DNA of 33,401 nucleotides from positions 1-33,401 of the IMG/VR virus record IMGVR_UViG_3300029787_000185, one strand, 5' to 3'. This document shows positions 1 through 33,401 of the stretch, in pieces. The notes under the pieces were generated by a model that worked only from the letters and a program-made list of their open reading frames with translations, ran no database searches and was not told the origin of the DNA. This DNA comes from a virus. A program made the translations under genes and the position numbers. The first letter of the stretch is position 1, and the number at the start of each line of letters is the position of its first letter.

Positions 1-357
1 CGTAATGCATACAGCACTAAGAATATGAAGGACAGCAGTATATGGACAGAAGCATCTAAGCTTATGAGTAGCCCTAAGGTCTCCCAAAGGGTAAAGCAGG
101 GATTAAGGCGTAAGAGTGAGTATGCTTCAACTACAGGGCTCTCTCTAAGACAGATGATACTGGAACAGCTACAGAAAGAAGCATTGAATACAGAGAACAA
201 TGAAGCATCTAGGATTAGAGCATTGGAACTGCTAGGTAAAGTATCAGAGGTGGCACTGTTCACAGAAAGGCTAGAGACAACAACAAGCAACAAGTCATCA
301 GATGAGATTAAGCTAGAACTGGAACAAAAAATACAATCAATGTTTAACAAAGCCTAG
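1..357 (+). CDS. Terminase small subunit, 5'-truncated by the window edge
   Basis: The reading frame is open from base 1; the ATG at 25 is internal, because the codons before it (RNAYSTKN) continue the usual small-terminase pattern of an 'AY...N' segment followed by M-x-D-x-S/T and 'ASKLMSSPKVSQRV'. The later 'RIRALELLGKVSEVALF' stretch is also typical of Terminase_2-like small subunits, where a DNA-binding N-terminus is followed by an oligomerisation helix. Small terminases recognise the packaging site and hand phage DNA to the large subunit. The large subunit lies about 700 bases downstream, separated by a regulator gene. The upstream end of this gene is outside the window, so length and start are unknown. 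Family assignment is from recognised sequence pattern, not a search. Confidence 0.75.
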   Translation, partial: RNAYSTKNMKDSSIWTEASKLMSSPKVSQRVKQGLRRKSEYASTTGLSLRQMILEQLQKEALNTENNEASRIRALELLGKVSEVALFTERLETTTSNKSSDEIKLELEQKIQSMFNKA

Positions 358-359
358 CG

Positions 360-387
360 ATACAACAAACAGCACTCACTGTTGTAT
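360..387 (+). terminator. Stem-loop just after the small terminase gene
   Basis: Perfect 8-bp arms (ATACAACA at 360-367, TGTTGTAT at 380-387) enclose a 12-base loop, starting two bases after the stop codon at 355-357. There is no clean T-tract after it, so it is a weak or Rho-assisted terminator at best, or an mRNA 3'-end protecting structure. Confidence 0.4.
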
Positions 388-438
388 TAATAAGTAAGTA
401 CTCACTATCACTGGAAACCGCATTATAGGTGTGCTTGA

Positions 439-459
439 CCCCACCCACCCCGACCCCCC
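439..459 (-). other. G-quadruplex motif on the - strand
   Basis: The + strand has C-runs at 439-442, 444-446, 448-451 and 454-459. The - strand therefore reads four G-runs (6, 4, 3 and 4 bases) with loops of 2, 1 and 1 bases. This meets the usual intramolecular G-quadruplex rule and stands out in an AT-rich non-coding gap beside the small terminase gene. Function unknown: candidate packaging, terminus, origin or transcription-control element. Confidence 0.55.
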
Positions 460-525
460 GCATATAAAAAAAATTGTGTGTCTAGGGTACATACTATTTT
501 GCACATATAATTCTGTAATTTTCAT

Positions 526-544
526 AGGGGGTACCCCTTTTTTT
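526..544 (+). terminator. Short Rho-independent-type terminator
   Basis: A 5-bp stem AGGGG/CCCCT (526-530 and 534-538) with a 3-base loop is followed by a run of T to 544. The stem is short but mostly G-C and the T-tract is good. It lies between the small terminase gene and the promoter at 565-593, so it would end transcription arriving from the left. Confidence 0.5.
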
Positions 545-564
545 ATTTCCGGCTAACTTACATA

Positions 565-593
565 TTGCGTTTTTATAGGAATGTTCGTATAAT
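565..593 (+). promoter_or_regulatory. Sigma70-type promoter for the LexA-like gene
   Basis: A perfect -10 box TATAAT at 588-593 lies 17 bases downstream of TTGCGT at 565-570 (three of six matches to TTGACA). A start point near 600 would give a leader of about 28 bases before the ATG at 628, containing a 7-G run (611-617) that may act as a poor ribosome site. It is the clearest promoter I can see in the window. Confidence 0.55.
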
Positions 594-627
594 GTTCTAG
601 GGTCCCATACGGGGGGGTAAATATATT

Positions 628-882
628 ATGACAAGTAAACAATTAAAACTTTTAGAAACCATAGAAGAATACTGGAAAGAGTTTGGCTGCGGTCCTAGTC
701 TTGATGCTTTAGCTGATGCTTTAGGTTTGTCCTCTAAGAGCACTATACACGCTATGATACATAGACTTAAAGATGGTGGTTGGGTTACTATGCAGCCTAA
801 TAGATGGCGTACAGTGATGAGCACTAGAAACAGTCCTTTTAAAAATGTTGAAAAAACTATTGACGAATCTGTGAAGATATGA
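628..882 (+). CDS. LexA-type winged-helix DNA-binding regulator
   Basis: This 84-residue protein matches the N-terminal DNA-binding domain of LexA (LexA_DNA_bind family) along residues 1-60: 'SKQLKLLETIEEYWKEFG', then 'PSLDALADALGLSSKSTI' as the helix-turn-helix, then 'MIHRLKDGGWV' leading into the wing. The C-terminal Ser/Lys autoprotease half of true LexA is missing, so it should not self-cleave. I infer a small phage transcription regulator. It has its own promoter (565-593), sits between the two terminase genes, and is followed by perfect inverted repeats (955-985) that could be its operators; that link is a guess. The start ATG at 628 has only a G-run as a possible ribosome site. Product family is fairly secure; target is unknown. 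Confidence 0.7.
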   Translation: MTSKQLKLLETIEEYWKEFGCGPSLDALADALGLSSKSTIHAMIHRLKDGGWVTMQPNRWRTVMSTRNSPFKNVEKTIDESVKI

Positions 883-911
883 AACCATGTTCATAATAGG
901 GTATATTGCCC

Positions 912-941
912 CTAGTGATTTACTAAAGAGTAATACACTAG
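912..941 (+). repeat. Inverted repeat 1 upstream of the large terminase gene
   Basis: Arms CTAGTG (912-917) and CACTAG (936-941) form the outer stem and TTACT (920-924) with AGTAA (929-933) the inner stem, with a 2x2 internal mismatch and a 4-base loop. It shares the CTAG/TACT word set with the next repeat. It could be an operator or an RNA hairpin in the leader of the packaging and head operon. Confidence 0.5.
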
Positions 942-954
942 ATTTTAGTTTATA

Positions 955-985
955 TAGTATTATTACTAGAGCTAGTAATATACTA
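955..985 (+). promoter_or_regulatory. Inverted repeat 2: operator-like dyad
   Basis: A perfect 9-bp inverted repeat (TATTACTAG at 961-969 and CTAGTAATA at 972-980, 2-base spacer) extends by five more pairs (955-959 with 981-985) if base 960 bulges. The 2-base centre leaves little room for an RNA loop, so a DNA operator for a dimeric protein is the more natural reading. The LexA-like protein encoded just upstream is the obvious candidate ligand (inference). Confidence 0.55.
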
Positions 986-992
986 GGAAGTT

Positions 993-1070
993 TTGCGGTA
1001 TCTTTAAATGTTATTCATAATTACCTCCTCTACTACATACTTACTCCAGTAGATACTAAAGGTACCGCAA
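993..1070 (+). promoter_or_regulatory. Inverted repeat 3: long stem ending at the large terminase start
   Basis: Bases 993-1006 pair with 1057-1070 over 14 positions (13 Watson-Crick pairs and one U-G in RNA), closing a 50-base loop. The right arm ends three bases before the large terminase ATG at 1074. The loop carries ACCTCCT (around 1023-1029), which resembles the anti-Shine-Dalgarno end of 16S rRNA. No Shine-Dalgarno sequence lies between the stem and the ATG. The arrangement suggests translational control or a packaging-related structure. Confidence 0.55.
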
Positions 1071-1073
1071 TTT

Positions 1074-2561
1074 ATGTTTGATATTGATAAGATAAACAAA
1101 CTTCCGCCTGAACAACAAAAAGATTTATTAGAACTTTTGTCCCAATATGAATCTGCTAAACGCAAAGAAGATTGTTCAGATAATTTCCTTTCTTTTGTAA
1201 AAGAGATGTGGGCTGCCTTTATTGAAGGCTACCATCACAAGATTATGTCTGATGCATTTAATGATGTTAAGAATGGCAAGTTAAAGCGTTTGATTATAAA
1301 TATGCCGCCCAGACATACTAAGTCTGAGTTTGCTTCTTATCTTTTACCTGCTTGGTTCTTAGGGTGCTTCCCTGATAAAAAGATAATCCAAGTAGCACAC
1401 ACTGCTGAACTAGCTGTAGGTTTTGGTCGTAAGGTTAGAAACCTTGTTGGTTCCGAAGATTATAAAAAAGTTTTTCCCGATGTGGGGTTACAATCAGATA
1501 GTAAAGCTGCTGGTCGTTGGAATACCAACAAAGGCGGAGATTACTTTGCGATTGGTATAGGCGGTGCTGTAACCGGTAAAGGTGCAGACCTGCTTATTAT
1601 AGATGACCCACATTCAGAACAAGAGGGACAAAGTAATGACCCCTCTGTGTTTGACAAGGTGTATGAATACTATACATCTGGTCCCCGTCAGCGTCTGCAA
1701 CCCGGTGGTGCAATCATTATCGTTATGACAAGATGGCACAAACGGGACCTGACTGGGCAAATACTAAAGTCTTCAGCACAAAGAGATGGTGTTGATGAAT
1801 GGAAGGTTATAGAGTTTCCTGCAATACTGCCATCTGGTAAAAGCCTATGGCAAGAGTTTTGGGATATAAAAGAATTAGAAAAGTTACGAGCAGAACTACC
1901 TTTAGCTAAATGGTCTGCTCAATACCAACAAAACCCTACCGCAGAAGAATCAGCCATCATCAAAAGAAATTGGTGGCGTGTTTGGGAATATGATAACCCC
2001 CCGCAATGCGAGTTTATTATACAGTCATGGGATACAGCGTTTTTAAAAACACAGCGTTCTGACTACTCTGCTTGTACAACATGGGGTGTTTTCTATCAAC
2101 CAGATGATACAGGAGTTACACAACCTAATTTAATACTCTTAGATGCGTATAAAGAACGGCTAGAGTTTCCTGAATTAAAAAAGAAAGCTTTTGAAATGTA
2201 TCAAAGTTGGCAACCAGAAGCTTTTATTGTTGAAGCTAAAGCTGCAGGTATGCCTTTGATTTTTGAATTAAGGCAAATGGGTATAGCTGTTTCAGAATAT
2301 ACGCCTAGTCGTGGTAACGATAAGATAGCAAGAGTTAATGCTGTTGCTGATTTGTTTGCATCAGGTATAGTATGGGCACCTGAAAGAAAGTTTGCAGAAG
2401 AAGTAATAGAAGAATTTGCTGCTTTTCCTGCTGGAGACCATGATGATTTAGTTGATTCATCTACCCAAGCTTTAATAAGATTTAGACAGGGTGGTTTTAT
2501 TCCTTTATATTCTGATGAAGAAGATGAAGATTTACCGCCAAGAGAAGCCAATTATTATTAG
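1074..2561 (+). CDS. terL: Terminase large subunit (packaging ATPase and nuclease)
   Basis: The 495-residue protein is a full-length large terminase, the motor that pumps phage DNA into the empty head through the portal and cuts it. The ATPase part shows a Walker A-type loop at residues 76-85 (NMPPRHTKSE), Walker B at 173-178 (LLIIDD) and a 'TRWH' motif at 219-222. The C-terminal RuvC-like nuclease is marked by acidic residues D320 (QSWD), E387 (VEAK) and D457/D458 (GDHDDLVDS). ATG 1074 is the only possible in-frame start, since a stop lies at 1050-1052. It is oddly without a Shine-Dalgarno sequence and sits right after inverted repeat 3. The portal gene follows after 8 bases, as is usual. 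Confidence 0.95.
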   Translation: MFDIDKINKLPPEQQKDLLELLSQYESAKRKEDCSDNFLSFVKEMWAAFIEGYHHKIMSDAFNDVKNGKLKRLIINMPPRHTKSEFASYLLPAWFLGCFPDKKIIQVAHTAELAVGFGRKVRNLVGSEDYKKVFPDVGLQSDSKAAGRWNTNKGGDYFAIGIGGAVTGKGADLLIIDDPHSEQEGQSNDPSVFDKVYEYYTSGPRQRLQPGGAIIIVMTRWHKRDLTGQILKSSAQRDGVDEWKVIEFPAILPSGKSLWQEFWDIKELEKLRAELPLAKWSAQYQQNPTAEESAIIKRNWWRVWEYDNPPQCEFIIQSWDTAFLKTQRSDYSACTTWGVFYQPDDTGVTQPNLILLDAYKERLEFPELKKKAFEMYQSWQPEAFIVEAKAAGMPLIFELRQMGIAVSEYTPSRGNDKIARVNAVADLFASGIVWAPERKFAEEVIEEFAAFPAGDHDDLVDSSTQALIRFRQGGFIPLYSDEEDEDLPPREANYY

Positions 2562-2569
2562 GAGATTAA

Positions 2570-5008
2570 ATGGCAGAAAAACCATTACAGACCCCAGAAA
2601 AAAAATTTAAAGATTCTCCTGTAGAAGTTTTAGTAACTAACCCAGATGAAATTGCAATAGCAACAGAAGAGGGTGGATTAATTATAGATTTTGAAGATGG
2701 TGCTGAATTAGGAACACCTAACTTTGATGACAATATTGCAGAGTTTATGGAAGAAGCTGAACTGCAATTACTATCAAGTGAACTTGTAGGTTATTTTAAT
2801 GCAGACAGAGAATCAAGAAAAGACTGGGAAGAAACATATACTAAAGGATTAGACCAACTAGGTTTAAAAATTGAAGACAGAACTCTGCCTTGGCAGGGTG
2901 CTTGTGGTGTGTTTCACCCCTTATTAACTGAATCTGTAGTGCGTTTCCAAGCTGAGTCTGTAACAGAAATATTTCCAGCTAAAGGTCCTGTAGATACTAA
3001 GATTGTTGGAGATATAGACGAAGAAAAACAATCACAGTCAGAAAGAGTTAAAGATTATTTAAACTATTTACTCACAGAAAAGATGAGTGAATACAGAACA
3101 GAAACAGAAAAGTTATTATTTAATTTACCATTAGCAGGTTCTGCATTTAGAAAAATATACTATGACCCTAGTTTAGAAAGACCAGCAAGTATGTTTGTTC
3201 CTGCTGAAGATTTTGTAGTTAGTTATGGTGCATCTGATTTAAGCACTTGTGAAAGAGCTACTCATGTAATGAAGAAAGCTACTAATGATATTAGAAAGCT
3301 ACAAGTTATAGGGTTTTATAAAGATATTGAATTACAAGCACCAAGTAATGAACTAAGTAATATTCAATCTAAGTACAATGAAATTACAGGTTCAAGCAAA
3401 AGTTACGAGAATGACCAAAGACATACCATACTTGAAATGCAAGTTGACCTTGATATACAAGGGTTTGAAGACAGGAAAGATGGTAAAGTAACAGGTATAG
3501 CCTTGCCTTATGTAGTAACTTTAGATTTAGAATCTGGAGTTATATTGGCTATTCGTAGGAATTATTTAGAAGATGACCCTACTAAAAAGAAAAGAGAACA
3601 CTATGTTCACTATCAATACCTACCCGGATTAGGGTTTTATGGGTTTGGATTAATACATTTAATAGGCGGTATAGCTAAGTCTGCTACAAGTTTATTAAGA
3701 CAGTTGGTAGATGCTGGTACATTATCTAATTTACCGGGTGGTTTAAAGTCCAGAGGACTAAGAATTAAAGGAGATGATACTCCTATTATGCCGGGTGAGT
3801 TTAGAGATGTTGATGTACCCGGTGGTGCTATTAAAGACAATATTACATTCTTACCTTACAAAGAACCATCAGGAACTTTATATACTTTGTTACAAAACTT
3901 AGTAGAAGAAGGCAGAAGGTTTGCTTCATTAGCTGATTTAAAAGTTTCAGACATGAGCAGTCAAGCACCTGTAGGTACAACACTAGCTTTATTAGAAAGG
4001 TCTTTAAAGGTTATGGGTTCTGTGCAATCAAGAATACATAACAGCATGAAACAAGAACTTAAAATATTAAGTAAAATAATATTTGATTATGGACCAACTG
4101 AATATCCTTATCAGATAAAAGGCAAAGAACTTTTAAAAGAAGACTTTGATGGCAGAATAGATGTAGTACCTGTATCAGACCCTAACGCTTCTACTAAGGC
4201 ACAAAAAATTATGCAGTATCAAGCAGCCTTACAGTTATCTACACAAGCTCCTGAACTATACAATATGCAAGAGTTACATAGACAAATGTTAGATGTACTA
4301 GGTATTCAAGATGCAGATAAAATTGTACCGCTTGAAACTGAGATACCGCCAACAGACCCTGTATCAGAAAATATGAATATGTTGAATGGTAAACCTGTTA
4401 AAGCCTTTATGTATCAAGACCATGAAGCACACATTAAAGTTCATATGTCTGCTATGGAAGACCCTAAAATGAGAGAGATGATTGGACAAAGTCCAAATGC
4501 TTCTAAGATTTTAGGTGCATTTACAGACCATGTTACAGAACATATTGCATTTCAATATCGTAAAGAAATTGAGAAACAACTTGGTGCACCACTTCCACCA
4601 CCAGATGAACCATTGCCAAAAGATATTGAGTTGCGTTTATCAGAACTGGTATCTGAAGCTGCAGAAAGAGTATTAGCTGGAAGTAAAGCAGAAGAAAGAG
4701 CAGAAGAAATAAACGAAAAACTAGAAGACCCTGTAATACAACAAAGAGAAAAAGAACTAGCTATTAGAGAAGCTGAAGTACAAAGAAAAATGAAAGCTGA
4801 TGCAGAACGAATAGCACTTGATTTACAGAAAGCTAAATCTACTGAAGAGATAGAAAAAGAAAGAATAGCATCACAAGAACGAATAGCTGGTGCTAAGATT
4901 GGATTTGATGCTGCATCAGAAAATGCAAAAATATCTAGCAAAGAACAAATAGAAGGTGCTAAGATAGGCAGAGATATAGCAGAGACATTACTTGATAAAG
5001 AAAATTAA
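2570..5008 (+). CDS. Portal protein
   Basis: This 812-residue protein is a large portal of the kind found in many marine podovirus-like phages; a ring of portal subunits forms the vertex for DNA entry and tail attachment. The recognisable core starts near residue 75 ('DRESRKDWEETYTKGLDQLG') and continues through 'LPWQGACGVFHPLLTESVVRFQAE'. The last 100 or so residues are highly charged and helical, with imperfect repeats of 'ERIA' and 'GAKIG' type, like the barrel or coiled-coil tail of long portals. An AGGAGA ribosome site precedes the ATG. Its position directly after the large terminase supports the call. The stop overlaps the next ATG by one base (TAATG), suggesting coupled translation. 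Confidence 0.85.
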   Translation: MAEKPLQTPEKKFKDSPVEVLVTNPDEIAIATEEGGLIIDFEDGAELGTPNFDDNIAEFMEEAELQLLSSELVGYFNADRESRKDWEETYTKGLDQLGLKIEDRTLPWQGACGVFHPLLTESVVRFQAESVTEIFPAKGPVDTKIVGDIDEEKQSQSERVKDYLNYLLTEKMSEYRTETEKLLFNLPLAGSAFRKIYYDPSLERPASMFVPAEDFVVSYGASDLSTCERATHVMKKATNDIRKLQVIGFYKDIELQAPSNELSNIQSKYNEITGSSKSYENDQRHTILEMQVDLDIQGFEDRKDGKVTGIALPYVVTLDLESGVILAIRRNYLEDDPTKKKREHYVHYQYLPGLGFYGFGLIHLIGGIAKSATSLLRQLVDAGTLSNLPGGLKSRGLRIKGDDTPIMPGEFRDVDVPGGAIKDNITFLPYKEPSGTLYTLLQNLVEEGRRFASLADLKVSDMSSQAPVGTTLALLERSLKVMGSVQSRIHNSMKQELKILSKIIFDYGPTEYPYQIKGKELLKEDFDGRIDVVPVSDPNASTKAQKIMQYQAALQLSTQAPELYNMQELHRQMLDVLGIQDADKIVPLETEIPPTDPVSENMNMLNGKPVKAFMYQDHEAHIKVHMSAMEDPKMREMIGQSPNASKILGAFTDHVTEHIAFQYRKEIEKQLGAPLPPPDEPLPKDIELRLSELVSEAAERVLAGSKAEERAEEINEKLEDPVIQQREKELAIREAEVQRKMKADAERIALDLQKAKSTEEIEKERIASQERIAGAKIGFDAASENAKISSKEQIEGAKIGRDIAETLLDKEN

Positions 5009-5208
5009 TGAGTGCATCAGATACAAATTTTATAGAAGCTTTAAGAAAAAAAATTAGAGACCATATGAACGAACACGCTGACCACTTATCAGGTGGTGGC
5101 TGCAAAAATTTTGAAGAGTACAGACATTTAACAGGTGTAATTGCTGGACTCGCTATAGTAGAAAGAGATATACTTGACCTACAGGAAATAGCAAATCGTC
5201 AACAATGA
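5008..5208 (+). CDS. Small conserved phage protein between portal and co-chaperonin
   Basis: I do not know a function for this 66-residue protein. It is mostly helical, with 'ALRKKIRDHMNEHADHLSGG' followed by 'YRHLTGVIAGLAIVERDILDL', which suggests a two-helix hairpin. Similar short proteins follow the portal in other marine phages, in my recollection. It is translationally coupled to the portal by a TAATG overlap and has no ribosome site of its own, so it is probably made in step with the portal. It may be a head-assembly accessory; this is positional inference. Confidence 0.7.
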   Translation: MSASDTNFIEALRKKIRDHMNEHADHLSGGGCKNFEEYRHLTGVIAGLAIVERDILDLQEIANRQQ

Positions 5209-5248
5209 CGCAAGGACCTAGACCTTAATCTAGTGCAAGGAGAAAGAA

Positions 5249-5656
5249 ATGAGTGAACCTGCAAAAGTTGAAACATCAACGCAAAATGCTGATATATCTA
5301 AAACAAATGAAGATAAAACAGCAAAACAATTACCAATACCAAAAGGTTATAAAATCTTAATAGCTCTTCCAGAGCCAGAAGAAAAATCAAAAGGTGGAAT
5401 TATAAAAGCATCTCAAACATTACAAGTTGAAGAAGTTGGTTCTATCGTTGGTTTTATTTTAGAAATGGGAGAAGACTGCTATCAAGATAAAAAACGATTT
5501 CCAAATGGTCCTTATTGTAAAAAGGGCGATTGGATTATTATGCGTTCTTATTCAGGTACTAGATTTAAAGTACATGGAAAAGAATTTCGTTTAATCAATG
5601 ATGACAGTGTAGAAGCTGTTGTTGAAGACCCAAGAGGTATCGTAAAGGTAATTTAA
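5249..5656 (+). CDS. GroES-like co-chaperonin
   Basis: The 135-residue protein has a Cpn10/GroES domain from about residue 30. Visible features are 'PKGYKILIALPEPEEKSKGGII' (mobile loop and GGI motif region), 'VGSIVGFILEMGEDCYQD' matching the 'VxVG' strand and turn, 'KKGDWIIM', and a final 'EFRLINDDSVEAVV' like GroES 'ILxxxDILAIV'. The first 30 residues are a low-complexity lead-in. By analogy with T4 gp31 it could cap the host GroEL and help fold the capsid protein; it sits within the head genes, between portal and scaffold. No GroEL is encoded here. An AAGGAGA ribosome site lies upstream of the ATG. Confidence 0.75.
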   Translation: MSEPAKVETSTQNADISKTNEDKTAKQLPIPKGYKILIALPEPEEKSKGGIIKASQTLQVEEVGSIVGFILEMGEDCYQDKKRFPNGPYCKKGDWIIMRSYSGTRFKVHGKEFRLINDDSVEAVVEDPRGIVKVI

Positions 5657-5657
5657 T

Positions 5658-6710
5658 ATGAGTGAAAATAACACAGCAAATCAAGAGGTTACGGAAGAAA
5701 TTCCACAATCTACAAAAGAAGAAAAGTTCTTTGGTGTAAAAACCACCTTTGAAAAAGAACCTAAAGAGGAATCTGTTAATGAGGTAGAAGTAGAAGTTGT
5801 AGATGACAGACCTAAAGAAGATAGAAGACCACCTAAAGTTAAAACTTCAACCAACCAAGTTGAAGAAGAAATTGATGGTATTAGTGATAAAGTCCAAAAA
5901 AGAATTGATAAAATTAAATACGACTATCACGAAGAAAGAAGAGCAAAAGAAGCTTCTGATAAATTAAGAGATGAAGCAGTAGGCTATGCTCAAAAAATTC
6001 AAGATGAAAATAAAAGGTTATCTGCTTTAATTAATAAAGGAGAAGAAGCTTTACTTGGACAAATATCAGCAAAAGCTAGTGCTGAATTAGAACAAGGTAA
6101 GTCTGAATTTAAAGAAGCTTATGAAGCTGGTGATACGGATAAAATGTTAGCTGCTAACGAAAGAATTTTATCTGCACAAGTAGATGCAAAAAGTGCAAAC
6201 GAAAAGTTAAACTACTATCAAAAGCAAACAGAAGCTAGAGAACAGATGCAACAAAATGTTGCACAACAACCACAACAACCACAGCAAGTACAATCGCAAC
6301 ATTCACCGCCTGACCCAAAGGCAGTAGATTGGTTGCAAAAGAATACTTGGTTTGGTAATAAAGAACATAAAGACATGACCGGTTATGCTTATGGGCTACA
6401 TGAAACTCTCATACAAGATGAGGGCATATATCCTACTAGCGACCAGTATTATCAGGAAGTTGACAAGCGTATGCGTGGAAAATTTCCTGAATTTTTTGGA
6501 GAAGAAGAAATATCTGTCGGCAACGAAGAAGTTGTTGAAACTGTGATTTCCAAAAAACCATCGGCAGTTGTAGCACCAGCAACAAGAAATAATGGTGCTA
6601 TGCCCCGCAAAGTACAGTTGACAGGAACCCAAGTTGCTCTCGCAAGGCGTTTGGGTTTAACACCAGAACAGTATGCCAAACAAGTTGCCAAGGAGGTACA
6701 CAATGGCTGA
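5658..6710 (+). CDS. Putative capsid scaffolding protein
   Basis: The 350-residue protein has the usual marks of a scaffold: an acidic, disordered N-terminus (Glu-rich to about residue 75), a long charged coiled-coil ('KVQKRIDKIKYDYHEERRAK' onward), a Gln-rich linker around 195-215, and a smaller C-terminal part. Scaffolds hold capsid subunits in place during prohead assembly and are then lost. Its position between portal and major capsid genes supports this; sequence alone would not prove it. A virion or tail protein with coiled coils is the alternative. Its stop overlaps the next start by 8 bases. Confidence 0.6.
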   Translation: MSENNTANQEVTEEIPQSTKEEKFFGVKTTFEKEPKEESVNEVEVEVVDDRPKEDRRPPKVKTSTNQVEEEIDGISDKVQKRIDKIKYDYHEERRAKEASDKLRDEAVGYAQKIQDENKRLSALINKGEEALLGQISAKASAELEQGKSEFKEAYEAGDTDKMLAANERILSAQVDAKSANEKLNYYQKQTEAREQMQQNVAQQPQQPQQVQSQHSPPDPKAVDWLQKNTWFGNKEHKDMTGYAYGLHETLIQDEGIYPTSDQYYQEVDKRMRGKFPEFFGEEEISVGNEEVVETVISKKPSAVVAPATRNNGAMPRKVQLTGTQVALARRLGLTPEQYAKQVAKEVHNG

Positions 6711-7182
6711 TAATGAAAAAGTAACTGAAGAAGTTACAAAAGCTGCAAGAGAAACGGAAACCAGAGAAGCTCAATCAAGAACTATGTCTTGGGAACCACA
6801 ATCAAAATTACCTAATCCAAAGCCACAAGATGGCTGGGTGTTTAGGTGGATAGCTACTGCTGTATTAGGGCAACCTAATAATGTAAATGTTAGCTCCAAA
6901 TTTAGAGAAGGTTGGGAACCTGTGAAAGCAGAAGACCACCCTGAACTACATTTAATTTGTGATGTGAACTCAGAATGGGCAGATAAAGGTAACATGGAAG
7001 TAGGCGGGTTATTGCTTTGTAAAGCTCCTAGAGAGTTAATGGAGCAAAGAGACCAGCACTACAGAAAAGTTGCAAGAGAGCAAATGGAAGCCGTTGATAA
7101 TAACTACTTAAAAGAAAATGACCCTCGTATGCCTATGTTACAACCAGACCGCAAAACGAGAACTACATTTGGTGGTAAATAA
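6703..7182 (+). CDS. Conserved phage protein upstream of capsid genes
   Basis: A 159-residue protein of unknown function. I place the start at 6703 rather than at the upstream in-frame ATG 6673 because a perfect AGGAGG (6691-6696) lies six bases before it. The N-terminal 45 residues are charged and helical. The rest is a compact domain with 'GWVFRWIATAVLGQPNNVN', 'KFREGWEPVKAEDHPELHL' and 'VGGLLLCKAPRELMEQRDQH'. It ends with 'TTFGGK'. Proteins with this pattern occur beside scaffold and capsid genes in marine phages, in my recollection, so a head-assembly or minor head role is likely but not shown. Confidence 0.7.
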   Translation: MADNEKVTEEVTKAARETETREAQSRTMSWEPQSKLPNPKPQDGWVFRWIATAVLGQPNNVNVSSKFREGWEPVKAEDHPELHLICDVNSEWADKGNMEVGGLLLCKAPRELMEQRDQHYRKVAREQMEAVDNNYLKENDPRMPMLQPDRKTRTTFGGK

Positions 7183-7233
7183 CTAAATAATAATTTAGCT
7201 AAAGTTTTCTTTTAAAAATTTTAGGAGAATAAT

Positions 7234-7812
7234 ATGGCTGCGTCAGCAACCCCAATGGGTGCCGAACCTGTAGGCTGTCTTAGTTCTAATGGTTCCTTTT
7301 CAGGAAAAGTTAGACATTATAAGGTAGCTTCCAATTATGGTACTGCTATATTCTACGGAGATTTTGTTAAGCTTGTAAGTTCTGGTACTGTTGAAAAAGA
7401 TACAGGAACTACAGCTTGTACTCCAGTAGGAGTATTTGTAGGTGTTTCTTACACTGACCCAAATACAAACCAAAAGACATTCTCACAAACATATCCAGCA
7501 TCAACTGTTGCTAGTGATATTAGTGCGTATGTTCTTGATGACCCTTTTGTTGAAATGAAGATGCAAGGTGATGCTTCACTAGCACAAACAGCATTAGGAA
7601 ACAATGCCGCTGTTGTACAAACAGCAGGTAGCACAAGTATAGGAAGAAGCAAAAATGCTGTTGATAGCAGTACGATTGCAACAACCAATACTTTGCCAGT
7701 TAAAATTATTGAGTTCGTAGAAGGACCCGATAGTGCAGTTGGCGATTCATTCACAGATGTAATTGTTGTCTTTAACGCAGGACACCAATTAACCAATACA
7801 ACAGGCGTTTAA
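7234..7812 (+). CDS. Putative head decoration or stabilisation protein
   Basis: The 192-residue protein is rich in Ala, Thr, Val and Gly, and predicted to be mostly beta-strand; it has no signal peptide. Position and make-up (just before the major capsid gene, similar strong AGGAGAATAA ribosome site) fit a decoration protein that caps or clamps the capsid lattice. Recognisable stretches include 'GDFVKLVSSGTVEKDT', 'CTPVGVFVGVSYTDPN' and 'ALGNNAAVVQTAGSTSIGRS'. A small AT-rich palindrome (7183-7198) lies in the gap before it. I cannot name a family; another virion component is possible. Confidence 0.6.
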   Translation: MAASATPMGAEPVGCLSSNGSFSGKVRHYKVASNYGTAIFYGDFVKLVSSGTVEKDTGTTACTPVGVFVGVSYTDPNTNQKTFSQTYPASTVASDISAYVLDDPFVEMKMQGDASLAQTALGNNAAVVQTAGSTSIGRSKNAVDSSTIATTNTLPVKIIEFVEGPDSAVGDSFTDVIVVFNAGHQLTNTTGV

Positions 7813-7830
7813 TTTATAGGAGAATAAAAT

Positions 7831-8769
7831 ATGGCTATTTCAAGAGCTCAGATGTTAAAAGAACTCCTACCCGGACTAAACGCATTGTTTGGATTGGAGT
7901 ACGAAAAGTACGATGATGAACACACCATGATTTACGAAACTGAAAATTCTGATAGAAGTTTTGAAGAAGAAGTTCAGTTAAGTGGATTTGGTCAAGCAGT
8001 TGTAAAAGATGAAGGTTCTGCAATCACTTATGATTCAGCACAAGAAAGTTTTACATCTAGATACAACCATGAAACCATTGCTTTAGGTTTTGCGATTACA
8101 GAAGAAGCAATAGAGGACAACCTCTATGATTCACTTTCTGCTCGTTATACTAAAGCATTAGCAAGGGCTATGGCTTACACTAAGCAAGTCAAGTCTGCTT
8201 TCCCACTTAATAATGGGTTTACAAATTCTTTCCAATCGGGAGATGGAGTAAACTTATTTACTGCTAGTGGAGATGGTGTTACTGGTGGGGACGGACACCC
8301 ATTGGTAGATGGAAGTAAAAACTCTAATAGACCTGCTACTGCAGCAGACCTTAATGAAACATCTTTAGAAGATGCTGTTATTAATATCGGCAATTTTAAA
8401 GACCAAAGAGGTTTGAAGATAGCGGCTAGACCTAAGAGACTAATTGTTCCTTCTGCATTGCAGTTTACAGCAACTAGACTTTTAGAGTCGCAGTTTAGAG
8501 TTGGTACATCTGATAATGATATTAATGCTATATCCTCTAATGGTGCTATACCAGAAGGATATATGATTAACCATTATCTTACTGATACTAATGCTTTCTT
8601 CATCATTACTGATGTTCCTAACGGCATGAAACATTTCAATAGAACCGGAATGGAAACATCTATGGACGGAGATTTTGACACCGGAAATGTCAGATACAAA
8701 GCTAGAGAAAGATACTCATTTGGAGTATCAGACCCGCTTGGTATTTACGGCTCACCGGGTTCAAGCTAG
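7831..8769 (+). CDS. Major capsid protein (HK97 fold)
   Basis: The 312-residue protein reads as a full-length HK97-fold coat protein. The N-terminal arm is 'SRAQMLKELLPGLNALFGLEY'. Then come 'FGQAVVKDEGSAITYDSAQE', 'YNHETIALGFAITEEAIEDN' (spine helix region) and 'LARAMAYTKQVKSAFPLN', and the C-terminal part has 'VRYKARERYSFGVSDPLGIYG', typical of coat protein ends in this group. The pattern is nearest to Mu gpT-like coats by eye. The gene has an excellent ribosome site (TTATAGGAGAATAAA) and is followed at once by a strong terminator (8778-8803), as expected for the most abundant virion protein. Confidence 0.85.
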   Translation: MAISRAQMLKELLPGLNALFGLEYEKYDDEHTMIYETENSDRSFEEEVQLSGFGQAVVKDEGSAITYDSAQESFTSRYNHETIALGFAITEEAIEDNLYDSLSARYTKALARAMAYTKQVKSAFPLNNGFTNSFQSGDGVNLFTASGDGVTGGDGHPLVDGSKNSNRPATAADLNETSLEDAVINIGNFKDQRGLKIAARPKRLIVPSALQFTATRLLESQFRVGTSDNDINAISSNGAIPEGYMINHYLTDTNAFFIITDVPNGMKHFNRTGMETSMDGDFDTGNVRYKARERYSFGVSDPLGIYGSPGSS

Positions 8770-8777
8770 AACTTTAT

Positions 8778-8803
8778 GGGGAGCCTTGTGCTCCCCTTTT
8801 TTT
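8778..8803 (+). terminator. Rho-independent terminator after the major capsid gene
   Basis: GGGGAGC (8778-8784) and GCTCCCC (8790-8796) form a perfect 7-bp G/C-rich stem with a 5-base loop, followed by seven T (8797-8803). It is the strongest terminator in the window. It probably sets capsid mRNA ends while partial read-through feeds the genes after it. I see no convincing promoter in the 84 bases from here to the next ATG (8888). Confidence 0.9.
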
Positions 8804-8887
8804 GTAACTAGGGATATTATTAATTGTCTATCAACTGCCCTAGCAGACTTTGCCAAGATGATAGATATTTTCTTTTAGGAGAAAGAC

Positions 8888-9412
8888 ATGGCTAACTCAA
8901 CCTTTAATGGACCAGTTAGGTCCGAAAATGGCTTTACAGTCATTTCAAAAAATTCAACAACAGGTGCTATTACTACTGAATTTACTTTAGATGGTGATGG
9001 TATGAAAGTTACACCTGTAGCTTTAACTGATGCAGATACAACACTAACAGCAACAGCTAATGGTGGTCGTACTAATGTAGTTCCAGCTATTACAGGTAAT
9101 AGAACTCTTACACTACCAAGTCCTTCCGCTGGTGTTTACTTTAAATTTATTTATGGTGGTGCAGCAGAAGAAACAGAAAACCTTATCATTGATACAGGTT
9201 CAGATACTAATTTCTTCTTAGGTGGAATTATACATTTAGATTCTAATGCAGATAATGTTTCTGTTTTTGCTGATGGTAACTCAAACTCCATTCTTACTTT
9301 AACTGACTTTGGTTTATTTGAAATTAATATATTAGCTAAAGATAGTACTAATTGGTATATCTGGGGCAACCAAGAAGGTGCTGATGTTCCAGCATTTACT
9401 GACCAATCTTAA
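8888..9412 (+). CDS. Putative virion surface or head-fibre protein
   Basis: The 174-residue protein begins 'STFNGPVRSENGF', a lead-in I associate with structural proteins of marine phages. It continues as a Thr/Gly-rich beta protein with 'VPAITGNRTLTLPSPSAGVY' and 'DSTNWYIWGNQEGAD', a pattern like the beta-folded spike or decoration domains that cover phage heads. It follows the capsid terminator with its own strong TTTTAGGAGAAAGAC ribosome site. The role is inferred from position and composition; no catalytic motif is visible. Confidence 0.6.
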   Translation: MANSTFNGPVRSENGFTVISKNSTTGAITTEFTLDGDGMKVTPVALTDADTTLTATANGGRTNVVPAITGNRTLTLPSPSAGVYFKFIYGGAAEETENLIIDTGSDTNFFLGGIIHLDSNADNVSVFADGNSNSILTLTDFGLFEINILAKDSTNWYIWGNQEGADVPAFTDQS

Positions 9413-9424
9413 TAGGAGTAAATT

Positions 9425-9829
9425 ATGGCTGATGCAGTAACCTCACAAACTATAATTGATGGCGATAAAATCGCTGTTATGAAGTTTACTAATGTTAGTG
9501 ATGGCACTGGTGAATCAGCAGTAAAAAAAGTTGATGTGTCTGCCTTAAACTCAAACAGTTTAGGGCAGTCATGTTCTTCAGTTTCAGTAGCAAGAATATA
9601 TTGGGCTTGTAGAGGTATGGGCGTAAATATAGAATTTGATGCAAGTACTAATGTATTAATTACAGGATTGCCTACTGATAGCACTGGAGATGAATACTAT
9701 GATTTATTTTCTGGTATTCCAAACAATGCAGGTTCAGGTAAAACTGGAGACATTGACTTTACTACTGTTAGTCATTCAAGCGGTGATACATACTCTATAA
9801 TATTAGTATTAAATAAAATTTACGAATAG
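9425..9829 (+). CDS. Conserved phage structural protein, unknown
   Basis: A 134-residue protein with a start resembling its upstream neighbour (MADAVTSQTIIDGDKIAVM) and a beta-rich body: 'VMKFTNVSDGTGESAVKKVD', then 'ARIYWACRGMGVNIEFDAST', then a Gly/Ser-rich C-terminus ending 'YSIILVLNKIYE'. A ribosome site (AATAGGAGTAAATT) is present. Two Cys residues (in SLGQSC and YWAC) are not arranged as a metal site. I infer a virion protein from its place among head genes. No known family can be named. Confidence 0.6.
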   Translation: MADAVTSQTIIDGDKIAVMKFTNVSDGTGESAVKKVDVSALNSNSLGQSCSSVSVARIYWACRGMGVNIEFDASTNVLITGLPTDSTGDEYYDLFSGIPNNAGSGKTGDIDFTTVSHSSGDTYSIILVLNKIYE

Positions 9830-9837
9830 GTGAAACT

Positions 9838-10026
9838 ATGACAATTAAAAAAGAAGAAAATGGACACTTTGAAAATGGCGACCCAGCTTTTGTTATATGG
9901 AATGGTGAAGAATTAGTAGCCGGACCATTAAGAGAAAAAGAAGCTGATGCTATGCTTAAAGAACTCAAACCAAAAAAGAAACCAGCTGCAAAAAAACCAG
10001 CTAAAAAACCAAAGGTGAAGAAATGA
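9838..10026 (+). CDS. Small protein with Lys/Pro-rich tail
   Basis: The 62-residue protein has a folded front part (residues 1-40, 'GDPAFVIWNGEELVAGPLRE') and a strongly basic end of repeated K-P/K-A (last 20 residues). Such histone-like tails bind nucleic acid or acidic surfaces. It opens a run of basic small proteins (9838-10838). The stop codon shares bases with the next start (ATGA), so the next protein is probably translated by reinitiation. Confidence 0.65.
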   Translation: MTIKKEENGHFENGDPAFVIWNGEELVAGPLREKEADAMLKELKPKKKPAAKKPAKKPKVKK

Positions 10027-10163
10027 AAAAATCAAAATACAAATCTATGAAAGGTGGTAAGTCCACCAAATATAAATCAATGAGAGGTGGCAGACAAACT
10101 AAATCTAGTATGCCGCAAACTTTCAATGAAATTATTAAAAAGAAAATAGGTGGTAAGGTTTAA
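10023..10163 (+). CDS. Very small basic repeat protein
   Basis: This 46-residue protein overlaps the previous stop by ATGA. It consists mainly of two copies of a basic motif ('KYKSMKGGKST' and 'KYKSMRGGRQT') followed by a short helix 'FNEIIKKKIGGKV'. About a third of the residues are Lys or Arg. Codon use and the coupled start support a real gene despite the size. Function unknown; nucleic-acid or capsid-interior binding is plausible from charge alone. Confidence 0.55.
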   Translation: MKKSKYKSMKGGKSTKYKSMRGGRQTKSSMPQTFNEIIKKKIGGKV

Positions 10164-10169
10164 TAATAA

Positions 10170-10463
10170 ATGAGCCGAGCTACCAAAGACTCTCGTTTAA
10201 AAAGAGCAGGTGTTAGTGGGTACAATAAACCAAAGCGTACCCCTAACCACCCTAAGAAATCTCATATAGTTGTTGCAAAAGAAGGCAGCAAGATAAAAAC
10301 TATTAGGTTTGGCGAGAAAGGTGCTAAGACTGCAGGTAAACCTAAGAAGGGTGAGTCTCGTAGAATGAAGATGAAAAGAAAATCTTTTAAAGCAAGACAT
10401 GGTAAAAATATTAGAAAAGGTAAAATGTCAGCTGCTTATTGGGCTGACAAAGTTAAGTGGTAA
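10170..10463 (+). CDS. DUF6321-type basic phage protein
   Basis: The 97-residue protein begins 'SRATKDSRLKRAGVSGYNKP' and ends 'ARHGKNIRKGKMSAAYWADK', a pattern I recognise from a small conserved protein of cyanophages and other marine phages, known to me as DUF6321. It is very rich in Lys and Arg and has no membrane segment. The function is not known to me. It lies in a cluster of similarly basic proteins within the structural genes, so virion-associated DNA binding is a reasonable guess only. Confidence 0.7.
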   Translation: MSRATKDSRLKRAGVSGYNKPKRTPNHPKKSHIVVAKEGSKIKTIRFGEKGAKTAGKPKKGESRRMKMKRKSFKARHGKNIRKGKMSAAYWADKVKW

Positions 10464-10467
10464 AAAA

Positions 10468-10653
10468 ATGACAACAGTTAAAGATGCTTTAAATGCTATA
10501 GAAGCACATGAAAGAGAATGTAAAGCTTTATACAAAAGTATAGATAAAAGATTAGAAGATGGTTCAAAGCGTTTTGATAAAATTGAAATGATGATATGGG
10601 CTGTGTATCCTTTTATTGTTGCAACTGTAATTACAGCTGGATTTATTTCGTGA
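10468..10653 (+). CDS. XhlA-like membrane protein with coiled coil
   Basis: The 61-residue protein has a helical, charged N-terminal part ('ALNAIEAHERECKALYKSID' to about residue 42) followed by one membrane segment ('MMIWAVYPFIVATVITAGFI'). This matches the layout of XhlA-type hemolysin/holin-accessory proteins. I place the start at ATG 10468; the frame is open further upstream but runs inside the previous gene. It could assist the holin encoded at 24238, or anchor another factor. It ends in a GTGA overlap with the next gene. Confidence 0.55.
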   Translation: MTTVKDALNAIEAHERECKALYKSIDKRLEDGSKRFDKIEMMIWAVYPFIVATVITAGFIS

Positions 10654-10838
10654 GCAGAGCAAAAAAATCTAAGTCAACAGTAAACAAAGCTGGTAACTAT
10701 ACAAAGCCTACTATGCGTAAGCGTATATTTAATAGAATAAAATCAGGTGGTAAGGGTGGTAAACCCGGTCAATGGTCTGCTCGTAAGGCACAAATGTTAG
10801 CTAAAGCTTATAAAAAAGCAGGTGGCGGATATAAGTAG
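10650..10838 (+). CDS. Small basic conserved phage protein (GTG start)
   Basis: A 62-residue protein (Met-SRAKKSKSTVNKAGNYT...) starting at GTG 10650, which overlaps the preceding stop in GTGA. An ATG-started reading at 10596 exists in the same frame but lies inside the upstream gene. The conserved core 'KRIFNRIKSGGKGGKPGQWS' and 'ARKAQMLAKAYKKAGGGYK' is one I have seen in many marine phages without a function. Strongly basic; fourth member of the local basic cluster. Confidence 0.7.
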   Translation: MSRAKKSKSTVNKAGNYTKPTMRKRIFNRIKSGGKGGKPGQWSARKAQMLAKAYKKAGGGYK

Positions 10839-11513
10839 ATGTCTTATCTTATAAGCAATATACCTCATTTTAAATGTTGGGTTAGAAAAGAATTTACTGC
10901 AAACCACGAACAATATCACGGAGAATATTTACACGCTATAGCAATAGCAGTAAACACAATTCCTGATAGGTCTTTATCTTTTCAAGTTGTATTTACAGGC
11001 TGTGATGAAGAAGATAATGTGCATGGTGGAGCTATGTGGGCTCGTATGCCTATACAAGCTTTAATAGCAGACATACCTTCTGATACTTGGGGCGAACCAA
11101 TGGAAGACCATTTAGCACAGCCTTGGGATTGTGAAGCAAGAAATCACTCTGTTGTAGTAATAGATAGAGTAAGTTCTAGTCCTTGGTTATGTAAAATAGA
11201 TAATAAATTTTATCGTGGCAAATATATGTTTACTGTAGATTACACAGGCAACTCAATAGCTGATTGTCCTGCACAACATAAACAGTCTCATGTATTATAT
11301 ATAACAGAAGATTGTAAATGGAAAGGCAACTTTGTAGCATTACCTAACAATAGAGTAAGAGCAACAAGTCCTGCACTATGGGTAACAGGAGAAGGACCAC
11401 CAGATTTTACACCATCACAATATTTACATTCAGCAGAAATACATGAAAGTTATTTAAACCCTGATATAACATTTAATAATTTATATAGTGAAGAATTAAA
11501 CGAGGAAGATTAA
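10839..11513 (+). CDS. Conserved phage protein, unknown (possible virion component)
   Basis: The 224-residue protein is beta-rich, with many Trp, His and Cys: 'FKCWVRKEFTANHEQYHGEY' near the start, 'VHGGAMWARMPIQALIAD', 'HLAQPWDCEARNHSVVVIDR' in the middle, and 'GEGPPDFTPSQYLHSAEIH' near the end. It has no signal peptide or membrane segment. I recall similar proteins in cyanophage and other marine phage genomes, without assigned function. It starts directly after the stop of the previous gene and ends in a TAATG overlap with the next. Structural role inferred from position only. Confidence 0.65.
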   Translation: MSYLISNIPHFKCWVRKEFTANHEQYHGEYLHAIAIAVNTIPDRSLSFQVVFTGCDEEDNVHGGAMWARMPIQALIADIPSDTWGEPMEDHLAQPWDCEARNHSVVVIDRVSSSPWLCKIDNKFYRGKYMFTVDYTGNSIADCPAQHKQSHVLYITEDCKWKGNFVALPNNRVRATSPALWVTGEGPPDFTPSQYLHSAEIHESYLNPDITFNNLYSEELNEED

Positions 11514-11749
11514 TGCCATTAAAAAAATCACAAAGGTCTTTAAAAGACTGGGGCAAACAAAAGTGGCGAACATCTGATGGCAAACCAAGCAAAGGTAAAA
11601 AAAGATATTTACCTGATAAGGCATGGAAATCTTTAAGTAAATCTGAAAAAGCAGCTACTAATAAAGCTAAAGCAAAAGGAAATAGAAAAGGTAAACAGTT
11701 TGTAAAACAACCTAAAAAAATAGCAAAAAAAACAGCAAGGTATAGATAA
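11513..11749 (+). CDS. DUF5872-type small basic protein
   Basis: The 78-residue protein shows the pattern 'KDWGKQKWRTSDGKPSKGK' followed by 'RYLPDKAWKSLSKSEKAATN' and 'GKQFVKQP', which I associate with DUF5872, a small basic domain found in many viruses with no known function. It is strongly basic and coupled at both ends by TAATG overlaps. Its place just before the head-tail adaptor genes is consistent with a virion or packaging accessory. Confidence 0.7.
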   Translation: MPLKKSQRSLKDWGKQKWRTSDGKPSKGKKRYLPDKAWKSLSKSEKAATNKAKAKGNRKGKQFVKQPKKIAKKTARYR

Positions 11750-12441
11750 TGGCAACAAGCGGAACTACAGCATTTAATTTAGATTTAAGTGATATTATTG
11801 AAGAAGCATACGAGTTATGTGGACTTGAATTGCGTTCAGGTTATGAATATAAAACAGCAAGAAGAGCTTTAGATTTATTATTTCTTGAATGGCAGAACAG
11901 AGGTCTTAATCTTTTTAGCGTAGAAGAAGGCACACAAACTTTAACAGAAGGCACAGGAAGTTATACATTAGATAGTAATGTACTGGATATAATAGAAGCT
12001 TTTATAAGAACAGATGCTAGTGATGTAAACAAACAAGTTGACCAAACACTTAGAAGAATATCTGTTAGTGAGTATGCACATATAGCTAATAAATTAAATA
12101 AAGGTAAACCAAGTTTATTTTACTTTGATAGAAACATAAGTACTCCAGCTATAAAACTATGGTCATCTCCAGATGGTAATGCTACTTATACATTAGTTTA
12201 TTACTATGTTAAAAAAATAGAAGACACAGGTAATGTAGGAACAAATAATACAGGAGTTCCTACAAGATATTTACCATGTATGACTTATGGATTAGCTTAT
12301 AATATTGCTTGTAAAAATAATGATGCTTTACAAAAAGTGCCTATGATACAACAAAAATACGAAGAACTATGGAATGATGTTAGCGATGCAGATAGAGAAA
12401 GAGCATCAGTAAGATTTGTTCCTTTTAATAATCATATTTAA
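11749..12441 (+). CDS. Head-tail adaptor (P22 gp4-like)
   Basis: The 230-residue protein contains 'IIEEAYELCGLELRSGYEY' and 'ARRALDLLFLEWQNRGLNLF', the helical signature of podovirus adaptor proteins of the P22 gp4/T7 gp11 kind that join the portal to the tail. The C-terminal part 'RYLPCMTYGLAYNIACKN' and 'YEELWNDVSDADRERASVRF' also fits this group. The protein would form a ring beneath the portal. A second adaptor-like gene follows two genes later. It starts by TAATG overlap. Exact family (gp4 or T7 gp11 type) is not settled. Confidence 0.75.
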   Translation: MATSGTTAFNLDLSDIIEEAYELCGLELRSGYEYKTARRALDLLFLEWQNRGLNLFSVEEGTQTLTEGTGSYTLDSNVLDIIEAFIRTDASDVNKQVDQTLRRISVSEYAHIANKLNKGKPSLFYFDRNISTPAIKLWSSPDGNATYTLVYYYVKKIEDTGNVGTNNTGVPTRYLPCMTYGLAYNIACKNNDALQKVPMIQQKYEELWNDVSDADRERASVRFVPFNNHI

Positions 12442-12443
12442 TT

Positions 12444-12758
12444 ATGGCATACGCAGCAGGAAAAAAAGCTTTAGGCACTTGTGATAGATGTGGTTTTACT
12501 TATAAGTTAAATGAACTTAGGTATGAAACAGAAAACAAAGTTAGAAATGGTTTAAGGGTTTGCCATACTTGTTATGACCCAGAACAACCACAATTAGATA
12601 TAAACCTTGTATCAACTATAGACCCACAAACTTTATACGATGCAAGAGTTGATACTGGTGAAGCAAGTTCCAGAGAGTTATTTGGTTTTGACCCTGTAAC
12701 TGGAACAGGATTAATAATGAATGGAAGCATAGGTAAAGTAACAATAACAATAGGATAA
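12444..12758 (+). CDS. Zinc-ribbon phage protein
   Basis: The 104-residue protein carries a four-Cys zinc-ribbon-like site: 'CDRCGFTY' at residues 13-20 and 'CHTC' at 40-43, followed by 'YDPEQPQ'. The remainder is a Gly/Ile-rich tail ending 'IGKVTITIG'. I recall similar proteins beside adaptor genes in marine phages. The metal site could stabilise a small virion part or bind nucleic acid. Its place between two adaptor-like genes makes a connector-complex role plausible, but none is shown. Confidence 0.7.
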   Translation: MAYAAGKKALGTCDRCGFTYKLNELRYETENKVRNGLRVCHTCYDPEQPQLDINLVSTIDPQTLYDARVDTGEASSRELFGFDPVTGTGLIMNGSIGKVTITIG

Positions 12759-12759
12759 T

Positions 12760-13401
12760 ATGACATATTCAGAATTAAAAAGTTTAATACAAGATTATTT
12801 GCAAAATACAGAAACAAGTTTTGTTTCTAATATTGCAAACATTATTAAACAAGCAGAAGAAAGAATATTAAAAACAGTAAAGCTTCCTGTCTTTAGAAAA
12901 AATGTAGAAGGAAGTTTAGCATCAGGTAATAAATATTTATCTACACCAACAGATTTTTTAGATAACTTTTCTTTATCTATTACAAACTCTAGTGAACAAT
13001 CTTTTTTATTATTTAAAGATGTAAACTTTATTAGAGAAGTTTATCCTAATGCTTCAACTACAGGTATTCCAAAACATTATGCTTTATTTGATGATACAAC
13101 TTTTATAGTAGGACCTACTCCAAATGCATCTTTTACAGCTGAACTGCATTATTTTTACAGACCAGCATCTATAACAGCAGGTTCAGATAGCGGTACAACA
13201 TGGCTATCTACAAATGCTAGAAATGCTTTATTATATGGTTCTTTAATAGAAGGATATATGTACATGAAAGGAGATGCGAACTTAATGCAACAGTATGAAA
13301 AAAGATATATGGAATCTATATCTAGGTTAAAAACTTTAGGTGAAGGAGATAATACTGTTGATACCTATAGAGATGATGTTGTAAGAGTAGAAAGAACATA
13401 A
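12760..13401 (+). CDS. Phage adaptor-like protein (second head-tail connector)
   Basis: The 213-residue protein shows 'IIKQAEERILKTVKLPVFRK', 'YLSTPTDFLDNFSLSI', 'HYALFDDTTFIVGPTPN' and 'LHYFYRPASITA', then 'NARNALLYGSLIEGYMYMKG'. I recognise this as the adaptor type of podoviruses (as in SU10-like phages), a connector between the portal ring and the tail nozzle. It pairs with the gp4-like gene at 11749. The C-terminal 'QQYEKRYMESISRLK' helix is also typical. Ends in TAATG overlap with the next gene. Confidence 0.75.
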   Translation: MTYSELKSLIQDYLQNTETSFVSNIANIIKQAEERILKTVKLPVFRKNVEGSLASGNKYLSTPTDFLDNFSLSITNSSEQSFLLFKDVNFIREVYPNASTTGIPKHYALFDDTTFIVGPTPNASFTAELHYFYRPASITAGSDSGTTWLSTNARNALLYGSLIEGYMYMKGDANLMQQYEKRYMESISRLKTLGEGDNTVDTYRDDVVRVERT

Positions 13402-13691
13402 TGTTTAGCGTAGATGTAAAAACAAATATAGGCGACATAGCAGTTAAAACTACTAACAACAAAGGTTTAAGTCCTGAATATTGGACTGAAAGAATAATAG
13501 ATAAGTTAATTTCTATTAGTGATGGTGCTGACCCAATGGTAAAAGCACAAGCACAAGCATTTAAAGATAGTATGACACAAGTTGTTTTATTATATTTGAA
13601 ACAAGCTATAGCTAGTGATAGAGCTACTGTAGCAGGATTATTACAAAAACAAGGTCATAAAGATATGGCTGATATTATAAGGAGACTTTAA
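13401..13691 (+). CDS. Small conserved phage protein after the adaptor
   Basis: The 96-residue protein is mainly helical after residue 25: 'ERIIDKLISISDGADPMVKA', 'QAFKDSMTQVVLLYLKQAIA', 'RATVAGLLQKQGHKDMADII'. Similar short helical proteins are found beside adaptor genes in other phages, in my recollection, with no function assigned. It has no membrane segment. It shares a TAATG junction at each end, so it belongs to the same translational unit as its neighbours. Confidence 0.65.
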   Translation: MFSVDVKTNIGDIAVKTTNNKGLSPEYWTERIIDKLISISDGADPMVKAQAQAFKDSMTQVVLLYLKQAIASDRATVAGLLQKQGHKDMADIIRRL

Positions 13692-14122
13692 TGGCAATTT
13701 CACAAGCAATGTGCACTTCATTTAAACAAGAGTTATTGGTAGGTACACACAACTTTACTGCTACAAGCGGTAATACATTCAGACTTGCTTTATATACAAG
13801 TTCTGCATCTTTAGGTGCTAGTACAACTGCATATACAACTTCAAATGAAGTTAGTGGTACAGGCTATACTGCTAAAGGTGGTGCATTAACTAATGTTACA
13901 CCAACAACTTCAGGCACAACTGCCTTAACAGACTTTGCTGATTTAACATTTAGCACAGCAACTATAACTGCTAATGGAGCAATGATATTTAATGATAGTG
14001 CTTCAGGCGACCCAGCAGTTGCAGTATTAGCTTTTGGTGGAGATAAGACTTCAACAGCAGGTGATTTTACAATTCAATTTCCAGCAGCAGATGCTTCAAA
14101 CGCTATTATAAGAATAGCATAA
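13691..14122 (+). CDS. Putative tail-fibre-associated beta protein
   Basis: The 143-residue protein is Thr/Ala/Ser/Gly-rich and beta-rich, beginning 'SQAMCTSFKQELLVGTHNF' and continuing 'FRLALYTSSASLGASTTAY', a start I have seen in phage tail-associated proteins. It ends 'IQFPAADASNAIIRIA'. The ribosome site (AAGGAGA) is inside the previous gene. It is the first of four fibre-like proteins (13691-17689), so I infer a fibre or a fibre-connector. No enzymatic motif is visible. Confidence 0.6.
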   Translation: MAISQAMCTSFKQELLVGTHNFTATSGNTFRLALYTSSASLGASTTAYTTSNEVSGTGYTAKGGALTNVTPTTSGTTALTDFADLTFSTATITANGAMIFNDSASGDPAVAVLAFGGDKTSTAGDFTIQFPAADASNAIIRIA

Positions 14123-14128
14123 TAGCCT

Positions 14129-14824
14129 ATGGCTAATGTAACAGGTTGGGGCAGAGGTACTTGGGGTCAACTGACTTGGGGCGAACCTATACCTGTAGAA
14201 GTTACTGGAGTTGCAGGAACTACTGCACTTGGTAGCGAAACAGTAATAGCAAAAGCTTTAGTTAGTGTAACTGGAGTTAGTGGTACATCAGCACTTGGAA
14301 GTGAAACTGTTACAGGCACAGCTAATGTTTCTGTTACAGGAAATGTAGGTACATCTGCATTAGGTAATGAAACAGTTGTTGCTGAAGCCAATACTTCAGT
14401 TACAGGCAATGTAGGAACATCAGCACTAGGTAATGCTATAACAGCAGGTGCTGCAGTTACAGGTGTATCTGGTTCTGCTTCAGCTGGAACACTTGGTGAT
14501 GAGTCAGTTTCTGCAGGAGCTACAGTATCTCCAACAGGTTTATCTGCAACAAGCGGATTAGGAAGTGTAAGTTTAGTTACTAATAATACACTTTCAGTAA
14601 CAGGACTAGAAGGAACAACAAGTTTAGGTTCTGTAACTACAATAGCAAAAGCTATTGCATTACCAACAGGTGTAAGTGGTACAGGAGAAACACAAACAGT
14701 AAATGTTTGGGGTTTAATAGATGATAGCCAAACACCAAATTATAGTAGTATATCTACGACACAAACACCAAATTATAGTAATATAAATACTACCCAAACC
14801 CCAGACTGGGAAGAGGTAGCTTAA
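14129..14824 (+). CDS. Repeat-containing tail-fibre protein
   Basis: The 231-residue protein opens with 'GWGRGTWGQLTWGE', then has about seven repeats of roughly 22 residues with core 'VSVTGxxGTSALGSETV'. It ends with three copies of an 11-residue motif ('QTPNYSSISTT' type, the last 'QTPDWEEVA'). The DNA of the last part also repeats with a 33-base period (14729-14800). Such arrays form long beta structures, often in receptor-binding fibres. It lies directly upstream of the large S74 fibre gene. No catalytic residues are visible. Confidence 0.65.
   Translation: MANVTGWGRGTWGQLTWGEPIPVEVTGVAGTTALGSETVIAKALVSVTGVSGTSALGSETVTGTANVSVTGNVGTSALGNETVVAEANTSVTGNVGTSALGNAITAGAAVTGVSGSASAGTLGDESVSAGATVSPTGLSATSGLGSVSLVTNNTLSVTGLEGTTSLGSVTTIAKAIALPTGVSGTGETQTVNVWGLIDDSQTPNYSSISTTQTPNYSNINTTQTPDWEEVA
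14195..14656 (+). repeat. Tandem 66-bp coding repeats (about seven copies)
   Basis: Degenerate in-frame repeats of about 66 bases, each coding for a 22-residue unit of the VTG-x-x-GT-x-A-LGSET type within the fibre protein at 14129-14824. One pair of units is offset by a residue (21 and 23). Diverged at the DNA level, so old rather than recently expanded. Confidence 0.6.
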
Positions 14825-14838
14825 TATAGGAATGAAAT

Positions 14839-17355
14839 ATGGCAACATATGTAAATGATTTAAGATTAAAAGAAATAGCAACTGGTGATGAATCAGGAAC
14901 TTGGGGAACAAGTACTAATACTAATTTAGAACTTATTGCTGAAGCATTTAGTTATGGCACAGAAGCTATAACAACTAATGCTGATACGCACACCACTACA
15001 ATAGCTGATGGGTCAACAGACCCCGGCAGAAGTTTATACTTAAAATATACAGGTACTCTTGATAGTGCTTGTACTATTACTATTGGACCAAACACAGTAT
15101 CTAAACTTTGGTTTATAGAAAACGGAACATCAGGTTCACAAAATATTATTATTTCACAAGGCAGTGGAGCTAACATAACTATACCTGCTGGAGATACTAA
15201 AGCAATTTACTCTGATGGAGCAGGTTCAGGAGCAGCTATGATAGATGCTTTTGCTAGTCTTAATCTTGTAGATTTAAAAGTACAAGATGATTTAACAGTT
15301 ACAGATGATATGACTGTTGGTGGTACATTAGGTGTTACTGGAATACTAACTTGTACTGATGACATTATTATTGGAGATGGTAAAACAATAGGTTCTGCGT
15401 CAGATGTAGATGCTATGACTATTGCATCAAATGGACAAGTTACCTTTACACAAACTTTAATTGGTACAGCTTTAGACATTTCAGGCGATATAGATGTAGA
15501 TGGTACATCTAACCTAGATGTAGTAGATATAGACGGAGCTGTAGATGTAGCAGGTATTATTACTACAAGCACACCAGGTAGTAATAATGTAAGATTAGGT
15601 GATGGTGCTGGTGCTGCAATAGATAGTGGTGGAACTAGAAATGTTACTATAGGCTCTAATGCAGGTGCTGCAATTACTACTGGTGATTATAATGTAGCTG
15701 TTGGATATAATGCTCTTACTGCAGAAGATACAGGAAGCAGGTCAACAGCTATAGGTTATTTTGCTTTAGATACACAAAATAATGATGATGCTAATCATAA
15801 TACAGCAGTAGGTTTTACTGCTTTAGAAAAAACAACAACTGGTCAATATAATACAGGCATAGGTTCACAAGCCTTAAATGCAAACACCACAGCTTCAAAC
15901 AACACAGCAGTTGGTTATAATTCTTTATTAGCAAACACTACAGGAACACCAAACACAGCAGTTGGATATACAGCATTAACAGCTAATACTACAGGAGACC
16001 ATAATACGGCTGTGGGAAGAACGGCTTTATCATCAAATACTACAGCAGATGATAATACAGCTATGGGTTCTAATGCTTTAGCTAGTAATACAACAGGAGC
16101 AAGTAATACTGCTTTTGGTAGAGCAGCTTTAGATTCCAACACTACAGCATCTAATAATACAGCAATGGGTCATGATGCTTTAGGAGCAAACACTACAGGT
16201 ACAGAAAATGTAGCAGTTGGTAAAGGTGCTGGTGATGCACTTACAACTGGTGGTTATAATACAGTCGTAGGAACAGATGCTTTATCTGCAGCTACTACAT
16301 CAACTTTTAATACAGCCATAGGTAGAAACGCTTTATTGGTTTGTACCACAGGTGCTTCAAACGTAGCTGTTGGTGGTCAAGCACTAGATGCTAATACAAC
16401 AGCAAGTAACAACACAGCAGTAGGTACTTCTTCTCTTAGTGCAAATACTACAGGCGAAGGAAATACAGCATTAGGTCAAAATACTTTAAGTGCTAATACT
16501 ACAGGAGGTAATAATGTTGCATTAGGAATTAGTGCTTTATCTACAAATACCACAGGTTCTTATCAAGTAGCTATAGGTAGAAATGCTTTATTAAATTCTG
16601 ATGGCGTAAATGGAAATGTTTGTGTTGGATATAATACAGGACAAGCTATTACAACTGGTGATGGTAATGTTTTTATGGGGTATGTTGCTGGTGATGCAGT
16701 TACTACAGCAGATAACAACACAGGTATTGGATATGCATCATTAGGCTCTACTACAACAGGTGCAGAAAATACAGCTATAGGTCTTAATGCAGGAACATCA
16801 ATTACCACAGGTGCTAATAACACTATTGTTGGTTCTGGTGTGGGTGGAACAATAACAACAGGTAGTAATAGTATTCTTATGGGTAGAGAAGCAAATGTCA
16901 GTAGTTCTGGTAATTCTGAATTAGTTATAGGTAATGCTATTAGTGGTATAGGAAACAACACAGGACTTATTTACCCTCCAGGTGGTGGTAATATGTACCA
17001 AGCTACAAATGCAACTACTTGGGCACAAACTTCTGATAAAAGAATTAAAAAGAATATTGTAGATAATAATAATGGCTTAACTAAACTACAAGATATTCAA
17101 ATAAGGAATTTTGAATATAGAACTGAAGAAGAAGTTACAGAGTTACCAAGTCATTTAGCTGTAAAACAAGAAGGAATACAACTTGGAGTTATAGCACAAG
17201 AAATAGAAAAAGTTTTACCCGAAGTAGTTATAACTGAATCTTCTGGTGTAAAAACTGTAAATACTGATAATCTTATTTGGTATTTAATAAACTCAGTAAA
17301 AGAACTTTCTACGCAAGTAGATGAATTAAAAGCCAAACTAAATAAAGGAGAATAA
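14839..17355 (+). CDS. Tail fibre with YadA-like head repeats and S74 intramolecular chaperone
   Basis: The 838-residue protein is the main tail-fibre candidate. The N-terminus ('GDESGTWGTSTNTNLELI') is an attachment domain common in marine phage fibres. Residues 145-250 are short beta repeats (DLTVTDDMTVGGTLGVTG type). Residues 268-694 hold 25 repeats of 17 residues (NTAVG-x-x-AL-x-x-NTTG), like the head repeats of trimeric adhesins such as YadA. The C-terminus is a Peptidase_S74 domain: S732 and K737 in 'SDKRIKKNI' fit the Ser-Lys cleavage pair, followed by 'GVIAQEIEKVLPEVV' and a terminal coiled coil. S74 domains help the trimer fold and then cut themselves off. It probably binds the host receptor. 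Confidence 0.85.
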   Translation: MATYVNDLRLKEIATGDESGTWGTSTNTNLELIAEAFSYGTEAITTNADTHTTTIADGSTDPGRSLYLKYTGTLDSACTITIGPNTVSKLWFIENGTSGSQNIIISQGSGANITIPAGDTKAIYSDGAGSGAAMIDAFASLNLVDLKVQDDLTVTDDMTVGGTLGVTGILTCTDDIIIGDGKTIGSASDVDAMTIASNGQVTFTQTLIGTALDISGDIDVDGTSNLDVVDIDGAVDVAGIITTSTPGSNNVRLGDGAGAAIDSGGTRNVTIGSNAGAAITTGDYNVAVGYNALTAEDTGSRSTAIGYFALDTQNNDDANHNTAVGFTALEKTTTGQYNTGIGSQALNANTTASNNTAVGYNSLLANTTGTPNTAVGYTALTANTTGDHNTAVGRTALSSNTTADDNTAMGSNALASNTTGASNTAFGRAALDSNTTASNNTAMGHDALGANTTGTENVAVGKGAGDALTTGGYNTVVGTDALSAATTSTFNTAIGRNALLVCTTGASNVAVGGQALDANTTASNNTAVGTSSLSANTTGEGNTALGQNTLSANTTGGNNVALGISALSTNTTGSYQVAIGRNALLNSDGVNGNVCVGYNTGQAITTGDGNVFMGYVAGDAVTTADNNTGIGYASLGSTTTGAENTAIGLNAGTSITTGANNTIVGSGVGGTITTGSNSILMGREANVSSSGNSELVIGNAISGIGNNTGLIYPPGGGNMYQATNATTWAQTSDKRIKKNIVDNNNGLTKLQDIQIRNFEYRTEEEVTELPSHLAVKQEGIQLGVIAQEIEKVLPEVVITESSGVKTVNTDNLIWYLINSVKELSTQVDELKAKLNKGE
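15640..16920 (+). repeat. 25 tandem 51-bp coding repeats in the tail fibre
   Basis: Twenty-five in-frame units of 51 bases (one has 6 extra bases: 25 x 51 + 6 = 1281) encode the 17-residue NTAVG repeats. Units differ at many third-codon positions, so they are diverged, but several neighbours are close enough to recombine. Confidence 0.8.
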
Positions 17356-17356
17356 T

Positions 17357-17689
17357 ATGGCAGTAACAAAAGCAATAACAAAATGTGTTCCGTATGTAAA
17401 CTCATCTAGTAAAGTAGATAAGTGGGATATAGAGATGACGTATAAGAATGATAGTGAGGGCGATAGCACTTACTATACTTCTACTTTTAATATCACAGTT
17501 CCACAATTAGATGATGATGGAAATGCTAACTTTACATTAAAAGCTAAAGGTAGTTGGAGTAATGCTAACTTAGTAGCAATATGTCCTGTATCACAATGGG
17601 ACGCAGTATTCGCTAGTCAAGTAGATAGCGTTATAACTAACCCACCTACAGTAAGCACACCAGACCAAGCATTTAGCGTACCTAGTTAA
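17357..17689 (+). CDS. Small conserved phage protein after the fibre
   Basis: The 110-residue protein starts 'AVTKAITKCVPYVNSSSKVD' and has 'KWDIEMTYKNDSEGDSTYYT' followed by 'NITVPQLDDDGNANFTLKAK'. It looks like an all-beta fold with no signal peptide. The C-terminus 'NPPTVSTPDQAFSVPS' is probably extended. It has a strong AAAGGAGAATAAT ribosome site. Similar proteins accompany fibres in marine phages, as I recall. A fibre tip, fibre chaperone or minor virion protein are all possible; I cannot decide. Confidence 0.6.
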   Translation: MAVTKAITKCVPYVNSSSKVDKWDIEMTYKNDSEGDSTYYTSTFNITVPQLDDDGNANFTLKAKGSWSNANLVAICPVSQWDAVFASQVDSVITNPPTVSTPDQAFSVPS

Positions 17690-17691
17690 GT

Positions 17692-18399
17692 ATGAATGAA
17701 GGTGAATTTCAGATTCATACTATGCCTTCGGTATATGTATTAGAAGCACAAATGCCGCAGCAAATGATTGATAATGTTAATGATTATATGGACGAATATA
17801 GAAAAGATAAAAATAAAGAATCATTAGCAAAAACTTTAGTAGGGCAAATAGATAAAGGAGAACAATTACTGTTAGACCACAATGATAAAAGAATGGTTGA
17901 ATATAATAATTTTATCTGTCAGCTTGGTGTTGAATATATTAATCATTTTAGTAGTTCAGGGAATAATTTTAAAAATCCGAAACAAGTTCAGATAGATGAA
18001 ACTTGGTCAGTACATAGTTACGATGGAGATTACAACCCTATACATGACCACGGCACTAAAACACTTATGGGTATATCTACTACAGCTTGGACTAAAGTAC
18101 CGCCACAAATAGGTGCAAAAGCTACAGCTAATTCACCTACTTATTCGCTATATAACGAAAGCGGACATTCAGATGGCTGTATAGCATTTCAATACGGACA
18201 AGTATCAGTTATAGATAGTGAAAGATTAAAACCAGCTCAATCATTTGTTATGACCCCAGAAGTAGGAAAACTATTAGTGTTTCCTTCTTGGTTACAACAC
18301 ATGGTCTATCCCTTCAAAGGTGAAGGAGAAAGACGAACCATCGCATCTAACTTAAATTGTTTTGATGTGCAACAACCATTGCCTGAAGAAGTGCAATAA
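17692..18399 (+). CDS. Putative 2OG-Fe(II) oxygenase
   Basis: The 235-residue protein fits the phage and marine-bacterial 2-oxoglutarate/Fe(II) oxygenase family (PF13759-like). Seen directly: 'WSVHSYDGDYNPIHDHG' with H118 and H120, 'PEVGKLLVFPSWLQHMVYPF' with H203, and 'GERRTIASNLN' with Arg 214/215, in the positions of the iron ligands and the 2-oxoglutarate-binding Arg. Such enzymes hydroxylate or oxidise unknown substrates in phage-infected cells; cyanophages commonly carry them. Targets cannot be read from the sequence. It is the first auxiliary gene after the fibre block. Confidence 0.75.
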   Translation: MNEGEFQIHTMPSVYVLEAQMPQQMIDNVNDYMDEYRKDKNKESLAKTLVGQIDKGEQLLLDHNDKRMVEYNNFICQLGVEYINHFSSSGNNFKNPKQVQIDETWSVHSYDGDYNPIHDHGTKTLMGISTTAWTKVPPQIGAKATANSPTYSLYNESGHSDGCIAFQYGQVSVIDSERLKPAQSFVMTPEVGKLLVFPSWLQHMVYPFKGEGERRTIASNLNCFDVQQPLPEEVQ

Positions 18400-18424
18400 T
18401 GGCAAAAGCCAAGGAGAAGAAAAA

Positions 18425-18586
18425 ATGACAATTCTTAATATACTAATGTGGATTACTGCAATTATATCTATAGCTTCTGTTATAGCAGCAATAACTCCAA
18501 CACCTAAAGATGACCATTGGTTTAGTTACTTATACAAAGTAATAGATTGGTGTGCTTTAAATGTTTTAAAAGCAAAGGATAAATAA
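18425..18586 (+). CDS. Small membrane protein
   Basis: A 53-residue protein with one clear membrane segment ('ILMWITAIISIASVIAAIT', residues 6-24) and a soluble C-terminus ('DDHWFSYLYKVIDWCALN'). I place the start at ATG 18425, preceded by AAGGAGAAG; a longer reading upstream overlaps the oxygenase gene. It could be a pinholin-like or other envelope-active protein, but size and one helix are all the evidence. The stop overlaps the next ATG by TAATG. Confidence 0.6.
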   Translation: MTILNILMWITAIISIASVIAAITPTPKDDHWFSYLYKVIDWCALNVLKAKDK

Positions 18587-18747
18587 TGAGTTGGTTAAGT
18601 AATATGTGGGACAAAGTTACTGGAACTGAAAAAGTTAAAGTAAGAACTAGAAACAAAAAAGGTCATTATGTGGCTGATGATAAATCAACACTAGATGTTG
18701 ATGAAGCTTGGACTACTAAAAGAGTTAAAAGTTCTAGTAAAAAATAA
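18586..18747 (+). CDS. Small charged protein, unknown
   Basis: A 53-residue protein, too short for many gene finders but with coupled starts on both sides (TAATG at 18584-18588 and 18745-18749). Sequence: 'SWLSNMWDKVTGTEKVKV' then 'RTRNKKGHYVADDKSTLDVD' and a basic Ser/Lys tail. It is probably a real gene by its frame continuity and codon use. I cannot suggest a function. Confidence 0.55.
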   Translation: MSWLSNMWDKVTGTEKVKVRTRNKKGHYVADDKSTLDVDEAWTTKRVKSSSKK

Positions 18748-19127
18748 TGGCTAAATCACCTGATGCGTTTGTTTATAAAGCTACGCTAGAAAGAATAGTA
18801 GATGGAGATACATTTGATTGCTGTCTTGATTTAGGCTTTGATGTAAAACTACATAAACAGCGTGTCAGACTTGCTGGTATAGATACTCCTGAAAGTAGAA
18901 CTAGAGATTTAGCAGAAAAAAAATTAGGTCTTGCTGCAAAAGAAAGACTTAAAGAACTTTGTATTGGAAGTATAAAAATTAAATCTTTAGGTAAAGGTAA
19001 ATATGGTCGCATACTAGGAATACCTTATACAGAAGATGGTAATGATATATGTCAAATGCTTATTAAAGAAGGTCATGCCGTTGAATATCATGGAGGAACT
19101 AAGACTAAAGTTTGGGGTGATTACTAA
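18747..19127 (+). CDS. Staphylococcal-nuclease-like protein
   Basis: The 126-residue protein has the SNase fold pattern (PF00565). Residues in the positions of the staphylococcal enzyme's active site are visible: D21 (VDGDTF), R41 and D46 (RLAGID), E49 (TPES), and R88 (GRILG). The tail 'LIKEGHAVEYHGG' is also typical. These enzymes cut DNA and RNA in a calcium-dependent way. I see no secretion signal, so it should act in the infected cell, where it could degrade host nucleic acid to recycle nucleotides (inference). Other marine phages carry this gene. Coupled at both ends by TAATG. Confidence 0.85.
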   Translation: MAKSPDAFVYKATLERIVDGDTFDCCLDLGFDVKLHKQRVRLAGIDTPESRTRDLAEKKLGLAAKERLKELCIGSIKIKSLGKGKYGRILGIPYTEDGNDICQMLIKEGHAVEYHGGTKTKVWGDY

Positions 19128-19477
19128 TGGAATCAGCTGTTACTTTAATTCAAGAAGTAGGCTTTCCGATTGCAGCTGCTATAGGGCTTGGTTGGTTTAT
19201 ATATAAACTTATTATGCGTATTGTAGATGGCATGGAAACTAAACTAGATACTGTTGATGAAAAAGTAGAAAACCAAATAGCAGCAATAGAAGAACGACTA
19301 GGCACAAAACTTGATTCACAACATGGAATATTAGTAGCATTGATAGATAGAATAAGAAGTCTTGATAATGAAATTATAAGACAAGATACTTTAATTAAAA
19401 CTATTTTAGGTGTACCACAACTTATAGATAGTAATAAAATAGCAAAGGCGAATAGAGATGACCAAAGAAAAGATTGA
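19127..19477 (+). CDS. Membrane-anchored coiled-coil protein
   Basis: The 116-residue protein has an N-terminal membrane segment ('VGFPIAAAIGLGWFIYKLIM', residues 11-30), then a coiled coil with heptad spacing ('METKLDTVDEKVENQIAAIE' onward to about 95). It resembles XhlA-like or holin-associated proteins by layout only. The last 20 bases overlap the start of the CsgF-like gene, so this gene is the leading neighbour of the curli cassette. Whether it belongs to the cassette or to lysis is open. Confidence 0.6.
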   Translation: MESAVTLIQEVGFPIAAAIGLGWFIYKLIMRIVDGMETKLDTVDEKVENQIAAIEERLGTKLDSQHGILVALIDRIRSLDNEIIRQDTLIKTILGVPQLIDSNKIAKANRDDQRKD

Positions 19478-19958
19478 CCCAAATGAATTAGAAAAAACTA
19501 GAATAGCTATATGGGCTTTTTTTATAGGTGCTATTATGTTTATATCTATTATAGCTATGAATTTAAAAGCAGATACAATAACTTTTAAATTTAAGTCTCC
19601 TAGTTTTAATGGTGTTGGTACTAGCTCACATTATTTAACTATAGAAAATCAACAGTACACTCGTAAGCTTACTCTTAAAGAAGAAATAAAAGCTTTACAA
19701 GAAGAAATAGAAAGAGAAAAAGAAAATTCTACACTTGCTAGATTTTTGCGTAATTTAGAATCAAGAGTATATGCAGAACTATCAAGACAATTAGTTAATA
19801 ATCTTTTTGGTGAAACACCATCTAACTCAGGAACAATAACTTTAGAAGGCAACACCATAGAATATACAAGCGATGGCGTAACATTAACACTTAAAATAAC
19901 GGAAGCAGATGGAACAATTACTGAAATTACGATACCTATTGGTACTTTTTTGTTCTAG
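19458..19958 (+). CDS. csgF: CsgF-like curli assembly factor
   Basis: The 166-residue protein matches CsgF in three places. 'TITFKFKSPSFNG' (residues 40-52) corresponds to the start of mature E. coli CsgF (GTMTFQFRNPNFGG), the part that inserts into the CsgG channel. 'AELSRQLVNNLFG' fits the central helix, and 'TITLEGNTIEYTSDGVTLTL' with 'GTITEITIP' fits the beta end. It has a signal peptide or anchor at 14-36, with 'KA' before the DTITF as a plausible cleavage point. Unusual: an inserted charged coiled coil (about 70-92). In curli systems CsgF sits at the cell surface on CsgG and couples secretion to fibre nucleation. It is followed by csgG, as expected. Confidence 0.8.
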   Translation: MTKEKIDPNELEKTRIAIWAFFIGAIMFISIIAMNLKADTITFKFKSPSFNGVGTSSHYLTIENQQYTRKLTLKEEIKALQEEIEREKENSTLARFLRNLESRVYAELSRQLVNNLFGETPSNSGTITLEGNTIEYTSDGVTLTLKITEADGTITEITIPIGTFLF

Positions 19959-20781
19959 TTGTTCTATATTTGACCAGCTTGAAGATACATACGAACAAAG
20001 ATTTGAAGCACATAACATTGTAAATATATCTGAATTACAATCAGAAGAACTTGCTAATGTACCGCAACCAATATTAAAACCTGTAGTAGCTGTATATCCA
20101 ACAGCATTTACAGACCAAACAGGACAGCGTAAAAGTAATAGTGAATTTGCTTTATTTAGTACAGCAATAACTCAACAACCAAATGCTTTACTTATAAGAG
20201 CACTTAAACACGCAGGTAATGGAGAATTTTTTACAGTAGTTGAACGAGTAGGATTAGACAACCTCACAAAAGAACGACAGCTTATAAGGTCTGCTAGAGA
20301 ACAAACTTTATCAGATGAAGAAAAAAAGAAAGCATTAAGACCTTTGTTATTTGCTGGAGTCTTAATTGAAGGTGCTGTAATATCTTACGAAACAAATTTA
20401 ACTACAGGTGGTGTAGGAGCACGATATTTAGGTATAGGCAAAAGCGTACAATATAGAGAAGATAGTGTAGCAATAACTTTACGCATGGTATCAGTAGCCA
20501 CAGGAGAAATTCTAATAGAAGTAATGACTGAAAAAACTATATTTAGTTATGGTAAATCAGAAGATGTATTTCGTTTTATAGAAGCAGGGACAGAACTTGT
20601 TGAAATAGAAATGGGTAATTCCAGAAATGAATCAACAACTATAGCTTTAATGAAGGCAATAGAAAGTGCTGTATTAGAAATAATTAATGTCGGATACGAC
20701 AGGAGTTTTTGGAAACATGAAAAAATTAAAATTGATAAGCCTGATTGTGATGCTGAGTGCATTGACAATATACGGGGCTGA
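19909..20781 (+). CDS. csgG: CsgG-like outer-membrane curli secretion channel
   Basis: This 290-residue protein is clearly CsgG: 'TTGGVGARYLGIGKSVQYRE' (166-184), 'ITLRMVSVATGEIL' (189-202), 'EKTIFSYGKSEDVFRFIEAG' (208-227) and 'ALMKAIESAVLEIINVGYDR' (246-265) track E. coli CsgG closely. The N-terminus (LLVLFCSSC) is a lipoprotein signal with a likely lipidated Cys 18, though -3 is an unusual Cys. CsgG forms a nine-subunit pore that exports curli subunits. In the constriction loop, F83 lies at the position of Phe56 of mature E. coli CsgG, but the Tyr51 and Asn55 equivalents are not kept. The first 50 bases overlap csgF. CsgE and a curli regulator are not seen. Confidence 0.92.
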   Translation: MEQLLKLRYLLVLFCSSCSIFDQLEDTYEQRFEAHNIVNISELQSEELANVPQPILKPVVAVYPTAFTDQTGQRKSNSEFALFSTAITQQPNALLIRALKHAGNGEFFTVVERVGLDNLTKERQLIRSAREQTLSDEEKKKALRPLLFAGVLIEGAVISYETNLTTGGVGARYLGIGKSVQYREDSVAITLRMVSVATGEILIEVMTEKTIFSYGKSEDVFRFIEAGTELVEIEMGNSRNESTTIALMKAIESAVLEIINVGYDRSFWKHEKIKIDKPDCDAECIDNIRG

Positions 20782-21448
20782 TAACGAAATATATGTAGAC
20801 CAGTCAGGTACTGGTGCAAATATAGACCTAGAGCAACTAGGTATATCTAATATTATAGGTGGTTTAAATTCAACTGCTGGTAGTTTAAATCCTTTTGATT
20901 TAGATGGTAACAGTATGACACTTGATATAAATATGATAGGTGCAACTAATAAGTTTCTTGGCGATATATTTGCTGATAACTTTACAGGTTTTTATGAATT
21001 TGATGGTGGCACTAATTTATTTACTATTCAAGTTGACCCTACAGATTCTTATAGTTCAGATGGTTCAGACCAAAATGTTGATGTTACAGGTAGTGGTAAT
21101 ACATTTACTTTAAATCAAGGCACAAGTGCAATAGCAACCAATCTTAATTTAGATTGGATTATTCAAGGTTCTAATAATACAGTTACATCAAATATTAATA
21201 TTGATGGAGCAACTAACTATATGGATATAGATGGCTCTGATAATACAGTTACTTATACAGGTACAGGTGTTACAGCATCAGCAGGTGGATATTTCTATTT
21301 AGACCACACAGGCGGTTCAAGAACTTTTAATATTCAACAACTGAGCACCCAAGATAATGACTGGCTTAAAATTATTTCAGTCGGTGGTACTGCTGCTTCT
21401 ACTGTTTGTGTCGTTCAAAACGACCAAGGTACAAGCACAAGCTGCTGA
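20717..21448 (+). CDS. Secreted curlin-like protein (putative CsgG substrate)
   Basis: I start this 243-residue protein at ATG 20717, after AGGAG at 20700-20704, since that gives a clean Sec signal (MKKLKLISLIVMLSALTIYG, cut near Ala 21). The first mature repeat, 'NEIYVDQSGTGANIDLEQLG' then 'ISN', has the curlin layout of Asn, Gln-x-Gly, Asn and Gln-x-Gly. Later parts keep weaker forms ('GSGNTFTLNQG', 'GSNNTVTSNINIDGATN', 'GSDNTVTYTGTG'), suggesting a beta-solenoid. Two Cys lie near the end. It is directly downstream of csgG, so it is the natural export substrate. The homology is distant, so 'curlin-like' is my inference; a secreted beta-solenoid with another use is possible. Confidence 0.6.
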   Translation: MKKLKLISLIVMLSALTIYGADNEIYVDQSGTGANIDLEQLGISNIIGGLNSTAGSLNPFDLDGNSMTLDINMIGATNKFLGDIFADNFTGFYEFDGGTNLFTIQVDPTDSYSSDGSDQNVDVTGSGNTFTLNQGTSAIATNLNLDWIIQGSNNTVTSNINIDGATNYMDIDGSDNTVTYTGTGVTASAGGYFYLDHTGGSRTFNIQQLSTQDNDWLKIISVGGTAASTVCVVQNDQGTSTSC

Positions 21449-22475
21449 TATTGGAGATATATCTGAGCTAAATGGTTCAGCACAAATTGTAAGAGATAAA
21501 CCTTACGAAGCAGATTTAAAGTTTGCAATACAAAGTAATGACGAAGCTATAACAACTGATGGAAGAATGGCTATTACTTTTTTAGATGACTCAATAGTTA
21601 AATTAACAGAACATTCACAATTACTTATTGATGAATATATATATGACCCTGACCCATCTAAAACAAAAATGGCTCTTACTTTTGGATTAGGTACAGCTAG
21701 ATTTATTACGGGCAATCTTAATAAGATAGATAAACAAAACATATCACTTAAAACACCTACTGCAAATATAGCTATTAGAGGGACTGATTTTACAGCTACA
21801 GTTGATGAATTAGGGCGTAGCCTTATAATATTGTTACCTGATGCTCTAGGGCTTTCTAGTGGCGAAATAGAGGTAGTTACTGCTATGGGTACTGTTTTAC
21901 TTAACAAACCTTATGAAGCTACTACAGTAAGTGTATTTGAATCAGCACCATCTAAACCAGTTATATTAGATTTAACGCTTGATGTTATAGACAATATGTT
22001 AATTGTTACTCCGCCTAAAGAAGAAGTTACAATAGAAGAAGAAACTACAAGTACAAAAACAGATAGTGTTTTAGATTTTAATGATTTAGATATAGATTAT
22101 TTAGCAGAAGATTTTTTAAAAGAAAATAATTTAGAGTTTACTGAATTAGATATTAATTATCTTGATGTAAATTACCTAGAAGATTTGTTAAATGTGCTTG
22201 ATGCATTAGCAATTGCAGAAGAAGAAGACCAGTTAGCACAAGCTACTAGCATACAAATAGCAGGAACATTATTAGGTAAAGACCCTGATACTCAAATTAC
22301 AACATTAATAACTGGTAATGTTATTAGTTTGAGAAGACAAGTAAATGAAAGTGTTAGATTAGATTTAGATGGTGGAAATATTTATACAGTAATATTTATT
22401 CAAGATGGTGTTTCTAATGTAATAAAAGTTAATGGTGGTGGTGATTCAATAATAACTATCACTCAGAGTGATTAA
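21357..22475 (+). CDS. FecR-domain periplasmic protein
   Basis: The 372-residue protein has a Sec signal (hydrophobic core at 9-19, cut near 'QAQA' 26-29) and then a FecR domain (PF04773-like): 'GDISELNGSAQIVRD', 'DEAITTDGRMAITFLDDSIV', 'LTFGLGTARFITGNL', and the diagnostic 'TPTANIAIRGTDFTATVDE' (133-151). After that comes an acidic, Leu/Tyr-rich linker with repeated 'LDIDYL/LDINYL/LDVNYL' words (243-275). It ends in a beta-rich part finishing 'GGDSIITITQSD'. FecR domains act as periplasmic signal relays. In bacteria FecR proteins are often neighbours of CHASE2-cyclases, as here, since the next gene begins at the very next base. Confidence 0.8.
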   Translation: MTGLKLFQSVVLLLLLFVSFKTTKVQAQAADIGDISELNGSAQIVRDKPYEADLKFAIQSNDEAITTDGRMAITFLDDSIVKLTEHSQLLIDEYIYDPDPSKTKMALTFGLGTARFITGNLNKIDKQNISLKTPTANIAIRGTDFTATVDELGRSLIILLPDALGLSSGEIEVVTAMGTVLLNKPYEATTVSVFESAPSKPVILDLTLDVIDNMLIVTPPKEEVTIEEETTSTKTDSVLDFNDLDIDYLAEDFLKENNLEFTELDINYLDVNYLEDLLNVLDALAIAEEEDQLAQATSIQIAGTLLGKDPDTQITTLITGNVISLRRQVNESVRLDLDGGNIYTVIFIQDGVSNVIKVNGGGDSIITITQSD

Positions 22476-24230
22476 ATGAAACGACTAATATTACCTATAC
22501 TTATAATACTAATGTTACCTTTGTTATTTCAATCTACACCAACAGAAATAATAAAATTAAAAACATTTGATGCTTTAGTAAAAACACCAGAACCATCAGG
22601 TAATTTTGTAATACTTAACATTACAGAAGAAGATGTAGAACGAGAAGGTGGTTATCCATTACCTAGACAAAGACTTGCTGAAATACAATTAGATATTATA
22701 GGTAAAGGTGCTTTAGGTGTAGGTTGGGTTATATCTTTTCCGCAACCAGATAGAATGGGTGGTGATGAAAACTTTGCAAGGTCTTTAGGTTATGCACCAT
22801 CTGTTATAGCTATGTTTGAAGATGGCAAAGGTAAATATCCAAAAGCAACAGGAACAGTTATCAAAGGTAATGATATTAGTGGTATAGTATCTTTGGGAGT
22901 TAAGGAAAACCTGAACACTCTTAAAAATAATACATTACAGGGTTTAGCCATTGCTCCCATTGAAGTTGACCAACTTGTAAGAAGAATACCTTTACTTGTA
23001 AGCACACCTGATAATGAATGGATACCTAGTTTTGGGACACAAATATATAAAGCTTTATTTAATGTTAAGACTTATATTATAAAAACTAATGATAATGGAA
23101 TATCAGAAATATCAATAAGAGGAATACCACCTGTTAAAACAGATAGTCTTGGTCGCAAATGGATTAGTTGGATAGATACACCACAAACAGATTTAAAAGA
23201 AATGGAAGTAAACGGCAAGTTTGTTTTTGTTGGAGTAACAGCTAATGGAGTTATGCCACAAGTTGCTACACCAGTTGGATTATTAGAACCACATAAAATA
23301 CAAGCAGCATTAGCAGAAAGTATATTAATACAAGATAGTCCTTATATACCTGACTGGGCAATAAGTATTAACCTGTTAATATTTATATTAAGTGTTTTGA
23401 TTGTTTGGTTTGTATTATTTTATTTTGGAATAACATGGGGAATATTATTAAGTTTATTATCTATGTTTGTTACAGGTAGTATTGGGTATTATTTTATACA
23501 AAAAGGTTTATTAATAGATGTTACTTGGAGTTTAATATCTCAATTTATAACAAGCAGTATAGCTTTTTATCTAAGATTTAGAGAACAATATAAACTAAGA
23601 CAACAAATCAAAAAACAGTTTGAACATTATTTAGACCCTAGACAAGTAAAACAATTACAAGATAATCCAGAATTACTTAAACTAGGCGGAGAAAGAAAGT
23701 ATTGTACTTTTCTTTTTACAGATGTAAGAGGGTTTACAAGTTTATCAGAGCAGCTAGAGCCAGAAGAAGTTACTGAAATTATGAACAAAGCTCTTACAAT
23801 ACAAGCTGATGCAGTAAAAAAATATGGTGGAATGGTAGATAAATATATTGGAGATGCCATGATGGCAATATTTAATGCACCAATAGATTTACCTAATCAC
23901 GAAACATCTGCTGTATTATGTGCTATAGAAATAAAAGATGAAATGCAAAAAGCAAATTTAGGTATTGATATAGGCATAGGAATAAATACTGGTGAAGCTG
24001 TTATAGGTAATATGGGCAGCAATACTAGGTTTGATTATTCTGCTATAGGTGATGCAGTAAATCTTGCTGCTAGATTAGAAAGTTCTACTAAAGAAGTTGG
24101 AGAAGATATTGTTATAGGATATAACACTATTAATGTTAAAAACTTTATTAATACAATAACATTAAGAGAATTAAAAAGTATTTATGTAAAAGGTAAAGAA
24201 AAACCTATTAACATATATACAGTATATTAG
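22476..24230 (+). CDS. CHASE2-domain membrane adenylate cyclase
   Basis: The 584-residue protein has an N-terminal membrane segment (5-18), a large periplasmic CHASE2-type sensor (about 25-290, 'FDALVKTPEPSGNFVILNIT' and 'KFVFVGVTANG' are typical), three membrane helices (297-318, 321-341 and 349-366), and a class III cyclase domain (405-584). All key residues are present: metal-binding D416 (FTDVRGF) and D460 (IGDAMMA), adenine-selecting K456 (DKYIGD) and D520 (FDYSAIGD), and catalytic N529 and R533 (DAVNLAARLE). The K/D pair predicts cAMP, not cGMP. It should sense something in the periplasm and make cAMP inside the cell. A membrane cyclase in a phage is unusual. Confidence 0.92.
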   Translation: MKRLILPILIILMLPLLFQSTPTEIIKLKTFDALVKTPEPSGNFVILNITEEDVEREGGYPLPRQRLAEIQLDIIGKGALGVGWVISFPQPDRMGGDENFARSLGYAPSVIAMFEDGKGKYPKATGTVIKGNDISGIVSLGVKENLNTLKNNTLQGLAIAPIEVDQLVRRIPLLVSTPDNEWIPSFGTQIYKALFNVKTYIIKTNDNGISEISIRGIPPVKTDSLGRKWISWIDTPQTDLKEMEVNGKFVFVGVTANGVMPQVATPVGLLEPHKIQAALAESILIQDSPYIPDWAISINLLIFILSVLIVWFVLFYFGITWGILLSLLSMFVTGSIGYYFIQKGLLIDVTWSLISQFITSSIAFYLRFREQYKLRQQIKKQFEHYLDPRQVKQLQDNPELLKLGGERKYCTFLFTDVRGFTSLSEQLEPEEVTEIMNKALTIQADAVKKYGGMVDKYIGDAMMAIFNAPIDLPNHETSAVLCAIEIKDEMQKANLGIDIGIGINTGEAVIGNMGSNTRFDYSAIGDAVNLAARLESSTKEVGEDIVIGYNTINVKNFINTITLRELKSIYVKGKEKPINIYTVY

Positions 24231-24237
24231 GAGTTTT

Positions 24238-24717
24238 ATGAAAGGTTTATTAAAAAATATAGTAGGTGCAGTTGCACCAACATTAGGCACAGCAATTAGT
24301 GGTCCTTTAGGCGGAATGGCTATGGGTAAAATAGCAGAAGTATTAGGCGTATCTAATGACCAAAAATCTGTACAACAAGCAATACAAAATGCCACACCAG
24401 AACAAATGATGGAACTTAAAAAAGCTGAACAAGAGTTTGAAGTTCAAATGAAAGAACTTGATGTAGATGTATTTAAGTTAGAAGTAGCAGACAAACAAAA
24501 TGCTAGAGGTATATTTAGTAAAGATTGGACTGCTCGTATTATAGGTTTATTTACTATAGGTGGATTTCTTGGTTACATATTTTTAGTAACACTACAACCA
24601 CCTGAACAAAACTCTGAAGCATTAATTAACTTAGTGTTAGGTTATTTAGGAGGATTAGCAAGTGCAATTATTTCGTTCTATTTTGGAGCATCTCACACCA
24701 GCGACAAAGGAGAGTAA
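24238..24717 (+). CDS. Holin (3TM, GTA-holin-like)
   Basis: The 159-residue protein has a Gly/Ala-rich hydrophobic N-terminal segment (5-35), a charged helical middle ('NATPEQMMELKKAEQEFEVQ'), and two C-terminal membrane helices ('IIGLFTIGGFLGYIFLVTL' and 'LVLGYLGGLASAIISFYFGA'). 'FSKDWTARIIGLF' before the membrane part and the order of segments match the GTA_holin_3TM type (PF11351-like). It lies one base before the endolysin gene, so together they form the lysis cassette. Holins make lesions in the inner membrane that release or activate the endolysin. Confidence 0.8.
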   Translation: MKGLLKNIVGAVAPTLGTAISGPLGGMAMGKIAEVLGVSNDQKSVQQAIQNATPEQMMELKKAEQEFEVQMKELDVDVFKLEVADKQNARGIFSKDWTARIIGLFTIGGFLGYIFLVTLQPPEQNSEALINLVLGYLGGLASAIISFYFGASHTSDKGE

Positions 24718-24718
24718 C

Positions 24719-25162
24719 ATGAACATATCAAAAGAAGGTATAAACTTAATTAAAAAATTTGAAGGTTGTAAACTTGAAGCTTATAAATGTGCAGCAGGAG
24801 TATGGACTATAGGTTATGGTTCAACTCATGGTATATCAGAAGGTATGAAAATATCACAAGAAAGAGCAGATATGTTATTACTTGAAGATATAGAAAAATT
24901 TGAAAAAGCTGTAAACAAAGCAGTTAAAAGAGCTATGGTTCAATGTCAGTTTGATGCTTTAGTTTCTTGGACTTTTAATCTTGGTGAAAGCAATCTTAAT
25001 TCTTCTACTATGTTAAAAAAATTAAACAATCAAGAATACGATGAAGTAATTCCACAAATGAAAAGATGGAACAAAGTCAATGGTCAAGTTAAACAAGGTC
25101 TTGTAAGAAGAAGAGAAGCAGAAGCTTTACTGTATGAAGGTAAAGAATGGCATGAGGTATAA
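24719..25162 (+). CDS. Endolysin, GH24 lysozyme
   Basis: The 147-residue protein is a GH24 phage lysozyme (P22 gp19 and phage 21 R type): 'LIKKFEGCKLEAYKCAAGVW' then 'TIGYGST'. Catalytic Glu 15 is followed by Cys 24 (the position of T4 Asp 20) and Thr 30, giving the known E-x8-D/C-x5-T pattern. The rest ('VSWTFNLGESNLNSSTMLKK', 'GLVRRREAEALLYEG') is typical. It cuts peptidoglycan at the end of infection. There is no N-terminal signal, so it needs the holin to reach the wall. I use ATG 24719 (GGAGAG before it). No spanin gene is visible nearby. Confidence 0.9.
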   Translation: MNISKEGINLIKKFEGCKLEAYKCAAGVWTIGYGSTHGISEGMKISQERADMLLLEDIEKFEKAVNKAVKRAMVQCQFDALVSWTFNLGESNLNSSTMLKKLNNQEYDEVIPQMKRWNKVNGQVKQGLVRRREAEALLYEGKEWHEV

Positions 25163-25164
25163 CA

Positions 25165-27033
25165 ATGCCTTTTGCAAAGTTTGTATTTAAACCGGGAATA
25201 AATAAAGAAGGAACTAATTATTCTAATGAGAATGGTTGGTTTGATGCAGACAAAATTAGATTTAGAAAAGGCAGACCAGAAAAAATAGGTGGTTGGGAAA
25301 AATATTCTTCTAATACTTTTCAAGGAACTTGCAGAAAAATCCATGTATATAAAGATATAGAACAAAGCCAATATAAAATATTAGGTACACATAAAAAACT
25401 TTATGCATTACAAGGAGATGTGTATAACGATATAACTCCAATTAGAAGTACAACATCTGCAGGAGATGTAACTTTTGCAGCAACTAATGGAAGTTCAACA
25501 ATTACAGCAACCGATACTTCTCATGGTGCAGTAACAGGAGATTTTGTTACATTTAGTGATGCTGTCAGTTTAGGTGGTTTAATAACTGCAGCTGTACTTA
25601 ATCAAGAGTATGAAATAGTTTCTATACCTACTGCTAATACATTTACATTTGTAGCCAAAGATACAAGCGGAACTGAAGTAACTGCAAACAGTAGTGATAG
25701 TGGCAATGGTGGTAGCTCTACAGTTGGTACTTATCAAATTAATATAGGACTAGATGTTTATGTATCATCAACTGGTTGGGGTGTAGATACATGGAGTGCA
25801 GGAACATGGGGTTCTTCAACAGCTTTATCTTTAACCAATCAATTAAGATTGTGGACAATAGATAATTTTGGAGATGATACTATAGCAGCACCTAGAGGTG
25901 GACCTCTATATTACTGGGACGAGTCTAGCGGTTTGGGAACAAGAGCAGTATTAGCTAGTAGCAGAAGTGGTGCAAGTAATACACCAGTTGCAATATCTCA
26001 ATTATTAATGTCAGATGTTGACCGCCATGTTATAGCATTAGGTTGTAATCCTATAGGTTCATCTACGATTGACCCTTTGTTAGTAAGGTTTTCTGACTCA
26101 GAAAATGCAGTAGATTGGACACCAACAGCAACAAATTCTGCTGGTGGTGTAAGACTATCTACAGGAAGTTTAATAGTAGGCGGTTTACAAACAAGACAAG
26201 AAATACTTATATGGACAGATGTAGGTGTAGTTTCAATGCGTTTTGTTGGACAACCTTTTATATTTAGTTTTAATGAAATAGCAACAGGTATGTCTTTAAT
26301 ATCTCCAAATGCTGCAGCTACTGCAGGTGGAGTAGTTTACTTTATGGACGATGGAGCTTTTTACCAATACGCAGGTTCAGTACAAAAACTACCATGCACA
26401 GTATTAGATTATATATTTAGTGATTTTAATAAAGGACAAGCTTATAAAGTTTTTGCAGCACCTAATCCTAAGTACAATGAAATTATTTGGTTTTATCCTA
26501 GTGCTAATTCAACAGAAATAGATAGATATGTAACCTATAATTATTTAGAAAGTATTTGGAGTATAGGAACAACAAACGATGGTTTTGTAAGAACAGCTTG
26601 GAATCCAGCTTATAGTTTAGATTATCCTATAGCTGCTAGTAAAAATGATAGCTCTGGTTTAAATTATTTATATAATCAAGAGTTTGGTTGTTTGGCAGAT
26701 GGAAATGGATTTACTGCTTTTATAGAATCATCTGATTTTGATTTAGACCCAGCAGGAGAAAACTTTATGTATATGTCTAAATTAATTCCAGATTTAGAAT
26801 TTAGAAAATCATCTGATACAGGCAACACAGTTGATTTTATAATTAAAGGTAGAGACTATCCTTTGCAAGATTTATCTACACTATCTACAACATCTGTTAC
26901 ATCTAGTTCTACATTTACAAACATAAGAGGTAGAAGCAGACAAAGTGCTATAAGAGTAAGTAACTCTAGTGGTAATTTTGGTTGGAGATTAGGCGATATA
27001 AGATTAGAATTAAAACAAGATGGCAAAAGATAA
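25165..27033 (+). CDS. Tail nozzle or hub protein (P22 gp10-like)
   Basis: The 622-residue protein shows the pattern I associate with short-tail nozzle proteins of P22 gp10/T7 gp12 type in marine phages: 'FKPGINKEGTNYSNENGWFD', 'KIRFRKGRPEKIGGWEKYSS' at the start, then repeated beta-propeller-like blades ('LYYWDESSGLGTRA', 'LLVRFSDSENAVDWTPTA', 'ILIWTDVGVVSMRFVGQPFI'). Blade-like Gly/Thr/Ser-rich repeats follow. It would extend the tail below the adaptors and pass the DNA. No tape-measure gene is present, consistent with a short tail. Ends in TAATG overlap with the next gene. Confidence 0.75.
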   Translation: MPFAKFVFKPGINKEGTNYSNENGWFDADKIRFRKGRPEKIGGWEKYSSNTFQGTCRKIHVYKDIEQSQYKILGTHKKLYALQGDVYNDITPIRSTTSAGDVTFAATNGSSTITATDTSHGAVTGDFVTFSDAVSLGGLITAAVLNQEYEIVSIPTANTFTFVAKDTSGTEVTANSSDSGNGGSSTVGTYQINIGLDVYVSSTGWGVDTWSAGTWGSSTALSLTNQLRLWTIDNFGDDTIAAPRGGPLYYWDESSGLGTRAVLASSRSGASNTPVAISQLLMSDVDRHVIALGCNPIGSSTIDPLLVRFSDSENAVDWTPTATNSAGGVRLSTGSLIVGGLQTRQEILIWTDVGVVSMRFVGQPFIFSFNEIATGMSLISPNAAATAGGVVYFMDDGAFYQYAGSVQKLPCTVLDYIFSDFNKGQAYKVFAAPNPKYNEIIWFYPSANSTEIDRYVTYNYLESIWSIGTTNDGFVRTAWNPAYSLDYPIAASKNDSSGLNYLYNQEFGCLADGNGFTAFIESSDFDLDPAGENFMYMSKLIPDLEFRKSSDTGNTVDFIIKGRDYPLQDLSTLSTTSVTSSSTFTNIRGRSRQSAIRVSNSSGNFGWRLGDIRLELKQDGKR

Positions 27034-27236
27034 TGGCAGATAAAAGTGCAATACCCTTACCTATAACAACTCCTGAATATGAAGAGTTAAATGAATCTAT
27101 TACTAGAAGAACAATAGAACAAACTTTTCAAGATATAAATTCAGATATAGGTAGCTCTAAAAGAAAACAAGATAGTGTAAGCAGTAAAGCTACAAGAAGA
27201 CATCAATTTTTATTAATGGGAGTTACAGGTGGCTGA
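27033..27236 (+). CDS. Small conserved phage protein after the tail nozzle
   Basis: A 67-residue protein started by TAATG coupling at 27033 (an earlier in-frame ATG at 26982 lies within the nozzle gene and is disfavoured). 'PLPITTPEYEELNESITRRT' then 'IEQTFQDINSDIGSSKRKQD' is mostly helical. I have seen similar short proteins after nozzle genes in marine phages. A tail-assembly or connector role is likely from position; function is not known. Confidence 0.65.
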   Translation: MADKSAIPLPITTPEYEELNESITRRTIEQTFQDINSDIGSSKRKQDSVSSKATRRHQFLLMGVTGG

Positions 27237-27567
27237 TAGTTTAAAAGTATTAGGACAAGTTGACCCAGCAGCTACAACTACTACAGTGCTTTATACTGTA
27301 CCAGATAAAACCCAAACAACAGTAAGTTCTATAGTAGCTGCAAATAGAACAGGCTCTGCAATAACATTTAGACTAAGTGTTCATGTTGGAGGAGCAGGTG
27401 CAGATGATAAACAATATCTTTATTATGATAAATCTGTAGCAGCAAACGATTCATTAACTATTGTAATAGGTATAACCCTTGACCAAACTGATGTATTAAA
27501 GGTTTATACCAGTGCAGTAGATATGAGTTTTAATATATTTGGTTGTGAAACAACCGAGGAAAGATAA
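27229..27567 (+). CDS. Conserved tail-associated beta protein (GTG start)
   Basis: A 112-residue beta-rich protein beginning Met-ADSLKVLGQVDPAATTTTV, with 'YTVPDKTQTTVSSIVAANRT' and 'ITFRLSVHVGGAGADDKQYL' and ending 'DMSFNIFGCETTEER'. It starts at GTG 27229 (GGAG at 27218-27221), overlapping the previous gene by 8 bases. I have seen this small all-beta protein in many marine phage genomes after the tail nozzle; it resembles a small tail or fibre protein. No catalytic motif. Confidence 0.7.
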   Translation: MADSLKVLGQVDPAATTTTVLYTVPDKTQTTVSSIVAANRTGSAITFRLSVHVGGAGADDKQYLYYDKSVAANDSLTIVIGITLDQTDVLKVYTSAVDMSFNIFGCETTEER

Positions 27568-29964
27568 ATGGATATAAGACAACAAACCAAAAATGTAGCA
27601 GCACAAGGTCGTTATGGCGACAATATGTTACTTCATGTTAATCCTGTAGAAATGCAAGGGTTAGCATCTGTTATGCCATTAACAAAAAATCCACAGACAG
27701 GACAGCCTGAAGCTTTCTTACCTTTTTTAGCACCGCTATTAGGTAGTATGGCTGGTACTGCTTTATTTACAGGATTAAGTCCAGCAGTTGCAGGAGCAAT
27801 AGGTTCTGGTATAGCTAGTACAATTCAATCAGGAGATTTAAAACAAGGCATTATATCTGGTTTAACAGGATATGGTTTAGGTAAAGCATTTGGTGCTGCC
27901 GGTGTTGGAGAAGCTGGTAGAGCTGCTACTGATGCAGCAACAAGTGGAATGGGTACATTACCAACAGCAGAAGTAGTTGCTGATGTAGCTGCAGATTCAT
28001 TTGGAGCAGGAGCAACAGGTGGAATGGGTACATTAACAGGAACAGAAGTTGTTGGTGGTGCTGGTATTGGAGGTGGAATGGGAGCAACAGGTGGAGTGGG
28101 TGCATTAACAGGAGCACAAGGATTAACTCCACTACCAGTAGATGCAACTGGTGCTGTAGCTGATGCTACTACAGGCGGTATTGATGCTTTTGCATCTCAA
28201 CTAGCTAAACCTAGTTCATTTTTACCAGTTGCTATGGGAGAAGGAACTATAGGTACTATGCAAGCACAAGAAGATTTTGAACAAGCTATGAAAGATTACG
28301 AACTTAATAAACAAAAAAGAGAAGAAGAACTATATGCTATGTATCCAGAGCAAATACCAATGAGTAGTCCTTATTACTATGGTAAAGAAGGCGGAGTTAT
28401 TGGTATGCAAAAAGGTGGAGAAGTTCTTGATGATGAAGAAAGAAGTGTAAGTTTTCTTCCCGGAAAAGGAAGATTAAAAAGACCTCCTATAGATAGATTG
28501 CCACCACCACCACCACCACTACCTACAGGTAGTTTTGAAGCTGCCATGTCTGGTGGTCTTGATGCTTATTACACACCACCTAAACAACTATCTGCTCCAG
28601 TAACAGCAGAGTCTGTGCCTGTAATAGACCCAATGACAGGTACAGCTATGTTAGATGAAGAAGGAAATCCTATACCATCAGGACAATTTAAACCATCTGC
28701 TAATTACAGACCCGGTATTGACCCAGAGTTTAACTACTTACCCGGTGGTAATAGAAGTGCTTCATCTTTAACAGGTTTAGGTAATTTTCTTGGACAAACA
28801 GGAATTGATTTTGGTGGAGTAAATCCTTATATGGCAGCTAATTTATTTAGCAATCCTAGAATGGAACAAGCACTTTTAGATATGATGGAACCTAATCAAA
28901 GAAATATTGCTCCTGATAGACAAAATTATGCTCCAAACAGAGGTGGTAAAATACAATATGATAGAGCTATGAAAGAATATAATGCTTCTCCTATGTTAGA
29001 TGTTCCTATGAATATAGATATGAGTAGTTTATATAATCAACCTTATACTCCTGTTAATAATCCTATGATAAATATGGGCGATGATTTTATGTCTATAGAT
29101 AGAATGGGTAATGATATGAGAGATATAGGTATGCCTATGTCTATGGTAGAACCCGACCCAAGTTTAGCAGCTGCAGTTATAGCCCCACCTATGGCACCAC
29201 CTAAACCTTTAGGAGAAGATGTACCATTTATACCACCAGCAATGCCACCAATACCACAAAGGGCACCAATACCACCAATGGATACAATAGTTCCTCCAAT
29301 GCCAAATGAGTTATCTGTTCCATTTACACCACCACCAGTAGTACCGCCAGTACAAAATCCTTTTATACAATTACCAACACCACCTATGCGTGATGATTTT
29401 ATGTCTATAGAAAGACTAAGTGATTTTCCTTTAAGAATGGAAGAAGGTAAACAAATACCTGATGATGCAAAAGGATTACAAGCTTTAGCTAAAACAGAAA
29501 AAGGTAAAGATGTAGTAAAAAGTATGGGATTTGAGTTTGACATGGGTGGAATGACACCTAGCCCAGATGAAATACAACAATTACAAATGGCTGTATTAGG
29601 ACAAATACCAAATAACAATGAAGTAATTTCTATGTTTATAGATAGATATGGTAATGAAATGTTTATGATGATAAGAGAACAAATACTTAATCCAACAGGA
29701 AATGCACAAACACAAGGAATGATAGAGGGTATGGGCAGTGGAATGGACGACCAAGTATTAGGAATGATTGGTAGTCAACAACCTGTAGCTGTATCTCCCG
29801 GTGAGTATATTGTTCCAGCAGATGTTGTATCAGGATTAGGAGATGGTTCTTCTGATGCAGGTGCAAAAGAACTTGATGGTTTATTAGATAGAGTTAGACA
29901 AGAAAGAACTAATACTACTAAACAACCAAAAGAATTAAACAAAGGAAAGGTGTTACCTAAATGA
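27568..29964 (+). CDS. Large virion-associated protein, Ala/Gly- and Pro-rich
   Basis: The 798-residue protein has no recognisable enzyme domain. It begins with a hydrophobic Gly/Ala-rich part (about 50-215, 'FLPFLAPLLGSMAGTALFTG'), then Pro/Met-rich low-complexity stretches (from about 310 on, for example 'DRLPPPPPPLPTG'), and ends with 'VAVSPGEYIVPADVVSGLGD' and 'GSSDAGAKELDGLLDRVRQE', a C-terminal module I recognise from phage virion proteins of unknown role. The hydrophobic front end could enter a membrane, as ejected internal proteins do. It lies in a series of such proteins (27568-33401). A GAGG site precedes the ATG. Confidence 0.6.
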   Translation: MDIRQQTKNVAAQGRYGDNMLLHVNPVEMQGLASVMPLTKNPQTGQPEAFLPFLAPLLGSMAGTALFTGLSPAVAGAIGSGIASTIQSGDLKQGIISGLTGYGLGKAFGAAGVGEAGRAATDAATSGMGTLPTAEVVADVAADSFGAGATGGMGTLTGTEVVGGAGIGGGMGATGGVGALTGAQGLTPLPVDATGAVADATTGGIDAFASQLAKPSSFLPVAMGEGTIGTMQAQEDFEQAMKDYELNKQKREEELYAMYPEQIPMSSPYYYGKEGGVIGMQKGGEVLDDEERSVSFLPGKGRLKRPPIDRLPPPPPPLPTGSFEAAMSGGLDAYYTPPKQLSAPVTAESVPVIDPMTGTAMLDEEGNPIPSGQFKPSANYRPGIDPEFNYLPGGNRSASSLTGLGNFLGQTGIDFGGVNPYMAANLFSNPRMEQALLDMMEPNQRNIAPDRQNYAPNRGGKIQYDRAMKEYNASPMLDVPMNIDMSSLYNQPYTPVNNPMINMGDDFMSIDRMGNDMRDIGMPMSMVEPDPSLAAAVIAPPMAPPKPLGEDVPFIPPAMPPIPQRAPIPPMDTIVPPMPNELSVPFTPPPVVPPVQNPFIQLPTPPMRDDFMSIERLSDFPLRMEEGKQIPDDAKGLQALAKTEKGKDVVKSMGFEFDMGGMTPSPDEIQQLQMAVLGQIPNNNEVISMFIDRYGNEMFMMIREQILNPTGNAQTQGMIEGMGSGMDDQVLGMIGSQQPVAVSPGEYIVPADVVSGLGDGSSDAGAKELDGLLDRVRQERTNTTKQPKELNKGKVLPK

Positions 29965-30440
29965 ATAATGTAGCTAAGATAAAAGAAAATAATACTTATA
30001 AAGTAAATAATAATTATATTGTTACATTAGTTCCTCATCACTATATGGAAACTATTTGGAATGATGTAGAAAAATATTTACAAAAAGCAGTAAAAAGGTC
30101 TAAAGGAAGATGGACTATAGACTATTTAAAAAATGCTATTAAACAAGCAGAGCAACAGCTTTGGGTAGTTTTTACAGAAGAAGATAACGACATAGTAGGT
30201 GCAGCTACTACTGAATTTGTTTATTATCCTAATAGTAAAAAAGTTGCAGTTCAATATTTAGGTGGAGAAGACTTACCTGATTGGGCATGGAATTATTTAA
30301 AAACAATAGAAGCTTGGGCTAAAGATAATAAATGTGATGGTATAGAGTGCACAGCTAGATATGGTATGTGGAAATGGCTAGGCAAATCTAATTGGGAAAA
30401 GTCTTATACAATTTTTGAAAAGAGGTTTAATAATGGGTAA
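29961..30440 (+). CDS. GNAT-like acetyltransferase-fold phage protein
   Basis: The 159-residue protein has the GNAT pattern of phage-borne members: 'LWVVFTEEDNDIVGAATTEF' (central beta-strands), 'VAVQYLGGEDLPDWAWNYL' (near the acetyl-CoA region) and 'IEAWAKDNKCDGIECTARYG' followed by 'WLGKSNWEKSYTIFEKRF'. The classic Q/R-x-x-G-x-G/A motif is not clearly kept, so activity on acetyl-CoA is uncertain. Similar proteins occur among internal virion genes of podoviruses. It starts within the previous gene's end by 4 bases (ATGA). Confidence 0.65.
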   Translation: MNNVAKIKENNTYKVNNNYIVTLVPHHYMETIWNDVEKYLQKAVKRSKGRWTIDYLKNAIKQAEQQLWVVFTEEDNDIVGAATTEFVYYPNSKKVAVQYLGGEDLPDWAWNYLKTIEAWAKDNKCDGIECTARYGMWKWLGKSNWEKSYTIFEKRFNNG

Positions 30441-31344
30441 AGGAAGAAGCGGCAGCAGTGCTCCACAACAAACAGAAGTAACACAAACAACTACTAACTT
30501 ACCAGAATATGCTGCACCATATTTTACTAGGTTATTAGGTAGAACTGAATATGAGTCTTTAAATCCTTATAGAACTTATACAGGTCAAAGACTAGCTGAA
30601 CAAAGTCCACAGGCACAACAAGTAGCAGCTAGACAAACAGCTTTAGGATTAGCTGGTGCACCTAGAGAAATGGCAGAAGCATCACAGTTAGCTAGAACAA
30701 GTGTAGTAAATCCACAAAGATTTGACAGTGGAATAGCTAGTATGTATATGAATCCATTTGAAAATTTAGTAACTGGTGCTGAAAAACGAGAAGCAAGAAG
30801 AGCATCTGATATAACTGGAGAACAAATAGAATCAAGAGCTGCACAATCAGGTGGTTTAGGTGGTTATCGTGAAGCTATACTTCAAGCTGAACGACAAAGA
30901 AACTTAGGTCAACAGCTAGGCGACATAGAAGCTAGAGGACAAAGAGATGCTTTCTCACAAGCACAACAACAATTTGAAAGAGATAGAGCTAATCAGTTAA
31001 ATGCTTCAAGACAACAGTTAGCATCTGCAGAATTTTTAGGAAGACAAGCTCCAATGCAACAGAAGTTAGCTTTTGATAGATTATCACAAGCACAACAAGC
31101 ACAAGAAGTAGGAAGAAACTTTAGACAAGCTGGATTAGATATGGGCTATAAAGATTTCTTAAACCAGATAGCTTACCCAAGACAACAACTAGGATTCTAT
31201 GGACAAATACTACAAGGCTTACCAGTAACACCGGGAACACAAATTTCACAATATGCACCTAGTCCATCAAGTACACAACAGTTGTTAGGTCTTGGTTTAG
31301 GTGGGTTAGGTTTATACAAAGCTTTACAAGGCGGAATGGGATAA
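30433..31344 (+). CDS. Putative internal virion protein, Gln-rich coiled coil
   Basis: A 303-residue protein, starting at ATG 30433 (AGAGG upstream); an upstream TTG reading is less likely. After a short Ser/Gly-rich start comes 'TTNLPEYAAPYFTRLLGRTE', a lead-in I know from phage internal or ejection-type proteins. It then has a long Gln/Ala/Arg-rich helical region ('ILQAERQRNLGQQLGDIEAR', 'AFSQAQQQFERDRANQLNAS'). The end has a Gly/Leu-rich hydrophobic segment ('LLGLGLGGLGLYKALQGG'). This is compatible with a protein ejected with the DNA that helps form a channel, by analogy with T7 gp14-gp16. Confidence 0.6.
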   Translation: MGKGRSGSSAPQQTEVTQTTTNLPEYAAPYFTRLLGRTEYESLNPYRTYTGQRLAEQSPQAQQVAARQTALGLAGAPREMAEASQLARTSVVNPQRFDSGIASMYMNPFENLVTGAEKREARRASDITGEQIESRAAQSGGLGGYREAILQAERQRNLGQQLGDIEARGQRDAFSQAQQQFERDRANQLNASRQQLASAEFLGRQAPMQQKLAFDRLSQAQQAQEVGRNFRQAGLDMGYKDFLNQIAYPRQQLGFYGQILQGLPVTPGTQISQYAPSPSSTQQLLGLGLGGLGLYKALQGGMG

Positions 31345-31365
31345 CAAATATTAAAGGGTTAATAC

Positions 31366-32565
31366 ATGAATATAATACAACTAGAAGATAATTTAAAAAG
31401 CTTACCAGATAGTAATTTACAAAATGAAATGACTAATCCTACTGGTATGTTTCCGCAGTATTTAGTTATGTCTGAAATACAACGAAGAGAAGAAATGCGT
31501 AAAGACTATGAAGGTCGTATGGCAGCTAATGAAAAAACCCCACCACTTCCATCAATGCGTGAGCAGATGATGGCAGGTATAACTCAACCACAACCCCCTG
31601 TGCAGGACAGCGGCATAGCAGGACTACTACCAGCTCAACCACAAGGAGCACCAATACCACCAGCTATGTCCGCTGGTCCTGATGTTATGCCTATGTATGG
31701 TGGTGGAGTTGTTGGTATGAATGTTGGCATGGAAGTACCTAATATTTACGATAAAGAATATGAAGATTATTTAAAAAAACTAGCATTATTAGAAGAAAAA
31801 GAAGAATCTCTTTATGAACAATTAATGGCAGAACAACCTGAAAGAATAGAAGAAGAAAGAAAGTTTGGACAAGGTATGGCTCTTTTAAGAGCAGGTATTG
31901 CTGTAGGTACATCAGCTACACCAAAAGATTTAGGAAAAAATTTAGAAGCAACTATAAATAGTTTAGATGCAACTAATAAATCTATATCTGCAAAAAAAGA
32001 TAAATTAACAGAATTAGAACTTAAAAAATCTTCTCTTGATGTTAAACGATTAGGAGACACATTAGATAAACGAACAAATATATTAAGTAAAAAAGATACA
32101 GCTGAAAGCATGAAAGATATGTATAAATCTACTGCGGTAAAAACTGCAGAATATTTACAAAGTTCAGAAGGTCAAGATTTAAAATTAAATAATCCTACTT
32201 TATATCAATCTGTTATGGATAGTTTAAATAAATCTTCTGCTGGAAGTGATTGGTTTACAAGAGCAAAAGCAAATCAAGGTCTTAAAATATTAGATGAATA
32301 CCAAGGTCCCAATATGAGTGTTTTGTTAGATAATGAAATAAGAAAATTGTATGACGACCCTGATATGGTAATAGATTCTAAAATAAGAGAAAAATATTTA
32401 AACGACAAAGTACAAAAAGAAATTGAAAGTCAAATAAGTATTCTTATAAATGCAATTCCAGAGCTTAGTAGCATGGTAGCTCCTACAGAACTACAATATT
32501 CTGGAGGAGTGGTCGGTAAATCAGTACAAGATTTTAATGACATAGTTAAAATATTAAATGGCTAA
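31366..32565 (+). CDS. Putative internal virion protein, helical
   Basis: The 399-residue protein begins 'LEDNLKSLPDSNLQNEMTNP' then 'MFPQYLVMSEIQRREEMRKD', a pattern common in large marine podovirus virion proteins. It has a Pro-rich linker (about 60-105), a helical region with a hydrophobic 'GMALLRAGIAVGTSA' segment (166-180), and more helices toward the end ('IESQISILINAIPELSSMV'). No enzyme domain is visible. By location it may be one of the proteins injected with the DNA. The ribosome site (AAAGGG) is modest. Confidence 0.6.
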   Translation: MNIIQLEDNLKSLPDSNLQNEMTNPTGMFPQYLVMSEIQRREEMRKDYEGRMAANEKTPPLPSMREQMMAGITQPQPPVQDSGIAGLLPAQPQGAPIPPAMSAGPDVMPMYGGGVVGMNVGMEVPNIYDKEYEDYLKKLALLEEKEESLYEQLMAEQPERIEEERKFGQGMALLRAGIAVGTSATPKDLGKNLEATINSLDATNKSISAKKDKLTELELKKSSLDVKRLGDTLDKRTNILSKKDTAESMKDMYKSTAVKTAEYLQSSEGQDLKLNNPTLYQSVMDSLNKSSAGSDWFTRAKANQGLKILDEYQGPNMSVLLDNEIRKLYDDPDMVIDSKIREKYLNDKVQKEIESQISILINAIPELSSMVAPTELQYSGGVVGKSVQDFNDIVKILNG

Positions 32566-33401
32566 GTTAGTTACGACAAGCAATGGAACAGTATATGAGT
32601 TGCCTGATGAAGCAACAGATGAAGATGTTCAAGCATTTTTAGAAAGACATAATAAACTTATGTCAAATCCCGAAGAGTTCTCTTCACAAACCCCAAATGA
32701 AAAAAAACCTATATTAGATATTTTTAAACAACAAAGCGAAAATGTTTTTAAAGAATATAAAAAAGATTTACCTTTTTCTAAAGAAGATACAGTTATTCAA
32801 GAAAATGAAGATTTATCTATGACTGAAAAAATACTTACTGTAAATCCATTTAATATGTATAGAGAACCACAAAAGTATTTTGCATTTGAAGCTGCAAAAC
32901 TTGGATTAGATATAGGAAAAGGTGTTCAAAGAAAAGGAACAGAAGAATCTTTAGCACCTAAATATGAAGGTGAAGGTGCTTGGTTAGCTTCAGAAACTTC
33001 AGGAGATTTTAAAAGAAGTAATATTAAAAATCTTGTACAGCAAAGTTTAAGTGAATTAAATGCAAGGGGCATTGAAAAACAAAAAGTAAGAGACGAAGAA
33101 ACATTTAGAGAAATAAATGAAGATTATGTAGCATTATCTAATAAACCAAATAAAACTGATGAAGATATAGAAAGATTAAATTTACTTAATGATTTAATAT
33201 TTGGAAAAAAATTATCAGATAAAGAACAAAAAATTGCAGAAGAAGAATATTTAAATACTATACCAACAAATATAAAAGAATTTTTTACATCATCTAAAGA
33301 TTATGGAAGTTTATTGCCTAGAGGTACTAGAGCATATGATGAAGATAATCCAATTACTACTCCAGATGATTTAATAGTAGATGCATATAGCCAACAAAAA
33401 A
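32558..33401 (+). CDS. Large virion protein, 3'-truncated by the window edge
   Basis: An ATG at 32558 opens a frame that stays open to the end of the window (281 codons, no stop). It overlaps the previous gene's stop by 8 bases. The N-terminal 'KLVTTSNGTVYELPDEATDE' followed by 'DVQAFLERHNK' is a small domain I know from the start of large internal virion or tail proteins. After it comes a long charged, helical, Lys/Glu-rich part with 'LSMTEKILTVNPFNMYREPQ'. The rest of the gene, which could carry an enzymatic domain such as a transglycosylase, is outside the window. Confidence 0.65.
   Translation, partial: MAKLVTTSNGTVYELPDEATDEDVQAFLERHNKLMSNPEEFSSQTPNEKKPILDIFKQQSENVFKEYKKDLPFSKEDTVIQENEDLSMTEKILTVNPFNMYREPQKYFAFEAAKLGLDIGKGVQRKGTEESLAPKYEGEGAWLASETSGDFKRSNIKNLVQQSLSELNARGIEKQKVRDEETFREINEDYVALSNKPNKTDEDIERLNLLNDLIFGKKLSDKEQKIAEEEYLNTIPTNIKEFFTSSKDYGSLLPRGTRAYDEDNPITTPDDLIVDAYSQQK

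Follow-up and report, generated by a model that had tools for sequence, protein, structure and literature searches.

The window, i.e. the whole stretch of DNA analysed (33,401 nucleotides), is a 33.4-kb linear virus record, and part of the genome is therefore missing. Its plus strand carries, in order, genes for a membrane protein with a coiled coil, CsgF, CsgG, a curlin-like protein, FecR, a receptor-type cyclase, a holin-like protein and a lysozyme (Table 1). Because the terminase is closest to those of 023Pt_psg01, HTVC027P and HTVC023P, the window is assigned to a fragment of an HTVC023P-type pelagipodophage, i.e. a podophage of SAR11. Could the cyclase be a host gene on a mis-assembled contig? 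This was ruled out, as the genes on either side encode phage head, tail and lysis functions and the gene order is common to many independent contigs.

The order CsgF-CsgG-curlin-FecR-cyclase is fixed across related contigs, and the same genes follow one another in pelagiphage, where the curlin-like gene occupies the place of the annotated curlin-associated proteins of HTVC008M and Melnitz. A promoter scan gave 24 sites vs 40 expected in shuffled sequences. Elsewhere in the window, a GroES-like chaperonin gene (Cpn10, E 6e-9; 5249-5656) lies between the portal and major head genes. Just upstream of the curli module are a 2OG-Fe(II) oxygenase (17692-18399) and a staphylococcal-nuclease-like protein (18747-19127), the latter being a frequent neighbour in relatives, where it is sometimes found after the cyclase instead.

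Table 1. Genes and protein features of the curli, cyclase and lysis region, in window positions
Feature	Position	Strand	Basis
Membrane and coiled-coil protein, 116 aa, at head of module	19127..19477	+	
CsgF	19458..19958	+	PF10614, E 4e-16
CsgG, outer-membrane curli secretion pore	19909..20781	+	PF03783, E 1e-49
Curlin-like secreted repeat protein; start at 20717 possible	20687..21448	+	weak Curlin_rpt and DUF3060 matches
FecR-domain protein, 372 aa, probably periplasmic	21357..22475	+	PF04773, phrog_37870, hydropathy
CHASE2 receptor-type class III adenylate cyclase, 584 aa	22476..24230	+	ORF, Pfam, alignment, AlphaFold2 model, structure matches
CHASE2 domain, residues 11-306, with first membrane helix and part of second	22506..23393	+	Pfam PF05226, model
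Three membrane helices, residues ~296-316, 318-342, 350-382; last runs into cytosolic linker	23361..23621	+	hydropathy, model
Class III cyclase catalytic domain, residues 409-577	23700..24206	+	Pfam PF00211, residue counts
Catalytic-domain residues D416, K456, D460, D520, N529, R533	23721, 23841, 23853, 24033, 24060, 24072	+	
Holin-like protein, two C-terminal membrane helices	24238..24717	+	phrog_1544 (function unknown); holin inferred from membrane layout and position
Phage lysozyme (endolysin); start probably ATG 24719	24662..25162	+	PF00959, E 2e-47; phrog_7

The receptor cyclase

The cyclase gene is translated without a break, and the reverse strand across it has stops throughout; a frame break or a strand artefact is thus ruled out. 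The CHASE2 match (E 5e-25) is above the curated Pfam cut-off, and the Guanylate_cyc match (E 5e-20) reaches 72 bits vs a cut-off of 21.9. Hydropathy places membrane stretches near residues 4-22, 296-314 and 318-341, to which the AlphaFold2 model, built with 48 aligned relatives (mean pLDDT 87, pTM 0.69), adds the long helix at 350-382. The protein consists of an N-terminal membrane helix, the CHASE2 domain (periplasmic), three membrane helices and then the cyclase. One plus three membrane helices, with a cytosolic cyclase, is the usual CHASE2 layout. The best matches of the model among solved structures are all class III cyclases, i.e. Cya2, CyaB of P. aeruginosa, OaPAC and CyaC; Cya2, a guanylyl cyclase according to the PDB, has E at the position equivalent to K456.

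The active site carries the two metal-binding aspartates, the adenine-selecting Lys/Asp pair (K456/D520) and the transition-state Asn/Arg of class III cyclases. The initial annotation had named six residues (D416, D460, K456, D520, N529 and R533), and every one of them is in place. Its main proposal, that the phage bears a complete membrane adenylate cyclase with a periplasmic CHASE2 domain and that the enzyme is predicted to be active, is borne out by the unbroken frame, the two Pfam domains and these residues. The protein is a predicted class III adenylate cyclase and is very probably active; we infer catalysis, specificity for ATP, a homodimeric arrangement and FecR as the input.

Conservation was followed in an alignment of 83 phage proteins, with 82 phage relatives taken from the loci retrieved. 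No variation is seen at D416, K456, D460 or R533, and D520 and N529 are kept in 82/83. All six residues are present in 81 of the 82 relatives, which rules out a degenerate active site for these and for the present copy. The exception is Melnitz, a phage of OM43 bacteria, whose cyclase (L003, 11917-13968) has S at both D520 and N529 and may for that reason be inactive or altered; its C-terminus is ~100 aa longer. In comparisons with the two closest relatives, dN/dS comes to 0.15 and 0.14 for the whole protein and ~0.05 for the cyclase domain, and the median for the domain is 0.14 over 764 pairs. These values point to purifying selection, i.e. selection for function rather than drift. Phage and cellular cyclases form a clean split in the tree (100/100).

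The curli module and published clusters

That the cyclase is unreported is not supported: the gene and its cluster are already known in this phage group, as an earlier annotation and an earlier cluster description predate the present finding. The homologue in HTVC008M (AGE60353.1) was deposited as 'adenylate/guanylyl cyclase'; that of Melnitz is QZI94833.1. A curli cluster was reported from pelagimyophages in 2020 (PMC7029224), and CsgF, CsgG, CsgA/B, FecR and an adenylate cyclase were described in HTVC023P-type podophages and in myophages in 2022 (PMC9599517). The latter work assigns the cluster an alphaproteobacterial origin, with transfer between phage families, and finds the cyclase sometimes absent from phage curli regions. 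The initial annotation was silent on the curli-operon placement of the cyclase and on the lysis genes just downstream.

What is the gene at the head of the module? A histidine kinase, in one or two copies, has been reported at the position before CsgF (PMC9599517). Judged by position, this would be the 116-aa gene, which relatives carry once or twice ahead of CsgF. Its product, with a membrane helix plus a coiled coil, shows no kinase domain even at E 1, so that the gene may have been mislabelled; a short membrane coiled-coil protein at this position is not described in the papers cited here. The module thus departs from the published cluster at this one position, and its other features still place it there. 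The 116-aa protein shows a weak holin-family match (E 0.004).

FecR as a possible partner of the cyclase

The FecR gene abuts the cyclase gene with zero gap. Its product has a signal-peptide-like start and otherwise no hydrophobic stretch by hydropathy, and is for this reason probably a soluble periplasmic protein. FecR stands before the cyclase in nearly all phage loci that have enough flank; none is seen in L056, with 585 bases upstream. Among cellular genomes, the 38 alphaproteobacterial loci with the best-matching cyclases were compared with 20 control stretches taken arbitrarily from the same genomes: a FecR-domain gene lies within ~5 kb in 16/38 vs 0/20 (Fisher p 4e-4). CsgG was found near none of the 38 cellular cyclases. 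As judged from these neighbourhoods, FecR looks like an old partner of these cyclases, with curli not seen beside the cellular ones. The suggestion that the FecR protein encoded upstream could be the periplasmic partner of the cyclase is strengthened by the near-constancy in phage loci and by the cellular association. In S. meliloti, however, the FecR gene smc02177, near cyaD1, is not needed for signal perception (PMC5498481).

How might these parts work together? The reading preferred here, which is considered rather probable, is that of a working CHASE2-type receptor at the inner-membrane end of a phage curli (type VIII secretion) operon, with FecR as the relay to cAMP. During infection the phage would make CsgG/CsgF pores and curlin-like proteins, the adjacent periplasmic FecR would signal to CHASE2 in what condition the pore, the fibre or the envelope is, and cAMP would be formed from ATP in the infected cell by paired cyclase domains. 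Protein signals in S. meliloti pass from outer-membrane NsrA to the CHASE2 cyclases CyaK and CyaD1/D2 (PMC7529298, PMC13001267), and CyaD1 without CHASE2 makes cAMP constitutively (PMC5498481). By analogy with NsrA-CyaK/CyaD1/D2, the outer-membrane CsgG, the secreted curlin-like protein and the periplasmic FecR are candidate inputs of the phage cyclase.

Counted in favour of the curli-operon receptor are the domains and residues, the structural model, dN/dS, the fixed gene order, the cellular FecR association and the NsrA precedent. Counted against it are the loss of D520 and N529 in Melnitz, the failure to find a cAMP receptor (see below), the dispensability of smc02177 and the phage curli regions without a cyclase in PMC9599517.

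The lysis genes downstream

The cyclase ends 7 bases before the holin-like gene, and the lysozyme gene is next. Among the CsgG loci most similar to that of the window, 46/46 of those with at least 5 kb downstream carry FecR, the cyclase and the lysozyme, the lysozyme being downstream of the cyclase; selected in this way, the 46 describe one phage group. HTVC008M and Melnitz have no annotated lysis gene beside the module. PMC9599517 makes no mention of CHASE2, lysozyme, endolysin or holin, and a cyclase directly before a holin-like gene and a lysozyme is not described in PMC9599517, PMC9004378 or PMC7029224.

Could the cyclase take part in the timing of lysis? FecR and CHASE2 would then sense the envelope state or the opening of the CsgG pore, and the moment at which the holin-like protein and the lysozyme act would be tuned by cAMP or by the cyclase itself. 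The 7-base spacing and the regular presence of cyclase and lysozyme in the 46 loci are in line with such a role, as is the proposal, made in 2022 on other grounds, that the curli pore acts in lysis (PMC9004378). However, the adjacency may just mirror a shared late operon, the 46 loci represent few independent events because they are close relatives, and the modules of HTVC008M and Melnitz, as annotated, adjoin no lysis gene. A role in lysis timing is therefore regarded as doubtful.

A putative reader for cAMP

cAMP needs a reader. Searches covered 148 genomes from the family to which a Pelagibacter MAG with a phage contig of this kind belongs; many are incomplete, and 105/148 match a SAR11 16S probe. 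No class I cyclase was found in the 148 genomes. A class III cyclase is present in two, and both copies (L084/L098 and L099/L170) adjoin curli modules on phage-like contigs, so that they do not count as SAR11-encoded cyclases. A Crp-like cAMP receptor was found in none of the 148, in a search that other kinds of receptor would escape. The cNMP-binding domain is present in 11/148 genomes; one protein looks FNR-like by a reading of its sequence, and the remaining ones, of ~870-1002 aa, are unlike Crp. Nine genomes (L094-L097 and five more) encode a conserved ~870-aa protein with the domain, one copy being cut by a contig end; this protein is a possible candidate cAMP reader in those nine hosts. 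A search for the cNMP-binding domain in the window, in HTVC008M and Melnitz and in 13 large related contigs gave nothing.

An effect of the phage cAMP on host transcription or motility, as had been suggested, is weakened, because neither a Crp-like receptor in the 148 genomes nor a phage cNMP-binding domain was found; a Crp route for phage cAMP in SAR11 is not supported. No statement that the host lacks a cAMP receptor was found in PMC9599517, PMC7029224 or PMC9004378. If cAMP is indeed made in cells without a known receptor, either its reader has yet to be recognised or the signal is put to an unusual use. The phage might equip its host with a complete second-messenger signal that the host itself does not produce and for which no host receptor is known; the cAMP would be read by an undescribed phage or host protein, e.g. 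one that sets the moment of lysis according to the condition of the curli pore made by the phage. This is a speculative and rather unlikely scenario.

Is the cyclase then a passenger? The module could have arrived as one block from an alphaproteobacterium, its cyclase signal being irrelevant in SAR11, and both the missing receptor in host and phage and the Melnitz copy without two key residues fit this. Yet purifying selection is strong, the catalytic residues are conserved throughout the relatives apart from Melnitz, and phages with small genomes keep the cyclase at a cost of 1.75 kb. Such evidence makes a passenger distinctly unlikely.

Or is the product something other than cAMP? A cyclic pyrimidine or other nucleotide, of the sort used in Pycsar-like signalling, or a decoy that interferes with a nucleotide-based host defence would be a way around the missing receptor, which invites another product, and PADLOC Pycsar cyclase models do match the catalytic domain (best E 5e-28). 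But the PycC match is confined to the cyclase domain common to the whole class, the three neighbours tested have no PADLOC match, the adenine-selecting K456/D520 pair is conserved and, among relatives with a solved structure, the nearest are ordinary nucleotide cyclases. A Pycsar defence cyclase is thus not favoured, and a product of this kind is very unlikely.

With the curli-operon receptor as the preferred reading, what remains of interest is the apparent absence of a cAMP reader together with the position of the cyclase before lysis genes. The seemingly empty host background makes a role of cAMP unusually clean to test. SAR11 are the most abundant bacteria of the ocean, and the receptor cyclase is common in their phages: relatives, some of them possibly distant, are encoded on at least 597 contig stretches of one viral collection.

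Contigs with curli, FecR and cyclase genes (L084-L089, L170) have been binned into MAGs labelled Pelagibacter, Neomarinimicrobiota, Maricaulis and Flavobacteriaceae. In appearance these are phage contigs, and conclusions drawn from cyclase or curli genes in such MAGs could therefore be misleading. On one of them (L087, 4843-6666) the cyclase frame is split into two ORFs, representing a broken copy or an assembly error.

Comparison with known systems

The phage FecR shares the periplasmic FecR domain (PF04773) with the FecA-FecR-FecI iron citrate system. It differs in that no N-terminal anti-sigma domain is detected, the FecR domain being the sole match, and in having no inner-membrane anchor besides the signal-peptide-like start, its only hydrophobic stretch. 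In addition, the scan of window ORFs, which covered part of the small ones, gave no sigma-factor domain.

In the MtxA neighbourhood of magnetotactic bacteria, a gene is likewise followed by a conserved CHASE2-cyclase gene; that neighbourhood is bacterial and not tied to curli, and the passage describing it makes no mention of FecR (PMC4439547).

CyaD1, CyaD2 and CyaK of S. meliloti are, like the phage protein, receptor-type adenylate cyclases with a CHASE2 sensor. The likeness extends to the locus, as the locus numbers put the FecR gene smc02177 close to cyaD1 (smc02176; PMC5498481). S. meliloti has the cAMP receptor Clr, whereas none was found in the SAR11 genomes or phages searched, and no curli genes are mentioned for its CHASE2 cyclase system.

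Closest is the pelagiphage cluster of PMC9599517, as in HTVC008M and Melnitz. The window cyclase is 34% identical to that of HTVC008M and 31% to that of Melnitz. Unlike the published cluster, the present one has no second curlin gene between FecR and the cyclase, carries a gene without a kinase domain at the 'histidine kinase' position and runs straight into the holin-like gene and the lysozyme. In gene order and gene families the two are the same, and the published cluster, too, is found in HTVC023P-type podophages.
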